Shown here one piece after another: positions 1-64,000 of a DNA stretch of 64,000 nucleotides; position 1 is the stretch's first letter, and every line of letters starts with the position of its first letter. This DNA is from an uncultured bacterium (lineage in GTDB: Bacteria > Bacteroidota > Rhodothermia > Rhodothermales > UBA10348), in contig CALSQR010000002.1 in NCBI GenBank assembly GCA_943788505.1, forward strand, positions 1,005,213-1,069,212. The letters are read 5' to 3'. Below the pieces are notes generated by a model that worked only from the letters and a program-made list of their open reading frames with translations, did no database searches and was not told where the DNA came from. The position numbers and the translations under genes were made by a program.

Positions 1-539
1 TATTTGATTGCCTTCGGACGCTTGATGAATCGCCCATCAATCGAAAACAAGACGTAGACCCCAGCACCCGAATCGTTTCGGGAGTCATCGTCCTCGCGTG
101 CGCCGGCTGGGAGGTCGATGGCCCGCCAATCCCAGGATAAGACAGGATGGGTGCGCGTGTCCCAATCAAATCCATCTCCATTTCCCTTGTTGATATGGGC
201 TGCTTCGCTGCTGGAAAAGGCCCGAACATATCCATTCCCATTCTCGCGACGTGCTTCGAACCACTCACGGTCATTCATGAATTCGGGCGTGAGGGCTACT
301 AATCGGTCATTGTAAAGTGCGCGCCATTTAGCTGGAATACTTCCACTAGAATAGGATTCAAAATCGTCAATCAAGATTCCGTCAGCTGGCACGGGCCTTT
401 CAGCGGGTGACGAACTCTGCGCTTGCGCGCGTGCCGGCGGCATCATACTGGTCTGCATAAACACCACGACCAGCAGCCATGAGAGGGTGCCGGTATGACG
501 AGTTGTTAATCGAATGAATTTGGGGGTGGTGGGAATCAT
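1..539 (-). CDS. DUF3047-like secreted protein (partial, C-terminus outside window)
   Basis: The reading frame opens at ATG 539-537 and stays open to the window edge, so only about the first 179 residues are present. The N-terminus has a basic stretch, then a hydrophobic segment (LSWLLVVVFMQTSM) and a likely cleavage near PARAQA, so it is probably exported. The mature part begins with IDDFESY and later holds FDWDTRTHPVLSWDWR, an LPAGA turn, an acidic patch, DSGAGVYVLF, and FSIDG. This order resembles the DUF3047 family (one beta-sandwich domain of unknown function). The family assignment is from remembered motif layout. No good Shine-Dalgarno sequence is seen upstream. It diverges from the glycosyltransferase at 720. 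Confidence 0.65.
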   Translation of the reverse strand, partial: MIPTTPKFIRLTTRHTGTLSWLLVVVFMQTSMMPPARAQAQSSSPAERPVPADGILIDDFESYSSGSIPAKWRALYNDRLVALTPEFMNDREWFEARRENGNGYVRAFSSSEAAHINKGNGDGFDWDTRTHPVLSWDWRAIDLPAGAREDDDSRNDSGAGVYVLFSIDGRFIKRPKAIK

Positions 540-719
540 ATAGGGTAAGCCGTTCTCAGAGGCGGTGAAGCAACACGTACCTATGCGATTTACTGCAATC
601 CACATGCCAAAGGGCAAAAAGCGACCAAGAAGGCACAGATCGCATCATTTTCACTCCCGGCACAAATTTGTTGACTAAGTTAGTAGACAATTCTGCTGAA
701 ACTGCCACGTTGGCCACCC

Positions 720-1541
720 ATGTCGAACCAACCGCTCATAAGCTGTGTGATGGTAACCGCTGACCGACACGTTTTGTGTCGCCGAGCCATCAAATCTTAC
801 AACGCTCAAACCTGGGCCAACCGTGAGCTCATCGTTCTCGACAACGGGAACGAGCCTATGGAGTCTCTCTTATCCGATCTCCCCTATGGTCAGGTGGTCT
901 ATCGACACATGCCAAATAACCCGGAAACGACGATCGGAGAGCTTCGCAACCTATCTCTTGAGATGGTCAATGGAGACCTGGTGGTGCCGCAGTGGGATGA
1001 TGATGACTGGTCTGCCCCGGATAGATTAGAACGACAAGCCACCGCATTAGACAGCGAAAGCGCGGATGCTGTCACCCTATATGCAACACTGATGCATGTA
1101 GATGATCCAACATTTTTTGACCATCCGTTTTACGGCCTACTAAAAGGAGGCGTCCCCCCTACGATTCTGCATCGACGAGATGATGAGGTCCGTTTTCCTG
1201 AGCTTCGGCGAACCTCAGATACGACCTACAAAAACGTTTGGAGATCGCGTAACTACCACATTTTGCCTATGAAGGATGCGCATTTACACCTGCGTTATTT
1301 CCACGGCAGCAACCTATGGGAGCAGGACCACTTTCTGCGCCGGATGCGCAACACGCCGAAAGACCTTCTCGCCTACGGATGGCACAAATTTGTTCGTCGC
1401 AACGTGCTCGGACATCCCCGCTTCAATATTTCAGACGAAGCCCGGGCAGCCTTCGAAATCTATCTCGCGCATTCACATGCGTGTGGGATATTCAAGAGCA
1501 CTGACGCAAAAGACATCACTGACGCAGCTACACCGACGTGA
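720..1541 (+). CDS. Glycosyltransferase family 2 (GT-A fold)
   Basis: A 273-residue GT-A glycosyltransferase that should transfer a sugar from a nucleotide-sugar donor. The N-terminus has the Rossmann-like strand pattern PLISCVMVTADR and, at residues 34-43, NRELIVLDNG. The metal and nucleotide-binding DxD region is QWDDDDW at residues 91-97. The protein has no membrane segment, so it is cytosolic or peripheral. The second half, rich in His, Trp and Arg, does not show a known acceptor motif, so the substrate is unknown. The ATG at 720 has no clear ribosome binding site, as is common in Bacteroidota-like genomes. It converges with the HTTM gene, leaving 8 bases between stops. Confidence 0.85.
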   Translation: MSNQPLISCVMVTADRHVLCRRAIKSYNAQTWANRELIVLDNGNEPMESLLSDLPYGQVVYRHMPNNPETTIGELRNLSLEMVNGDLVVPQWDDDDWSAPDRLERQATALDSESADAVTLYATLMHVDDPTFFDHPFYGLLKGGVPPTILHRRDDEVRFPELRRTSDTTYKNVWRSRNYHILPMKDAHLHLRYFHGSNLWEQDHFLRRMRNTPKDLLAYGWHKFVRRNVLGHPRFNISDEARAAFEIYLAHSHACGIFKSTDAKDITDAATPT

Positions 1542-1549
1542 GGAGTAGA

Positions 1550-2425
1550 TTAGCTCTGCGTTATACCAACAACCTTCTCGGGCCAGAATCGGTCGGTGAA
1601 GGCGCCCCAAGGGAGGGCTAGCAAAAGGAGTTCCATGACTGACAATTGGAACAGGATGTCCATCGTAATCCAGATACCGATGTGTAGACCCAGAATCCCC
1701 CAGACAACGGGAATGCGGGTTTTTTTGAACCATATGAGCCAAGCGAACGCTTCAGTCAGCAGGCCAATGGCCAGAAAGGCCGTCGCTATCCACCAGTTAG
1801 ACAGCGCCAGTTCTTGAAGCACGTTCAGCTCAACAAAACCTGAGCGAGCGATTTCGTCGACCGCCTTCTCATTGATCCACATCCATAGGTTATGTCCATC
1901 AGGCCACGTGATGCCTCGCGCTACTAATTTTGAGATAGCCGCCGACGTGTAGCCTAGCCCGATAAAGAAGTAAGAAAAGCCCAGAGCGAACCTGCCTTTG
2001 CTGGTTCGCTCTGGAAAAAACAACTCCGCCAGGGCAAACCCGAGCAGCCCCATCCCGACTAGATTGGAACTGTGAGGAATTTCTCCCAGTGTGAACCTCG
2101 CAGCGTACTGAAAGAGCAGCAATACGAACGCAACCGAATACCACCACTTTCCTAATCGGAAAAATCCGGCCACGATCATCGCCGTTATGAGGCCAGCATT
2201 CCAGATGGGTAGCGAATTTCCATGCATGAATGAGATGTCCAACCAGTTGGCAAGGCCAAGCTCAAGAACAACGTCTCCAATGCGCAGTGTGTAGAGCCCC
2301 CAATACCAGGCCAACGAAAGAACACCGTAGCAGATAAAGAGCTCAAAGGCGCGCCGAAATATTCGCTGCCCCCGAGAGTCCGGATCGTCGAACCCGAATA
2401 AATTGTCAGAAAGATTCCAGTTCAT
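1550..2425 (-). CDS. HTTM-like polytopic membrane protein
   Basis: A 291-residue integral membrane protein with about seven to eight hydrophobic segments (for example YGVLSLAWYWGLY, IWNAGLITAMIVAGFF, YSVAFVLLLFQYAARF, GMGLLGFALAELFF, FSYFFIGLGYTSAAISKL, IATAFLAIGLLTEAFAWLIWF). The aromatic-rich helices and the sequence SKLVARGITWPDGHNLWMWI resemble HTTM proteins, the membrane domain shared with vitamin K-dependent gamma-carboxylase. I see no catalytic residues that settle a reaction. Its start overlaps the stop of the upstream gene by four bases (ATGA), so the two are translationally coupled and probably work together. Confidence 0.6.
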   Translation of the reverse strand: MNWNLSDNLFGFDDPDSRGQRIFRRAFELFICYGVLSLAWYWGLYTLRIGDVVLELGLANWLDISFMHGNSLPIWNAGLITAMIVAGFFRLGKWWYSVAFVLLLFQYAARFTLGEIPHSSNLVGMGLLGFALAELFFPERTSKGRFALGFSYFFIGLGYTSAAISKLVARGITWPDGHNLWMWINEKAVDEIARSGFVELNVLQELALSNWWIATAFLAIGLLTEAFAWLIWFKKTRIPVVWGILGLHIGIWITMDILFQLSVMELLLLALPWGAFTDRFWPEKVVGITQS

Positions 2426-2916
2426 GGCACGAGCACCGGATTGAGGCTTCCAATTCCTGGCTCAATGCCCGTTCCAACAATGACGTACGGCGTCGCTTGT
2501 ATGTCCACATCGTTGCTTTCGGTCAGGCGAGCCTGAACCCGAAAGACCTGTAGTCTGATCGGATCAGCTTCCCGATTGGAGAGGAGCATCAGAGAAAGCG
2601 CTCCAACCCTATCGGTGCTCCAAGTTTGTGTTTTCGAGACGAAATTAGCGAGATCAATGGGGTCTACACCGTTTGTTGCCACGCCATAGGGCAACCCTGG
2701 CATGTCATCTAGCGCTACGGGCGACCACGAAATAGAATCACTATCTGGAATTTCTCGAACCAGGGCCCTGGACCAAGGATTGCCCCCTTGGGAAAACATC
2801 GGATAGATGCTAAATGGCCAAAACTCTCCCAGATGGGTTGCCACCGTGACGGCATAGACCGCTAAAACCGCCAGGAGGACGGTTCGTGCTTTCTTCGTCA
2901 GTGATTTGCCCTTCAT
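2422..2916 (-). CDS. Membrane-anchored hypothetical protein, partner of the HTTM-like protein
   Basis: A 164-residue protein with one N-terminal hydrophobic segment (TVLLAVLAVYAVTVATHLGEFW, residues 13-34) and a soluble remainder expected in the periplasm. The segment FWPFSIYPMFSQG just after the helix resembles short partner proteins encoded next to HTTM proteins, in which a WPF-YPMF turn follows the anchor. No enzyme motif is seen. The gene ends inside the start of the HTTM-like gene (ATGA overlap). Its promoter must lie in the 99-base gap shared with the divergent operon at 3016. Function unknown; the pairing is the best clue. Confidence 0.6.
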   Translation of the reverse strand: MKGKSLTKKARTVLLAVLAVYAVTVATHLGEFWPFSIYPMFSQGGNPWSRALVREIPDSDSISWSPVALDDMPGLPYGVATNGVDPIDLANFVSKTQTWSTDRVGALSLMLLSNREADPIRLQVFRVQARLTESNDVDIQATPYVIVGTGIEPGIGSLNPVLVP

Positions 2917-3015
2917 TGGAATGGAACGTTGTAGATTGAGAGTTATCCTGGGTCTTTTCGTCGGAAGAAACAGGAATCGCGTCTATCCTCATTATTAGCA
3001 GAGGACATTAACAGG

Positions 3016-4095
3016 TTGAATCGCCTGCAGTCCACCAAAGCTACCCTGGAGCGCTTTGCTGCTTCCCGAACCGGACAACGCCTCATGAAGGCAGTCCGTT
3101 TCCTGTTCGGTGCAGCTGTTGTCGCAATCCTGTTCCGATCGCTTTCAGGCATCGGGTGGAGCAATCTCCTTAGCGAGATGCCGCGAACGCCGTGGTTCTA
3201 TGTGATCGTGGTGCTAATGTACTTCCTGCTGCCCATTTTTGAGACGATCATCTACAGCCATTTCCTTCCCGCGAAGCGAAGTGCCCTATTGTCCGTCTTC
3301 ATTCGGAAGAAGGTCCTAAATATGGACCTTATGGGCTACTCAGGTGAAGTATACTTCCTGATCTGGGTGAAGGAAAAATTGGGAATCGCGCGCAGCACTG
3401 TCCTGCGAATTCTGATCGACATGGGGATCACCTCCTCAATGGGTGCCTTGACGGCAAGTGGCTTGTTGGTTGGTTTCCTGCTTTTTTTCGATGTCCTTCC
3501 ATTGGATCTGCTCCTTGGGGACACAGATCGGGCCGTACTGTTTGGATCGCTGCTCATTATTGCTGTCATCGCCTTGGCGGGGTATCAGTTTAGGCATACC
3601 CTATTTAAGCTCCCGGGGAAGACGATCTTGGCGCTCTATGCTGCGCATTTTAGCCGATTTATTGTGATATACATTCTGCAGATCCTGCAGTGGTGGGTGG
3701 TGCTGCCGGATGTTTCCTTCGTTGTTTGGGGGACAATGCTGGCTATTTGGACGGTCACTAATCGTTTGCCCTTTCTCATGACTCGGGATCTCGTAGCTAT
3801 CGCCTTGATACTCGAATTGCCTAGTGAGATGCTGGCTGGTGTTGAAACGGCCATTGCAGCCATGCTGCTCACCCGAATTGCATCGGACCGCATTCTGGGC
3901 CTCTCATTCTTTGTGCCGCTTTCCTTGGCATCTGGCAGTCAGAATGCACGTCGAAATGCACAGGGTGCATGGATGCTTGATGCAGATGATGAGGGTGGTG
4001 CTCAGAGCTTGAGACCGAAGAAGCCGGTCGGCAAACCTGCCTCCAGTGAAACGGAAACCAACCTATCGGCGACTAAGAGCGACCACGATGCCTGA
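3016..4095 (+). CDS. Polytopic membrane protein of a glycosyltransferase operon (flippase-like?)
   Basis: A 359-residue membrane protein with about eight hydrophobic helices between residues 30 and 310 and a soluble, charged C-terminal tail. The pattern VLNMDLMGYSGEVYF followed by a helix pair loosely recalls the lysylphosphatidylglycerol synthase membrane domain (UPF0104, also called flippase-like), but the match is weak. The frame opens with TTG at 3016, preceded by GAGGA ten bases upstream; an internal ATG at 3085 is the alternative. The stop overlaps the next gene's ATG (4088) by eight bases, so it is co-translated with two glycosyltransferases. A role in moving or extending a lipid-linked sugar is inferred from this. 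Confidence 0.6.
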   Translation: MNRLQSTKATLERFAASRTGQRLMKAVRFLFGAAVVAILFRSLSGIGWSNLLSEMPRTPWFYVIVVLMYFLLPIFETIIYSHFLPAKRSALLSVFIRKKVLNMDLMGYSGEVYFLIWVKEKLGIARSTVLRILIDMGITSSMGALTASGLLVGFLLFFDVLPLDLLLGDTDRAVLFGSLLIIAVIALAGYQFRHTLFKLPGKTILALYAAHFSRFIVIYILQILQWWVVLPDVSFVVWGTMLAIWTVTNRLPFLMTRDLVAIALILELPSEMLAGVETAIAAMLLTRIASDRILGLSFFVPLSLASGSQNARRNAQGAWMLDADDEGGAQSLRPKKPVGKPASSETETNLSATKSDHDA

Positions 4096-5275
4096 TTCTC
4101 GCTCTCTCATATCGCACTTGGACGTTCCTACTGTAGACAAGCGAATTGCTTTGTTTACCGGTGCCTACAACCACGTAGTAGATGGGGTGGCTCTCACCTT
4201 GAACCGTTTAGTCTCTTATCTGGAGGCAGGAGATGTTCCTGTTCATGTTTTTGCGCCCAGCATCGAAAACCCTCCTATCGAGCATGCTGGAACGATGACG
4301 GAGGTCCCTTCAATCCCAATGCAAGGGCGACCCGAATACCGGGTTTCCATGGGAATGGGGCCAAATGCGATTGAGATCCTAGATCGATTCAAACCTACAC
4401 TTGTGCATATCGCCACTCCCGATGTACTCGGCCTAGAGGCGCTCATTTATGCTCGTATAAGGAAGATTCCTGTCGTGGCCTCCTACCACACTCATTTTGG
4501 TTCTTATCTCGAATATTATGGCCTTTCCTGGGCTGAACGAATGATGTGGTCCTATCTGAGGAAGTTTTATTCGAAGTGTGAGCACCTCTACGTCCCCTCT
4601 CGCTCGATGGCGGATGTGCTCGCTGAGCACGGCATTCACGAAGGAGTCGAGCTCTGGCCGCGAGGAGTTGATATCCAGTTGTTCGAACCTGGAATGCGAT
4701 CGATGCAATGGCGTCGTGAACAAGGGTTTGCCGATGACGACATAGTGATCAGCTTCGTGTCTCGTCTCGTTGTTGAAAAAGGCCTGGACATTTTTGCTGA
4801 TGTGATGAATCGCCTCAAGGCAGACGGTCTCTCGGTTAGATGCATGGTTGTTGGAGAGGGACCCGCTCGGGCAATGATCGAAGACGAGGTCAGTGGAGCC
4901 GTGTTCTTGGGTCACTTGAAAGGGTTCGATCTCGCTCGCGCCTACGCATCATCCGATGTATTCCTGTTTCCTTCAGAAACGGAGACGTTCGGCAACGTAA
5001 CCCTAGAATCAATGGCCAGCGGTGTCCCTGCCGTGTGTGCTGATGCCACGGGTAGCAGATCCTTGGTTCTCGACGGTAAAACCGGATTTCTGGCACCTCC
5101 GCGTGATGTAGATGCCTTTACCGAACGAGTTCGCCAACTGGTGTGCGATGCTGATCTTCGAAGGCGCATGAGCATAGCCTCCCGCGCCGAGGCAGAAACC
5201 TACAGCTGGCGGCTCATTTTGGGTCGTATCAATGCCTTCTATGATCGTGTCCTGACTGAAAGGGCTGCCTCATGA
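4088..5275 (+). CDS. GT-B glycosyltransferase (GT4 family)
   Basis: About 395 residues, a two-Rossmann GT-B retaining glycosyltransferase. The acceptor half starts RIALFTGAYNHVVDGVA and contains VVASYHTHFGSYLEYYG; the donor half has SFVSRLVVEKGLDIFADV and the E-x7-E motif in ETFGNVTLESMASGVP. The layout is like lipid mannosyl- or quinovosyltransferases (PimB, MgtA, SqdX), so a lipid or polyprenyl acceptor is plausible but unproven. The frame is open further upstream (to 4046), but ATG 4088 is chosen because family proteins begin just before the RIALF strand and this ATG overlaps the previous stop. The stop overlaps the next start by four bases. Confidence 0.85.
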   Translation: MPDSRSLISHLDVPTVDKRIALFTGAYNHVVDGVALTLNRLVSYLEAGDVPVHVFAPSIENPPIEHAGTMTEVPSIPMQGRPEYRVSMGMGPNAIEILDRFKPTLVHIATPDVLGLEALIYARIRKIPVVASYHTHFGSYLEYYGLSWAERMMWSYLRKFYSKCEHLYVPSRSMADVLAEHGIHEGVELWPRGVDIQLFEPGMRSMQWRREQGFADDDIVISFVSRLVVEKGLDIFADVMNRLKADGLSVRCMVVGEGPARAMIEDEVSGAVFLGHLKGFDLARAYASSDVFLFPSETETFGNVTLESMASGVPAVCADATGSRSLVLDGKTGFLAPPRDVDAFTERVRQLVCDADLRRRMSIASRAEAETYSWRLILGRINAFYDRVLTERAAS

Positions 5276-6414
5276 GCTTGCGTCTTGTTTTTGTATCCCA
5301 CTCCTTCTCGCCTCCCGACAAACCGCTCACAAACGTCGGGGGCATGCAGCGCGTCGCGATGGAGCTTGACGCTGCCGTGCGACGTGTCGAGGCAGACGAG
5401 GGCTCACTGGAATACGACGCTCTCTTTCTTGAGGCTAGCTGGAAGTGGGTTCACGTGCTTGCCGTTCCGTTCTTACTCAGAACCTGGATTACCCTTCGCC
5501 GACGGATCCGCAGAGGAGAAGTAGATATCATCCTGTTTTCTAGTATGGTAACGGCGGCCTTGGCCGTTCCATTGAAAAAACAGTTGCGAAAGCACGGCGT
5601 GAAGGCCGCGGCCATCGTTCACGGCCAAGATGTGACGAAGCCGGTCAAGGTGTATCAGAACTTCGTTCCGCGCGTCTTTGATGCGCTTGATCTGGTGATG
5701 CCTGTTAGCGGCCCCACAAGTGAAGCATGCCAGGAGCGCGGGCTCCCGCCATCAAAGTGCTCCGTGGTCCACAACGGTGTGCAGCTCGATCGATTTCCGA
5801 TTCCGACCGCCCGGGCGGGAGCCCGCGCGAATCAACCTTTTCGAGCTGATCTCGGCGAAGACGCGATTCTCCTCTGCTCTGTCGGGCGACAGGTGAAACG
5901 TAAAGGGTTTGCGTGGTTTATCGAACATGTCATGCCGAAGCTACCCGACCATGTACATTACTGGCTCGGTGGAGATGGTCCAGAAGGAGAGGCCATTCAG
6001 GCCGCGATCGATGCCAACCAGCTAGGCGGTCGCGTACGTCTTCTGGGGCGGCTGGGAGACAAGAAATTGAAGGATCTCTATCAAGGAGCGGACCTGTTTA
6101 TCATGCCCAATATCCCCGTTCCGGGAGATATGGAAGGATTTGGCATCGTAATGCTCGAAGCCGCTATCAACGGGCTACCTACCGTCGCTGCCCGTCTGGA
6201 AGGCATCAAAGAAGTGATCACCGACGGCCAGAACGGGTGGTTTGTAGAAACCGGTGATGTTCAGGGGTACCTCGATCGCATCCTACGCCTGACAAATAAT
6301 CGAGCCGACCTGGCTTCTTTATCGCTCAGCGCCCGCGAGCACGTTGCCTCCACATTTGGTTGGGACGCCGTTGCTCGGCAGTATCTAAATAATCTGAAGA
6401 CTCGGGTCGGCTGA
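5272..6414 (+). CDS. GT-B glycosyltransferase (GT4 family)
   Basis: A 380-residue GT4 glycosyltransferase and the third gene of the operon. The N-terminus is RLVFVSHSFSP with a GGMQRVAMEL loop, typical of GT-B enzymes that bind the acceptor in the first domain. The donor domain holds LLCSVGRQVKRKGFAWFIEHVMP, YWLGGDGPEG, and the E-x7-E signature in EGFGIVMLEAAINGLPTVA. No membrane span is present. Start ATG 5272 overlaps the preceding stop (ATGA). Donor and acceptor cannot be told from sequence. Two GT4 enzymes with a membrane protein suggest stepwise synthesis of a glycolipid or surface glycan. Confidence 0.87.
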   Translation: MSLRLVFVSHSFSPPDKPLTNVGGMQRVAMELDAAVRRVEADEGSLEYDALFLEASWKWVHVLAVPFLLRTWITLRRRIRRGEVDIILFSSMVTAALAVPLKKQLRKHGVKAAAIVHGQDVTKPVKVYQNFVPRVFDALDLVMPVSGPTSEACQERGLPPSKCSVVHNGVQLDRFPIPTARAGARANQPFRADLGEDAILLCSVGRQVKRKGFAWFIEHVMPKLPDHVHYWLGGDGPEGEAIQAAIDANQLGGRVRLLGRLGDKKLKDLYQGADLFIMPNIPVPGDMEGFGIVMLEAAINGLPTVAARLEGIKEVITDGQNGWFVETGDVQGYLDRILRLTNNRADLASLSLSAREHVASTFGWDAVARQYLNNLKTRVG

Positions 6415-6474
6415 AGCGCCCCTCATCCTCGCGGCTTGGCCAGTCTTCATGCGTAGGATTGTCGCCCCGGATGG

Positions 6475-8970
6475 CTAGCTCTTGTCACGCCCTTCTAGAA
6501 CCTGCAGCAGCGCTGGGAGGAAGAGTAATGCAGCAGCCAAGGTCGCGCCTATTCCAAGAACCGCCAGCAGACCGATCGACTCGAGGCCCGGGTGGAAACT
6601 GAGCAGCAGTCCCGCAAAGCCCATCATGGTTGTGAGTGACCCCATGGCCACATGTTCACCCGTACTGCGCAGGACCGACATGATTGAGCCTTTTCCTTGC
6701 TCCATATATCGATGAACAAGGTGCACACCAGCATCATTACCAATGCCCAGAACAGCAGGTAAGACGATCAGGTTGTAAAAGTTGAGCCGGGCGCCAAACA
6801 ATTCCACCAGGAGAAGCATCCACAGCAATCCGACCATAAGTGGAAGCAAGGCAAGCAACGCCCAACGAACGGTCATGAAATTGATGAACATCAGCACGAC
6901 CACAATCAGAAGCGTCGCCAGCACCATCCATGGGGCTTCTGCCCGCATCAGTTTCAGCATATCGGCAGCAACGAGAGAGGTCGAACCGGCGTGATACTCG
7001 GTCCCATCCGCTGTGGTGATCGTCCCCACATCATCAGAAAAGGCCATGGACTCTCGACCATCGGAGAGACTGTGCAGCGGGTAGATGATCACGAAATTAC
7101 CCAGTTCACCAGATTTGGACGTGAACTGCTTACGGAGAAACTCAGGAACTTCTTCAAAGTCTAGCGGCCGATTCGTGGAAGCAGCCCGTCGAAGCCGATC
7201 CATATCCTCGGACTCGTCCTGAACCAAGTACTTGTCAGCTAACTGCTCGCGAATGCTAGCCAGTCGGGCAAGGCGCTCGGCTTGGGCCTCGGCTTCCATC
7301 GGGAATCGATCTTGAAGGGACTCAACTCGATTGATGGTTGGCGAAAGTGTATCCGCTTCAATGCGACGATTCAGCTCGGCCGTGATCGGCGCAATTTCTT
7401 CTGGTGAGTCCACCACAACGTACGCTGGATTGCGCCGGCGTTTATCGTTGTACACCTTCCGCAAAATATCGCGGCGAGCCTCATATTCTGTGTAGGTCGG
7501 CTCGAGTTCTCCAAAGCGATATTCGAACCCTACTCGGGGTAAGAAGGCGAGCGCCAAAATCACTGTTAGAATACTACCTGCCAGGATGGGCCGAGCGGCT
7601 GGAAAACGGGTATTGCTTCCGGATGACGCACGGGGGATCGTTCCAGCTGCCAAATTCAAGAGACGGAATCGTTCGAAGATAGAGAGCAATGCTGGCATCA
7701 CAATCAGCATCGCAGCCAAGGCAAATATGATTCCCGAACCAGCAATGAAACCAAACTGTGAGAACCCCCTGAAATCAGCCACTACGAGCACAAAAAGAGC
7801 AAGAGAAGTTGTCAGGGCCCCAATCGTAATGGCTTGGCCTGTACTGGCAAATGTCTCCTCGGCCGCGTCGATCACCGTTTTCCCACTTGCTCGTTCTTCC
7901 GAGTACCGGGCATAGAAATGGATTCCGAAATCGATACCTAGTCCAAAAAGAACAAGACCCAACGTAGATGTCATCAGGTTAAGCTCACCATACGTCAGCA
8001 TAGCCAAACCAAATGTCCAAGAAAGACTCATGAGAAGCGGCAAGCCAACAAGAATCGCCAGCACCGGCGCACGTGCTAGCTCGGCAAGCAACACACGCAG
8101 GTTAAAAGTTCGCCCTACTCTAGCGGAATAGGATTTATAGACGAAATAAAGCAACACTAAAAGCAGAACGGCCATCACGCCTGACCCGAACGAATCCAAT
8201 ACGTCCTCTTGAATGGTCTCGATTTCGGTCATCTGTCGATACAGCCGACCGGCAGTAACCGTCTCCATCTGAGGATGGAAAGAAGCTGGATCTGTTTCTG
8301 CGATCGCGCGATCCATCGCATCGTAAGCATTGCGGATGAACGCTACGTCGGAAGACGCTTCTGCCGGGAAAAAGCGAAGGACCATCGTGAGACTGTCTTC
8401 GGAAATCGGATATTCGCGAGAAACGATCTCGTTGTAAATGGCCTCAAGCTCCACCGCAACCGAATCAGTTTCCTCTTCTTCGTCATCCTCCAGATCAAAA
8501 AACATGGGATTGGCATCGAGCCGGGCATCTACGATTTTGTCGTCTAACCACGATTCTACCAGATCAAGCTCAGCCGGTGTCGCGAAATAGAGCGCGTTGT
8601 CCTTCAGGAATTCGGTGTCCTTACGGTATTCAACCCGTTGGAAAGCCTGCTCTCCGGTTTCTGGGTCAACGATGGCTAGGACTTGGGGTATGAGCGCTTC
8701 AGCAAATGATCGGTTCGCATCGAACGAGGGGCTTTCTATGGCAATAGCTGCTTCACTCTCTCCACCAACCGTCTCCCGAAGCCTCTCGAGAGCCTGTGCA
8801 CTGGGATATTCCGGTGGAATCAGATTGGCCAGATCCGTGTCTATGCGCAGGTTTACCGCCTGCTGCACGCCTAATAATGACAGTATCAGAGCAATACCAA
8901 CCACCCAAAACGGATGACGGACAACTCCCCGGATGAAGGGGCGCAATCCCTGGAAAAGGCGATGCATCAT
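6475..8970 (-). CDS. MMPL/RND-superfamily exporter
   Basis: An 831-residue predicted RND-superfamily exporter. It has the classic two-fold layout: one N-terminal helix (residues 17-37), a periplasmic domain of about 220 residues, a block of five helices (about 262-440, with LGLVLFGLGIDFGIHFYARY), a second helix and periplasmic domain, then a second block of helices (about 660-825, with LPAVLGIGNDAGVHLVHRYME). The GxGxDxxxH-like sequences in both helix blocks match the proton-relay helix of MMPL transporters. Substrates of relatives are lipids or hopanoids (HpnN), but nothing nearby identifies the cargo. It is convergent with the glycosyltransferase operon and stands alone on its strand. Confidence 0.85.
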   Translation of the reverse strand: MMHRLFQGLRPFIRGVVRHPFWVVGIALILSLLGVQQAVNLRIDTDLANLIPPEYPSAQALERLRETVGGESEAAIAIESPSFDANRSFAEALIPQVLAIVDPETGEQAFQRVEYRKDTEFLKDNALYFATPAELDLVESWLDDKIVDARLDANPMFFDLEDDEEEETDSVAVELEAIYNEIVSREYPISEDSLTMVLRFFPAEASSDVAFIRNAYDAMDRAIAETDPASFHPQMETVTAGRLYRQMTEIETIQEDVLDSFGSGVMAVLLLVLLYFVYKSYSARVGRTFNLRVLLAELARAPVLAILVGLPLLMSLSWTFGLAMLTYGELNLMTSTLGLVLFGLGIDFGIHFYARYSEERASGKTVIDAAEETFASTGQAITIGALTTSLALFVLVVADFRGFSQFGFIAGSGIIFALAAMLIVMPALLSIFERFRLLNLAAGTIPRASSGSNTRFPAARPILAGSILTVILALAFLPRVGFEYRFGELEPTYTEYEARRDILRKVYNDKRRRNPAYVVVDSPEEIAPITAELNRRIEADTLSPTINRVESLQDRFPMEAEAQAERLARLASIREQLADKYLVQDESEDMDRLRRAASTNRPLDFEEVPEFLRKQFTSKSGELGNFVIIYPLHSLSDGRESMAFSDDVGTITTADGTEYHAGSTSLVAADMLKLMRAEAPWMVLATLLIVVVLMFINFMTVRWALLALLPLMVGLLWMLLLVELFGARLNFYNLIVLPAVLGIGNDAGVHLVHRYMEQGKGSIMSVLRSTGEHVAMGSLTTMMGFAGLLLSFHPGLESIGLLAVLGIGATLAAALLFLPALLQVLEGRDKS

Positions 8971-9327
8971 GACTCGGTCGCGATGAGGGGTGGAGGCAGA
9001 ATGGAGACGGAAAGGCAGGGCAACTCAAACTTACCCTGCAGATCCTGACTGCGAGTCGAACACCGAATCCCCGGCGAATGTTCGGCATCGCAACGGCTTG
9101 GAATTAGGGCAGCAGCGGTAGCAGGCCAACTACCTGCCAAGGGCCGGCCATTGCTATCAGGCACCGTATTACCTTTCAGAACAGAAGCGTACCGTCCGTT
9201 TTTCACTGGCAATCCGCCAAAGCGTACCTTTGCGTTGCCGTAGGTTTGGGTTGACGAGCTCAGCGGCAGGACTGATATGAAATCGCATCTGCCTTCTGAA
9301 GCAGCTACTCGCCTAGAATCCAGGAAA
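8971..9327. other. Non-coding gap between divergent MMPL exporter and MaoC gene
   Basis: A 357-base gap. A minus-strand open frame of 126 codons spans it, but the translation is low-complexity Ser/Pro/Leu/Arg-rich without any domain, and its start lies inside the MaoC gene. I treat it as non-coding. It should contain the two divergent promoters; the only local structure seen is a short inverted repeat GGTAG-N8-CTACC near 9117-9134. No tRNA or terminator is visible. Confidence 0.5.
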
Positions 9328-9759
9328 ATGAACACCAATCCCAACACCTACGAAGCGCTTGAAGTCGGCCAATCACTGGTCATTAAGCGAACGATTACAG
9401 CGGCCGATGTGCAGCTTTTTGCAGATCTAACGGGAGATGACAACCCGATCCATATTAGCGAAGAAGCGGCTGCAAAGACACGATTCGGCAAGCCAATCGT
9501 TCATGGGGTTTTTCTGCTAGGGATCATTTCCAAGGCCTTAGGAAGAGACTTCCCTGGTCCTGGATGCGTTGCTGTCAACATCTCCGCAAAATTCCTGCGA
9601 CCGGTACCGGTTGGATCGGAGATCTCGGTTGAAATTCGCGTAGCGGAGAAAATTGAGAAGTACCGTCACATCAAGATGAAGACGTACGTGTACCTAGGCA
9701 AAAAAATGAGCGTCGCAGGAGATGCTACCCTCATTCCGCCGGGCGAAGGGGCTATTTGA
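9328..9759 (+). CDS. MaoC-family (R)-specific enoyl-CoA hydratase
   Basis: A hot-dog-fold dehydratase of 143 residues. The hydratase motif appears as ADLTGDDNPIHISEEAAAKTRFGKPIVHG: the Asp and His of D-x4-H are the catalytic pair of the R-specific enoyl-CoA hydratase (PhaJ/MaoC) family. It likely hydrates trans-2-enoyl-CoA to (R)-3-hydroxyacyl-CoA in fatty acid or polyhydroxyalkanoate metabolism. The frame is open from 9277, but ATG 9328 is chosen: it is preceded by AGGA at a good distance and the conserved domain starts right after it. Its stop overlaps the convergent M48 gene by eight bases. Confidence 0.88.
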   Translation: MNTNPNTYEALEVGQSLVIKRTITAADVQLFADLTGDDNPIHISEEAAAKTRFGKPIVHGVFLLGIISKALGRDFPGPGCVAVNISAKFLRPVPVGSEISVEIRVAEKIEKYRHIKMKTYVYLGKKMSVAGDATLIPPGEGAI

Positions 9760-11245
9760 TAATTTTGTACTTCCAGCCTGCCTGGACCCGCTCTTCAGTC
9801 TCTACCTGATTTAGAATTGCCAGACCCAGTTTGGAAAGGCCCTGGGGCAGAGGTGCGCCACTCACGAGGGAGCTGAATACGGTTGCAGAAGAGTTCGTTT
9901 GAAACGAAACCCGGTCGGGTTGCTTAGTAAGAACAGCCGGATCCGTCACGTTTCGGAATCCTGCCATCGTACGGCCAAAAAGGTTTTCGTACGTCCCGTA
10001 CTGAGCCCGTAGCGACATGCCGGTGAAGGCGAAAACGTACCCCGCATGCTCGATAAACTGATACCGAACCCTCAATTCTTGTCCATCCTGATCTTTCGCG
10101 TCCACGACGAGGTAATGCATAGGTAGCCCGCCTGCCTGACCCATTCCACTCTCAACGACCTGCACTCCCTCTTGGGAGGCGTAGGCTTCGGATGCATCCC
10201 GAGCGCGTTCATGTTTTGTCTCTAGCTGCATTAGGACAATGGCCTGTTGGTCCTCAGGTATCATAACCACTTGGGTTGGCATGTTATAGAGCTGAAAGCC
10301 TGTAGGGATCGGGAAACTGAAGCCAAGCTGTGGATGATAGAAGACACCGGCGTCGACATATCCTTGTCGTGGATCTTCCCCGAATACGAGGCCCTCTACA
10401 TGACGGAAAAAGGAGGACTGTCCAACTTTGGTCATGGGTACTTCAGCCGCCCACCGTGCAGAGCGTTCGATCATGTAGGATTCGCGATCGCCCGGATCTG
10501 GATGAGAAGAGAGAAGACTGGGCAGTTCTTGACCGGACTGGTCGCTCAAGCGTTTCAACGAGCGAAAAAAGGCCGCTGCTTCGGCTGATTGATATCCTGA
10601 GAGAGCAGCGTATTCGACGCCTAGTTGGTCTGATTCTGATTCTGCACCTCTTCCATAGCTCAGGAAAAGAAGTTGGGTAGCTGTTCCGCCCAAGTTCATG
10701 ATGTTTTCCGCCGCATTACCACCAAAAACAGCCTGACCACCAATGGCTCCAAGTAACAGAGCACCCGTACCGAACTGCTGTCGCCACATAGCTTTCGAAC
10801 CATGTCGTCCGACCACATGTCCGATTTCATGTCCTAGTACGACGGCCAATTGGGCTTCATTTTCTAGGTGCGCCAGCAAACCACGGGTCACATAGATATA
10901 GCCCCCCGGAAGGGCAAACGCGTTGACAACCGGACTATCTAGGACCCGGAAATAAAACGGCATATTGGCAAACGTTGCATCCACTCCCGGTCTGCGGAAA
11001 TGACTGACATTGACAAGCTCTTGGCCTAAGGAATCCACATAGGCAGCTACCTCGATATCCTCGTATAGCCCGTATTGAGCAATGATTTGGCTATCAGACT
11101 CGGTTCCAATCTGGATTTCCTCCGACGGAGACCAGGCATAATTGAAGGCTCGCCGACCCGAAATTGGATTGGTTGACGCCGCGCAACCGCTGAGGAAGAG
11201 CGCGAAAAGGACCGGAATCAGTAGGCGTTTCATAGAATCAGTCAT
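9752..11245 (-). CDS. M48-family zinc metalloprotease, lipoprotein
   Basis: A 497-residue membrane-anchored protease. The N-terminus is a lipoprotein signal with lipobox LSGC (Cys21), so it should sit on the periplasmic face of a membrane. The zinc site is HEIGHVVGRH (His139, Glu140, His143) with a third ligand Glu in ESESDQLGVEYA about 65 residues later, the standard M48 arrangement seen in BepA/LoiP. Relatives perform quality control of outer-membrane proteins. The C-terminal 230 residues are a variable domain with no motif I recognise. The start could also be the Met at 11233, which removes four residues. It follows recF by 15 bases and may share its transcript. Confidence 0.9.
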   Translation of the reverse strand: MTDSMKRLLIPVLFALFLSGCAASTNPISGRRAFNYAWSPSEEIQIGTESDSQIIAQYGLYEDIEVAAYVDSLGQELVNVSHFRRPGVDATFANMPFYFRVLDSPVVNAFALPGGYIYVTRGLLAHLENEAQLAVVLGHEIGHVVGRHGSKAMWRQQFGTGALLLGAIGGQAVFGGNAAENIMNLGGTATQLLFLSYGRGAESESDQLGVEYAALSGYQSAEAAAFFRSLKRLSDQSGQELPSLLSSHPDPGDRESYMIERSARWAAEVPMTKVGQSSFFRHVEGLVFGEDPRQGYVDAGVFYHPQLGFSFPIPTGFQLYNMPTQVVMIPEDQQAIVLMQLETKHERARDASEAYASQEGVQVVESGMGQAGGLPMHYLVVDAKDQDGQELRVRYQFIEHAGYVFAFTGMSLRAQYGTYENLFGRTMAGFRNVTDPAVLTKQPDRVSFQTNSSATVFSSLVSGAPLPQGLSKLGLAILNQVETEERVQAGWKYKIIK

Positions 11246-11260
11246 TTGCAGGTCGAAATA

Positions 11261-12574
11261 TCAGTCGTTGGTCAAGCTGTCGGCCAATGGCGAGGCAGGC
11301 TCCTCCCTGGGCGCCGTCGCCTTAGGAGGCACCTTCTCGATGGAGGTCTCGTCTTCCAAAACCTCTCCTCCTCTGGCTACAAAAATGGTTCTGCAAGCAG
11401 AAGGATCCAGATGGTTGTGGACTATTTCCCTGCGGGCCGCCGTCGTGATACTTTGGCCGATCGCATCCGAGCCTAAAATAGCCAGAAATGCTTCAATTCG
11501 GGCCGGATCAAGGTTATCGAATACATCATCAAGCAGGAGAAGTGGACGCTCCTCTCGTCGATGTTGCATGTAATCGTATTGCGCAAGCTTGAGGGCCATT
11601 CCATACGTCCGATGCTGTCCCTGGGAGGCAAAACGCCGAACAGGATGGCCGTCAAGTGTCAAATCCAATTCGTGACGATGGGGCCCGTAAAGCGTCATGC
11701 CCCGCGCGATTTCATGCCTACGATTACGCTCCAACTGATCGGCGTACAGCTCAAAGACGCGTTTCTCTCGCCTCGCCCGCTGCTCACGCGACTCATTAGG
11801 TATGGTGATTCCGCCCTTCGGGAAGGATCCGTCTTCTGAATCAATATCGGCTTCGGGGATTCCTGCACGACCGAACGGGGCATATGCAATGCCTGGTTTC
11901 TCAGCAACCTCACTGATTTTTTGGTGGGCATCATCGAGATGCTTGGCAAAGGCTTCAATGAAGGCCATCCTGTCTGCAATGATGGCGGCACCCGGCATCA
12001 CTAGCTCTCGAGTCAGCGATTCCAGAACCATCTCATCAGGAGTACGCCGTGCTCTACGACTTGCGTGGAGCAGCTCATTTCGCTGTTTCAGAACCTGCCG
12101 GTATCGAAGTAGGTTGTCCAGATAGACGGGACTGGACTGGGAAATGATATTGTCCATGAAGCGACGGCGGAACTCGGGCCCTTCGGCCGTCAACCGCTGA
12201 TCATCCGGCGAGAATACCACGACCGGGAATCGGCCTACCAAATCCGTCATGCGCTCGAGTGGGCTTCCGCCTACAAACAGCTTTTTGCCTTCACCCGGCA
12301 CAAATGCTAGCCGCACTTTCTGGGAGCCGCCGGCATCCTTTGTAAAATGCCCCTCTATCTCCATCAAGGAACTGCCCCTACGCAAAATGACGTTGTCTTT
12401 CGACGTCAAAAAACTTCGGGACAGACACAGCATGTGGATGGCTTCTAGGATGTTGGTCTTGCCAACCCCGTTTGGACCCACGATAGCATTCACGCCAGCA
12501 TCGAACGTAACGGTTGAATCGTTGTGAGCCCGTAAGCCCCGAATATGAATGCGATCTATAATCAAGCGGTTCAA
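11261..12574 (-). CDS. recF: DNA replication and repair protein RecF
   Basis: A 437-residue SMC-like ATPase that loads RecA at single-strand gaps with RecO and RecR. The N-terminus LIIDRIHIRGLRAHNDSTVTF is typical. Walker A is GPNGVGKT (residues 33-40). The ABC signature region reads RRFASQGQHRTYGMALKLAQ, and Walker B is RPLLLLDDVFDNLD. The protein is about 70 residues longer than usual (350-370): there is an acidic/Gly insertion near residues 237-265 and an unusual C-terminal tail of about 35 residues rich in Glu, Pro and Ser after the last ATPase strand. It is not next to dnaA/dnaN/gyrB here. murQ is divergent, 162 bases away. Confidence 0.93.
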   Translation of the reverse strand: MNRLIIDRIHIRGLRAHNDSTVTFDAGVNAIVGPNGVGKTNILEAIHMLCLSRSFLTSKDNVILRRGSSLMEIEGHFTKDAGGSQKVRLAFVPGEGKKLFVGGSPLERMTDLVGRFPVVVFSPDDQRLTAEGPEFRRRFMDNIISQSSPVYLDNLLRYRQVLKQRNELLHASRRARRTPDEMVLESLTRELVMPGAAIIADRMAFIEAFAKHLDDAHQKISEVAEKPGIAYAPFGRAGIPEADIDSEDGSFPKGGITIPNESREQRARREKRVFELYADQLERNRRHEIARGMTLYGPHRHELDLTLDGHPVRRFASQGQHRTYGMALKLAQYDYMQHRREERPLLLLDDVFDNLDPARIEAFLAILGSDAIGQSITTAARREIVHNHLDPSACRTIFVARGGEVLEDETSIEKVPPKATAPREEPASPLADSLTND

Positions 12575-12736
12575 CTTGTTCTGCCGACCGATTCAGGTGG
12601 AGGTACCCGAATTCGATATCTTTCAAATGAACGCAGACACTACTGCTTCGTTCACCTTAGCTAGCGGTACGAATCATTCGAAGTCGATCCTAATTTCTGG
12701 CCGTGAAAGTACGGCTATCATTCCCGAGACCACGCC

Positions 12737-13687
12737 ATGAGCACGCCTCCAGCCCTTTTCGAAGAGCTCCGAACGCTAGCCACAGAGCAGCGCAATCCAG
12801 CATCCATGTCGATTGATATGGCCTCCGTACAGGAAATTCTGGAGATAATGAATTCGGAAGACCGCAAGGTGGCCGAAGCAGTCGGGACACAGCTCCCTTG
12901 GATTACACAAGCTGTGGACATCATCTTGACCGCCTTTCAGCGTGGTGGCAGGCTCTTCTACGCGGGTGCTGGAACCAGTGGACGACTCGGCATTCTTGAC
13001 GCATCGGAATGCCCTCCCACCTTTGGCACAGATCCTGAAATGGTGCAGGGGCTTATTGCAGGAGGACTTCCAGCCGTTTTTCAAGCACAGGAAGGAGCGG
13101 AAGATTTGGAAGAAAATGGGGCTTCTGCCCTCGATGAAGCAGGGGTACGAGCAGGCGATGTGGTATGCGGAATAGCCGCTAGTCGTCGCACGCCGTACGT
13201 AATTGGCGCCGTAAAACACGCCAGGAAATTGGGTTGCAAAACGTTGTTCATTACCTGCACTCCTCGGGCCTCCTTTACCATCGATGTAGATGTAGCCATC
13301 TGCCCTGTGGTGGGCCCTGAAGTCATTATGGGATCTACCCGCATGAAGAGCGGAACAGCGCAGAAACTGGTCCTCAACATGCTCACGACCGCCTCCATGA
13401 TCCGTATGGGAAAGACCTACGAGAACATGATGGTGGATTTACAGATGACCAACGCCAAGTTGGTCGAGCGATCTCGACGAACCGTCATGACGGTCACCGG
13501 AGTCGACTATGCTCAAGCCACTTCCTTGCTCCATGCGGCGGACGGTCACGTAAAAACAGCTCTCGTAATGCACCTCGCAGATGTGGACGCCGTTTCAGCA
13601 AAAAAACGTCTTGTAAATGCGTCTGGATTCGTGCGTCATGCCATCGAAGGCCGCACATACCACGTGGGCTCAACATCCTCGGATTGA
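12737..13687 (+). CDS. murQ: N-acetylmuramic acid 6-phosphate etherase
   Basis: MurQ removes the lactyl ether of MurNAc 6-phosphate to give GlcNAc 6-phosphate and lactate during cell-wall recycling in the cytoplasm. The 316 residues contain the SIS sugar-isomerase fold and the family signature GAGTSGRLGILDASECPPTFG (residues 77-97, with the catalytic Glu in ASECPP). Later VGPEVIMGSTRMKSGTAQK is the second conserved phosphosugar-binding stretch. Length is normal (about 300). No nagA, nagB, anmK or transporter lies nearby; the neighbours recF and mfd are repair genes, so the gene appears to be monocistronic. Confidence 0.95.
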   Translation: MSTPPALFEELRTLATEQRNPASMSIDMASVQEILEIMNSEDRKVAEAVGTQLPWITQAVDIILTAFQRGGRLFYAGAGTSGRLGILDASECPPTFGTDPEMVQGLIAGGLPAVFQAQEGAEDLEENGASALDEAGVRAGDVVCGIAASRRTPYVIGAVKHARKLGCKTLFITCTPRASFTIDVDVAICPVVGPEVIMGSTRMKSGTAQKLVLNMLTTASMIRMGKTYENMMVDLQMTNAKLVERSRRTVMTVTGVDYAQATSLLHAADGHVKTALVMHLADVDAVSAKKRLVNASGFVRHAIEGRTYHVGSTSSD

Positions 13688-13834
13688 TTCTCAGGCGAAG
13701 AATCTTTGAACGGGATGGCTACGGGTCGGACCCGAGGGTGTCATCTATCGTATATCCGCCCGATCAGTACGCTATTTGCTCTCCAGTAGGTTGCTCTCTA
13801 CGTGTACCGGTTGCTTTTTCGCGCACCGTCCGAT

Positions 13835-13857
13835 GTATGCTTCCGCAAGAAGCATGC
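13835..13857 (+). other. Hairpin in the mfd leader
   Basis: Perfect 7-base inverted repeat ATGCTTC / GAAGCAT with loop CGCAA, extendable by a G-T and a G-C pair to nine. It is followed after a few bases by CGGCGGCTTTTC. It lies between the murQ stop and the first conserved residues of Mfd. It may end murQ transcription or act as a leader structure of mfd; the T-rich part is short, so terminator activity is uncertain. Confidence 0.4.
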
Positions 13858-13900
13858 CCGGCGGCTTTTCTTGTTCACAGACTTTTTTTCCGTCGTCACT

Positions 13901-16900
13901 TTGTCACTGGAACTGATTCAGTCTGGTATCCGACCAGCACCGTTTACAAAGCAGCTTATTGATTGGGCCTCCTTTTCCAGCTCTCAAACGGGGGCTGGAA
14001 GAAGCGTATCCGTTCGTGGCGCTGCGGGGTCCCTGCCGTCATTCTTGACAGCCGCCGTTCACTCGCACGCCAAGCGGCCCATCGTGTGCCTGCTTCCTGA
14101 TGATGATTCGGCTGCCTTTTTATGCTCTGACCTGCAGCAAATCTTAGGCACGGAAGACGGTGTGCTCCTCCTTCCTGTTTCGGATAATCGGCCCTTTGAT
14201 CCTGAGCATATGCCCGACCCTGCTCCTACCATGGCTCGGGGCGATATTTTGCAACGGCTGAAAGATGGATTCCAGGGAATCCTGGTTTGTAGTATCCCCT
14301 CATTTATCGAGCGAGTACCACCGGCAGATTCAATCCGGGATGCGTCGTTCGACATTGATAACGGGATGATTATCGACCCTGATGTTCTTATTGAACGACT
14401 TGTGGGGCAAGGCTTTACCCGTACCGAATTTGTAGAGGCTCCCGGAGATCTTGCTCTGAGGGGCGGCATCCTAGATGTTTTTCCATACACCGGAAATTTC
14501 CCAGTCCGCATCGAGTTCTTTGGCGATGAGATTGACTCCATCCGAGAATTCGACATCCATACGCAGCGATCAGTTAGCCGAAGGACCAGCGCACGTATCG
14601 TCCCAAATCTTGAGGCTGGCGTAGTGGTTGCTGGCGCTCGTGTACCCTTGAGCGTATTGCTTCCAGAAGACACTCTCATTGTACAGCTTGATGGAGCTGC
14701 TGCCATCGAAGCAGCTGAAGAGCTCTACAAAGAACGTCAGGCCCAACGAAAGGCAGCAATCTCAGGATCAGACACACCAAATATTTCGGACGGATACGAC
14801 GAAGATCCTGATGATGACGACGAAGGCTTGTCCGGAGATCAAACCACAACAGGTGGACTACCTGAGATTGAGGAGATATTTCTCTCAGCCGAGTCCTTGC
14901 AGTCAGTTCTTTTGCCGTTTGATTGCATCCACTTCGGCACGTTCCAGGACACCTCAGAAGAGACCATTCAAGTGGGCGCTCAACCCCAACCTGGTTTCTC
15001 TTCTCGTATTGCACTGCTTCGAAACAGGCTGCTCGAAAATGATCAGAAGGGAATGGAGACTACCATTCTTTGTGACAACCGCGGTCAAGAAGCACGTCTG
15101 ATGGAATTGCTGGAAGAGGATGTAGAGGCAGGTCGTGTTCGACTAAAGACGGAATCATTGCATCGCGGGTTTGAGCTCCCCGATCGTCACATGGCGGTTT
15201 ATACTGATCACGAAATTTTCGGTCGATATCATCGCCCTACGGCTCGCAAGCAGAAGCAACGATACGGTGGGCTGAGCTTGCGAGAGCTTCACCAGCTGAC
15301 GCCCGGTGATTTTGTGGTCCATATCGATTTTGGTATTGGCAAGTTTACGGGTATGGAGCAAATCACGGTGCGGGAGCGCAAGCAGGAGGCAGTGCGTCTG
15401 CACTACCTCAATGGCGACACCTTGTATGTGAACGTTAATGCGCTGTATAAGCTGCATAAATACAAGGGAAAGGAAGGGCACCAGCCCACGTTGACGAAGC
15501 TTGGAAGTGGCCAGTGGGAACGGGCCAAATCGCGCACGAAGTCTCGTGTAAAAGACATTGCCAGGGATCTAATTGCTCTCTATGCCAAGCGAAAATCATC
15601 CGAAGGTCACCCCTACCCCGAGGACACGGTTTGGCAGCGAGAGCTTGAGGCATCTTTTGAATTCGAGGATACTCCAGATCAGGCAACTACCGCTGCAGCA
15701 GTAAAGGAAGACATGCAGTTGCCCCAGCCTATGGACCGACTAGTCTGTGGCGATGTGGGATTTGGGAAGACAGAAATTGCCATCCGAGCAGCTTTCAAAG
15801 CTGCACAAGATGGCAAACAAGTGGCGGTCCTTGTGCCAACTACTGTTCTGGCAACCCAACACTATCGAACCTTTGGCAAACGACTAGCAAATTACCCCAT
15901 CAAAATGGGCGTTCTTTCCCGCTTTAGGACGGTGGCTCAGCAGAAAGAAACTCTTGCTGGTCTCAAGGCGGGAAAGATTGATATTATTATTGGTACCCAT
16001 CGCCTGATGTCGAAAGACGTTGAGTTCAACGATCTCGGCCTCCTCATCGTGGATGAAGAACAGCGCTTTGGAGTTGGAATGAAAGAGAAGCTGCGCCAAC
16101 TTCGGGTAAATGTGGATACCCTGACACTTACGGCAACGCCGATTCCACGCACATTACAGTTTTCCCTCATGGGAGCAAGAGATCTCTCCATCATTGCTAC
16201 CGCTCCGGATAACAGGCAGCCAATCAATACTGAGATCCATGCCTTTGACAAAGACTTGATTCGAGATGCTCTTCTTTACGAGATCAATAGAGGAGGGCAG
16301 GTCTTCTTCATTCATAACCGTGTGCAGTCGATCAAGGAGGTCTCCTCTATGCTCCGGATGCTCGTTCCAGACATCCGGATTCAGATTGCGCATGGCCAAA
16401 TGAAAGGCCCTGATCTCGAACGCATCATGATGGGATTCGTGGAAGGTGAGTTCGATGTTTTGGTAAGTACAAATATCATCGAAAATGGTCTCGATATTGC
16501 GAATGCAAACACGATTATCATCAACCGTGCCGACCATTTTGGCCTCGCTGAATTGCATCAGCTTCGTGGACGTGTTGGTCGCTCTGATCGGAAAGCCTTT
16601 TGTTATCTGCTCGTACCCTCTATTCACAGCCTTACCCGTGAATCCAAGCAGAGGTTACAGGCAGTGGAAGAATTCAGTGACCTAGGCAGCGGCTTTCATC
16701 TTGCAATGCGCGATATGGATATTCGCGGAGCAGGCAACATGCTTGGGGCCGAACAAAGTGGCTTCATCGCCGATGTGGGCTTCGAGACCTACCACAGGAT
16801 TTTGGATGAGGCCGTCCAAGAATTACGGTCGGATGAGTTTGCTGGAGTCTTTGATAAACCTCAAACCCCCAAAGGATCAGAAACGGTTGTAGATGTCGAT

Positions 16901-17371
16901 GCAGACGCACTCATTCCAGAGACCTATCTCTCCAACCGCATAGAACGTTTGAATCTGTATCGCAGGATTTCTGACTGCGCTACGAATGAAGAACTTGAAG
17001 TGGTTGCGGAGGAACTTGCCGACCGTTTTGGACCATCCCCTGTGGAAGTATCAAATCTCATCATCGGGGTCCAGCTTAAAATTCTGGCCCAGGTTCTTCG
17101 ACTCACGAAAGTCACCTACAAAAATGGACGACTTTTCTTGAGCATTCCGACAACCGAAGACGACCCCTGGTTTTTCGAACACCGTTTCCACTCCTTCCTC
17201 GAACAACTGGGCGCCCTGAACAACAGGTATGTCTTAAAGGAGAACCGGTCGAAAACCTTGCGAGCGATTATTCAGGATGTCGCTAGTCTCGGACAAGCGA
17301 GAGACGTACTGCAAGGACTAGTTGCCTCCGCCACCTTGCTTTCGCCTGGCGCGGACACGCCACTCAAATGA
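13901..17371 (+). CDS. mfd: Transcription-repair coupling factor Mfd
   Basis: Mfd removes RNA polymerase stalled at lesions and recruits UvrA. Domains in order: UvrB-homology module (VSVRGAAGSLPSFLTAAV to about residue 350 with the DFPYTGNFPVRIEFFGDEIDSIR-type strand), an acidic low-complexity linker (DEDPDDDDEGLSGD-like), the CarD-like polymerase-interacting domain (LTPGDFVVHIDFGIGKFTGME), the RecG-like helicase with Walker A CGDVGFGKTE and Walker B VDEEQRFGV, the TATPIPRTLQ motif, and the TRCF C-terminal domain. Length about 1156 is normal. The frame is open from GTG 13802, but the first 33 residues look non-protein and hold a hairpin, so TTG 13901 is my choice; the exact start is uncertain. 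Confidence 0.93.
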   Translation: MSLELIQSGIRPAPFTKQLIDWASFSSSQTGAGRSVSVRGAAGSLPSFLTAAVHSHAKRPIVCLLPDDDSAAFLCSDLQQILGTEDGVLLLPVSDNRPFDPEHMPDPAPTMARGDILQRLKDGFQGILVCSIPSFIERVPPADSIRDASFDIDNGMIIDPDVLIERLVGQGFTRTEFVEAPGDLALRGGILDVFPYTGNFPVRIEFFGDEIDSIREFDIHTQRSVSRRTSARIVPNLEAGVVVAGARVPLSVLLPEDTLIVQLDGAAAIEAAEELYKERQAQRKAAISGSDTPNISDGYDEDPDDDDEGLSGDQTTTGGLPEIEEIFLSAESLQSVLLPFDCIHFGTFQDTSEETIQVGAQPQPGFSSRIALLRNRLLENDQKGMETTILCDNRGQEARLMELLEEDVEAGRVRLKTESLHRGFELPDRHMAVYTDHEIFGRYHRPTARKQKQRYGGLSLRELHQLTPGDFVVHIDFGIGKFTGMEQITVRERKQEAVRLHYLNGDTLYVNVNALYKLHKYKGKEGHQPTLTKLGSGQWERAKSRTKSRVKDIARDLIALYAKRKSSEGHPYPEDTVWQRELEASFEFEDTPDQATTAAAVKEDMQLPQPMDRLVCGDVGFGKTEIAIRAAFKAAQDGKQVAVLVPTTVLATQHYRTFGKRLANYPIKMGVLSRFRTVAQQKETLAGLKAGKIDIIIGTHRLMSKDVEFNDLGLLIVDEEQRFGVGMKEKLRQLRVNVDTLTLTATPIPRTLQFSLMGARDLSIIATAPDNRQPINTEIHAFDKDLIRDALLYEINRGGQVFFIHNRVQSIKEVSSMLRMLVPDIRIQIAHGQMKGPDLERIMMGFVEGEFDVLVSTNIIENGLDIANANTIIINRADHFGLAELHQLRGRVGRSDRKAFCYLLVPSIHSLTRESKQRLQAVEEFSDLGSGFHLAMRDMDIRGAGNMLGAEQSGFIADVGFETYHRILDEAVQELRSDEFAGVFDKPQTPKGSETVVDVDADALIPETYLSNRIERLNLYRRISDCATNEELEVVAEELADRFGPSPVEVSNLIIGVQLKILAQVLRLTKVTYKNGRLFLSIPTTEDDPWFFEHRFHSFLEQLGALNNRYVLKENRSKTLRAIIQDVASLGQARDVLQGLVASATLLSPGADTPLK

Positions 17372-17571
17372 GGCCGTATCCCCCGAGATTCCTGACTGAA
17401 ACCCGCCTCAAAACGCGTGCTCTCAGACACGACAAGTGCGCATACTCAATAGGCTAGATCTTATTTGACGAATCTGACGAGGATCCAAACAGCTTTTTGA
17501 GCCGTGCAACTCATTGTGGCCCAACGAGTAACAGGAATAGTGGAAATCGTCGATAAATGCAATACTACTAA

Positions 17572-18543
17572 TCAGTAATTGCTCAGTATCTCTTCGGCCG
17601 CCCGACGGTGAGCATCAACTAGTGATTGGGGTTCAGTGACCCGAACCTCTGCCCCAAATCGGAGCAGCCAGCCTGCGAGATACTCCATATTCTCGAATGG
17701 GAATCGAACGGTCACCTGATCTCCCTGACTATTTTCAGATTCAATTCGTGCTGGGATTCCTGCTCTGACTCTTGGATAGATTGCCGCAGAAAATGCCAAT
17801 TCTACATCGACCGGATCGGACCGGTGTCCTTCTTGTTCGAGGTACGCTTGTAACTCGAACCCTTCCGGCCGATCAAAACGCTCAGTGAGCACGAACATCT
17901 CTTCTATTCTGTCGAGTCTAAAGTTGCGTATCTCATCACGGAGATGATCAAATGCTATCAGATTCCAGTGGTCCGTGTAGTAGACAAGGCCTAGTGGATC
18001 TACTCTTCGCTGCGTCAATTCATTTCGACTGGTGACGAAATACTCCATGATCACCTTTCGGGACCGAGCAACGGCTTCTGAGAGCTTGAACCATTTGCCC
18101 GACTCTACTCCTTCTGATTGGACAGCATGTGTCCAATACGGATCGAGGACTGTGTTTTCGGATAGTCTGTCTACGTAGTCACGGATTTCTGCCGGCAATA
18201 CAGACGTTATTTTGAGGTTAACTGCTCCAGCATCCTCGCGAAGGGAGGCATCTGACTGAAGCTTCATGAACTCAGTGCCCACTAACAGTGTAGCAGCTTC
18301 TCGAGCCGTAAACATTAACGGGGGTAGTTGATACCCCTCCAAGATCTCGTATCCACCGCCTTCGGAATATGTAAGCGGCACCCCTGATTCAGACAAAGCG
18401 CGGAGATCACGGAAAATGGTTCTCCTGCTGACCTCAAAGTGCTCTGCAAGGTCACGGCTCGTCATGTTGGGCCGCGTCTGCAGTAGCAGAATGGTAGCGA
18501 ACAGCCTTTCAGTACGCGTACCATTTTTATCTACCTTCGGCAT
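17572..18543 (-). CDS. WYL-domain transcriptional regulator (YafY/HTH_11 type)
   Basis: A 323-residue regulator. The N-terminal winged helix-turn-helix reads TERLFATILLLQTRPNMTSRDLAEHFEVSRRTIFRDLRALSESGVPL (HTH_11). The central WYL-type domain includes RRVDPLGLVYYTDHWNLIAFD, followed by a WCX-like C-terminal domain with VTVRFPFENMEYLAGWLLRFGAEV. WYL domains sense ligands, often nucleic acids or nucleotides, and control DNA repair, phage defence or metabolic genes. It is the only clear transcription factor in the window and stands alone, with no obvious target next to it. About 200 bases without a gene separate it from mfd. Confidence 0.9.
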   Translation of the reverse strand: MPKVDKNGTRTERLFATILLLQTRPNMTSRDLAEHFEVSRRTIFRDLRALSESGVPLTYSEGGGYEILEGYQLPPLMFTAREAATLLVGTEFMKLQSDASLREDAGAVNLKITSVLPAEIRDYVDRLSENTVLDPYWTHAVQSEGVESGKWFKLSEAVARSRKVIMEYFVTSRNELTQRRVDPLGLVYYTDHWNLIAFDHLRDEIRNFRLDRIEEMFVLTERFDRPEGFELQAYLEQEGHRSDPVDVELAFSAAIYPRVRAGIPARIESENSQGDQVTVRFPFENMEYLAGWLLRFGAEVRVTEPQSLVDAHRRAAEEILSNY

Positions 18544-18605
18544 AGTCGAATCGATTTTCTAGAGGTTTATTGCACTATCAGCTTGAGAGGACTCCTATTG
18601 CGTCG

Positions 18606-19313
18606 TCACTGTCGTTTCACAACCACGATAATAGATTTGGTAGCAAAGTACGATCCGCTCGCAAAGTCTTTGAGTCGTATGTCTTCTATTTCGACACCAG
18701 GATAGTCGATTTGCAACTGTCCTACTTCCGCCGACAGATCTCCTCCCTTAAGACAAACTAGGCCATCTGGCCATGTTGTACCGGTCGAATCAGAGGGGGT
18801 ATGTTGCCTCGGGGGGGCGGCCATCCGTTCGTGCCATGTCCATAAGTCGGTTAGTGGTGCCGTTGCCCGAGATACCGAACAATGCGCAGATCCGGCGTAT
18901 TCCTCCGCTCTTCCGTGCCACGACGTACAGTTAGAAACCTTCAGTCGACGGCAAAAAAGGTCTATAGAGCGTGTTTTTTTGCTGTTTGAGTCTACAGCCG
19001 TGACCGCAATATCTGGCTGTAGAATTGAGATCGGAATGGCTGGTAGTCCCCCACCAGAGCCCCAATCAACAATTGACGTTCCAGCCATAAATGGACGGAG
19101 ACCAAACGCCAAGCAATGACCTACATGGTGCATTAGAATCCACTCTTCATCCCGCCTAGAAACCAGATTGAACTGTCGATTGACTCTGCGCAGTTCATCA
19201 GCATACGCGAGTAATGTTTCTTCCTTGGCCGTGTCAATAGGTATGTCAAAGGGCCAATTCATGAGCGAGACATGATCTACAGCGTGTGGTAAAGAGAGTT
19301 GTAACAGGTTCAT
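18606..19313 (-). CDS. rsmG: 16S rRNA (guanine-527-N7)-methyltransferase RsmG
   Basis: RsmG (GidB) methylates N7 of G527 in 16S rRNA using S-adenosylmethionine. The 235 residues show the family opening LLAYADELRRVNRQFNLVSRRDEEWILMHHVGHCLA, then the SAM site IVDWGSGGGLPAIPISI, VTAVDSNSKKTRSIDLF, and SVSRATAPL. The C-terminal part is about 20 residues longer than usual. The start at 19313 places the ATG inside a parS site; the Met at 19262 is an alternative start and fits the family N-terminus equally well. It lies downstream of mnmG in the conserved rpmH-rnpA-yidC-mnmE-mnmG-rsmG order. Confidence 0.92.
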   Translation of the reverse strand: MNLLQLSLPHAVDHVSLMNWPFDIPIDTAKEETLLAYADELRRVNRQFNLVSRRDEEWILMHHVGHCLAFGLRPFMAGTSIVDWGSGGGLPAIPISILQPDIAVTAVDSNSKKTRSIDLFCRRLKVSNCTSWHGRAEEYAGSAHCSVSRATAPLTDLWTWHERMAAPPRQHTPSDSTGTTWPDGLVCLKGGDLSAEVGQLQIDYPGVEIEDIRLKDFASGSYFATKSIIVVVKRQ

Positions 19314-19328
19314 GTTTCACGTGAAACA
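19313..19328. other. parS chromosome partition site 1
   Basis: The 16-base sequence TGTTTCACGTGAAACA is an exact match to the bacterial parS consensus bound by ParB. The palindrome extends to 20 bases (19311-19330). ParB-CTP clamps load here to organise the origin region for segregation. It overlaps the predicted rsmG start codon. parA and parB are not in the window. Confidence 0.95.
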
Positions 19329-19356
19329 TGATTATAGGCGATTTGAGCTTTCCCCG

Positions 19357-19372
19357 TGTTTCACGTGAAACA
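19357..19372. other. parS chromosome partition site 2
   Basis: A second perfect TGTTTCACGTGAAACA, extended to an 18-base palindrome (19356-19373), 44 bases from site 1 (centre to centre) and ten bases before the mnmG stop codon. parS sites cluster near the replication origin in most bacteria, so the pair marks this region as probably origin-proximal. Confidence 0.95.
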
Positions 19373-19382
19373 CTGTGCCATA

Positions 19383-21272
19383 CTACGCCTTTCTCGGCGA
19401 CTTTCCGGACTTCATCATCACCATCAATACAGAGACATCAGACGGTGAGACGCCTGAGATCCTAGATGCCTGACCCAGGTTCTCCGGCCGAATACGTTCG
19501 AGCTTTTCTCTGGCTTCCATGGTGATGTTGGTCAGTTTTGCATAGTCAAGGTTATCAGGTAAGCGCAGGGACTCAAGCTGCTCCATTTTAGCAATAAGCT
19601 CGTTTTCCCGCTGGATATAACCCGCGTACTTGAGATCTATCTCTACCATATCAACAACGCTTTCCAAGCCTTCTACCGTTTCTACTAGGTCCTCTTTTCC
19701 CGTCTGATGCAGTAGCTCGGATAAAGAAACCTCTGGTCGAAGGGCGATCTTTGCAATGCGGTCCGTCTGCTTAACAGGCGCGCAACCCAACGACTCTAGC
19801 CAAGGATTTACCTCCTCAGGCGTGACACTTGTGCCGTTTACGCTTGCTGCCATCGAAACACGAGCTTCATGACGTCTTTCCATGCGGCGCAAGCGCTCAT
19901 CACTAACAAGCCCTAGTTCATGTCCAAGACCAGTCAATCGCTCATCCGCATTGTCTTGACGTAGCATCATCCGATGCTCGGCACGTGACGTAAACATGCG
20001 GTACGGCTCATCTGTGCCTTTGGCTACCAAATCGTCAATTAGGACGCCGATATACGCTTGCGATCTCTTTAATATGAGCGGTTCCTCTTCATGAACGTAT
20101 CTAGCTGCGTTTGCCCCCGCAATCAGACCTTGAGCACCTGCCTCCTCATAACCTGTCGTTCCGTTAATCTGTCCAGCAAAAAAGAGTCCTCGAACAGCCT
20201 TCGTTTCAAGTGAATAGCGAAGCTGATAGGGCGGGAAATAATCATACTCGATTGCATAGCCAGGACGTAGCATATGAACGTTTTCCAGCCCTGGTACCAT
20301 TCGAATAGCCTGCATCTGCACATTTTCGGGCAGACTTGTCGAAAAACCGTTTACATAGATCTCATCCGTATTCCATCCCTCAGGCTCAAGGAAAAGCTGA
20401 TGGCGATCTTTATCTGCGAATCGATCAATTTTATCTTCAATGGAGGGACAATACCGGGGGCCGGTGCCCTGAATTCTGCCGACAAACATCGGGCTCTTAT
20501 CGAAACCCGTTCGAAGGAGATCGTGAACTGTTTCATTTGTCCAGGTTAGCCAGCAGCATAGCTGCTTTGACGGAAGCTTATCTGTCATGTAGCTGAACGG
20601 GACGGGTGTTTCATCACCTTTCTGTTCCTCCAGAACATCATAGTTCATGGTTCGCCCATCCAAGCGAGGTGGCGTACCTGTTTTAAGCCTTCCCGACTCC
20701 AATCCAAGGCGATGAAGCGCGCCTGTCAACCCCGTAGAGGCCCCTTCACCCATTCGGCCGCCACCATAGGATCGGTCCCCGATGTGGATCTGGCCGTTCA
20801 TGAATGTGCCGCTCGTAAGGATCACAGCTCTTGCCCGTATTGTCTGGCCAAGTTGTGTAATAACCCCGTCGATACGATCTCCCTCCACAAGTAGATCAAC
20901 TGCCATGTCCGAACGCATAAACAGATTAGGTTGCGCTTCTAGGCGTCGACGAATACTAGCAGCGTACATAAAACGGTCGCACTGCGCTCTCGGTGACCAA
21001 ACAGCTGGACCTTTGCTGCGATTGAGCATTCGAAACTGTAAGCCTGATTCATCTGTGGCTACGCCCATGAGCCCACCTAAAGCATCAATCTCTCTAGCTA
21101 TCTGACCTTTGCCAATGCCGCCAATGGCAGGATTGCATGACATACGGCCGATAGCCTCCAAGCTCATGGTTATAAGAAGTGTTTTTGCACCCATGCGTGC
21201 TGCCGCTGACGCCGCTTCACTTCCGGCGTGCCCGCCACCTACTACTATAATGTCGTAATCGTATTTGGTCAC
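19383..21272 (-). CDS. mnmG: tRNA uridine 5-carboxymethylaminomethyl modification enzyme MnmG
   Basis: MnmG (GidA) works with MnmE to put the carboxymethylaminomethyl group on the wobble uridine 34 of several tRNAs, using FAD, NADH, glycine and methylene-tetrahydrofolate. The 629 residues start with the FAD-binding [21 protein letters not shown], then [23 protein letters not shown], a strongly conserved stretch. Later [17 protein letters not shown] and [21 protein letters not shown], also family signatures. The C-terminal helical domain ([21 protein letters not shown]) binds MnmE and tRNA. Length is normal. The gene is 13 bases downstream of mnmE. Confidence 0.97.
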
Positions 21273-21285
21273 TATTGCTTGTCCG

Positions 21286-22677
21286 TCATTTACCGATGCA
21301 GAATCTGGAAAATATCTGATCCAGGATGTCTTCGTTCGTCACTTCGCCCGTTATAGCGCCAATTTCCTCTACAACAAGCCTAACATCCGATGATAACATG
21401 TCACCAGAAAGTGAGGTTGCCATCGCCATTCTGGCTCTCTCAACTGCTTTCAGTGCCGCCAAAATATGAGATTGTTGGCGCATGCTAGTCACCACCTGAT
21501 GCTCTTCAGCAATATCAGTATCACCTATGGTAAGCTTCGCTATTCTCCTCATTAAACTCTCAACTGCCTCGGTGTCTTTCTCCAATTGCTTTGCTGACAA
21601 CAACACATCATAAAAGGGTAGAACGACATCAATATCCTGACTAGAAAGTTGATCACTCTTGTTACCTACTCGTAGGCGGTTGGCGCTTTCTTTTGCCGAC
21701 GAATTAGTTCCGTGCGTTGCGCCTGCATCAAATGAAGATGCGTCAATTAGCTCAAGGAGTAGATCTGCCGAGGCTTCCGCTGCGTGAGAACGCCGAACCC
21801 CTTCCGCTTCAACAACATTATCTGTTTCTCTGCGGCCTGCCGTATCGACAAACGTATAACGTACGCCGTCATATTCCACGTGGCTTTCAATCTCATCGCG
21901 GGTAGTGCCTGGTATCTCGCTTACAATAGCCCGATCATACCCCAGGAGGGCATTTAGTAGCGTAGACTTTCCAGCATTAGGCTTTCCGACGATGACGACA
22001 CGTATCCCTTGTGCCAGCGCCGTTCCAAACCTGAAAGAACCCGTCATGGATACGAGTTTCGAATGAGCTCCATCCAACAAATCCTGTAAACGTTTTCTGT
22101 CTGCAAAGGCTACGTCTTCCTCACTGAAATCTAATTCCAGCTCAATCAACGTCAGCAAATCCAAAAGATCTTGCCGAATCGAAGAAAGCTCTTCTGAATA
22201 GCGCCCCTTTAGGTGGGATAGTGATACCCTTGAGGCTCGTTCGGACTGGGCGTGGATCAACTCCGCAATTGATTCAGCTTGTGCAAGATCAATCTTGCCG
22301 TTCAAGAACGCCCTCTGTGTAAACTCTCCAGGAGCGGCATGCAAGGCGCCTCGCGCTATCATTAGCCTCAGTACGGCATCAGATGCTACATCGCCACCAT
22401 GACAGGATATTTCTACAACATCTTCCCCTGTTACTGTATTGGGTGCGCGAAAAAGCGTGCACACGACTTGGTCAACTAGACCTGCGTCACCAGAAAGAAA
22501 ACCTACATGCGCCGTGTGGGAGGCCTGCTCGGAAAGAGCTTTACCGTTAAAAACGCTATCAACTAACGGGATCGCGTTGGCTCCAGACAACCGGACAATA
22601 CTTAACGCTGATGCCCCCCGAGGAGTAGCCCGGGCGACGATCGTATCCGATGCGATATCTCCCGTTGCTGTCATCAT
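21286..22677 (-). CDS. mnmE: tRNA modification GTPase MnmE
   Basis: MnmE (TrmE) is the GTPase partner of MnmG. Residues 10-120 form the folate-binding N-terminal domain ([30 protein letters not shown]). The G domain is inserted in a helical domain: P-loop GKPNAGKS (231-238), the switch sequence [16 protein letters not shown], and NKSDQ. The C-terminus ends in FCIGK, the universal C-[ILV]-G-K motif. Length 463 is standard. It starts MMTATGD; the second Met may be used. It follows yidC by nine bases on the minus strand, so they are likely co-transcribed. Confidence 0.97.
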
Positions 22678-22686
22678 CTTGGAAGA

Positions 22687-24498
22687 TCAACCACGGGGCT
22701 TGCGTTTGCCCGTGATAGCACCCCGTTTGCTCTTGTCCTTAGCTGATGCCGTAGCCTTCTTTTTCTCTTTGGCTGCGGGCTTCATCTCCTCGGGATGATC
22801 GTGGACCTGCTTATTTATAAACTTCTGCTGTACAGCAGTTAACACATTATAGCAGAGATAATACAGGTTCAGTCCAGCGGCCAACTTATTGAAGATCACG
22901 AAGATCATCACCGGAAAAACATAGGTGAAGATCTTAGCCTGGGCATTTGACTGATTCGTCATCGACAACTTCATCTGGAAGACCATCGATATTCCCATCA
23001 ACAGCGTAAAACCCGCCACTCCAGCTCCATACATCGGTATTTCGAAGGGTAGATCGATAATAAAATCTGGTGCTGAAAGGTCAGAGGCCCACAGAAAACC
23101 CTGTCCGCGTAACTCAATTGCTTGTGGGAGGAACTGCCACAAGGCGATAATGACCGGGTACTGAAGGAGCATGGGTAGACACCCGCCCAGCGGATTGACC
23201 CCCGTCTCCTTGTACATCTTCATCATCGCCTCCTGCTGCTTCTGCGGATTATCCGCGTGCTTCTCCTTAATCACCTCCATACGTGGCTGTAGCTCACGCA
23301 TTTTGGCCATGCTCTTAAAGGAGGTCTTTGTCAGTGGGTATAGAACCAGCTTGATCAAAAACGCCAGAATGATGATTACAAGCCCGTAACTGGGAATAAT
23401 CGCTGCGAGGTAGGTAAAGGCCGGGATAAAAACGAATCGAGCTAAAGGGCGGGTAATGATCTCAAAGAAGTCCCATCCAAAATCTACCATGTTGTAGAGA
23501 TCGAGGTCGTAATCATTGAGATTGCCATAAATCATTGGCCCCATATACAGGGTGAATTGATCGGGCTCAGCGGCCGCAGGTGGCATCTGGAGCATGGCTA
23601 CGTAATCGTGCCGACCATATGCTTCGGAGACCTCGCCAACACGCTCTCCTATCAATTCAGCGCCACGGGAAGTAGTCTGCGGCATCATCACGACAGTGAA
23701 ATACTTGTTCTTGACCGCTACCCAGTCAACCTCGCCACGTAATGATTGCTCAACATAAGCGTCGCTTGCAAGCATCACCTCCTCTACGGACCCTCCGCTT
23801 CGAGCATAGGCTCCCGTTCGCTGAGCTGCTGTTTCATGATCTCGTTCTGAGAAAGGAACGCCTCCGTTCCAGGCCAACTCGTACCCCTCTCTTGTAGAAA
23901 ACGCCGAAGCGTTAGACTGATCAATGCTTAATCCAACTTCGTAACTCTCTGGCTGAAACGTATAAACAAGAACAATAGACCCGTCACCAACTGCCGTTTT
24001 CATTCGCACCGTCACCGGTGCATCGCCCACGGTGATCGTTCCTTCACGGGCATCACTTTCGAAAAGGAACGCTCGCGTGTCGTAATTCCGGTTACCTGGA
24101 GAGGTGAATAAAACGCCTAATGCACCACCTTTAGTGGTGTCAACCAGCTGGACGGCATAGTCCGTGCCCGAGACGTTGTAGTCTTTAAGCTCAAATGAGG
24201 TGAACGTCCCGCCACGAGTTGACAGAACAGCACGATAGAGGCTGTTTTCAATCGTTATCTCTCGGGAATCCCCAGTAAGACCGCGAACAAACGTGCTGTC
24301 GTCTGCTGCAAGAGCCTGCACTGCACCGATTTCAGGATCACCTTGCTCAACAAAATCAGATGAGTTGTCTAGCTCGGAAGTCTCGCCGACGACGGGTAAT
24401 TCCGTGCCAGGTTCAGGGGGTTGGGGGGCCAGCCATGTCAGCCAGACCACCATGATAATGGCGATCAGCACTGTCGCTGTGATGACATTTCTATCCAA
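22687..24498 (-). CDS. yidC: Membrane protein insertase YidC
   Basis: YidC inserts and folds inner-membrane proteins, alone or with Sec. The 603 residues show an N-terminal helix (NVITATVLIAIIMVVWLTWLA), a large periplasmic beta domain (about 60-330, including VRGLTGDSREITIENSLYRAVLSTRGG), and the conserved C-terminal core of five helices with GLVIIILAFLIKLVLYPLTKTSFKSMAKM, PRMEVIKEKHADNPQKQQEAMMKMYKETGVNPLGGCLPMLLQYPV, and KLAAGLNLYYLCYNVLTAVQQ. The last residues are Lys/Arg-rich, as expected for ribosome contact. yidD, often between rnpA and yidC, is absent: only 85 bases lie there. Confidence 0.96.
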   Translation of the reverse strand: MDRNVITATVLIAIIMVVWLTWLAPQPPEPGTELPVVGETSELDNSSDFVEQGDPEIGAVQALAADDSTFVRGLTGDSREITIENSLYRAVLSTRGGTFTSFELKDYNVSGTDYAVQLVDTTKGGALGVLFTSPGNRNYDTRAFLFESDAREGTITVGDAPVTVRMKTAVGDGSIVLVYTFQPESYEVGLSIDQSNASAFSTREGYELAWNGGVPFSERDHETAAQRTGAYARSGGSVEEVMLASDAYVEQSLRGEVDWVAVKNKYFTVVMMPQTTSRGAELIGERVGEVSEAYGRHDYVAMLQMPPAAAEPDQFTLYMGPMIYGNLNDYDLDLYNMVDFGWDFFEIITRPLARFVFIPAFTYLAAIIPSYGLVIIILAFLIKLVLYPLTKTSFKSMAKMRELQPRMEVIKEKHADNPQKQQEAMMKMYKETGVNPLGGCLPMLLQYPVIIALWQFLPQAIELRGQGFLWASDLSAPDFIIDLPFEIPMYGAGVAGFTLLMGISMVFQMKLSMTNQSNAQAKIFTYVFPVMIFVIFNKLAAGLNLYYLCYNVLTAVQQKFINKQVHDHPEEMKPAAKEKKKATASAKDKSKRGAITGKRKPRG

Positions 24499-24583
24499 TC
24501 CGGGCCTCTCGTGGGATGAGGGTGATGACGCGATGTGTCATTGCGCGACGTTGCGGTACGGAGGATGCAGACGGCAGTTCCAC

Positions 24584-25024
24584 TTAGATCCCGTCCGTAG
24601 CCATTCCTGACCGCTCTAACTTTCGGATGACCTGCACAGTGTCTCTCAGAATAGTGTCAGAACCTTCATCCCGACCCTGGAAAAGAAACATTGCCGTGAG
24701 GCGCTCTCCCTTTCTTGCTGCCAATCGCTCCAGGTCTATCTGATTATGTCGGATTGCCTCGCGCATCATGCGCTTCACTCTGTTTCGCCGAGGTGCATGA
24801 CCGCGGCTACGACCGACAGCGACACCAACTTGGTAAGCCTCATCAAACGTTGACGTAGGTACAAAGCGATACGCTATTCTGACACACCCAACCCGAACGC
24901 TATTGCTCGAGGGATCGGACCGGTCGAACAATGGTTCGATCAGTCGTTTCCGCTTTAGGTGACGGGATCTCGGAAACGTTAGGCGGTCAGAACCCGGACC
25001 GGAGAGTGAATCGGCTCCGTCCAT
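24584..25024 (-). CDS. rnpA: Ribonuclease P protein component
   Basis: RnpA is the small basic protein that helps the RnpB RNA trim the 5' leader of tRNA precursors. The 146 residues contain the start LTFPRSRHLKRKRLIEPLF, the KRNxR-type RNA-binding motif as VAVGRSRGHAPRRNRVKRMMREAIRHN, and the family's central strand. A longer N-terminus (about 15 residues) precedes the typical start. The gene begins eight bases after the rpmH stop, which is the classic rpmH-rnpA order. Family function is firmly known; assignment is from motif and position. Confidence 0.94.
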   Translation of the reverse strand: MDGADSLSGPGSDRLTFPRSRHLKRKRLIEPLFDRSDPSSNSVRVGCVRIAYRFVPTSTFDEAYQVGVAVGRSRGHAPRRNRVKRMMREAIRHNQIDLERLAARKGERLTAMFLFQGRDEGSDTILRDTVQVIRKLERSGMATDGI

Positions 25025-25032
25025 ATCGGGAA

Positions 25033-25188
25033 TTACTTTCCGCTACGTGTGTCGTGAACTGTAAGGTTCTTTCTTCCTTTCGAACGACGGCGTGCGAGAA
25101 CCCGACGACCATTTTTGGTCGCCATGCGGGATCGGAATCCGTGTTTGTTGGCGCGCTTGCGGCGGCTTGGCTGATACGTGCGTTTCAT
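25033..25188 (-). CDS. rpmH: Ribosomal protein L34
   Basis: A short gene of 51 residues not longer than the usual ORF cut-off. The translation begins [19 protein letters not shown], then [20 protein letters not shown], which is the signature of bL34; a short tail [12 protein letters not shown] follows. It is a component of the large ribosomal subunit and the first gene of the minus-strand cluster rpmH-rnpA-yidC-mnmE-mnmG-rsmG. The upstream 180 bases must hold its promoter, divergent from that of the tRNA gene. Confidence 0.97.
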
Positions 25189-25370
25189 TGCTCTGTAAGT
25201 TGGTCTTCCTGGCCAGGAATCTAATTTCTGTTGCTATTCCGGGGGCGAAATCGACGCTCCGGACAAGCTCGTGTGTTGGGTGGTAATTGGCAGGCGAAAC
25301 GGGGGGATCGCGCCATAACAACACAGAATAGTGAAGATACGACAAGATGGTTTCAGTTCAACAATATGCG

Positions 25371-25399
25371 TTGACATTCACTAAAAGTCAGCGTAATAT
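25371..25399 (+). promoter_or_regulatory. Canonical sigma70-type promoter of tRNA-Val
   Basis: TTGACA at 25371-25376 and TAATAT at 25394-25399 are separated by exactly 17 bases and lie 53 bases upstream of the mature tRNA 5' end. The -35 is perfect and the -10 differs from TATAAT at two positions. This is the E. coli type of promoter, not the TAnnTTTG type usual in Bacteroidota. Confidence 0.7.
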
Positions 25400-25452
25400 T
25401 GCGGGCTCTACAAAACGTTTTTATGGCTGCTTGGTTTTGTAGAGATGCATTC

Positions 25453-25526
25453 GGGCGATTAGCTCAGTTGGTTAGAGCACCTGCCTTACAAGCAGGGGGT
25501 CATTGGTTCGAGTCCAATATTGCCCA
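25453..25526 (+). tRNA. tRNA-Val (anticodon TAC)
   Basis: A complete 74-base cloverleaf. The acceptor stem is GGGCGAT/ATTGCCC (one G-T pair), the D arm is GCTC-AGTTGGTTA-GAGC, the anticodon stem CCTGC/GCAGG closes the loop CTTACAA with anticodon TAC, and the T arm has GGTTCGAGTCC. The discriminator base is A. The CCA end is not encoded (CAA follows). It reads GUA and other valine codons by wobble. A strong terminator follows two bases later, so it is a single-gene transcript. Confidence 0.97.
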
Positions 25527-25527
25527 C

Positions 25528-25562
25528 AAAACCCCGATCGGTTACTCCGGTCGGGGTTTTCT
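25528..25562 (+). terminator. Rho-independent terminator of tRNA-Val
   Basis: A 14-base stem, AAAACCCCGATCGG against CCGGTCGGGGTTTT with one T-G pair, closes a loop of TTACT. The right arm ends in a T run, continued by CTGTTTTG. The stem is symmetric enough to act in both directions. It ends the tRNA transcript before the PfkB kinase gene. Confidence 0.92.
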
Positions 25563-25642
25563 GTTTTGTGGCGTGATGCTATTGTCCGTATCCTGTGGGA
25601 TACCCCTCTTTTTGCCGTTTGCCACCCGTCTATCAGGGAATC

Positions 25643-26587
25643 GTGACAGCCCAACCAACGGCCCTCCACCCGACACCACAATTAGTTGTGATCGGGGATT
25701 TTAACATCGATGTCATCCTCGGGGAAGTCGAAAGCCTTCCTAGGGTCGGATATGACACCGTTTCTCCCGAGTACGCGATAGAACCGGGAGGTAGCGCAGC
25801 CATCGTAGCCCTCGGTCTGGCAAAAGTTGGATGGGAAACGGATCTATACGCAAATGTCGGTAATGACCTTTTTGGACATTATCTGAGAGATACTGCGCGC
25901 GACTCCAACCTTAGATTGATGAACTGTGCGGACGACCGCAGTGAATCAACCGGACTCAGCGTGGCCTTCTCCAAGCACGGAGACAGAGGATTTGTCAGCG
26001 TGCCCAATCCGGAGTCGGGATGGAATGCCTTGACAAAAATGCTTGAGGCGCCACCCAAACACGTTCACGTCTGCTACCATCCCTATCTACCCGGTCTGAA
26101 CGGACCGCTGGCCGATCTATTCAAGAACCTGCGACGCATGGGTTGCACGTTGTCCCTCGACCCCGCCGGTCCAGGCCCAAACCCCATTGATCCGCTTGAG
26201 GCTCTCGACGCCCTGGGCCGCGTCGACTTCCTCTTTCTGAATGAGCAGGAGTGTGGAGATCTTGGCTTGAAGGATCCACCACTTGACAGCTATTTCGACC
26301 GTCTAGCTGACACGATACTAATAAAACGAGGCAATCGAGGGGCTGGGGCTTTTCAGCCCAACGTTTCCATGGAAATTGCCGAACGCTCTGTGGAGGCGCT
26401 TGAAACGACAGGCGCGGGGGATAACTTTGCCGTTGGATTCCTTACATCCTGGCACCGCCTCAAGCACCTTGAAAAAGCTGTCAGAGCGGGTAATCTGTTC
26501 GGTTCGGAATCTACCCGTTATGCTGGGGGTGTCCAGGCTCAGGATAACTTCAAGGCCTTAATGATAGACTATCCAGACCTTTTTTAA
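25643..26587 (+). CDS. PfkB-family carbohydrate kinase
   Basis: A ribokinase-like sugar kinase of about 314 residues. The first signature is LVVIGDFNIDVILGEVESLPRVG with the GGSAAIVALGLAKVGWETDLYANVGNDLFG stretch that binds the sugar; the second PfkB signature ETTGAGDNFAVGFL holds the catalytic Asp and the anion hole. It phosphorylates a sugar or nucleoside from ATP; the substrate is not evident. The frame is open from GTG 25595, but GTG 25643 is chosen because AGGGA precedes it and the kinase domain begins twelve residues later. The next gene starts 38 bases downstream. Confidence 0.88.
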   Translation: MTAQPTALHPTPQLVVIGDFNIDVILGEVESLPRVGYDTVSPEYAIEPGGSAAIVALGLAKVGWETDLYANVGNDLFGHYLRDTARDSNLRLMNCADDRSESTGLSVAFSKHGDRGFVSVPNPESGWNALTKMLEAPPKHVHVCYHPYLPGLNGPLADLFKNLRRMGCTLSLDPAGPGPNPIDPLEALDALGRVDFLFLNEQECGDLGLKDPPLDSYFDRLADTILIKRGNRGAGAFQPNVSMEIAERSVEALETTGAGDNFAVGFLTSWHRLKHLEKAVRAGNLFGSESTRYAGGVQAQDNFKALMIDYPDLF

Positions 26588-26625
26588 GCATCCTGCAGGA
26601 CGGCGCACATAGGGGAGGACAACGC

Positions 26626-27270
26626 ATGAACGCATTTCTTATTGGTGCTACCGGACTCGTTGGTAGTCGGGTGCTTCAGATTCTCGTCGATTCACCAGAT
26701 TATGTGCACATCATCGCACCCGTTCGTCGTAGTACAGAAGTGAGGTCCGAAAAAGTCCTCGAAATACCATTCGATGCAGAGGGAGCAGCTGATCTAGAGC
26801 TTCCAGTAAGCATTGATCATGTCTTCTGTGCAATCGGCACCACCAAGAAAAAGGCAGGCGGGATGAATGCGATGGAAGATGTCGATGTGCGTTTTCCGTC
26901 GAATTATGCCGAGCGATTAAAGACAATGGGCGCTAGACACTTCTCACTAGTATCTGCGATGGGTGCAGACTGGGAGAGCAGCGTGCCCTACAATGCAATG
27001 AAAGGTCGCCTGGAAGAGCGTATTCGTATGATGCGTTTCCCTTCGACTTCGGTTTTTCGTCCTTCAGTGCTTGGCGGTCACCGAGAAGGTGATATCCGCC
27101 CGTCAGAGGCATGGGCCCAACGAGCTATGGCCTGGCTCCCGAAGTCTCTGAAAACAATTCCGGCGGAACGCGTAGCCGCAGCGATGGTGGCGAAAGCCTT
27201 GGAAGAAAAGCCCGGCATGGAGATCATCCGATCAGGTAAAATATGGGCGATCAGCGAGTCATTGAGCTAA
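26626..27270 (+). CDS. NAD(P)-binding Rossmann-fold protein (TIP30/HIM1-like)
   Basis: A 214-residue atypical short-chain dehydrogenase-like protein. The N-terminus MNAFLIGATGLVGSRVLQIL gives the G-x-x-G-x-x-G dinucleotide-binding loop. The middle contains DHVFCAIGTTKKKAGG, HFSLVSAMGADWESSVPYNAMKG, where Tyr and Lys of YNAMKG fit the YxxxK catalytic pair, and FRPSVLGGHREGDIRPSE. This order is that of small TIP30/HIM1-like oxidoreductases found next to metabolic genes; substrate unknown. An acceptable ribosome binding site (GGGGAGGA) precedes the ATG. It may share the transcript of the PfkB kinase. Confidence 0.82.
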   Translation: MNAFLIGATGLVGSRVLQILVDSPDYVHIIAPVRRSTEVRSEKVLEIPFDAEGAADLELPVSIDHVFCAIGTTKKKAGGMNAMEDVDVRFPSNYAERLKTMGARHFSLVSAMGADWESSVPYNAMKGRLEERIRMMRFPSTSVFRPSVLGGHREGDIRPSEAWAQRAMAWLPKSLKTIPAERVAAAMVAKALEEKPGMEIIRSGKIWAISESLS

Positions 27271-27299
27271 GTAGAGACGCTTACCACGAACCCGCGCGA

Positions 27300-27323
27300 C
27301 CATTCCACCATTCCACCATTCCA
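27300..27323 (+). repeat. Tandem 8-base repeat in sialidase leader
   Basis: Three perfect copies of CCATTCCA sit 16 bases before the sialidase start codon. Short perfect tandem repeats in a leader can change length by slippage. Confidence 0.85.
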
Positions 27324-27339
27324 CTTCAATCATTCAACC

Positions 27340-28428
27340 ATGAGTTGGACATCAACATTACGTCTGTTCTTTTCGGGTTTGCCCGTGGTACTGCTGGGCT
27401 GCACAACTCCTGTCGTGCAGAACTTAGATGCTGGACCTCAAACCGAAATAGTGCTGTTTGCGACGCCTGAAGATGGATCGGTTGCGTGCTACCGCATACC
27501 CGCCTTCGTGCAAACATCAAGCAATACGCTTCTTGCAGCTATTGATGAACGTGTTCCGTCGTGTGCAGACCTAAGGGGAAGCCGTGATATCAACATCGTG
27601 ATGCGGCGCAGCCAGGACGGAGGTACAACGTGGTCCGATATACTTCGTATTGCTGATCTCCCAGATGGTGTGGCTGCTTCCGATCCCTCGTTCATTCTAG
27701 ACCGAGAAACAGGCCGCCTATTCCTCATTTACAACGTAATGGACCACGATAGTGCTCCAAGGCAATACCGTTTCCACCTTCAAAGTAGCACTGATGAAGG
27801 CCTGTCTTGGTCTGAGGCCAAAGACATAACGGATGAACTGACACCACCTGAGTGGGTCGATGATTTCATGTTCATCACCTCGGGTCGAGGAATTCAGGCA
27901 GCAGACGGTACGCTGCTCCACACCCTAGTAAACCTGCAACGTGGGGTACACGTCTTCAAAAGTGAAAATGCTGGAGCGAACTGGTCATTAGTTGAGCATC
28001 CACTTATCCCGGGCGATGAATCAAAGATCGTAGAGCTCGATGACGGGACTTGGATGGTCAATTCACGGGTTGCAAAGGCTGGGCATCGATGGGTTCACAC
28101 CAGTAATGACCGAGGCGCAACGTGGACATCTCGTCCGGATTCTACTCTTGTTGATCCCGCCAGCAATGCCGCCATTGTGCGACTGGAAGAACCGGGACAC
28201 CTAGCTTTCCTACATGCAAACCATGCCTCCAACCGAGAAAATCTATCTATTCGCACTAGCGTGGACAATGGCTTTTCGTGGTCTGCACCAGAAACGCTCT
28301 TCGAAGGCTCCGCTGCCTATGTGACGGCTGACCTATTGAAGGATGGCGTTGTCGGGGTCGTTTACGAGCGCAATGACTACACCGAAAACGTATTCAGACG
28401 AGTCCAAACCGCTTCAGCCCAAGACTGA
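27340..28428 (+). CDS. Exo-alpha-sialidase-like BNR-repeat lipoprotein (GH33 type)
   Basis: A 362-residue six-bladed propeller enzyme candidate. The N-terminus is a lipoprotein signal with lipobox LLGC (Cys21), so it faces the periplasm or cell surface. YRIPA (residues 51-55) carries the first Arg of the sialidase triad, with DLRGSRD shortly after. Five Asp-box repeats are visible: SQDGGTTW, STDEGLSW, SENAGANW, SNDRGATW, SVDNGFSW. This is the GH33 sialidase layout, removing terminal sialic acid-like sugars from glycans; related BNR proteins act on other sugars. No sialic-acid uptake or nan genes are nearby. It converges with the aldose epimerase. Confidence 0.85.
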   Translation: MSWTSTLRLFFSGLPVVLLGCTTPVVQNLDAGPQTEIVLFATPEDGSVACYRIPAFVQTSSNTLLAAIDERVPSCADLRGSRDINIVMRRSQDGGTTWSDILRIADLPDGVAASDPSFILDRETGRLFLIYNVMDHDSAPRQYRFHLQSSTDEGLSWSEAKDITDELTPPEWVDDFMFITSGRGIQAADGTLLHTLVNLQRGVHVFKSENAGANWSLVEHPLIPGDESKIVELDDGTWMVNSRVAKAGHRWVHTSNDRGATWTSRPDSTLVDPASNAAIVRLEEPGHLAFLHANHASNRENLSIRTSVDNGFSWSAPETLFEGSAAYVTADLLKDGVVGVVYERNDYTENVFRRVQTASAQD

Positions 28429-28457
28429 TACCAGATAGGAAGATGTTGATGCGTGCG

Positions 28458-29627
28458 TCAACTGCCCATTCCGTCTGTCAAAAATGAAAAGGTCGTCATT
28501 GTGGAATAGGTCTCACCCGGCCGAAGAATGGTCGTTGGGAATTCAGGTTTGTTCGGTGAGTCTGGGAAATGCTGAGTCTCAAGACAGAATCCAGAACGGT
28601 ATTCGTACACAGCACCGCTCTTTCCGGTAATGGTACCATCTAGGAAGTTACCTGCATAAAACTGTATGCCCGGTTCCTGAGTGTGCACTTCCATGATGCG
28701 ACCACTTGTTGGTTCATACATCCTAGCTGCCAGTTTCATCTCTTCGCTGCCATCACGTAGCACCCAATTGTGGTCATACCCAAGGCCGAAGGCAATCTGT
28801 TCATCGTCTGCATCGATATGTGAGCTGATGGCCGTCGCCGTGGTAAAGTCGAACGGTGTGCCAACAACTGGTTGTAGGACTCCTGTTGGAATTAGGCCTG
28901 AATCAATGGGCGTGAAGTGGTCCGCCATGATCATCAACTCATGGTCTAGAATGGAGTCCGATGATGTGCCAGCCAAGTTGAAGTAGGAGTGCTGGGTGAG
29001 GTTCACAGGCGTCGCCTTGTCGGTCATGGCCTCGTACGTGAACTCAACTTTGTTGTCCGGGCTCATTCGATATGTGACCATAACAGACAAATTTCCGGGA
29101 TATCCTTCCTCGCCGTTGGGAGATGTATACGTGAATACGATACCTACCGTTTCGCCTTCTGTAAACGGCTCGGCGCCCCAAAGAACCTTGTCGAACCCGA
29201 CAATACCACCGTGAAGGTGGTTTGCATCGTTATTCGTTGCCAACGTGTACGTCTCTCCATCCAATTCAAATCGTCCCGCGCCGATTCTATTTCCGTACCG
29301 ACCGATGATGGCGCCGAAATAAGGGTTTTCCTTGAGGTATCCGTCCAAATTGTCATACCCCAAGACGACATCATCATAGGTGCCGTCTCGATTCGGAGCC
29401 GTCCATCGCGTAATGATGCCTCCGTAATTCGTGACCTCCATCATCATGCCCGATGGAGACGTCAAACGAAAAAGCATGGCGTCTCGGCCGTCGGGCATCG
29501 AGCCAAAAATGGAGGAGGTGATGGCTGCTTCTCCTCCACCTGCAGAGGAGTTGCTAGCATTGTCTGAGGTCGCAGAACAGCTCATGAGCAAAACGGAAAG
29601 AATCAGAAATAGGGAAGAGCGCCGCAT
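28458..29627 (-). CDS. Aldose 1-epimerase (mutarotase), lipoprotein
   Basis: A 389-residue galactose mutarotase that interconverts alpha and beta anomers of aldoses. A lipoprotein signal ends at Cys17 (LLMSC), followed by a Ser/Asn/Gly linker, so it is exported rather than cytosolic. Family motifs: VTNYGGIITRWTAPNRDG, GAIIGRYGNRI, HLHGGIVGFDKVLW, LTQHSYFNLAG (substrate-binding His), and FCLETQHFPDSPNKPEFPTTILRPGE (catalytic Glu). An exported mutarotase suggests it prepares sugars released outside by enzymes such as the sialidase and sulfatase on either side. It is downstream of the sulfatase, 84 bases away on the same strand. Confidence 0.92.
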   Translation of the reverse strand: MRRSSLFLILSVLLMSCSATSDNASNSSAGGGEAAITSSIFGSMPDGRDAMLFRLTSPSGMMMEVTNYGGIITRWTAPNRDGTYDDVVLGYDNLDGYLKENPYFGAIIGRYGNRIGAGRFELDGETYTLATNNDANHLHGGIVGFDKVLWGAEPFTEGETVGIVFTYTSPNGEEGYPGNLSVMVTYRMSPDNKVEFTYEAMTDKATPVNLTQHSYFNLAGTSSDSILDHELMIMADHFTPIDSGLIPTGVLQPVVGTPFDFTTATAISSHIDADDEQIAFGLGYDHNWVLRDGSEEMKLAARMYEPTSGRIMEVHTQEPGIQFYAGNFLDGTITGKSGAVYEYRSGFCLETQHFPDSPNKPEFPTTILRPGETYSTMTTFSFLTDGMGS

Positions 29628-29711
29628 GGAAACGAAGACGAAGTAATAATCGGTTGGGAAGCTAAACTGAACTGTCTATCTCTACTATACCCGAGGCAGC
29701 GATACGTAGGG

Positions 29712-31262
29712 TCATTCTTCAGGATTGTACAAGTCATATTCGCCGCTCAGCACGTCCGCCCAGCGGAAGCGCTCCGTTTTCATCGCAGACGCCTGCTCCG
29801 TTGGAATACTTGCCGCCATCGTGGTCATTCGATCAGCATGGACCGGGTCGCTCGCGAGGTTATTCCACTCGTGTGGGTCATCGGCTAGGTTATAGAGCTC
29901 TTCGCCACCTTCCCCATACAGGATGTAGTGCCAGTCGCCGTCGACTACGGAATAGTGCTCCTCGCCGAAGATGGAGACGACGGGGTGATCCCATTCAGCT
30001 TCAGGATTCTCAAGCAGGGGTACTATACTCCGACCGGAAACGCCGGGCTTCGGCACAATGCCAGTCAGTTCAGTCAGCATCGGGAATACGTCCATAAGCG
30101 ACACATTCCGATCGCTCACGCCTCCGGCATAATTCCCCGCCGGCAGTCCCGCAACACCCTCAGGCACACGAACCATCAAAACCGTATTGAGCACATCCTC
30201 CCACAGGGAAAATTTGCGCCAATGTTCTTTCTCGCCGAGCTGCCATCCGTGATCCGAGAAGATCACGACAATCGTATTGTCGGCGTACGGGCTTGCATCC
30301 AGGTCGGCAAGTAGCTTGCCTACTAACTCATCAGCGTAATTAATGGAGGCTAAATACCCCTGAACGGCTTCTTTCCAGAGGCCTTGACCGGTCACCTGCT
30401 CGTGATAGCGATTACGCGCTATTTGCTGCCCCTGGGCCGGGACGTCGTCGAGGTCGTTTTCGAGCAATGCCGGAAGCTGAATGTCTTCAATGGGGTACTT
30501 GTCAAAGAACTCTTGTGGTACATACCAGGGAAGATGTGGCCGGTAGATGCCTGCTGCCAAGAAAAATGGCTTCTCGTGATCTCGCTCGAACTGCTCAGAA
30601 ATCCAATTCACCGATGAATAGTCGCCCGTTTCTTCGGTCGAAACCGGGAGGGGGGCGAAATCAAACGCGACATACATGCCAGGAAAGGCTGTCATCGTCA
30701 TTTCGACGCCGGTTGGGTCATCTTCGCGGATTTCGTTGTCAGTCAGCGCGAATCTCTTTTCCCCAGTCTCTTCGTCCAGTACCGGAAGCCAGTGCTCGGG
30801 CATATGGTTGACGAGCGATGGGTAGTAGTCATCCCAGCCCTTGAAATCAGGCATATTGCCGTGATAGATTTTACCGGCTCCAGCCACCCAGTAGCCTGCT
30901 TCTCGGAAATACTCAGGCATCGTTTGTTCGTCGCCAACTACATGCCTCCATGTCTGACCATTGTGATACAAACCCGTTTCCCAAGGTGCTTTGCCCGTAA
31001 ACATGGCTGTCCGCGACGGATTGCACGAAGGCGAAACGGTATAGGCGCGTCGGAAAGTGACCGCAGACTCGGAAAATGAATCCAGATTCGGTGTCATTGC
31101 CTGCGGATGCCCACCCATCGCCCCGATCCAGTCATTCATGTCGTCGAGTGAGATGACGAGGATGTTTGGGGGAGGGGGCGGCAGCCCCGGTGAACATGCT
31201 AGGCCAAGAACAGGCAGCATCAGGATGCTGAAGCGGGCAGACCAAAGGCGAATAGTTGACAT
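29712..31262 (-). CDS. Sulfatase, iduronate-2-sulfatase-like lipoprotein
   Basis: A type I sulfatase of 516 residues. The catalytic motif is CNPSRTAMFTG, with Cys80 converted to formylglycine in active enzyme, Arg84 and the following TG. The N-terminus is a lipoprotein signal (GLAC, Cys23), then a Pro run and the metal site NILVISLDDMND. Further metal or substrate contacts: FSDHGWQLGEKEHWRK and HLPWYVP. The S1_7-like pattern fits iduronate/choline-type sulfate esters in sulfated polysaccharides. The frame is open from 31331, but ATG 31262 is chosen since the signal peptide begins there. A formylglycine-generating enzyme is not in the window. The gene stands between tamB and the mutarotase. 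Confidence 0.9.
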   Translation of the reverse strand: MSTIRLWSARFSILMLPVLGLACSPGLPPPPPNILVISLDDMNDWIGAMGGHPQAMTPNLDSFSESAVTFRRAYTVSPSCNPSRTAMFTGKAPWETGLYHNGQTWRHVVGDEQTMPEYFREAGYWVAGAGKIYHGNMPDFKGWDDYYPSLVNHMPEHWLPVLDEETGEKRFALTDNEIREDDPTGVEMTMTAFPGMYVAFDFAPLPVSTEETGDYSSVNWISEQFERDHEKPFFLAAGIYRPHLPWYVPQEFFDKYPIEDIQLPALLENDLDDVPAQGQQIARNRYHEQVTGQGLWKEAVQGYLASINYADELVGKLLADLDASPYADNTIVVIFSDHGWQLGEKEHWRKFSLWEDVLNTVLMVRVPEGVAGLPAGNYAGGVSDRNVSLMDVFPMLTELTGIVPKPGVSGRSIVPLLENPEAEWDHPVVSIFGEEHYSVVDGDWHYILYGEGGEELYNLADDPHEWNNLASDPVHADRMTTMAASIPTEQASAMKTERFRWADVLSGEYDLYNPEE

Positions 31263-31264
31263 GT

Positions 31265-31286
31265 GAAGCAAGGGAAGCAAGGGAAG
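31265..31286 (-). repeat. Tandem 9-base repeat in sulfatase leader
   Basis: Two and a half copies of CCTTGCTTC in transcript sense lie directly before the sulfatase ATG, where a ribosome binding site would normally be. The leader is pyrimidine-rich and no Shine-Dalgarno sequence is seen, like the leader of the sialidase gene. Confidence 0.6.
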
Positions 31287-31345
31287 AGAGGAAGGAATAC
31301 CAGTATCGGGGATCCGGTCCTCAAAAGCCATACTTACCCTCTGTC

Positions 31346-34300
31346 TCAGTACGAATACCGCCCAGTGAAGTTGATCCGGATGGACGATGTAGAAGCATCG
31401 GCCAGGAGCTGGAGCAGGAGCATTTCGAAGATCTTGTATTCGAGCGTGAGTTCGCGCGATTGTTCGAGGGAAGAGCTCGTGTTGCCGCCGAACGAGATGG
31501 GCTGGCTGACGCCAATGAACAGACGCGGCGAGACGTACTTCCCCGCCGTTAGGCGGGTACCCTTGAGTCCATCCTGTTGGATGTCCACCACATCTAGTCC
31601 AAGGCCTTCAGCTGCGATTCCTTCAACAACGCCAGCCAACTGACTTGCCGCGATACCAACAAGGCGCTGATTGTTCATGGCGTTCTGACTGAACTGCAAG
31701 CTCTCGGAAGCGGGTCGCCCCGTCGCGATGTACGACACGATATCCGTGTTTTCGAGAGGTGGATCTGAACTGAGCGTTAATTCCAGATCATCGAGTCGAC
31801 CACTGATGGTGAGTGTGATCACGACCTCAGGTTGCCCTGGGTTGAGTCGGGACTGGACTTCGTATTCCGCCGACATATTCATCATCATCTCTTCGAGCGG
31901 ACCGTTAAACGAAACGGACCCTTCGGCGATGCGGAATTTGCGACCAAACTGCTTGATCGTGCTTCGATCGGGATTCACTTCGATGCTACGGAAGATCTCG
32001 AAGTCCTCCTGCCCACGTTGTTTACGGATTTCTAGCCGGCCTGATAGCTCGATAGCCATTTCTGGGTTGACCCGTTGGCGGATCCACGTATCTCGTTCGA
32101 GCACCAGATTAAGATCCATTTCCAGGCCCCGATACATCGCATCGGCCAGCGTATCGGCAATTACCGGGCGATACCCAAAGTTTTCGGCCAACATGACTTC
32201 ATCTTCAAACGTAAGTGATACCGGTTTCAGGTCACCACCTACGTCCTCTGTCACCCAGTACGATGTGTTTATAGTGCGCAGCGTCCCAGTCAGGACGGGA
32301 CGGGTTGTTCTTCCGCTCAAGTTGATGTCACCACTTAGCGTTGTGTGAATCTCGTTATTTTGTACTGTTCGAAATTCATCTAACGTCGCGGCCAGATTGA
32401 AGGAACTGTTGTCCAGCGAGGCGAAGTCGATCGTTCCAGTGATATCCATCGTGCCGTCACCGGAGCGCAGGTGTCCTTCCTGCAACGTCATGGTCACACC
32501 AGAGAGTGTCGAACGGATTCGGTCGAGACGGTACGTAACACCAAGCTCAGGCAATCGGAACCGTGCCTTGTCAACATTCAGAAAACCTGATAAATTCGGG
32601 TCTTCCACCGTTCCTGCAACAGAAATGGCCGCTGAGGCCATTCCCTGCAGCCCGGAAACCACTTCTGGGTCAAGGAACGATTGGACCCAGTTTATGGAGC
32701 CTGATTCCATGGTGATGTCCAGATTGAGCTCTTGCTCTTCGTACCCTTCAATCGCTCGTTGATCTCCAGTAAAATCTGGGTTTACAGGTAGGAAGCCTTC
32801 AATCTTTATGGGCCCACTACCCTCGGATGTGACCGATGCATCCAGATACAAGCCTTGCGCGACCGATTGAACTTCGGCGACAATCACAGCCACCGGTAGC
32901 GTCCCTGCTCGCATATCGAGTGTCATCCGGCTATCAATAACCGGGTATTCTAGCGCGCCTGATATTCGCAAATTACCTGAAAGCCCTCCTTCGAGATTTG
33001 GGTACGCTGCAAGCCGTGCCAGTGGCCCGATTTCAAAGGCTTCTACATCCGCCCGCAGCGCAAATCCGGAGGACTTTTTATATCCCCCTACAACCCGCAG
33101 CGACTGACCCTCAGAAGCCAGCTGGAAATTGTCCACCGCCACGCCTTCAAACAGAGAAAATCCGGCTGGAAGCACCAGTTGGTATTTGGTCTGCTCCAGA
33201 TAGAGCGTCATTTGAGATAGCGTCGCGAACGGCCGGTCGGCAAGCGGATTCACAGTTGTGGCGAAATCCAGCTTGGTCCCCGCATCTACCATGGCACTTC
33301 CAGTGAACGTGAAGAACTCACCCTTTTGCCGGATAAATAGCATGGTTGTTCGAATCCCGAGCGTTGGAAGGGAAACAAACCCGAGATCAACTCGCCCAGT
33401 CGTTTTGTCTGGCAACCAATCTCTGGTGAGGGAGAAAGAGCCGGTAGCCTCGACAGAGGAAATCTGGACGTCATTCAAGGCGATGTCAGTCACGGAAACC
33501 AGAACGTCGGAGCTCAACTCGCCTGCTGGACCGAACAGTTGCCAATCGAGCGCCACGTCTCTCGAAGCCAGACGATCAAACCCAGCCAACCTCTGAAGCG
33601 GGCTAATATCTGTTAGATAGGCCGTCAGTCGCAGATCGGAATAGGTGTCCGAGCGGTCAGGACTAACGTTTATCGGGCCACTCACAGTTAGGTCACCCAC
33701 GTTCGTGTTTGCCGTGAGTTGGCCAATATGTAGAACGCCGTTTGACCAATTCACGTCTGCTATCAACGAGTCGACTCGGAGTGCATCGACCATACTAGAG
33801 TTGCTTCCTATTCGAACATCGATGGAAGCCTTCTCGGCGCTGAAGCCCGTTCCATCGAGCGCGAAGTCGAGGTTGATGTCTGATGGCGTGTCGCGCATCC
33901 CGGCAAGTCCGGCCAGGTCCATGCTACGAGCCTCTCCAATGGCGCTCCACCCAGGTTGCGAATCGAACGGCCTAGTTGTGGCCTCGAATGACAGCTCTCC
34001 AGGATCAGAAGTCATAGTGATGTTTGCTGTAACCACTGAATCTTGGAGAGCACTCGTCAGCCTCGAAGATGAAAGATTAACACCTCCAAGAATAGAAGGG
34101 CCAAAGACGATATCAATGCTTCCAGAGTCTGGAGTCACACTCTTGAACAGAATAAACCCGCTGCCACTGCCATTGAGATCGTCGCCCGTGGGTTCAGATC
34201 CGGACAATCGGGCAGGGTCCAGGGCCGTCAATTCCAGTCGTTCCAAATCGATTCTACCGTCCTTTGCGAGACTGGTAATGAATAGATCTAGGGCAATGGA

Positions 34301-36610
34301 TGCCTCATTTCCACTATCCGATTCTGATTCAGGAAATCGAGTCTGTGTCTTGAGTCGGATACCCTCCTTCCCAGCATCAACCACCACATGACCGTCCAGT
34401 GGCACATGGGTAGGCCACATCGTACCACTGATATCCAGCATCGCTGTCGCCGAAATATCATCCAGATCCGTCATTCGTCCAGAACCCGTCATGGACCCGG
34501 AGATCGATGATTCAAGCGAAGGGTCATCCAGCAACTCAGCTAGATCCAAGTCGGCCCACGTGAAGGTTTCCAGCGTGAATTTTAGAGCCTGCTGCTCTGC
34601 TGGTGGGGTAACGGTTCCTTTGATCGAAACGAATGCTGAGTCCGCAAATTCTGCGTCCATTGTCAAGGCAATAACGCCTCGGCGCCACGAGGCCTTCGCA
34701 CTGGTCCTGCGCATCGAGACCGTTCCCCACGTCGATGGAGCCAACGCCAATTCCATTGAACCCGTAGCATCTGGCCATGTGAAAGCCTGATCCTGCCCGG
34801 TGAGGGAGGCGGTGACAGAGGAGACCTCCTCGCGGTTCAGCAATGCAGCAACATCCAGTCGATTTATCCTCAGTGACGAGAGATCCAATGACTGAGCTCC
34901 GATCACTGACGCCTGTCCGTTAGCAATGAGTGTGCCATCAGCGCGCGAAAGACTGGTTTCCCAGGCGATGTTGCCACGGTCATATCTCATCCCGATCTGT
35001 CCTGCATTCAACGAATCCCGGCCGAAGGGTGAGGTATTGATCAGAATCTCTGAATCGAAGGTCATATCATCTGGCGAGCTTCCGCGACCCGCAAGCTGAA
35101 TATCTGCGCCCAGTACCCCACGAAGTGACGTGCCCTCCAGGAATTGGGCCAGGTCCGCACCCAAAAGAGATCCGGACAGTGCCCACGAGGGGTCATCATC
35201 CAGCCATCTCCCGGAAATCTGCGCCTGCAAATCTGCACCATTAACGCCCAGAGTGATCTTGCCATCGGCTTCTCCCGATGTTTTGGTGACGGTCAAATGA
35301 GATGGGGCGAAACGCCATTCATCGATCTGAAAGGAGTCAGCATCGACGGTCAAGGAGCCAGAAAGCTGATCTGAGGAGGGGCCAGAGAGACGCGCTTCAC
35401 TCACGAACGAAAGGCCACCGGTAAGATTATCATCGCCCCACAAAACTCCTGGACGCAAACCCATCGCATCCAGCGCCCAAATTACCTCTAGGCTGCGTCC
35501 GCCATTCCGTCTTTCGATGTTTCCAGCGGACGCTTCCAGCGTCAAGTCTCCAGCATCCTGAATCGAAAGCGCGGCTTTTGCTGTCGCTCGGTCTTCGAGC
35601 TGCTCGATGTTCAGCGTCAAACGCAAGGATCCGTTAGGGTCTAGTCCTGGAATGAATGCGGCAACATCAGCAAAATCCAGCGGCTCGGCAGAGAGCGAAA
35701 ACCGCGTCTCACCCTCGAGCGCCGAGAGGCTGTCTGCCTCCGAGTAAAACCCACCAAAAACATCTTCTAAGCGCTCCAAATCCAGATCCCCTTCGCCCAA
35801 AACGACACTTTTTTTAGATGTTAGGGAAACAAGGATGTCTGAAATGCGATGGGGCTCAACATGACCACGCGCTTGAAGGCGCACTTCTTCCTTCTGTCCC
35901 GGGGGTGTGAAGCTCGACGAAAGAGAATCCAGATTCATCCTGAATATTGGATCTGTGTGTAGGTCTGATACCGCAATAGACAAGGGGTTCATTACGAAAG
36001 TCGAATCCCCACTATCAGAATAGAAGGAGGCCACCACGGAAGCATCCAGTAGACTGATCTTATCAAGATGGAGAATGGTGGTACCACTTTCCTCAGAAGG
36101 CACCAGGAGGGAGCCAATATCCCATGTGCTATCTGCGTACTGCTCAAGCTGCAGCGCTAGTCCTCGGATCTGGATGTCAGGAAGCTCAATCCGGCCAGAC
36201 ATGATCAAAGGCCAGAGCCGGTATTGCGCACGTGCGGAGTCGACCGACGCCATCACCTTTCCATCGTTTCGCACGAGCCGAATTCCTGTCAGACTAGCTC
36301 GATGTAGCAGATTCCCCTCAATGCCATCGATTTCAACTTGAGCACCCGTCAGAAGAGCATTGACCTGATCCACCGTGACTCTCCGGACTCGCTCTCGGCC
36401 AACGTCTGTCCATGCGATCATTCCGATACACCAAAAGACAAACAGAGTCACTCCGAGGACGATCTTAACCATTCGCCGTTTTCGGCGGGTTGGGCGAGAT
36501 GCCTCGGTGGTATCGCTCAGATCCGGTGTTGACGGCCCAGACTCGGTGCGGCCGGGCTTATCGTTCGGTGGGAGCGCTTTGGGGTCGATATGTTGCTTGT
36601 TACTGCTCAC
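31346..36610 (-). CDS. tamB: TamB-family translocation and assembly protein (DUF490)
   Basis: A 1754-residue AsmA-like bridge protein. The N-terminus is cytoplasmic and charged, with a single helix at about 49-67 (KIVLGVTLFVFWCIGMIAWTDVG), then a very long beta-rich periplasmic region of repeated short strands (many DL, GS, TLDG-type repeats), and the C-terminal TamB domain (about 1400-1754) with IQQDGLKGTRLTAGKYVSPRLFIGVSQ. TamB proteins form a lipid-conducting bridge between the membranes and help assemble outer-membrane proteins. It lies three bases after the BamA-like gene, an operon arrangement known for TamA-TamB. Length is above E. coli TamB (1259). Confidence 0.9.
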   Translation of the reverse strand: MSSNKQHIDPKALPPNDKPGRTESGPSTPDLSDTTEASRPTRRKRRMVKIVLGVTLFVFWCIGMIAWTDVGRERVRRVTVDQVNALLTGAQVEIDGIEGNLLHRASLTGIRLVRNDGKVMASVDSARAQYRLWPLIMSGRIELPDIQIRGLALQLEQYADSTWDIGSLLVPSEESGTTILHLDKISLLDASVVASFYSDSGDSTFVMNPLSIAVSDLHTDPIFRMNLDSLSSSFTPPGQKEEVRLQARGHVEPHRISDILVSLTSKKSVVLGEGDLDLERLEDVFGGFYSEADSLSALEGETRFSLSAEPLDFADVAAFIPGLDPNGSLRLTLNIEQLEDRATAKAALSIQDAGDLTLEASAGNIERRNGGRSLEVIWALDAMGLRPGVLWGDDNLTGGLSFVSEARLSGPSSDQLSGSLTVDADSFQIDEWRFAPSHLTVTKTSGEADGKITLGVNGADLQAQISGRWLDDDPSWALSGSLLGADLAQFLEGTSLRGVLGADIQLAGRGSSPDDMTFDSEILINTSPFGRDSLNAGQIGMRYDRGNIAWETSLSRADGTLIANGQASVIGAQSLDLSSLRINRLDVAALLNREEVSSVTASLTGQDQAFTWPDATGSMELALAPSTWGTVSMRRTSAKASWRRGVIALTMDAEFADSAFVSIKGTVTPPAEQQALKFTLETFTWADLDLAELLDDPSLESSISGSMTGSGRMTDLDDISATAMLDISGTMWPTHVPLDGHVVVDAGKEGIRLKTQTRFPESESDSGNEASIALDLFITSLAKDGRIDLERLELTALDPARLSGSEPTGDDLNGSGSGFILFKSVTPDSGSIDIVFGPSILGGVNLSSSRLTSALQDSVVTANITMTSDPGELSFEATTRPFDSQPGWSAIGEARSMDLAGLAGMRDTPSDINLDFALDGTGFSAEKASIDVRIGSNSSMVDALRVDSLIADVNWSNGVLHIGQLTANTNVGDLTVSGPINVSPDRSDTYSDLRLTAYLTDISPLQRLAGFDRLASRDVALDWQLFGPAGELSSDVLVSVTDIALNDVQISSVEATGSFSLTRDWLPDKTTGRVDLGFVSLPTLGIRTTMLFIRQKGEFFTFTGSAMVDAGTKLDFATTVNPLADRPFATLSQMTLYLEQTKYQLVLPAGFSLFEGVAVDNFQLASEGQSLRVVGGYKKSSGFALRADVEAFEIGPLARLAAYPNLEGGLSGNLRISGALEYPVIDSRMTLDMRAGTLPVAVIVAEVQSVAQGLYLDASVTSEGSGPIKIEGFLPVNPDFTGDQRAIEGYEEQELNLDITMESGSINWVQSFLDPEVVSGLQGMASAAISVAGTVEDPNLSGFLNVDKARFRLPELGVTYRLDRIRSTLSGVTMTLQEGHLRSGDGTMDITGTIDFASLDNSSFNLAATLDEFRTVQNNEIHTTLSGDINLSGRTTRPVLTGTLRTINTSYWVTEDVGGDLKPVSLTFEDEVMLAENFGYRPVIADTLADAMYRGLEMDLNLVLERDTWIRQRVNPEMAIELSGRLEIRKQRGQEDFEIFRSIEVNPDRSTIKQFGRKFRIAEGSVSFNGPLEEMMMNMSAEYEVQSRLNPGQPEVVITLTISGRLDDLELTLSSDPPLENTDIVSYIATGRPASESLQFSQNAMNNQRLVGIAASQLAGVVEGIAAEGLGLDVVDIQQDGLKGTRLTAGKYVSPRLFIGVSQPISFGGNTSSSLEQSRELTLEYKIFEMLLLQLLADASTSSIRINFTGRYSY

Positions 36611-36613
36611 CGA

Positions 36614-38743
36614 CTAGAATGCTTGTCCAATACTGAGGTGGAAGGTCCAGCGTCTGCCATTCGAGGCGGGGGCGTCGGCGCCTAGGTAGTACACATCTCT
36701 AGCATGCCGCAGATCCTGATCATCCGGGTTCAATTTGTAGGCCAAATCAAGGCTAAGAAGCCCCACCGGTGTCGCGTATCGGATGCCGGCCCCTGTGCCG
36801 TATCTGAAGCGCTTGGTTTCCACCGCGCCATCAGAGACTTGGCCCATCCCGATGAAGGCTGCTGTCCCCCACTTTGAGCCAAGACCAGGAAAGGGCATTC
36901 TGAGCTCTAAATCGCCAGATACTTTCGCTAGACCACCTATGGCTTCGTAGACGAACGTAGTGTCGGAATCGACTTGATCGAGGCGGACGATTTTCTCACC
37001 TGCCAGCTGACTCGTCCACCCGCGCAAGTCACTTGACCCTCCGAGGTAATATCGGATCTGGTCAAAGCGATTCTCCGTTACGGAATCTCCCTGGTCTTTG
37101 CTGCCCCCGTACGGGAATAGGCGTCCGCCTTGCACTCGAAGGGCCAATCCAAATCGCTCTGTCAAGCGCCTCGAAATCTGCACTTCAGAGCCCATCTTGA
37201 AATAACTGATATCGGAAGCGAGAAACCTGCCTGAGATTTCTACGAATGGACGTACCACAAAACCACTGCGATTTCTGAGCGGGTCTCCAAGCCTACCCAG
37301 CATTCCGATCAAGGATAGAGATGCTCGGTTGAATACATCTCTCTGGCTAACCTGACTACTAGCAATCCTTGTCGTCCCAAAACTTTGTAACGCGCGGCTC
37401 CATCCGTACTGCAAAGAGATACTGCGACCCGGAATAAATTCGTACACCAAGGTGGCTTCGGTCCCAGCTTCTCGTTCGTTGATTCCTAATGGCGCCGTGG
37501 AGACGCCCAGCTCTGGATCTCGTTGGAACTGCAAGAAAAACGTTGCACCGTAGGAAAGCCGAGTGCTGATCCAGAATGGCCATCGCTGGCTTACTGAAGC
37601 CCGAAAGAGCCGGGGGGCTACCCTGTCTGTCGTAATGGCCTTGTATCCAGTCCGGGCGATGCCACCTGCGGTAACCGTATGTGCCTTACCTAGGAAATTG
37701 CGGTGGGTCCAGTCGCTTTGCAGCGATACCCCATCCTGGCGGCCATATCCGGCTACGTACGAAACGAGCCGTGGCCGACCTTCGCGAAGCCGGATACGCA
37801 CGGTGACGGTCGTATCCGCCGTCTGATCCGGCACATCGGTAAGTACGGTTCGGAAAAGGCCAAGAGAAAACAGTTCACGCTGTCCATCAGATAGGCGGCG
37901 CTGTGAAAACCGCTGCCCTGGTTTGAGTGGGATTTCTCGCGTGATGATTTCCTCATTGACCCGGGTGTTGCCCTCAACCAGGAGACTGTCCACAAACGCT
38001 ACAGGACCCTCTGAAAAGTGGTAGTGAAGACGCGCCGTATGAGCCTGCGTATCCAGCGAAACGGAATCGTCAATCACAGCAAACGCAAACCCTCGGTTCT
38101 TAAGCCACGACAAAAGGAGTTCGTGACTTCGTCCTTGTTCGGTCAGTGAGTACCTCTCACCCGTTTTCAATGTGATCTGATCTCTGAGCTGGGCATCTCG
38201 TGGGGCTCCGAGAATAAATGGTGATCCATCAGGCCTCTCAAAGAGGACACTATCAACCCTAACTGGGTCCCCCTCCAGAATATCGAATACGAGATCTATG
38301 TCGTTATCTCTCTTATCAAAACGGGACCGTGTATATGTAATCTGCACATCCGGGAATCCGTTTTCTGCATAGAATCGACGCAATCGGATCACATCCCGCT
38401 GCACCTCTTCCGGCACAAGTTGGTATTCGTGAGGCTTCAGGAAGGGCGTCCATTTTCTCAGACGGTCGCCGAACCCAGGGCCCCGCGTTGCCATTTCATT
38501 GATGAGCCGGGCCTTCGAAAACGTACTTGTGGAATCAAAGCGAATGTCCACATCGCTGATCAGGGTCTCCGAATTGACGGCAAACCGTGCGGCTTGGCCA
38601 TTGGCTGGCGAGACAGGACCTGCCAGAAATAGGGTCAGCAGGAATCCCCCCAGTAGAGATCTGCATCTCCTGATGACCCATTGGTCTAGACTGAGATTCG
38701 GAGGCAACTGAGGCAACCGCAAAAAGGGGAGTGATCGGATCAT
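36614..38743 (-). CDS. BamA/TamA-family outer-membrane assembly protein
   Basis: A 709-residue outer-membrane protein of the Omp85 family. Signal peptide (RRCRSLLGGFLLTLFLAGPVSPANGQ), then about three POTRA domains (for example RFYAENGFPDVQITYTR, SLLVEGNTRVNEEIITREIPLKPGQ), then a 16-stranded barrel from about residue 350. The barrel has YYLGGSSDLRGW, the family RGF-type motif, and ends in Phe (SIGQAF), the recognition signal for outer-membrane insertion. With tamB just downstream it is probably TamA rather than the general BamA, though Bacteroidota-like groups carry several Omp85 genes. The two form one transcript. Confidence 0.9.
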   Translation of the reverse strand: MIRSLPFLRLPQLPPNLSLDQWVIRRCRSLLGGFLLTLFLAGPVSPANGQAARFAVNSETLISDVDIRFDSTSTFSKARLINEMATRGPGFGDRLRKWTPFLKPHEYQLVPEEVQRDVIRLRRFYAENGFPDVQITYTRSRFDKRDNDIDLVFDILEGDPVRVDSVLFERPDGSPFILGAPRDAQLRDQITLKTGERYSLTEQGRSHELLLSWLKNRGFAFAVIDDSVSLDTQAHTARLHYHFSEGPVAFVDSLLVEGNTRVNEEIITREIPLKPGQRFSQRRLSDGQRELFSLGLFRTVLTDVPDQTADTTVTVRIRLREGRPRLVSYVAGYGRQDGVSLQSDWTHRNFLGKAHTVTAGGIARTGYKAITTDRVAPRLFRASVSQRWPFWISTRLSYGATFFLQFQRDPELGVSTAPLGINEREAGTEATLVYEFIPGRSISLQYGWSRALQSFGTTRIASSQVSQRDVFNRASLSLIGMLGRLGDPLRNRSGFVVRPFVEISGRFLASDISYFKMGSEVQISRRLTERFGLALRVQGGRLFPYGGSKDQGDSVTENRFDQIRYYLGGSSDLRGWTSQLAGEKIVRLDQVDSDTTFVYEAIGGLAKVSGDLELRMPFPGLGSKWGTAAFIGMGQVSDGAVETKRFRYGTGAGIRYATPVGLLSLDLAYKLNPDDQDLRHARDVYYLGADAPASNGRRWTFHLSIGQAF

Positions 38744-39065
38744 CTACAATCGGTGAAACGGCCGTCCGTTCCATTACCGCGATGATAATCCTCTTCATTT
38801 TTATCTGCTTTAATTGCTGCACGAGCAATGATCCCACACCGAGTAAGCCGTCCCTATAAACCGGACCGTGCAGTGCCATGGTAAGGGTGAGGGATTCTAA
38901 TACCCCTGCTCAATTCGATTATTTCTGCCTATTTCGCATCAAACGAGAATTTTTCCCGTCAACGCATGCAACTTTCTTCGTGAAGGGTCGCAAAATGCTA
39001 ATAAATTAGCACATCAATCCGGAAAGATCGTGCCGTTGGTTTGGTCCCGGGAAAAGAACTCTGAT
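38744..39065. other. Intergenic region upstream of the BamA-like gene and the small secreted protein
   Basis: A 322-base gap between divergent genes with no supported gene: open frames here are shadows of the barrel gene or too short. It should carry both promoters. It contains an AT-rich perfect inverted repeat at 38996-39011 and GC-poor sequence from 38900 to 39015. No tRNA or riboswitch fold was recognised. Confidence 0.5.
38996..39011. promoter_or_regulatory. 16-base palindrome upstream of the secreted protein gene
   Basis: TGCTAAT-AA-ATTAGCA is a perfect 7-base inverted repeat with a two-base centre, 55 bases before ATG 39066. Size and position suit an operator for a dimeric regulator; the regulator is unknown. 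Confidence 0.4.
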
Positions 39066-39506
39066 ATGAAATCACTATCCGCCATCGCTCTTGCCATCTT
39101 GCTCATAGTCCCAGCATCTAATGCCCAGGACCGAGTCCGTGAACGAGACCTTGAAGGGACAGTCTGGAAAATGGAGTTCAACCTCAAAGAAGAGGGAGAC
39201 GGCGCCTTCGAGCGCATCATCTTGAATGCCGTTGATGGCCTCATGGATGAAATTGACATCCAACTCGAATTCGGCAAGAGGGGACACCTAAGTGTCTGGG
39301 TCGATGCCTTCAGTCGAGACGAAGATGAGGAAGAAGGAGACTGGCGCATCAACCGGGATGGGCAACTTGTTCTAGGAGATACGGACTCTTTTTCGTCCGA
39401 CGACACAGTTTGGATGCTGGATGGGGACCTACTAGTGCCTTTCGAGTGGGAAAAGGGTCGCCTAGAACGCGGAGATGCAATATCCCTGCGCCGCATCCGG
39501 AAATAA
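39066..39506 (+). CDS. Small secreted acidic protein, function unknown
   Basis: A 146-residue protein with a clear signal peptide (MKSLSAIALAILLIVPASNA|QD). The mature part begins RVRERDLEGTVWKMEF, has VWVDAFSRDEDEEEGDWRINRDGQLVLG, and ends in a basic tail. The repeated strand pattern (GTVWKMEFNL, HLSVWVDAF, WRINRDGQLVLGD, VWMLDGDLLVPF) suggests a small lipocalin-like beta-barrel domain, as in the META/lipocalin-type proteins, but I cannot name a family. ATG 39066 is chosen because the signal peptide starts there; the frame is open from 39030. It is flanked by divergent and convergent genes, so it is monocistronic. Confidence 0.7.
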   Translation: MKSLSAIALAILLIVPASNAQDRVRERDLEGTVWKMEFNLKEEGDGAFERIILNAVDGLMDEIDIQLEFGKRGHLSVWVDAFSRDEDEEEGDWRINRDGQLVLGDTDSFSSDDTVWMLDGDLLVPFEWEKGRLERGDAISLRRIRK

Positions 39507-39563
39507 TTTCGGGGACTCCTTCACGGCAGTGCGTCGCCGCATGCAGAGAGGGGAAGCGCTGGA

Positions 39564-41666
39564 TTAGCTAACTGCTTCTGGCGTTGTGCTCTTGGTACGC
39601 GCTGCCCTCGACGGAGAGGCCGCTGCGTCACGTTTTACAGACTCCAATTGTGGCTGAGCAGCAAAGGAAACGCGAAATATGGTACCAACACCAACTTCGC
39701 TCTTCACATCGATAATGCCTCCTAGTTTTTTGACTAGGCGGGATGTAATGGCTAGCCCCAGTCCCGACCCTTCGTGTGGCCGATCAGCTTCCATATATTC
39801 TTGACGGAACTCATCAAAGATGTGAGGAAGGAAGCTGTCTGAAATGCCCATTCCAGAATCCTGAACCTCTATAACCACACCGCCTGATTCTCCAGTGACA
39901 GAAACGGAAACAAATCCTTTTTCTGTGAACTTGATGGCGTTGCCTACAAGATTGTTTAGGATCGCTTCCAATGCATTTCGATCTAGGCGTGCTTCGGCAG
40001 GTCCATGAGTGTCTATCCTGAATTCTAAGTCCTTGCGAGCAGCTAAGGGCTCTAGGACTCTAGTCGTCTCTCTGACTACTGAGGACACATCCATCTCTTT
40101 GAGATGAAACGCCTCTTTATTGGCCTCTAGACGGGAAAGGTCAAGGACAGAGTTAATCGTACTCATGAGCCTTTTTGCGGCTTCCTGAACAAGATTGGCA
40201 AACTCTCGCTTTTCGTCCTGAATCTCTTCGTGCAGCACCTGAGCGAATCCGATTATACCACTAAGAGGTGTCCGGATTTCATGAGTCATGTTTGTCAGGA
40301 AAGCCGTTTTCAGACGGGCCATTTCTTCGGCTCGGTCGCGTTCCGCAATCAATTCTTCCTGATATTTTTCACGTTCTATTTTGTGCCGATGTTGACGGAA
40401 TCCAATCGAAACGAGATCGGCAACATCCCGAATTACTTTCAATGCCTCTTCATCCAGTCCCGAATTGTTTTTCATACCAACATTCAGCGCTCCAGCGATG
40501 ACATCATCAATGGTAAGACTGACGCGGCAATAGCATAAAATCCCCGATTCAACCAGTTTGTCCTCTATCGGGGCTCTCTCTCCCATACGGGACAGATCTC
40601 GTGCAACGAATAGGCCTCTTCTAAATGTCCTGAACTTGGAGAGGGGTATTGGCGCATCGGGACCAAACTTGTCAGATTGTACTCCTTGAGAGGCCAGAAC
40701 AGAAACGGTCTCAGTATTGTGATGAATCTCGAGAACGGAACAAACCGTAACTGGAATCAAACCCTCCAGTTCTTTCAGGGCATATTGCGCGATCTCTTCT
40801 ACAGGTGCTTCCTCGACCAACTTGCGCTCAATAGTGTTCAGCGCTCGAAGACGGCGTGTTGTTCGGCGCAGCAATTTTTGTGTTTGGGTCTTTTCCTCAA
40901 CTTCTTTTTCAAGGCTTATTTTCTGCCTTTCCAAATCGTCGAACGCGGCCTGCATCGTTGATGCAAGCAACGTGCGATACCTTTCTTCACTTTCCTTTAG
41001 GGTTGCCTCTTTTTCCCGATGCACAGAGACTTCGGATTCAAGAGACCCCTTTTCCGCGGCCAGCGCCCTGCGTGCTTGGTGCAGTTTAGAAATACTTACT
41101 TCGACAAAATGGAATCGCTTAATGGTTGTAAGAAGGACCAGGGCTATAAACACAAGTAGGGAGCCGACGACCAAAAAGTATTGCTTATCCTTTTGCATCC
41201 CCGCTTCAATTTTCTCCCGCTCCAGTCCGATATAGAGGATGCCTTCTCCCCCTCTACTACCCAGACTCACGTTCTCAGATACCTTGAATACGGTATTTTC
41301 GGTTTCTGGTAGGGTAAACTCTTTGGGGAAGTTGTATCCGAAACGCCGTGCTCCGCGTTCGTTCACGGCAGCAACGACTGCTCCCTTCTCATCTGATACA
41401 ACCAAGTAGGCTAGGTCATCGATGAGTCGGGTAGATTCGATGAGCAGATCCATGGTCGACGAGTCTGCGTCGGCCCCACTCAACGAGCGATTAAAATGTG
41501 AAGCGATTAATTGCCCTTTGTGACTGGCAGATTCCTCTGAAAGCTCGCTTAAATGTTTATGCGATGAGAATATCAACGTTAGTGCCAACACGATAAGTGT
41601 TGCGCACACAGACCACATTAGGGCTGTGTATCCGCTGATCTTGGGCATGTTGAAGGGTATCTTCAC
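39564..41666 (-). CDS. Membrane sensor histidine kinase with GAF domain
   Basis: A 700-residue sensor kinase. Order: helix 1 (about 14-33), a periplasmic sensor region (34-160), helix 2 (164-182), a long coiled coil (192-275), a GAF domain (about 283-425, RTFRRGLFVARDLSRMG), then HisKA with phosphoacceptor His462 in NMTHEIRTPLSGIIGFAQVL, and the ATPase domain with N box NNLVGNAIKF, DSGMGI and GSGLGLAI. It should detect an outside signal and also a small molecule through GAF. No response regulator is encoded next to it, so it is an orphan kinase. It is divergent from recJ, 108 bases away. Confidence 0.92.
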   Translation of the reverse strand: MKIPFNMPKISGYTALMWSVCATLIVLALTLIFSSHKHLSELSEESASHKGQLIASHFNRSLSGADADSSTMDLLIESTRLIDDLAYLVVSDEKGAVVAAVNERGARRFGYNFPKEFTLPETENTVFKVSENVSLGSRGGEGILYIGLEREKIEAGMQKDKQYFLVVGSLLVFIALVLLTTIKRFHFVEVSISKLHQARRALAAEKGSLESEVSVHREKEATLKESEERYRTLLASTMQAAFDDLERQKISLEKEVEEKTQTQKLLRRTTRRLRALNTIERKLVEEAPVEEIAQYALKELEGLIPVTVCSVLEIHHNTETVSVLASQGVQSDKFGPDAPIPLSKFRTFRRGLFVARDLSRMGERAPIEDKLVESGILCYCRVSLTIDDVIAGALNVGMKNNSGLDEEALKVIRDVADLVSIGFRQHRHKIEREKYQEELIAERDRAEEMARLKTAFLTNMTHEIRTPLSGIIGFAQVLHEEIQDEKREFANLVQEAAKRLMSTINSVLDLSRLEANKEAFHLKEMDVSSVVRETTRVLEPLAARKDLEFRIDTHGPAEARLDRNALEAILNNLVGNAIKFTEKGFVSVSVTGESGGVVIEVQDSGMGISDSFLPHIFDEFRQEYMEADRPHEGSGLGLAITSRLVKKLGGIIDVKSEVGVGTIFRVSFAAQPQLESVKRDAAASPSRAARTKSTTPEAVS

Positions 41667-41774
41667 GTGGTCCGAAAGATGGTTACTCTCTCAGTATCGG
41701 CTAAGTTTTCCAATTTGTAAGGGATCACATGACTCGGGCACCAGTGTATAGTCCCATCAAGCAAAGAGGAACTC

Positions 41775-43523
41775 GTGGGAAACAAACGCTGGCTCATAAA
41801 AGACTCCGGAACACCCGAACAGGTGGCCGCTCTCAGCAACTCCTTGAACGACCTCCCAGAGCCCATCACTAGGGCACTGATTTTGCGCGGTATTGAGACG
41901 TTCGAGGACGCTAGGTCTTATTTCAGATCGGGTCCAAATGATCTTCACGATCCCATGCTCTATAAGGACATGGATCGGGCTGTTGAGCGGGTGATAGCCG
42001 CTATACAAGCAAACGAACGTATTGTCGTATATGGCGACTACGATGTTGATGGCACCACGTCTACCGCGCTATTAACTGACTATTTATTACACGAAGGGGT
42101 CGATGCTGACTTCTTCGTACCTGACCGCTTCCAGCATGGCTATGGACTGAGCACTGCGGGCATCAACGCGGTAAAGGAAAAAGGGGCGACGCTAATTATT
42201 GCCTTGGATTGCGGTGTGACGTCAACTTCAGAGGCCGAATACGCTCGTTCTCTTGGGATGGACCTTATCGTATGCGACCATCACACGCCCCAAGAAGAAT
42301 TGCCCAACGCGGTGGCTGTATTAGATGCTAAACGCTCCGATTGTCCCTATCCATTTACGGAATTGTGCGGTTGCGGAGTGACGTACAAACTCGTACAAGC
42401 GATTCACGCGGCCCGTGGAAAAGATGTGTCAGAGTTGGATCACTATTTGGACCTAGTGGGCATTGCCACCGCTGCTGACATGGTTTCGCTTAAGGGAGAG
42501 AACCGCATCCTTCTCAGAAAAGGAATTGAACGCCTGCGCACGAACCCTCGCATCGGACTGCGAATGCTGGCTGATCAGGCCAAAGTGACCTTATCCGAGG
42601 CAACCACGCGAGATATTTTGTTTTCGTTAGGCCCGCGAATCAACGCTGCAGGACGTCTTGGAGATGCGGCGCGCGCCGTGACGTTACTGATGTCAACTAC
42701 CTCGACTGAAGCCGCAGCCCGGGCTCGGCAATTGGAGCGGCTTAATGAAGAGCGCCGAGCACTGGACCAGCAAACGCAAAAGGAGGCGTTTGCCATGGCA
42801 GACCGCTTTCTGGCAGGCACACAACGACACGCAGTTGTTTTGCATAATCCCGACTGGCATCTGGGCGTCATTGGAATTGTTGCGAGCCGACTCGTTGAAC
42901 GACACTATCGACCAGCCGTGATGCTCTCTACTTCGAGTGGCATCATTAAAGGCAGCGCCCGCTCTATAAATGGAATCAATGTGTTCGCTGCGCTGAGTTC
43001 GTGCGAGCACCTACTTCTAGAATTCGGAGGCCATGACTATGCCGCCGGGCTGTCCCTCAAGCCAGATGACTTACCAGAGTTCATTACTCAATTTGATGCA
43101 GCCATTGCCGGTACGGTCACAGAAGGCGCTCTTGAGCCCGTAGTTGAGGTGGACGCTGAAATGCACCTCTCAGATCTTGACACTCGTTTCTGGGCAGTAC
43201 TTAAGCAGTTTGAGCCTTTTGGCCAAGACAACCCTCCACCTGTTTTTCTTTCGCGTTCACTTGATGTTATAGGCCCTGTTGCCACCGTTGGCCGAAAACG
43301 AGACCATATAAAATTTTCCGTCAGGGCCTCTGGTGCGTCCGGTACTTCCCATCCTTCCCGAGATGTAATTGGATTTGGCCTGGGGAAACACTTGGAAACT
43401 GTTGCGGAATGCCAGGCGAATGGACAACCTGTTGATCTACTTTTTTCTATCGACGAAAATACTTGGAATGGCCGTACAAAACTCCAGCTCCTCGCCAAAG
43501 ACGTAGTTCCCTCGACGTCTTAA
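41775..43523 (+). CDS. recJ: Single-stranded-DNA-specific exonuclease RecJ
   Basis: RecJ degrades single-stranded DNA 5' to 3' in recombination and mismatch repair. The 582 residues contain the DHH motifs: VYGDYDVDGTTSTALL (motif I), ALDCGVTS, VCDHHTPQEELP (DHH motif), the DHHA1-domain sequence INAAGRLGDAARAVTLL, and GIVASRLVERHYRPAVML with FGGHDYAAGL. The start is GTG 41775 with GAGGA four bases upstream, in place of ATG. Length is near the family norm. It ends 116 bases before the sulfur-oxidation operon. Confidence 0.95.
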   Translation: MGNKRWLIKDSGTPEQVAALSNSLNDLPEPITRALILRGIETFEDARSYFRSGPNDLHDPMLYKDMDRAVERVIAAIQANERIVVYGDYDVDGTTSTALLTDYLLHEGVDADFFVPDRFQHGYGLSTAGINAVKEKGATLIIALDCGVTSTSEAEYARSLGMDLIVCDHHTPQEELPNAVAVLDAKRSDCPYPFTELCGCGVTYKLVQAIHAARGKDVSELDHYLDLVGIATAADMVSLKGENRILLRKGIERLRTNPRIGLRMLADQAKVTLSEATTRDILFSLGPRINAAGRLGDAARAVTLLMSTTSTEAAARARQLERLNEERRALDQQTQKEAFAMADRFLAGTQRHAVVLHNPDWHLGVIGIVASRLVERHYRPAVMLSTSSGIIKGSARSINGINVFAALSSCEHLLLEFGGHDYAAGLSLKPDDLPEFITQFDAAIAGTVTEGALEPVVEVDAEMHLSDLDTRFWAVLKQFEPFGQDNPPPVFLSRSLDVIGPVATVGRKRDHIKFSVRASGASGTSHPSRDVIGFGLGKHLETVAECQANGQPVDLLFSIDENTWNGRTKLQLLAKDVVPSTS

Positions 43524-43589
43524 CTCTCATTTTTGTCACATTATGGCTGTTTTTACGCATATAAATTCGTAATATTCCACAGCGGGAAC

Positions 43590-43614
43590 ACTTGTGATAA
43601 CAAGTAAATACAAG
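43590..43614 (+). promoter_or_regulatory. Sulfur-operon element upstream of the YeeE/dioxygenase operon
   Basis: The 18-base ATAACAAGTAAATACAAG (43597-43614) differs at a single position from ATAACAAGTAGATACAAG in the promoter of sqr, in the same orientation to the downstream gene. It overlaps an inverted repeat ACTTGT-GATA-ACAAGT (43590-43605). It ends 25 bases before the ATG at 43640. The position and the second copy argue for an operator or activator site of a shared regulator. Confidence 0.65.
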
Positions 43615-43639
43615 ACGTCTCAAATCACATGTCGAAACC

Positions 43640-44194
43640 ATGATTGAATTCATATCCCAACCTTGGCCTTGGTACGTGGCCGGCCCCCTGATCGGGATCG
43701 TTGTACCCTTGCTGTTCCTCGTGGGCGGCAAGCAGTTCGGACTGTCTGAGAATCTGCGGCACGTGTGCGCTATGCTTCCAGGCAAAACTGACTTCTTTAA
43801 CTACGACTGGCGAAATGGCAGCTGGAACTTGGTTCTCATGCTAGGGATCGTCATCGGCGGATTCATTGGAGCAACGTGGCTCGGAAATCCCGATCCGGTG
43901 GCCATTTCTGAGGCTACGCGCTCTGACCTTGCTCTGCTAGGCGTCACGAATTTTAATGGACTGCTTCCGGCAGACATCTATTCGTGGGAAGGACTGGGAA
44001 CGCTGCGCGGTCTAATCCTACTAGTCGGCGGCGGCTTCCTAATCGGATTCGGTACGCGTTGGGCGGGCGGGTGTACCTCAGGGCACGCCATATCAGGACT
44101 AGCAGATCTTCAGTTGCCTTCACTCATTGCGGTGATAGGATTTTTTGCAGGTGGGCTCATCGCCACCTTCTTACTTCTTCCCATCATCCTGTAG
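43640..44194 (+). CDS. YeeE/YedE-family sulfur transport protein
   Basis: A 184-residue membrane protein with four to five helices. It carries the family's conserved RWAGGCTSGHAISGLADLQLPS, where the Cys is the thiol that hands on thiosulfate or other reduced sulfur in YeeE (TsuA). It matches one half of a full-length YeeE; the next gene matches the other half, so the two should assemble into one transporter. It imports or channels thiosulfate/persulfide sulfur to the enzymes encoded downstream. It is the first gene of the sulfur operon, with the shared regulatory element 25 bases upstream. Confidence 0.87.
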   Translation: MIEFISQPWPWYVAGPLIGIVVPLLFLVGGKQFGLSENLRHVCAMLPGKTDFFNYDWRNGSWNLVLMLGIVIGGFIGATWLGNPDPVAISEATRSDLALLGVTNFNGLLPADIYSWEGLGTLRGLILLVGGGFLIGFGTRWAGGCTSGHAISGLADLQLPSLIAVIGFFAGGLIATFLLLPIIL

Positions 44195-44203
44195 GTACGC
44201 ACC

Positions 44204-44665
44204 ATGACTACTGCACAGAACGCTGGCACGGCGCATCCAAACACAATGGCCCGCCTACTGCCCTACTTGCTCATCGGCATTTACTTCGGCATCGTTTTCA
44301 CGAAATCTGAAGTGATCTCGTGGTTTCGCATACAGGAGATGTTCCGTTTTCAGGCTTTCCACATGTACGGCATTATTGGGAGCGCCGTAGTTGTCGGAAT
44401 GATTTCGATTCAACTTATAAAACGCTTTCACCTGAAGGCTGCTGACGGATCAGAGATCAACATCCCACCAAAAGAACTCGGGAAAGGCACCCGCTATTGG
44501 GCAGGCGGAACGATGTTTGGCCTTGGATGGGCTCTAACGGGCGCTTGCCCGGGTCCCATGTTTGCCCTCGTTGGCAACGGTGTTACTGTCATGTTGATCA
44601 CCATCTTAGCTGCCGTTGTGGGTACGTATACCTACGGTGTTTTACGACCCAAATTACCTCATTGA
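44204..44665 (+). CDS. YeeE/YedE-family protein, DUF6691-type second half
   Basis: A 153-residue membrane protein with about four helices. It contains GGTMFGLGWALTGACPGPMFALVGNG, in which the Cys lies in the conserved G-A-C-P-G-P stretch of the second YeeE repeat. It begins nine bases after the first half, so the pair is translated together. Split YeeE pairs of this type are common beside persulfide dioxygenases and SQR in Bacteroidota and Proteobacteria. The Cys would pass sulfur from the channel to a cytoplasmic acceptor. Confidence 0.85.
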   Translation: MTTAQNAGTAHPNTMARLLPYLLIGIYFGIVFTKSEVISWFRIQEMFRFQAFHMYGIIGSAVVVGMISIQLIKRFHLKAADGSEINIPPKELGKGTRYWAGGTMFGLGWALTGACPGPMFALVGNGVTVMLITILAAVVGTYTYGVLRPKLPH

Positions 44666-44743
44666 CCTACGCATGCATCTGATTCGCTGACTTGTGGCTC
44701 GATGCTATCCATCTTTTTTACCTCACTATTCCGCGTACTAGCC

Positions 44744-46195
44744 ATGCTGTTCAGACAAATCTGGGATCAAAAACTAGCCCAGTATGCCTACCTCATCGGA
44801 TGCCAAAAAACGGGTGAAGCCATTGTGGTGGACCCTGAGCGCGACATCGATACCTATCTCGAATTAGCCGAAAAAGAAGGCCTAGAAATCACCGCTGTAG
44901 TCGATACGCACATCCATGCGGATTACCTCACAGGACTTCGTGAGTTTGCCGAGCGTGGTGTCCACGTATACGCATCTGATGAAGGAGATGCCGACTGGAA
45001 GTACGAGTGGCTGATTGGATCCGATTACAACTACACCCTGCTCAAGCACGGGAATGAGTTCAATATCGGAAACATCAAACTGACGGCGATTCATTCACCG
45101 GGTCACACGCCTGAACACCTTTCCTACTTAGTCACAGACATTGGTGGTGGCGCAGATCGCCCAATCGGACTTTGCTCGGGTGACTTTGTCTTTGTCGGTG
45201 ACCTTGGGCGTCCAGACCTATTGGAATCTGCGGCCGGAGTACAAGGCGTAATGGAGCCATCAGCCCGGACACTTTACCAGTCCGTTCAGGAATTCCTGAA
45301 ACTGGATGATTTTATCCAGATCTGGCCGGCTCACGGCGCTGGAAGCGCATGTGGAAAGGCTCTCGGAGCCGTACCAAGCTCGACTGTAGGGTATGAGCGC
45401 GCTTTCAACGGTGCCATTGGTGCCGCCATCCGTGATGAAGACGAGTTTGTGGCGGCCATCCTCGATGGTCAACCCGAGCCACCGATGTACTTCGCTCGGA
45501 TGAAGCGTGACAACAAACTAGGGCCTAAGGTCTTGGGTACGTTGCCTAGTCCAAGGCATCTCTTTGCGGACGATCTGAAAGCCCTTGCTGGCAACTTAGA
45601 TGTAGCCGTATTGGATACACGCCTCGACAGGTCGGCCTTCATGGCACGTCACCTTCCTGGTTCACTGTATGCAGGCTTCAACAAGGCTTTTAATACGGCT
45701 GCCGGTTCGATCATTGAAGAAGGCATGGACATCTACCTCATCATTGAGGAAGAACATGTCGAAGAAGCCGTTCGCGACCTCGTGCGGGTTGGATTGGATA
45801 ACATTAAAGGGTACGCCACACCAGAAACGCTGGAAGCATATGCTGACCACGGGGGTGAGATGGCATGCATTCGCGAAATATCTATCGAAGAACTTCCAGA
45901 AACAATGGAGTCAGTCGATGACGCGATTGTACTTGATGTGCGCAATATGAGCGAGCATGAGCCTTCTCACGTACCTGGATCTGCCAACATCGCCTACACC
46001 CGACTCTGGGTCCGAAGGGATGAAGTACCGTCGGGTACCAAGGTGGTACACTGCGTCTCCGGTGGTCGCTCGGCAGTCTCGAGCGCCTTGTTGGCCCGAC
46101 TCGGTCACGATGTCATTTTCGTCAATGGTGAATGGGACGCCTGGGCGGCCAATCCCAACTCGACGATCGAACACGGTGCTCCGGTTCCTGCCTGA
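44744..46195 (+). CDS. Persulfide dioxygenase-rhodanese fusion (MBL fold)
   Basis: A 483-residue fusion. Residues 1-265 are a metallo-beta-lactamase domain of the ETHE1/CstB kind: DTHIHADYLTG (His56), SPGHTPEHLS (His121) and VGDLGRPDLL (Asp153) give the mono-iron 2-His-1-Asp site; the Tyr where zinc hydrolases have a second His is normal for this group. Two rhodanese domains follow: the first (about 275-355) lacks a catalytic Cys, the second has VVHCVSGGRS with Cys437. It oxidises glutathione-type persulfide to sulfite with oxygen. The frame is open from 44702, but ATG 44744 is chosen because the family starts MLFRQ. The gene follows the YeeE pair by 78 bases. Confidence 0.92.
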   Translation: MLFRQIWDQKLAQYAYLIGCQKTGEAIVVDPERDIDTYLELAEKEGLEITAVVDTHIHADYLTGLREFAERGVHVYASDEGDADWKYEWLIGSDYNYTLLKHGNEFNIGNIKLTAIHSPGHTPEHLSYLVTDIGGGADRPIGLCSGDFVFVGDLGRPDLLESAAGVQGVMEPSARTLYQSVQEFLKLDDFIQIWPAHGAGSACGKALGAVPSSTVGYERAFNGAIGAAIRDEDEFVAAILDGQPEPPMYFARMKRDNKLGPKVLGTLPSPRHLFADDLKALAGNLDVAVLDTRLDRSAFMARHLPGSLYAGFNKAFNTAAGSIIEEGMDIYLIIEEEHVEEAVRDLVRVGLDNIKGYATPETLEAYADHGGEMACIREISIEELPETMESVDDAIVLDVRNMSEHEPSHVPGSANIAYTRLWVRRDEVPSGTKVVHCVSGGRSAVSSALLARLGHDVIFVNGEWDAWAANPNSTIEHGAPVPA

Positions 46196-46222
46196 GCATT
46201 GTCTTGAATGTATAGTGTCTAT

Positions 46223-46255
46223 GTCCGGCGCATGACGCATCGTCATGCGCCGGAC
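46223..46255 (+). terminator. Strong 15-base inverted repeat between the dioxygenase and SulP genes
   Basis: A perfect hairpin: GTCCGGCGCATGACG and its reverse complement are separated by CAT only. It lies 27 bases after the dioxygenase stop. There is no T run after it, so a rho-independent terminator is not certain. It may protect the 3' end of the upstream mRNA or reduce expression of the SulP genes. Confidence 0.5.
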
Positions 46256-46319
46256 TACAGGCATCCCGATTTCTATTCGCAGGAAGTAGCCCTTTGCAAC
46301 TTCCCCAGGATACCCTTCC

Positions 46320-48020
46320 ATGCTTTCACGTCACATCCCCTCCTTGTCATGGATTCCCGGCTATTCGCGGGATAATCTATCAGAAGATCTGAACGCTGGG
46401 CTCACCGTCGGCGTGATGCTTATCCCGCAAGGACTGGCGTACGCCCTTATTGCGGGTCTACCGCCGATATATGGTCTATACGCGGCTCTTGTGCCCCTTC
46501 TGGTCTATGCGTTTTTAGGTACGTCCGGGCAGCTAGCCGTTGGACCAGTGGCCATGGTCTCCTTGCTGGTTGCCACAGGTGTTTCCTCTCTTTCGCCTTC
46601 CGGCGTCGATGAATATGTAGCGCTGGCTCTCATGCTGGCCTTTCTCGTGGGCGCCATTCAGTTGGCACTTGGCCTGATGCGCTTCGGTTTCATCACCAAC
46701 TTCCTATCCCATCCAGTCCTCAGTGGCTTTACGAGTGCAGCAGCATTGATCATCGGCCTGAGCCAGCTGAAACATTTGACGGGAATCCCTCTTGGCCGAT
46801 CGAAAAATATCTTCGGAATCCTCCTTGAAGCGGGTTCGCGCATCGGCGAGTTACACCTTCCCACGCTGGCGATGGGCGTCGGAGGTATTCTTTTGATACT
46901 CGTCATTCGACGATGGGCCCCGCGCATTCCGGGCGGCCTATTGGCGGTCGTAGCTGGTACGGCCCTCGTTGCTCTGCTTGGATTAGACGAGAATGGCATC
47001 AAAATCGTAGGGAAGGTACCTGCTGGCCTTCCTATGCCAAGTTTCGCCTTCTTTACCGCTTCAGCATTATCTGACTTGCTGCCTATTGCGCTGGCAATTG
47101 CGCTTGTTGGCTACATGGAGTCAATTGCTGTGGCAAAATCTTTTGCCGCCAAACACAAAGCATCTATTGATCCAAGCCAAGAGCTAACTGCGCTAGGATT
47201 AGCCAATCTAGTCGGTTCGTTTTTTCACGCCTATCCCACCACCGGCGGCTTCTCTCGAACGGCCGTCAACGATCAAGCGGGATCCAAAACCCCGCTTTCC
47301 AGCATCATCAGTGCGTTGATCGTCGGACTTACCTTGCTGTTTCTGACGCCTCTCTTCACCTCTCTCCCAAGTGCCCTTCTTGCCAGTATCGTAATGGTAG
47401 CCGTATTCGGGTTGATTGATCTGAAAGAAATCCGCTTCCTGTGGAAAACAAACCGTACTGACCTTCTCCTGCTGCTCGTTACGTTTGTTGCTACGCTTCT
47501 TCTTGGCATTGAAGAGGGTATTCTGGTGGGCGTCAGCTTGTCGTTGCTCGCTTTTGTGTATCAGGCTTCCCGGCCCCATATGGCTCGTCTGGGGCGCTTG
47601 GCTGGAGAGGAATCCTATCGGAATGTGGACCGCTTTCCAGATGTTGAAATCGATGAGGGGGTCGCCATTTTCCGCATCGACGCTTCGCTTTTCTTTGGCA
47701 ATGTCGAACATGTTCGCGATGCCTTGGGCGACCTGCTCGAACAGGAGCCTGACACTCGCTTCCTCATCTTGGATCTGTATCCCGTCAACAGGATTGACTC
47801 AACAGCCGTCCATGCCCTTTCAGACATACATCGCAGATTAATAGAGCGCGGTGTAACCCTCTTCTTTTCGGGCGTAAAAGGACCCGTCCGAGATACCTTG
47901 GCGCGTAGCGGTCTGACCGACTCCCTGGGCGATGATGCATTCTTCTCTCGTATCCATGACGCATGCATGGAAGCGCATCGTCGTGTGAACACCTATCTTG
48001 TCGGCGAAGCCGCACCCTGA
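46320..48020 (+). CDS. SulP-family anion transporter with STAS domain (first copy)
   Basis: A 566-residue inner-membrane transporter. The SulP core has about fourteen helices with the N-terminal signature YSRDNLSEDLNAGLTVGVMLIPQGLAYALIAGLPPIYGLYAALVPLLVYA and later GGFSRTAVNDQAGSKTPLSS. The C-terminal STAS domain (about 440-555, VAIFRIDASLFFGNVEHVRD, LILDLYPVNRIDSTAVHALSDI) is cytosolic. SulP proteins exchange sulfate, bicarbonate or other anions. Beside enzymes that make sulfate, it is a plausible sulfate exporter, though bicarbonate uptake cannot be excluded. It is followed by a second SulP gene after eleven bases. Confidence 0.9.
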   Translation: MLSRHIPSLSWIPGYSRDNLSEDLNAGLTVGVMLIPQGLAYALIAGLPPIYGLYAALVPLLVYAFLGTSGQLAVGPVAMVSLLVATGVSSLSPSGVDEYVALALMLAFLVGAIQLALGLMRFGFITNFLSHPVLSGFTSAAALIIGLSQLKHLTGIPLGRSKNIFGILLEAGSRIGELHLPTLAMGVGGILLILVIRRWAPRIPGGLLAVVAGTALVALLGLDENGIKIVGKVPAGLPMPSFAFFTASALSDLLPIALAIALVGYMESIAVAKSFAAKHKASIDPSQELTALGLANLVGSFFHAYPTTGGFSRTAVNDQAGSKTPLSSIISALIVGLTLLFLTPLFTSLPSALLASIVMVAVFGLIDLKEIRFLWKTNRTDLLLLLVTFVATLLLGIEEGILVGVSLSLLAFVYQASRPHMARLGRLAGEESYRNVDRFPDVEIDEGVAIFRIDASLFFGNVEHVRDALGDLLEQEPDTRFLILDLYPVNRIDSTAVHALSDIHRRLIERGVTLFFSGVKGPVRDTLARSGLTDSLGDDAFFSRIHDACMEAHRRVNTYLVGEAAP

Positions 48021-48031
48021 TCTGAATTTGC

Positions 48032-49735
48032 ATGTCCGCAGCTGACTCTGATCTCGCTTTCCTGCCCTCCTGGTTCCGGGATTACGATCGATCCCGGTTC
48101 AGGGGAGACCTGGCTGCAGGCTTAATTGTTGGGGTTGTTCTGATTCCCCAAGGAATGGCCTATGCCTTATTGGCTGGTGTGCCGCCTGTATACGGCCTGT
48201 ATGCCTCGCTCATTCCCTTGCTTGTCTACGCGCTCTTTGGCTCATCGCGCCACTTAGCCGTCGGTGTCGTTGCGATAGACTCCCTGATTGTTGCGGCCGG
48301 TATCGCTGCCCTTTCCCCTGAGACGCCCACTGAAGCCCTTGGGCTGACCTTCACCTTGGCACTAATGGTCGGGTTGATCCAAATGGCGATGGGTGCTCTT
48401 CGCTTCGCTTTTGTTGTTAATCTGTTATCCAGACCGGTGATCACCGGATTCACGAGCGCCGCCTCTCTGATTATCGGCCTTAGCCAGCTTAAACATCTTC
48501 TCGGTGTTGAACTCGATCGAAATCTGAACGTGTTTTCCTTGCTCCTGGAGGCTACTGAAAAGCTCGGTGGAACCCATTTACCGTCGCTTTCCATTGGTCT
48601 GGGAGGCATTCTGTTTCTTGTTTTCAGTCGCAAATTTTTTCCGCGGCTTCCGGCGCCATTGCTCGTGGTGGTGCTTTCTGCACTCGCAGTAGTAGCGCTG
48701 AACCTAGGTGAAAAGGGTGTCTCGCTCGTTGGGGTAATTCCGGTAGGTCTGCCTGAGCCTGGCATTCCTGCTTTTTCCATAGACGCCGTGCGCAGCCTGC
48801 TACCGACTGCGATAACGCTATCCCTCGTCCAGTTTATGGGCGTTATTTCGCTCGGAAAGGTATTCGCAGCCAAACATGGATACCGCGTACAGCCCAGCCG
48901 GGAGCTGATCGTTCTTGGGGCGATGAACACGGTTGGGTCGATGTTTCAAAGCATCCCGGTTTCAGGAAGTTTTTCTCGCAGCGCCGTCAATGATCGGGCC
49001 GGAGCGCAGACCTCTCTCGCGAACGCAATTGCAGCCGTGCTGGTGGGGCTCGTTCTACTGTTTCTCACTCCCTTGTTTGCCTGGCTCCCGATTCCTGTTT
49101 TTGCATCCATCATCATGGTGTCTGCCTTTGGCCTGATAGACCTTGCCGAGGTCAGGTTGCTCATGAAAACCAAGGCGCTTGACGGCATTATCGCCTTATT
49201 AACGTTTTTCGCAACCCTAACGCTGGGTATTTACCAAGGCATCTTAGTCGGAATAGGCCTTTCGGTCATCGCCATCATGTACCGGATAACACGCCCAAAC
49301 GTGGCAGTCCTAGGCCTGCTTCCTGCAACACGCTCTTTCAGAGATACCGTTAACCATGCAGGTGCGAAGCAATTTGATGACGTTCTCATCCTTCGTATCG
49401 ATGCATCGTTCTCTTTTGCCAATGCGGATCGGCTCAGGGATGTGATCACTACCGGCGTTAACGATACGGGCGCACGAGCCGTGATACTGGATGCGTCTTC
49501 GATCAATGATCTAGATACCACGGCGTTGTCCGTACTGGAAGAGACCTTCCGCATCCTACAAAACAGAAACGTCCTGTTCCTGATTGCAGGAGCCCGCCAA
49601 AGTGTACTCGACATCTTAGAGCACTCGAGTGCAGTTGACACGTTCAGCAATGAGACGTTCTTCCTCAGCCCATGGCGCGCCCTGCATCATGTACTTACGA
49701 TGTGGGGGCGTCAGGATGAATTGGCGTCTCATTGA
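48032..49735 (+). CDS. SulP-family anion transporter with STAS domain (second copy)
   Basis: A 567-residue paralogue of the preceding protein. The core again has GDLAAGLIVGVVLIPQGMAYALLAGVPPVYGLYASLIPLLVYA and SGSFSRSAVNDRAGAQTSLANAI; the STAS domain begins near residue 445 (DDVLILRIDASFSFANADRLRD, VILDASSINDLDTTALSVL). The two have clearly diverged, so this is an old tandem duplication, perhaps with distinct substrates or a heterodimer. The 3' end overlaps the convergent TorD-type gene by 41 bases. Confidence 0.9.
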   Translation: MSAADSDLAFLPSWFRDYDRSRFRGDLAAGLIVGVVLIPQGMAYALLAGVPPVYGLYASLIPLLVYALFGSSRHLAVGVVAIDSLIVAAGIAALSPETPTEALGLTFTLALMVGLIQMAMGALRFAFVVNLLSRPVITGFTSAASLIIGLSQLKHLLGVELDRNLNVFSLLLEATEKLGGTHLPSLSIGLGGILFLVFSRKFFPRLPAPLLVVVLSALAVVALNLGEKGVSLVGVIPVGLPEPGIPAFSIDAVRSLLPTAITLSLVQFMGVISLGKVFAAKHGYRVQPSRELIVLGAMNTVGSMFQSIPVSGSFSRSAVNDRAGAQTSLANAIAAVLVGLVLLFLTPLFAWLPIPVFASIIMVSAFGLIDLAEVRLLMKTKALDGIIALLTFFATLTLGIYQGILVGIGLSVIAIMYRITRPNVAVLGLLPATRSFRDTVNHAGAKQFDDVLILRIDASFSFANADRLRDVITTGVNDTGARAVILDASSINDLDTTALSVLEETFRILQNRNVLFLIAGARQSVLDILEHSSAVDTFSNETFFLSPWRALHHVLTMWGRQDELASH

Positions 49736-50639
49736 GGCCAACGGATTGAATTGAGTCTACGATCGAACGTGTTAAACCCAGCCGCGTGCGCCACTGTTGA
49801 GCCCAAGAGGTCCCCGCTCCTTTTTCTTCGAGGGTCCACATTTGATCAACATCATCGATAGCGCCAGAGAGTACTTCACCTACAGCTAGAAGGCCATCAT
49901 ATTGTCCAGCCGAGCGCAACCACCCTTCAATCTGCCGGGACCTTGTACCAAAGCCCGTGGGCAAATGGCTTTCCCGGGCAGCCTTTGCTACAAACGCATG
50001 CGTAAGCACTAGGCCGCTTCTGGCGGGAACGGCCAGAAATCGCCCGATTTCTGCCAGCGAAACGCGCGGATCATCTAAATCGAATCCTGCTGGGGCGAGT
50101 TCAAATGGGAATTCCGGAGCTTGGTCGGAGCCATCCACACCAGACGTGATTTGGACAACCTCTTTCAGTGTGCTCGCAACTGCCATCCCAAAGGCAGATA
50201 CTAAGTCCGGGCCTTGCGTCGATAGCGCATGTGTCAGTAATGGAACCCATCCCATTGTGTGCATCCTGAGCAATGAGGATAGGGCCTTTACCTGATCTGT
50301 CTGTAGCATATGCGCAATTAGGCGCAATTCTACAGCAAGGTGATCAGGAGAAACAGAGCGTAAATCAGGCTCGTAGCCAGCCTCTGCCATCCAGCGACGC
50401 ATCCGTTGCGACACACTACCCCCTAGAAGGCCTTCCTCATCCAGAAAGGCGGACGCCGCTGGCATCAGTTCATGCGTGAACCACGCATAATGCTCGGCTG
50501 CTATCTCGTCCAATGAACGGTGCTCGATGAGCGCTGAATCCAGCGATGCTGCATTCAGATCATTCTCGCTCCGCGGCGGAGATTCAGCCAGACTGGCAAG
50601 GGCTTCAAGTCGAAGAGTGAGAGCGATCACGGATATCAA
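49695..50639 (-). CDS. TorD/DmsD-family molybdoenzyme chaperone
   Basis: A 314-residue helical protein. Features of the TorD family: EHYAWFTHELMPAASAFL near residue 48 and the motif EPDLRSVSPDHLAVELRLIAHML near 115, which fits the PDH-containing signature. Such chaperones bind the molybdoenzyme and oversee cofactor loading before folding. The protein is about 100 residues longer than typical TorD (about 200), with a C-terminal extension of helical character (RSGLVLTHAFVAKAARESHLP) of unknown role. It begins 21 bases after the sqr stop, so it is in the sqr transcript, and its client is likely the SoeA-like enzyme upstream. Confidence 0.75.
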   Translation of the reverse strand: MISVIALTLRLEALASLAESPPRSENDLNAASLDSALIEHRSLDEIAAEHYAWFTHELMPAASAFLDEEGLLGGSVSQRMRRWMAEAGYEPDLRSVSPDHLAVELRLIAHMLQTDQVKALSSLLRMHTMGWVPLLTHALSTQGPDLVSAFGMAVASTLKEVVQITSGVDGSDQAPEFPFELAPAGFDLDDPRVSLAEIGRFLAVPARSGLVLTHAFVAKAARESHLPTGFGTRSRQIEGWLRSAGQYDGLLAVGEVLSGAIDDVDQMWTLEEKGAGTSWAQQWRTRLGLTRSIVDSIQSVGLNETPIHPDAPTS

Positions 50640-50660
50640 TCGTTGGAGTTTCGGACTGGT

Positions 50661-51872
50661 TTAAGCACGCCCGCGAAGCATGCCTTTCCAGTATAGGGTC
50701 GGAAGAATGTATTTCTTGAGTATCCACATCGACCACCGAGGCTTCGTTGTGTCGATGGGAAGCGAAGGATCCGGGTTATTGTCGTAGTCGAATTCTGCCA
50801 GAAGCATTTCGCCATATCCGGTGGTCAATGGACACGAGGTGTATCCATGATAGCGTTTATCATCGGTCAACTTATTCTCTTTCATGACTCTTAGCAAGTT
50901 CGCCACCATGATCGGAGCCTGCTTTCGTACGGCCGCGCCGGTCTTGGCATTCGGTGTACCTGCTGAGTCGCCCAGAGAAAAGACATTCGCGAATCGAGTG
51001 TGCTGAAGGGTGTTTTTATCAACTTCCACCCATCCCTCAGCGTTGGCCACGTCGCTCTGCTTGATGAAATCTGGCGCTGACTGAGGGGGCACAATGTGAA
51101 TCATATTGTAGCGCTCAACACGCTGCCCCGTAACAGCACCGGTTTCTGGATCAAGTAGATCGAATACGGCCTCATTCTTATCTCCACGAATCTCGACTAG
51201 GTTCGTGTGGTGGCTCCATTTAGCTCCGTAACGAGCCTGTACTTTGAGGAGCGCGTTTCGGAAAACTTCCACGCCGAATAACATCGTCCCCGGTGACATC
51301 ATTTCGACATCAACCTTGCCTTGAAGACCGTTTTGGCGGAGGTGGTCTGCCGTCAGCCACATGATTTTTTGCGGAGCTCCACCACATTTTATAGGCGTGT
51401 TGGGCTGCGTAAAAAACGCCTTGTCCCCGGCCTTGAGACTCTTGAGAACTTCCCATGTGTACGGGGCCTGCTCGTAAAGGTAGTTCGAGCAGACGCCACC
51501 TTTGCCTAGCGCCTCGGGCAAGCCCTTGACCTTGGCCCAGTCAATTTGAATACCGGCCGCTACGACTAAGTAATCGTAGGTCACGTCTTCACCTGATTCC
51601 AGCCTCACCTTATTGTCGCTAGCGGTGATAGAAGCTACGCGCTCCTTGATCCAGGTCACACCTTTGGGGATATAATCTGCTTCAGGCTTTCGAGTTGATT
51701 CTTGGTCGAAGGTGCCTGCTCCGACCAATGTCCATGCAGGTTGGTAATAGTGAGCCTCAGAAGGTTCAATGATCGCGACATCTAGTGAGCGATCTTTGAG
51801 CTTGAGTTGGGCTGCTACCGTAATACCGGCAGTTCCGCCGCCGATAATGAGAATGTTGTGATGACCTGCCAT
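50661..51872 (-). CDS. sqr: Sulfide:quinone oxidoreductase
   Basis: A 403-residue membrane-associated flavoprotein. N-terminal FAD fold HHNILIIGGGTAGITVAAQLKLKD; later NVFSLGDSAGTPNAKTGAAVRKQAP is the second FAD motif. Cys128, Cys163 (TPIKCGGAPQK) and Cys347 (YTSCPLTTGYGEML) are present; Cys163 and Cys347 match the pair that carries sulfur in SQR. SQR oxidises sulfide to a persulfide or polysulfide and passes electrons to quinone. In this island its product would feed the persulfide dioxygenase. The 152-base gap upstream holds the shared regulatory element and a 17-base palindrome. Confidence 0.92.
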   Translation of the reverse strand: MAGHHNILIIGGGTAGITVAAQLKLKDRSLDVAIIEPSEAHYYQPAWTLVGAGTFDQESTRKPEADYIPKGVTWIKERVASITASDNKVRLESGEDVTYDYLVVAAGIQIDWAKVKGLPEALGKGGVCSNYLYEQAPYTWEVLKSLKAGDKAFFTQPNTPIKCGGAPQKIMWLTADHLRQNGLQGKVDVEMMSPGTMLFGVEVFRNALLKVQARYGAKWSHHTNLVEIRGDKNEAVFDLLDPETGAVTGQRVERYNMIHIVPPQSAPDFIKQSDVANAEGWVEVDKNTLQHTRFANVFSLGDSAGTPNAKTGAAVRKQAPIMVANLLRVMKENKLTDDKRYHGYTSCPLTTGYGEMLLAEFDYDNNPDPSLPIDTTKPRWSMWILKKYILPTLYWKGMLRGRA

Positions 51873-51914
51873 GGTTCCGATAGTAAGTAGTGGGAAACCT
51901 CGTTATTCGCCCCA

Positions 51915-51948
51915 AGATACAACTTGTATCTACTTGTTATTACATCTG
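51915..51948 (-). promoter_or_regulatory. Sulfur-operon element and palindrome upstream of sqr
   Basis: Two overlapping signals. The 17-base palindrome AGATACAACTTGTATCT (51915-51931) is perfect apart from its centre base. The gene-wise sequence ATAACAAGTAGATACAAG (51940 to 51923) matches the element upstream of the YeeE operon at 17 of 18 bases. Its left flank CAGATGTA (51948 to 51941) is shared with the site at soeBC. The element ends about 50 bases before the sqr ATG. Confidence 0.65.
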
Positions 51949-52024
51949 GTCTCTGAACTTATTGTGTAGAGAATGGTGAGGTGCAATGAAGCATCTCAGG
52001 TAAAACAAGGGTGTCTCACTTAGT

Positions 52025-55009
52025 CTATCGACCAAACGGCTTTTCTGGCAGTTTGTAGGCCTCTTTTACTGGCTTCAGTGGGCGCTTAAACCACCACGGA
52101 CGGCGCAATCCATCAGGTGAGTGGTCCATGGCCGATCTGGAAAGAGCTACCCATTCATGGTAATTCTCCATAGATGCGTCCGTATCCACAAACACATCGC
52201 CATGCTGATCCTCGGGGCGCGCTTTTTCTACGTTATAGGCCTTCTGAAGCCAGCAATGATGTCCCGAAACGGGATCTGGCTGCACAGCGTGCGTCAGGTT
52301 CTGGTGCACACCTACGTCTTCCCACCAGATTCGAGATGTGTCTGGATCGAATGATTCCCAAGGGCCTGCCCCATGGGTCACTCTCAGCTTGCCGCTCTCT
52401 GGCTTCTGCTCAATCGTTACCAGATTCGAAGCTCCACGGCTGAGTCCTTCGCCCTCCTTGAGGCGCCACCGACCCAGATGGTGGCTCATGGCAATCACAC
52501 CCGGCTTAATGCCTTCCGTGACCCAGACTTTGTCCACGAAATACCCGATGCGCGTCGTAACGCGAATCAATTCACCAGTATTGACACCCAGGCGTCGTGC
52601 ATCTTCAGGATGCATCCACACAGGATTCTTGTGGCTTAGTTCGTAGAGCCATTTGGCGTTAGCACTGCGCGTATGGATAAGTGTCGGCAACCGGAAGTTT
52701 GGTAATAACAGCATCTCGCCCTTTCCCCGGTTTATGTTGTCCGGGTGGACATGCGATTTGAGCGTCCAGGGAAGTGTGTACTCTTTTTCGGGCCATCCCC
52801 AGTCTTTCATTGTAGGACTGAAAAACTCCATTTTTCGACTTGGGGTAGTAAAGCCCACTCGGGGGACTCCGTCTACCATGACGCCGACGATATTCCCATC
52901 TTTAACGATGCGACCCTGCTTATCCGTCGATGAGCCTTTGTCATCGATCTTTTTCTCGTAGGGCACATAGTTGTCCTTCGTGACCTCGTAAGCAGCGTAT
53001 TTGCGCATGTACTCCATCGGGGTCAGACCTTCTTCAGCGGCCGTTTCCGGCAAGCCTGGAACGCTGTTCTCGAAGATCCATCGATAGTACTCTTCGACGG
53101 TCACGATTTCGCCTTCACGGTAGGGGCTCATGAAATGCTTCTTGACACCCAGCTTACCGTCTGGATCCATGGCGAGTGAAAGCTCTATCCAGAATTCGTT
53201 TTCTTCCCAGACCTCACCCGGATTCGTTTCCCAGGTGTATCGAACTTCTCTCCCAAGTCGTTCGGCTGCAACGCGCTGAACGGGCTGACGGAAAGCAATC
53301 CACTGGCCCGAGTGTGTTTCCTGACTCATTAGATCATGGCGCTCACCGGCATGACCCATGGGTAATACATAATCAGCAAACCAGGCAGATTCATTCCACG
53401 TAGGCGTCAGCGCCACATGGCATTTCATCTTCTCCTCGTCTTGGAGCGCCTTCATCCACATGAACCCATCCGGATTAATCCAAAGAGGGTTGTAGACTCG
53501 CGTGAAGTAGACGTCTACATCACCGCGGCCTTCTTCAATGAAGTGGGGGAGCAAAAAGCTCATTTCATAGAATGCCAGGGGCCATTCATGCGGAAGATGT
53601 AATTCATTCCAAGCATTCAGTGGCTCGGGCGAGTCAAACGGCTTGGGTACGAACTTATTCCAGCTGTTGCCCGAAGTCCCACCTTCGGTCCCGATGCTAC
53701 CCGTCAACACATTCAAAAACAGGAGACAACGAGCTACCTGCCATCCACCGAGGTTACCGATGGAGGCACTTCGCCACGTGTGAGCCGCTAGTCTTCCCTG
53801 GCAACCAGCGACTATTTCCGCTGATTCGCGAATTCGTTCGATGGGTACCTGTGCCTCTTTGGCTGCACGCTCAAACGTGAACTCGGCATAGAGAGTCTTG
53901 AGCAAACGATCAAATGGCTCAAAGTCCTCTCGGTCAGCATCCAGATCAAATGACCCCGACGAAACGAGTTCTTTCAAGCGCTCTAGGATGTTTTCGCCTG
54001 GTAGGTCGAAATCTACATCGTCGTAAGGGCGATCACGGAAGAAGTCGAGCGTCTCGCGCCAGTTGACCCATCGACGAAGGAATTCTTTGTCGTATAGGTC
54101 GTTTTGAATGATATAGTTAGCAATCGACAGCAAAACTGTCTGCTCAGATCCTGGCCATGTGGGTAGCCACACGTCGGATTTCGATGCTGTGTTGGAGAGC
54201 CGCGGATCGAAGGTGATCAGCTTGGCGCCCTTTACCTTAGCCTCCATAATCCGCTGTGCGTGCGGATTGAAATAGTGACCCGTTTCAAGGTGACTCGATA
54301 TCAATAGGATCACATTCGCGTTGGCGTGATCCGGGCTTGGGCGATCGAATCCAGACCAGACGAAATACCCCGCTCTTGCGCCGGCTGAACAGATGTTAGT
54401 ATGAGAGTTGTGTCCATCGACACCCCATGCCTGGATACAACGATTTGTGTATCCATCTTCTCCCGGCCGACCCACGTGGTACATGATGCCATCGCGACGC
54501 TTCTCGCGGGAAGCACGCATTTTAGAGCCGATATCCTCGAGCGCTTCATCCCACGATACCCGCTTCCATTTTCCTTCGCCTCGTTTTCCGACGCGCTTGA
54601 GCGGGTAAAGAATGCGCTCGGGATCGTACACCTGGTTAATAGTGGCTGGTCCCTTGGCACAGTTGCGTCCGCGGCTTCCCGGGTGCTTGGGATTGCCTTC
54701 GAACTTCTTGATGTCCAAAGTTTCCCGGTCCACGTAGGCGAGTAAGCCACAGGCACTTTCGCAGTTAAAGCAGACGGTTGGAACGAGGGTATAGTGCCTC
54801 GCCACTTTCCGCGGCCATTGCTTTCCATCCCACTCGACCCAGTCGTCCCACTTGTCTGTGGGCGGATACTGACTCATACGTCCGTCCGGGTGGAGGACGG
54901 TCGTCATGTCAACCTTATCAGGCGTGCGATCCGTATCGGCAAACTTGGGAAGACCGAAAGCAGCCCCATCCCCTGTGCCGTGCGTGTGTTTTTTGTCGTC
55001 GGCTGCCAT
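52025..55009 (-). CDS. soeA: Molybdopterin oxidoreductase, SoeA-like sulfite dehydrogenase subunit
   Basis: A 994-residue bis-MGD molybdoenzyme of the DMSO reductase family. The N-terminal iron-sulfur site is C80-x2-C83-x3-C87-x29-C117 (VCFNCESACG, RNCAKG). The likely Mo ligand is Cys207 in NICSAGARAGY, as in Psr/Phs/Soe enzymes. The MGD-binding domains follow, and the last 150 residues hold the molydopterin dinucleotide-binding domain (LIRVTTRIGYFVDKVWVTEGIKPGVIAMSHHLGRW). There is no Tat signal, so it stays in the cytoplasm, as known for SoeA and unlike periplasmic PsrA/PhsA. It would oxidise sulfite to sulfate. The gene begins three bases after soeBC. Polysulfide or thiosulfate reduction is the alternative. 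Confidence 0.8.
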   Translation of the reverse strand: MAADDKKHTHGTGDGAAFGLPKFADTDRTPDKVDMTTVLHPDGRMSQYPPTDKWDDWVEWDGKQWPRKVARHYTLVPTVCFNCESACGLLAYVDRETLDIKKFEGNPKHPGSRGRNCAKGPATINQVYDPERILYPLKRVGKRGEGKWKRVSWDEALEDIGSKMRASREKRRDGIMYHVGRPGEDGYTNRCIQAWGVDGHNSHTNICSAGARAGYFVWSGFDRPSPDHANANVILLISSHLETGHYFNPHAQRIMEAKVKGAKLITFDPRLSNTASKSDVWLPTWPGSEQTVLLSIANYIIQNDLYDKEFLRRWVNWRETLDFFRDRPYDDVDFDLPGENILERLKELVSSGSFDLDADREDFEPFDRLLKTLYAEFTFERAAKEAQVPIERIRESAEIVAGCQGRLAAHTWRSASIGNLGGWQVARCLLFLNVLTGSIGTEGGTSGNSWNKFVPKPFDSPEPLNAWNELHLPHEWPLAFYEMSFLLPHFIEEGRGDVDVYFTRVYNPLWINPDGFMWMKALQDEEKMKCHVALTPTWNESAWFADYVLPMGHAGERHDLMSQETHSGQWIAFRQPVQRVAAERLGREVRYTWETNPGEVWEENEFWIELSLAMDPDGKLGVKKHFMSPYREGEIVTVEEYYRWIFENSVPGLPETAAEEGLTPMEYMRKYAAYEVTKDNYVPYEKKIDDKGSSTDKQGRIVKDGNIVGVMVDGVPRVGFTTPSRKMEFFSPTMKDWGWPEKEYTLPWTLKSHVHPDNINRGKGEMLLLPNFRLPTLIHTRSANAKWLYELSHKNPVWMHPEDARRLGVNTGELIRVTTRIGYFVDKVWVTEGIKPGVIAMSHHLGRWRLKEGEGLSRGASNLVTIEQKPESGKLRVTHGAGPWESFDPDTSRIWWEDVGVHQNLTHAVQPDPVSGHHCWLQKAYNVEKARPEDQHGDVFVDTDASMENYHEWVALSRSAMDHSPDGLRRPWWFKRPLKPVKEAYKLPEKPFGR

Positions 55010-55012
55010 AAT

Positions 55013-56656
55013 TCAACTGTTAGGAATTTCCTGAGGGGCGGTGACGAAGGCATGCTCAAATGCGTACAAACCGATGAGGGCTGCCACGGCTGGCGCCCAG
55101 TCTGGAGAACCCAGGTAGGCGATAGGGAGCACGTGTCCTACAACAATTACTCCACCCCAATAGAGCCACTTGAAACGACCCTTTGTGATGATATGTGCTG
55201 CTCTTGCTGCTGCTTCGGATGCATGAGGCATACCGAACTCACCGAGCACGATGATTGCAAGATCCGCGATAACACTCACGAGGAACGTGATTTGTATCAA
55301 GGAAGCCAAGCTTCCATGGAAGCCCACGATGGAGTTCATGATGAGCATAAAGGCACTACCGCCCATTACGGACTGTACCAGCATGTGGATGGGAAGGAGT
55401 GGGCTTTGCCACAGATCCCGTCCTTCAGCCTGTCCAAATAAGAAAGCGGTATAGATTGCCGTTCCGATCGCGAACGGAATAGAAGGTACCATCACCCAGA
55501 ATCGCCAATCAACCGCTGGGATTTCGTACCAACCCATAAACTCTACCAACTCACCAGCCCACCATAGTGTGACCAGTCCGCTGAAGCCGATGAGCAAATA
55601 CGCTCCTCGGACGAGCCAGGATTTCCACTGAGGCTGTAATACGATTCGGAGGAATCGCTCGGGGCGCTCTAAGTCGTATACCAAGAGCGCGGTCGTAACG
55701 AGGAGGAATCCCAGGGATGAAGAAGAGAGGGCTAACATATCGGCGCCTTCAATTGCTATGCCAGCAATCGGCCCCAAAATGGCTAGTATGAGGAAAAGCC
55801 CAGCTGCGATGCCCTTTGTGACGAGATAAGCTGGAACCGGCCAGTGCCAAGGCACTTTGTGCTGAGCATTCCAGACGACCTGCGTCATTTGCTCGGCCAT
55901 GCGTCCTTTGCCAATCTGAATTGGCCCACCGGTTGGATCCCCTTGGGGACCTGAGGCTCGAAGGGCTGCACCAGATTTTGATCTGCGCTTAGATGTACCC
56001 GGCTGGGCAGTTGCCTCGTGAGCTGAATGGCCACCGTCTCCATGTAGGGATAGAACATCCGACCATGCAAATGAGTCTGGCGTCCGCTCTACAGCGGTAG
56101 GATGCATCGCTACATCTTCGCCGCCGATGTAATACAATTTCGGCGCAGTACCCTGCTCTGGCTTGCGAACGGTGACCTTGTTTTTAGCAACTGCCTTGGC
56201 AATCTCTGTGTCGGGATCGTCCAAATCGCCCGCAAGGATCGCATGTTCTGGACACACTACTACACAGGCTGGCTCCAAACCGAGGTCAACTTTGTGCGCG
56301 CAATAGTGACACTTGGCAGCAGTCCCAGAGTTGGGATCGATGTAAATCGCATCGTAAGGACACGCTTGCATACATGCCTTGCAGCCAATGCAGACATCCG
56401 GGTCGAATTCGACGATGCCGTCATCGCGCTGGTACATGGCCGTGACCGGACATATCCGAACGCAAGGCGGATTGGCGCAGTGATTACAGCGAGTTACCTG
56501 GAAAGAGCGGGTAACGTTGGGATATTCACCCGTCTCCACACTCTTAACCCAGGTACGTTGCACACCGAGGGGTACCTCATTCTCGCTTTTACAAGCGGTA
56601 GAACAGGCATGACAGCCGATGCAGGTGTCATTATTGATTAGAAAACCGTAATTCAT
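55013..56656 (-). CDS. Iron-sulfur/NrfD fusion protein, combined SoeB and SoeC
   Basis: A 547-residue fusion of two subunits that are separate genes in known systems. Residues 1-140 bind four [4Fe-4S] clusters through 16 Cys (12, 15, 18, 22; 57, 60, 65, 69; 89, 92, 95, 99; 116, 119, 131, 135), the usual SoeB/PsrB pattern. A linker of about 130 residues, rich in Ser, Gly and Thr, follows. Residues 275-540 form a NrfD/PsrC-like membrane domain with about eight helices (VTKGIAAGLFLILAILGPIAG onward). The electron path would run from the molybdenum centre over the clusters to the quinone at the membrane. It is the first gene of the soe operon; the shared element lies upstream. Confidence 0.88.
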   Translation of the reverse strand: MNYGFLINNDTCIGCHACSTACKSENEVPLGVQRTWVKSVETGEYPNVTRSFQVTRCNHCANPPCVRICPVTAMYQRDDGIVEFDPDVCIGCKACMQACPYDAIYIDPNSGTAAKCHYCAHKVDLGLEPACVVVCPEHAILAGDLDDPDTEIAKAVAKNKVTVRKPEQGTAPKLYYIGGEDVAMHPTAVERTPDSFAWSDVLSLHGDGGHSAHEATAQPGTSKRRSKSGAALRASGPQGDPTGGPIQIGKGRMAEQMTQVVWNAQHKVPWHWPVPAYLVTKGIAAGLFLILAILGPIAGIAIEGADMLALSSSSLGFLLVTTALLVYDLERPERFLRIVLQPQWKSWLVRGAYLLIGFSGLVTLWWAGELVEFMGWYEIPAVDWRFWVMVPSIPFAIGTAIYTAFLFGQAEGRDLWQSPLLPIHMLVQSVMGGSAFMLIMNSIVGFHGSLASLIQITFLVSVIADLAIIVLGEFGMPHASEAAARAAHIITKGRFKWLYWGGVIVVGHVLPIAYLGSPDWAPAVAALIGLYAFEHAFVTAPQEIPNS

Positions 56657-56728
56657 GCTCCGGTGGGGTCAAAACGATACGTTGCGAACTGTTACATAGA
56701 ACAGGTCGAGCCCGTCCAAACAACGCAG

Positions 56729-56753
56729 TTGTCATTACAGGTTACTACATCTG
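56729..56753 (-). promoter_or_regulatory. Diverged copy of the sulfur-operon element upstream of soeBC
   Basis: Read toward soeBC, it has CAGATGTA, then TAAC, GTA and ACAA at the same spacing as the sqr element, 19 of 25 positions alike. The first nine bases overlap the mobA stop. An inverted repeat ACAAC-TGC-GTTGT follows on the soeBC side. It is the weakest of the three copies. Confidence 0.45.
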
Positions 56754-57425
56754 ACTCAAAAGGTCCAGATCTGACGGCCGATTTATGTTGATTAATTCAC
56801 TTGATGGGACATCTACTGTTCTGACGTCCAGACGATCAAGCACACCGAAAACAGATCGTTCACCGGCTTCGAGACGGGCAACGATGAGTGGAAACGCCGA
56901 GGGCATCCAAATTGCACATAGTGGCTGTACCCTCTCTTCTTCCTCAGATCTGGCTGCAATCACCGATGGTGAATCGGCAGCATTTTTCCCCTCTGAATAG
57001 GTTTTATACGCGTTAATAAGCGCTTCAATCGTTGTTTGGGAGAGGGCTGGAAGGTCACCGGCCACTACCAAAAGGGGCGCCTTGCTCATACGGGTTTCAT
57101 TGGGGATAGCAGACTTGCTTTCTGTGGCTCGTGTTTCCACCGCCTTAAACCCTTCCCGAATACCAGCTAAGGGGCCACAATCCATGACCGGATCTTCCAA
57201 AATATCAGATACAGATATCTGGTGTTTGGTGAGCAGCGCCTCTATTGACACCTTACGCTCCGGCGCCACAGACAGGTAAACGTGCTCGCATGTTTGCACA
57301 AGTAGAGATAACGGACGAAACAGAAGTGGCCTTCCGGCAATGGGTTCTGTCAGTTTATCCCGGCCAAATCGCCGACTAGAACCGCCAGCCAATAGCAAGC
57401 CTTGAAGTTGTGGGTGGCTGGTCAT
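56745..57425 (-). CDS. mobA: Molybdenum cofactor guanylyltransferase MobA
   Basis: MobA attaches GMP to molybdopterin to form the guanine dinucleotide cofactor needed by the DMSO reductase family. The 226 residues begin with the nucleotidyltransferase loop LLLAGGSSRRFGRDKLTEPIAG (about 10-31) and have MDCGPLAGIREG (substrate loop) and LLVVAGDLPALSQTTIEAL (metal-binding Asp in GDLPAL). The C-terminal part carries SVFGVLDRL and INRPSDLDLL, the end of the usual fold. It lies 88 bases upstream of soeBC on the same strand, so the cofactor is made next to the enzyme that uses it. Confidence 0.93.
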   Translation of the reverse strand: MTSHPQLQGLLLAGGSSRRFGRDKLTEPIAGRPLLFRPLSLLVQTCEHVYLSVAPERKVSIEALLTKHQISVSDILEDPVMDCGPLAGIREGFKAVETRATESKSAIPNETRMSKAPLLVVAGDLPALSQTTIEALINAYKTYSEGKNAADSPSVIAARSEEEERVQPLCAIWMPSAFPLIVARLEAGERSVFGVLDRLDVRTVDVPSSELININRPSDLDLLSQM

Positions 57426-57632
57426 GATATCGATAGTACGTGCATAACGGTGCGTTCTCCGGTGGGCAAGAGATACATTCCGAGTATATCTTGTGCTTTC
57501 CTAGTATTCCACTTCGATATTTCCTTTGGTAGAATTCGGCGTGGCTAGACTACGTCATATCGTCGCATCTGTAGCTGCTACCGACGTCACCGATCCGGCA
57601 CACGGTCTCAAGTATTCCTGAACGTACCATTC

Positions 57633-58262
57633 ATGATCTACTTCTACGTTGACACACCCACGAACATGAAGAAGGGTGTTGACGCAAATCGATTCGACGA
57701 GTCTAGACTGTACCGCAGCTTGGTCTTGGCTGAGGCAGATGGTCGAGGCAAGGTCTTCGTGCTGGACTCCAGACATGTCCCAGCCACCCTTTCAGGCAGC
57801 GTCGGAGAGATCCCTCGTCATGCACTTTTGAACATGCAGCCTTACCGGAAACCGGTCGAGGTCATGGCAGGCGGAGGTATTATTACTAAACCAGGGAAGA
57901 AGAGACCGAAGATTCTCCTCATCTATCGAAAGGGGCTATGGGACCTGCCTAAAGGAAAACTTGATCCGGGTGAGACGTTAAAGAAATGCGCTCGAAGGGA
58001 GGTGAGAGAGGAGCTGGGGATCTCAAAAGTGAAGGTCCTGGAATTCTTGGATACGACAACTCATGGGTATCGAGACGGACGGAAGTACGTCGTAAAGACC
58101 TCTTATTGGTGGCATATGTCGACTGAGGAGACTGAGTTCATTCCTCAGGCCGCCGAAAAGATTACTGACGTGCGTTGGTTTGGTCTGAATAAAGCCAAAA
58201 AGGTTCTTGGGCATGAAACCTTGATCTGGTTGTTGAACCGCGTCGAGCACATGCTGGTGTAG
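57633..58262 (+). CDS. NUDIX hydrolase
   Basis: A 209-residue NUDIX enzyme. The Nudix box is complete at residues 108-130: GKLDPGETLKKCARREVREELGI (G-x5-E-x7-REV-x-EE-x-G). It is preceded by VMAGGGIITKPGKKRPKILLIYRKGLWDLPKGK, as in the diphosphoinositol or nucleotide-sugar hydrolases of the MutT branch, and an N-terminal extension of about 75 residues is unusual. It cleaves a nucleoside diphosphate linked to some X; the substrate is not known. It stands alone between mobA (divergent) and the ABC-F gene (convergent). Confidence 0.88.
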   Translation: MIYFYVDTPTNMKKGVDANRFDESRLYRSLVLAEADGRGKVFVLDSRHVPATLSGSVGEIPRHALLNMQPYRKPVEVMAGGGIITKPGKKRPKILLIYRKGLWDLPKGKLDPGETLKKCARREVREELGISKVKVLEFLDTTTHGYRDGRKYVVKTSYWWHMSTEETEFIPQAAEKITDVRWFGLNKAKKVLGHETLIWLLNRVEHMLV

Positions 58263-58356
58263 GTGATCAGTGCTCATATAGCAGAGTACGACGACGTGGC
58301 ACCGCTGTGATAGGCGAGGCTCGTTCCGCGCAACGCCGTCTGGCACGCGCAATTTG

Positions 58357-60279
58357 CTAGGCCCGCTCAGCTAGTTCTGCCCATCGTTCCATATCTCGTT
58401 CTAGCCGCGAGAGTAGCTCTCCAAGCTCTTCGGAGAGCGTCGTAATGGTATCAAGGTCTGCAGTACCTCCTCCTAGGGCCGTCTCGATCTCTTCTTTACG
58501 CTCTTCTGCCTGTTCGATCCGCTTTTCCGTCTCTTGCAGTTCCTTTTTTCCCTTGTACGACAGCTTAGGCTGTGCTACCGAATCTGCAAATGAGTTTGCT
58601 GGGGACCCTGACTTTCGGGACGGTGTTTGGGACGTTGTTTTCCGGGAGGCGGAAGCCGCTGCCTGAAGCGCCTTTTCATTTTCGCGCATCTCGAGAAACG
58701 CACTGTAGTCGCCTGGATACTCACGAATTTCGCCATTTCCCTCAAAGTGCAGAACGTGGTCAATGGTCCGGTCTAGGAACCATCGATCATGCGAGACAAC
58801 GATCAGGACGCCATCGAACGTATCTAGGTATTCCTCAAGCGCAGCAAGCGTTGGGATATCCAGATCGTTTGTTGGCTCATCGAGCAAAAGGATATTCGGT
58901 GCGCCCATCAGAACCAGCAATAGGTGCAGACGACGTCGCTCTCCTCCAGAGAGTTTTTCAACGGGCGTGTACTGCACGGCAGGCGGAAACAAGAAGCGCT
59001 CGAGCATTTGACTGGCAGAAATAACCGAGCCGTCAGCTGTTCTCACGTTCTCGGCTATCTCCGTAACGGTATCGATCACCCGGAGCTTATCGTTGAGCGG
59101 ACGCCCTTCCTGATCGAAGTACCCGACGACAACTGTTGGTCCAAATTCAATATGACCACTGTCGGGTTTCACTTTCCCTGCGATCATGTCGAGTAGCGTC
59201 GTCTTTCCTGTACCGTTTGGGCCAATAATGCCCAGTCGGTCTTCGCGCGCAACCAGCCGGGTAAATCCTTTGACAAGTGTCAGGTCCCCATAAGCCTTAG
59301 AAACGCCTTCTAGTTCGAGGACCTTCTTCCCAAGACGGGTCGAGGCAGCAGCCAACTGAAGCTTTGCATCTGGGCCGGACCCAGAGCTTTCCTGTAGAGC
59401 CTGAGCACGGTCGACGCGGTACTTTGCTTTCGATGTCCTCGCTTTAGGTCCTCGTCGTAGCCACGCCAATTCGCGCCGAGCGAGGTTTTGTCTGGAACGC
59501 TCAGTGGCTTCGGCCAACCGCTCCTGTTCTTCTTTCAGTTCGAGGTATCGGGTGTAATTACCCTCATACTTCATCACTCCACCAGGCATTACCTCTAGCA
59601 TTCGGTTGGTAACGCGGTCGAGGAAGTAGCGATCATGCGTAACTAAGAGAAGGGCGCCCGGGTAGTTGGCCAAGTACTTCTCCAGCCACGCGATCGTTTC
59701 GGTATCGAGATGGTTCGTGGGTTCATCCAAGAGCAGCAGATCAGGCTGCAGGACCAAGGCCCTCGCCAAAGCGACCCGTTTTCGTTGCCCTCCAGACAAA
59801 GTGCCCACTTTGGCGTCCATGTCATCAAGACCTAGCCGGTCGAGAACAGCTTTTGCGCTAGCCTCCCGGTCCCATCCGCCCGTTACGTCGAGTTGATGGC
59901 TGAGATCTGACATCCGATCGAGCAGCTTCTCGTCTACCGTGCCTGTGGCGTGAGATAAGGCATGAGATACTTCCTCGTAATCATGAAGCAGTCTCAAAAG
60001 CGGATCGCCTTGGTCAAACACGGCATCTAAGATGGTGTGACCTGGGTCAAAGGACGGGTTTTGTGGAAGAAACGCAATGCGGGCGCTGCTAGGGATCATC
60101 ATCCGGCCACCATCGGCCTTTTCCATCCCGGAAATTATGCGCATCAAGGTTGTTTTACCGGAGCCATTGGCACCGATCAACCCCATTTTTTCATCATCCG
60201 CAAGACCGAACGTCACGGCGTCTAAAAGCGGTTTTGTGCCATACGTCTTCCGCAGGCCTTCAATAGTCAGAATGTTCAT
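58357..60279 (-). CDS. ABC-F family ATPase (Uup-like)
   Basis: A 640-residue soluble protein with two ABC domains and no membrane spans. Domain 1: Walker A GANGSGKTTL (about 36-45), signature LSGGQRKRVALARAL, Walker B LLLLDEPTNHLD. The linker carries the +/- arm-like ARRELAWLRRGPKARTSKAKYR. Domain 2: GPNGTGKTTLL, LSGGERRRLHLLLVL, LLLDEPTNDLD. A C-terminal coiled coil (KKELQETEKRIEQAEERKEEIETAL) follows, as in Uup. ABC-F proteins act on the ribosome or, for Uup, on branched DNA. The gene follows the M14 peptidase by eight bases, so they share a transcript. Confidence 0.92.
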   Translation of the reverse strand: MNILTIEGLRKTYGTKPLLDAVTFGLADDEKMGLIGANGSGKTTLMRIISGMEKADGGRMMIPSSARIAFLPQNPSFDPGHTILDAVFDQGDPLLRLLHDYEEVSHALSHATGTVDEKLLDRMSDLSHQLDVTGGWDREASAKAVLDRLGLDDMDAKVGTLSGGQRKRVALARALVLQPDLLLLDEPTNHLDTETIAWLEKYLANYPGALLLVTHDRYFLDRVTNRMLEVMPGGVMKYEGNYTRYLELKEEQERLAEATERSRQNLARRELAWLRRGPKARTSKAKYRVDRAQALQESSGSGPDAKLQLAAASTRLGKKVLELEGVSKAYGDLTLVKGFTRLVAREDRLGIIGPNGTGKTTLLDMIAGKVKPDSGHIEFGPTVVVGYFDQEGRPLNDKLRVIDTVTEIAENVRTADGSVISASQMLERFLFPPAVQYTPVEKLSGGERRRLHLLLVLMGAPNILLLDEPTNDLDIPTLAALEEYLDTFDGVLIVVSHDRWFLDRTIDHVLHFEGNGEIREYPGDYSAFLEMRENEKALQAAASASRKTTSQTPSRKSGSPANSFADSVAQPKLSYKGKKELQETEKRIEQAEERKEEIETALGGGTADLDTITTLSEELGELLSRLERDMERWAELAERA

Positions 60280-60287
60280 GACGTTGG

Positions 60288-62846
60288 TTATTGTCCGGCC
60301 ATGAATATGGCATTTGCCATAAGCATTCGTCCTGATCTCCAGAACCCCCTAAACAGAATATTGTCGAGAAGGAAAACGATCTCTCCTCGGCCAACCGACT
60401 GCACCCCAAAGGCAAGGCTTCCTTCGATACGCTCTTCAGCTCGATACCCGGTATGACCGCTCATCCGCCCATCGTCCTGAACAATGCCGACATTCCAGTT
60501 GCCAGATCCTTTCATGATCTCTGGGTGGTCGCTACGACTTCGTAATATGAATGTCTCATCTGAAAACCCAAACGCAAGCGGGTGGCTGTCATCCATATCG
60601 ACGCGATAAATCGCCCCTGGATTATCACTCTCAGATCCCTCACGATTACGGTCTTCATATCTGCGAGACCTAGCGTTTTCTGCTGCGGAGCTGTCTGGCT
60701 CCGGATCGGAGGACTTAACGGTCAGGGCCATTCCTTCCTTGCCTGCCAACCACGAAGCTGCGCGATCTAACGCCACCAATCGACCGCCGCCTCGCACCCA
60801 CTCGGTAATGCGCTTCAGCCCTGCATCGTTCAACACAGAACCGTACGAGCCGGATGGCATCAGGATAATGTCAAACTCGTCCAGATCGATCGCGGCAAAC
60901 CGGGAGACCGGAAATCGGGTGATCGGATAGTCTAAAACCTGATCAAACAGATGCCATATTTCGCCGATTCCAGACGATGACAACGGAGAGCCGAACGGCA
61001 TACCGACGCGTGGTGGCAGAATGGCTCGTACGCTTGAGGATCCCAGATCCTTGCCTTCATCTACATATCCTGTTGGAACCGCCGTTCCGTGCTGCCCAAA
61101 TTCGGCGGCCAGGCCTTGAATCAAAGAAGCAATGTCAGCCCCGAGATGCTCGTTGTTACGACGGGTCACGATTAGAGAGCCACGGCCAAATTCCACGCCT
61201 TTTACAGTAAAAGGAGCGTCGTTGCGTCTGACTATCATGTCTGCCTTGAAAAGGGCAGCCAAAAACGTGGCATCACCAGCATCGTCCCACGGAAAGACCC
61301 ATGCGTACGGTACATCCTTTGCGTCTCCTTCGTCTAACTCAGAAATCGCTCCGCCCGGTGCGTCAGCCAGCCATGGCGATGTTGGAATCGTCACCAGCGA
61401 AGCAATAGCATTTACATCGTAGGCATACGGGATGGCCCATGCCGTGATGTCGTAGGTGATGGAGTCAGTGATTGCGACTTCTGGATCAAATAGGACTCGT
61501 GTCAGGACGGCGCGTGGCTGTGAAGCGGGCACGACTAGGTCCCCGGAAGAAACGCGATGGCGCCCAGAAGAGCCGCTGCGATAATTAAGTCCCTCCACTG
61601 TCATGTCACCTGAAGCTGCGGCATAGTCAATACCAAGCAAATCAAGATGGCGAGCCACTTCAGCCATACGATTTCCTGGCGAGGAGGCGCTTATAACATA
61701 GGCTTTGTACTGCCCTGGCGGATCAGACAAGGAGCGATCGAAATATGAAGCGAACTCATTTGTAAGTCGCTCCCGATGCACTGAAGCCATTTCTACAGTA
61801 GAGAGCCCCGTTGAGGCGTGGTGCGTCAGCCGATCGAGCAAGGAAAGTGTGTCACCAAGAGCAGTCTGCACGCCTAGTCCGGCGCCACCTCCACCGGCCT
61901 GCTCATACGTCATTCCAATGGCCCCGTTGAACATAGGAAAGGAATCCCCATAGCCGGGATACAGGATGTCGAAGACCTCCTTAGTAAAATAGAGCCATCC
62001 TTCCGCGTCGAAGTACCGGGCGTGGTTGCGGCCAATAATCTCCTGAAACTCTCGCTGCCAATCGGTGACCTCTTCATGGACCGGCTCGGCGGCCGGCGCA
62101 AAGAAGTACGGTGAGTTGACGCCTTGCTCGTGGAAATCAACATGCACATGAGGCATCCACGCGCGATACAGGGTCATGCGCTGACGAGTCTCTACTTGTG
62201 TTTGCCAGGACCAATCACGGTTTAGGTCAAAGTAATAGTGGTTTGTTCGACCACCGGGCCAAGGCTCAGCATGCTCAACGGATACTGGGTCTGCATCCAT
62301 AGACTCTCCAACCATCATATTGTACCAGTTGGCATAGCGGTCCCGACCGTCCGGGTTGATAGCCGGATCAAGTACCACCACCGTGTTCTCAAGCCACTCG
62401 GCAGATCGTTCAGAAGATGGGTCAGCAAGCGCAAATAACGTCGTCATTGACGCTTCGGTGCTGTTTGACTCGTTGCCATGTACGTTAAACGAAAGCCAAA
62501 CGATGGCTGGTGGCGTGCCCTCAGGATCGCCTTCTTCGAGGTTAGCCAGGCGCAGGTTGTCATGCCGGATGCTCTCCAACCGGGTCATGTTCCGTGTTGA
62601 AGACACGACAGCTACTAGCAGCGGGCGCCCTTCGTTGGTCGTACCGTAAGGAATTAGCTGCACCCGATCACTTGCCTCAGCAACGTGCTCAAAGTAGTCT
62701 ACCACCTGGTGATGGCGGGAGAACCGGGATCCAATTTCATACCCAAGAAAGCTCGAAGGGGATTCTAGGTCCTGAGCGACGGTGGGAGCGACGGTAGGAG
62801 CTACTGCCAGTAGCAGTACAACGAGAAACAACAGGCCTTTTCGCAT
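60288..62846 (-). CDS. M14-family zinc carboxypeptidase, secreted
   Basis: An 852-residue peptidase. Signal peptide (MRKGLLFLVVLLLAVAPTVA) and a mature M14 domain in the first third: PAIVWLSFNVHGNESNSTEAS holds the zinc pair His and Glu of H-x-x-E, VVLDPAINPDGRDRY and WMPHVHVDFHEQG the third His and substrate contacts. The rest (about 450 residues) is a beta-rich extension with IILMPSGSYGSVLNDAGLKRITEWVRGGGRLVALDRAASWLAG, a GATase1-like fold, and no known function. This two-part layout is frequent in Bacteroidota secreted M14 enzymes. The frame is open from 62882; ATG 62846 is the start of the signal peptide. Confidence 0.9.
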   Translation of the reverse strand: MRKGLLFLVVLLLAVAPTVAPTVAQDLESPSSFLGYEIGSRFSRHHQVVDYFEHVAEASDRVQLIPYGTTNEGRPLLVAVVSSTRNMTRLESIRHDNLRLANLEEGDPEGTPPAIVWLSFNVHGNESNSTEASMTTLFALADPSSERSAEWLENTVVVLDPAINPDGRDRYANWYNMMVGESMDADPVSVEHAEPWPGGRTNHYYFDLNRDWSWQTQVETRQRMTLYRAWMPHVHVDFHEQGVNSPYFFAPAAEPVHEEVTDWQREFQEIIGRNHARYFDAEGWLYFTKEVFDILYPGYGDSFPMFNGAIGMTYEQAGGGGAGLGVQTALGDTLSLLDRLTHHASTGLSTVEMASVHRERLTNEFASYFDRSLSDPPGQYKAYVISASSPGNRMAEVARHLDLLGIDYAAASGDMTVEGLNYRSGSSGRHRVSSGDLVVPASQPRAVLTRVLFDPEVAITDSITYDITAWAIPYAYDVNAIASLVTIPTSPWLADAPGGAISELDEGDAKDVPYAWVFPWDDAGDATFLAALFKADMIVRRNDAPFTVKGVEFGRGSLIVTRRNNEHLGADIASLIQGLAAEFGQHGTAVPTGYVDEGKDLGSSSVRAILPPRVGMPFGSPLSSSGIGEIWHLFDQVLDYPITRFPVSRFAAIDLDEFDIILMPSGSYGSVLNDAGLKRITEWVRGGGRLVALDRAASWLAGKEGMALTVKSSDPEPDSSAAENARSRRYEDRNREGSESDNPGAIYRVDMDDSHPLAFGFSDETFILRSRSDHPEIMKGSGNWNVGIVQDDGRMSGHTGYRAEERIEGSLAFGVQSVGRGEIVFLLDNILFRGFWRSGRMLMANAIFMAGQ

Positions 62847-63050
62847 GAGTGATGTCAAAAGAGTGGGGAAGCCGGAAAGCATATTGCGCCGGATGGTAAA
62901 TCGAAGTGGTGCGTGTCAAAGGATCCGATCTACACGTCCTGCGTTCGGAGAACTCTGACAAATTGCCCTAAAGCAACGGACAACGAAAGTACCCCCGCTA
63001 AGAGGGGCCTTGCAATTGCCCGATCCACTCGGCTTCCATCCTATTCCTGA

Positions 63051-64000
63051 ATGCGACGTTTTTTCTTCAGTTTCACCGCCTTTTTTGATGCCCGCTCACG
63101 TGCTGGAATAGTCTTAGCGACCCTAACAGCCGTTCTCGTGGCCCTTCTTGTCACAGACATAGAACGAGATATCTCCCACGCGTGGATTCAGGACAAGGCG
63201 CAAGGTTTCCCCGACGAATTTGCCCGTTACCTGCATGCCATCACGACATCAGAAGGAGAAACTGCGCCAGCGTACGCACCTGGCTATCGGCGCTCAACAT
63301 TGACACGTCTTAAAGAAGTTCGCAAGGGTAGCGGTCAGGTTCTTCCATGGGTAGAACGAGGTCCGGGAAATGTAGGGGGGCGGACCCGAGGATTAGTGAT
63401 CGACCTTAATGATCCGTCCGGAGCCACCTGGTTGGCCGGATCGGTGAGCGGTGGAATTTGGAGGACGACAACATCAGGCAATAAATGGACTCCGGTTACG
63501 GAAGATGCGCCAAGGCTGTCCATTTCAAGCATCGCCCAAGCTCCTTCCAATCCCCAGATCCTGTATGCAGGCACTGGTGAGGGCTTTCCCAATGGGGATG
63601 CAGCCATTGGAGATGGAATTCTCAAGTCGCTCGACGGGGGGCTGACATGGACACCCCTTCCCTCCACGACCGGGGGCCAGGGCTTCTTGTTCGTGAATCG
63701 GGTAATTGTGTCAGACACGGACGCGGACCTAGTACTTGCCGCTACGCAGGAAGGGCTTTGGCGCTCAACTGATGGGGGTGCCAGTTGGGCCAAGGTCCTC
63801 GAGGCCAATGGATTCTTTGGCTTTTATCAAATCATTTCTGAGCCAGATAATTTCTCCATTCAGTATGCCACCGATGAGGTTACTGGCATTTGGAAATCAG
63901 TCGACGCGGGGCTGACCTGGAACCAATCAAGCCAAGGTATTGCAGAAACTGGTTCTGGTAACCGGATCGAGATCGACATCTCCCCGGCTGAACCTAGCAC
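63051..64000 (+). CDS. BNR-repeat secreted protein (partial, 3' end outside window)
   Basis: ATG at 63051 opens a frame that runs to the window edge (at least 316 residues). It begins RRFFFSFTAFFDARSRAG, then a hydrophobic signal-anchor (IVLATLTAVLVALLVTDI). The domain begins WVERGPGNVGGRTRGLVID, the entrance of the sortilin/VPS10-like beta-propeller family typical of Bacteroidota. Asp-box repeats are visible: TTSGNKW, SLDGGLTW, STDGGASW, SVDAGLTW. Such proteins are surface or secreted beta-propellers, many sorted by the type IX system, but the C-terminus needed to see a sorting signal is beyond the window. Confidence 0.85.
   Translation, partial: MRRFFFSFTAFFDARSRAGIVLATLTAVLVALLVTDIERDISHAWIQDKAQGFPDEFARYLHAITTSEGETAPAYAPGYRRSTLTRLKEVRKGSGQVLPWVERGPGNVGGRTRGLVIDLNDPSGATWLAGSVSGGIWRTTTSGNKWTPVTEDAPRLSISSIAQAPSNPQILYAGTGEGFPNGDAAIGDGILKSLDGGLTWTPLPSTTGGQGFLFVNRVIVSDTDADLVLAATQEGLWRSTDGGASWAKVLEANGFFGFYQIISEPDNFSIQYATDEVTGIWKSVDAGLTWNQSSQGIAETGSGNRIEIDISPAEPS

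Follow-up and report, generated by a model that had tools for sequence, protein, structure and literature searches.

Two 16-bp palindromes in the spacer between mnmG and rsmG of an uncultured Rhodothermales bacterium are true parS sites, and they are very probably (a probability of roughly 0.94) the centromere sites of a chromosomal ParABS system. This reading is based on the motif, its uniqueness in the genome, its conservation in relatives, its proximity to the replication origin, the presence of the partition genes and the contact residues of ParB. The sites were found in a 64,000-bp stretch of DNA (the window; C2:1005213-1069212) from a genome of 2,754,935 bp in two contigs, C1 and C2. The pair looks ordinary but solid, with true sites near the origin at a conserved position. 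It fixes the origin region and the centromere of this uncultured Rhodothermales genome, and the analysis also corrects the likely start of rsmG.

The parS pair in the mnmG-rsmG spacer

The features of the window were as follows (window positions).

18606-19262, minus strand: rsmG (gidB), 16S rRNA G527 N7-methyltransferase (PF02527, 88.5 bits, above cut-off)
19263-19382, minus strand: spacer of 120 bp from the mnmG stop to the likely rsmG start (ORF ends), with both parS sites inside
19313-19328, no strand: parS site 1, TGTTTCACGTGAAACA, rsmG-proximal, exact match; the perfect palindrome is 22 bp here
19357-19372, no strand: parS site 2, TGTTTCACGTGAAACA, mnmG-proximal, exact match; the perfect palindrome is 18 bp
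19383-21272, minus strand: mnmG (gidA; TIGR00136, 843 bits)
21286-22677, minus strand: mnmE (trmE), co-oriented with mnmG and upstream of it (TIGR00450, 353.5 bits, above cut-off)
22687-24498, minus strand: yidC (TIGR03592, 209.5 bits, above cut-off)
24584-25024, minus strand: rnpA-like gene (TIGR00188, 27.1 bits, under the 38.35 cut-off), a weak call supported by its position
61356 (C2:1,066,568), no strand: minimum of cumulative (G-C) over C2:900,001-1,165,000, a coarse origin estimate

The sites start 44 bp apart, as the initial annotation had claimed, and the gap between them is 28 bp. They are the only exact copies of TGTTTCACGTGAAACA in the whole genome, where the next-best match had 2 mismatches and a reversed control pattern had 0 exact matches. 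Shuffled versions of the window gave a mean of 0.32 matches with up to 3 mismatches allowed, compared to 0 mismatches in each member of the real pair. The 16-bp TGTTNCACGTGNAACA palindrome, which is the defining trait of chromosomal ParABS parS, is present in these two exact copies, and the parS consensus used in PMC10197239 is the exact motif of both.

On the minus strand the order is yidC, mnmE, mnmG, the parS pair and rsmG. The yidC and rnpA-like genes presumably belong to the usual origin-region gene block. RsmG scored 83.5 bits against TIGR00138, under the cut-off of 99.5, as was also the case in most relatives. Downstream of rsmG, the gene at 17572-18543 contained an HTH-like stretch with a profile score under the cut-off, followed by a long plus-strand ORF that, read from its sequence, we take to be mfd. 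The closest relatives of MnmG (76-83% identity) came from MAGs assigned to Rhodothermales, Bacteroidetes or an unclassified bacterium.

The evidence that settles the pair beyond chance doubt is its retention in relatives. An alignment of the spacer from the window genome and six genomes of the same genus (n = 7) revealed spacers of 120-269 bp (141-269 bp, as cut, in the relatives), in which the only invariant blocks were the two parS sites. Site 2 was invariant at 16/16 positions and site 1 at 15/16, with one relative carrying a C for the first T. The search for rsmG was extended to 26 genomes of the family, four of which had no rsmG match. Of 23 places, three were dropped, one because the contig ended before the junction (L143) and two because tblastn gave no RsmG match (L144 and L145). 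In each of the 20 family loci that retained rsmG together with the DNA upstream of it, that upstream DNA carried parS with no more than 1 mismatch, and mnmG could also be seen in 19 of these loci. Likewise, the site followed mnmG in 11 of 12 close relatives (L071-L082, many being the same genomes as in the family search), the twelfth ending before the junction.

Sampling the order and class more widely (30 diverse genomes), we found a site, allowing up to 2 mismatches, at the mnmG-rsmG gap or within ~250 bp of it in 13. For some other families in this order, rsmG and its closest site were 5-8 kb apart. The position of rsmG was known in 11 of the 13 other genomes for which parS-parB distances were compiled (see below), and a site was at most 8.3 kb away in all 11. 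Phylum-wide, no site with at most 2 mismatches was found at the 30 best-scoring rsmG loci, not a random sample, of 198 genomes searched, and mnmG was beside rsmG in only one of these 30. A parS-bearing mnmG-rsmG junction is thus unsupported as a trait of the phylum.

Origin proximity and the remote parAB genes

The GC skew supports a chromosome origin near the parS pair, as the initial annotation had thought probable. In 20-kb samples of C2, skew was negative in 11 of 12 samples left of 1.0 Mb and positive in 6/6 right of 1.069 Mb. The skew minimum lay ~42 kb from the nearer parS site, or 1.5% of the genome, so that the skew check proposed along with that annotation came out in its favor. On C1, skew was positive in the four samples taken within the first 320 kb and negative in each of the 12 from 400 kb onward; the opposite switch is near C1:315 kb. 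When reversed C1 was joined to C2 the skew was continuous, with arms of ~1.37 and ~1.38 Mb, and equal arms with continuous skew are what an origin and a terminus should give. The best dnaA (C2:1,136,511-1,138,019) was 112 kb (4.1%) from the pair. From 1.066 to 1.13 Mb the skew curve is shallow, so the origin can be placed only to within some tens of kb. The parB and dnaA matches of the genome, and the parA adjacent to parB, were all outside the window, consistent with the earlier remark that these genes are absent from it.

A scan for DnaA boxes in the window and in C2:900,001-1,165,000 found no convincing oriC. The window held 11 TTATCCACA-like sites, compared to 11.2 in shuffles, i.e., no excess. 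Over the 265 kb of C2:900,001-1,165,000 there was one cluster of three DnaA-box-like sites and none in 5 shuffles. This cluster (C2:989,765; L114 9765-9801) is upstream of an mraZ-like gene, between it and a CTP synthase-like gene (gene names by eye), and was rejected as oriC, being 77 kb from the skew minimum. DnaA may control the cell-wall gene cluster from here, or the sites may be a candidate origin element. The genome encodes two full-length DnaA proteins, 46% identical to each other (L005, C2:1,136,493-1,138,043; L006, C1:1,145,920-1,147,446), each with an N-terminal, an ATPase and a DNA-binding domain. Of 27 genomes of the family, 25 had two or more DnaA matches, whereas the seven f3 genomes had one each.

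Profile searches found one ParB in the genome. Its gene overlaps that of ParA at C2:564,465-566,239 (parA, L004 521-1369; parB, L004 1366-2295); a DUF5683 gene (L004 2305-2946) follows directly. ParB scored 174.9 bits against TIGR00180 (cut-off 58.45) and had the Pfam domains ParB_N, HTH_ParB and ParB_C, and ParA was assigned to AAA_31. ParB proteins form CTP clamps at parS, as established for other members of the family, and the GERR and ENVQRE motifs visible in this ParB are presumably the clamp motifs. According to PMC7383237, R173 and G201 belong to the set of residues that fixes preference for parS; counted on the alignment, the equivalent residues here were R and G. Seven of the eight parS-contact residues named there matched, the exception being S172, which is N, and the four specificity positions were R, F, R and G. 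SMC (1023 bits) and ScpA (105 bits) were also present. Together, ParA, ParB, SMC and ScpA make up a ParABS-SMC set, so that the pair may be interpreted as its centromere.

The following course of binding, clamp loading and segregation, and the reason given for where the sites lie, are inferred. ParB from the single parAB operon would bind each palindrome as a dimer, close as a CTP clamp and slide outward, forming a partition complex that ParA would move once the nearby origin has replicated. The complex would probably also load SMC-ScpAB. The mnmG-rsmG spacer is probably the inherited origin-proximal location of parS in this lineage and not a location serving rsmG regulation. Counting against the ParABS reading are the separation of parAB from parS, the lack of a convincing oriC in the scanned region and the occurrence of the junction site in only 13 of the 30 diverse genomes from the wider class.

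Compared with Spo0J/parS of Bacillus subtilis and ParB/parS of Caulobacter, the likeness includes the 16-bp motif, which is identical, occurs more than once and lies near the origin, along with a ParB with parS-contact residues, ParA, SMC and ScpA. However, parAB is in the origin region in those systems, whereas here parB is 459 kb (16.7% of the genome) from the parS pair and 571 kb (20.7%) from dnaA, and parAB is ~500 kb from the skew minimum. The textbook origin cluster is gidA-gidB-parA-parB. The adjacent mnmG and rsmG, with parS in the neighborhood, resemble that cluster, but parA-parB are located elsewhere, followed by the DUF5683 gene, instead of after rsmG.

PMC7022226 states that par operons are usually within the 20% of the chromosome around oriC, so the separation found here is an exception to that rule; the par operon is outside this ori domain, placement within which is a usual trait and not a strictly defining one. 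The distance from parS to the best dnaA was 0.6-8.3% of the chromosome in 14/14 Rhodothermia genomes, the window genome included, and that from parB to parS was 10.8-37% in 14/14 of the same-contig set. The compilation was restricted to genomes in which a single contig holds both parS and parB, and the sizes of the other genomes were rounded. G042, which belongs to the same genus as G028 and has parB ~495 kb from dnaA, was not included in it. Among the matches listed, and using the best-scoring dnaA, 17 of 18 same-contig dnaA-parB pairs were at least 342 kb apart. No parS match was obtained in G037, G056 or G063, and in G063 parB was only ~155 kb from dnaA, counter to the trend. The separation of parAB from parS therefore seems to be lineage-wide, with G063 as the counter-case.

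Titles and abstracts retrieved for Rhodothermales, Salinibacter, Bacteroidetes and the ori domain contained no report of this separation in Rhodothermia, an older survey aside, and the available main text of PMC6315104 does not mention gidA or gidB. The remote parAB is the one point where a specialist might pause. It can help to ask whether segregation requires parAB and parS to be as close together as usual or whether that closeness is only historical.

The rsmG start and alternative roles of the sites

The initial annotation had one site covering the start codon of rsmG and offered Met 19262 as an alternative start. The overlap turned out to be a single base, the A at 19313, shared by site 1 and the minus-strand ATG at 19313-19311. 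In three of the six same-genus relatives (L134, L140 and L141) the rsmG frame is interrupted by a stop 8-12 codons before the equivalent of Met 19262, making a 17-codon extension of rsmG impossible there. The stretch between parS and Met 19262 was unconserved among these relatives, and all six had a Met codon at the equivalent of Met 19262 or at most 4 codons off, followed by a W-P-F motif. Start positions and in-frame stops in relatives thus favor the alternative that had been offered, and Met 19262 is most likely the start of rsmG, which would make both parS sites intergenic. It is very unlikely that the unconserved ATG at 19313 is the true start, with parS having evolved as an element of the start region, although the rsmG frame is open from 19313 in the ORF list. 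In L125 and L137, from another genus, parS falls within the rsmG reading frame, where it might be translated as an N-terminal MFHVKH; later start codons are also present in both, leaving a start at MFHVKH uncertain.

Repression of rsmG by ParB through its start codon, also proposed in the initial annotation, loses its footing with that single-base overlap. A broader form, in which the pair also regulates, with ParB loaded in the spacer lowering rsmG transcription or translation and coupling modification of 16S rRNA to the segregation or dosage of the origin, is unlikely. It would agree with the position of the sites just upstream of rsmG in every family locus and has a precedent in Pseudomonas aeruginosa, where two genes preceded by intergenic parS are repressed by ParB; these are among the exceptions to transcriptional effects of chromosomal ParB that are mostly small, local effects being small or nil in B. 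subtilis, Vibrio cholerae and (mostly) Streptococcus pneumoniae (PMC7022226). The RNA of the spacer also folds better than shuffles (z -2.36), but twin palindromes fold necessarily, and the fold was set aside as functional evidence. No promoter-like or terminator-like site was found within the mnmG-rsmG spacer, regional counts being not above those of shuffles, and the distance of 5-8 kb between rsmG and the nearest site in some other families also argues against regulation. Weak repression of rsmG by ParB would nevertheless be compatible with these analyses. A related scenario for the Rhodothermia, slightly less likely still, is that the centromere stayed by mnmG-rsmG, with parAB 0.39-1.0 Mb off, and that ParB loading in the spacer was kept as it also tunes rsmG. 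If true, 16S rRNA modification would follow origin replication and segregation.

The palindromes could alternatively be sites for Noc or another regulator and not parS, which is very improbable. Noc/NBS nucleoid occlusion in Firmicutes involves a related protein family, and the ParB scored 242.5 bits against the Noc model, yet this is below the cut-off of 315. The Noc system differs by its DNA site and specificity residues: Noc/NBS is recognized by the NBS motif and the residues Q/K/K/R, whereas the sites here match the parS consensus exactly and ParB has R and G where Noc has Q and R.

Bases flanking parS in relatives

Some parS sites in relatives are enclosed by perfect palindromes of 28-34 bp (L042 1501-1516, L075/L141 and L077/L132). 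In L042 a T run follows the palindrome, making parS the stem of a terminator-like hairpin. Palindromes reaching at least 4 bases further per side were found in 5 of 59 distinct contexts. Across the 59 exact parS contexts in the relatives' loci, a C never preceded the site and a G never followed it (0/59 each). An A before and a T after were favored, in counts that are non-independent as the sites come from related genomes. This flanking-base bias suggests that parS of the Rhodothermia class may have an 18-bp preference.
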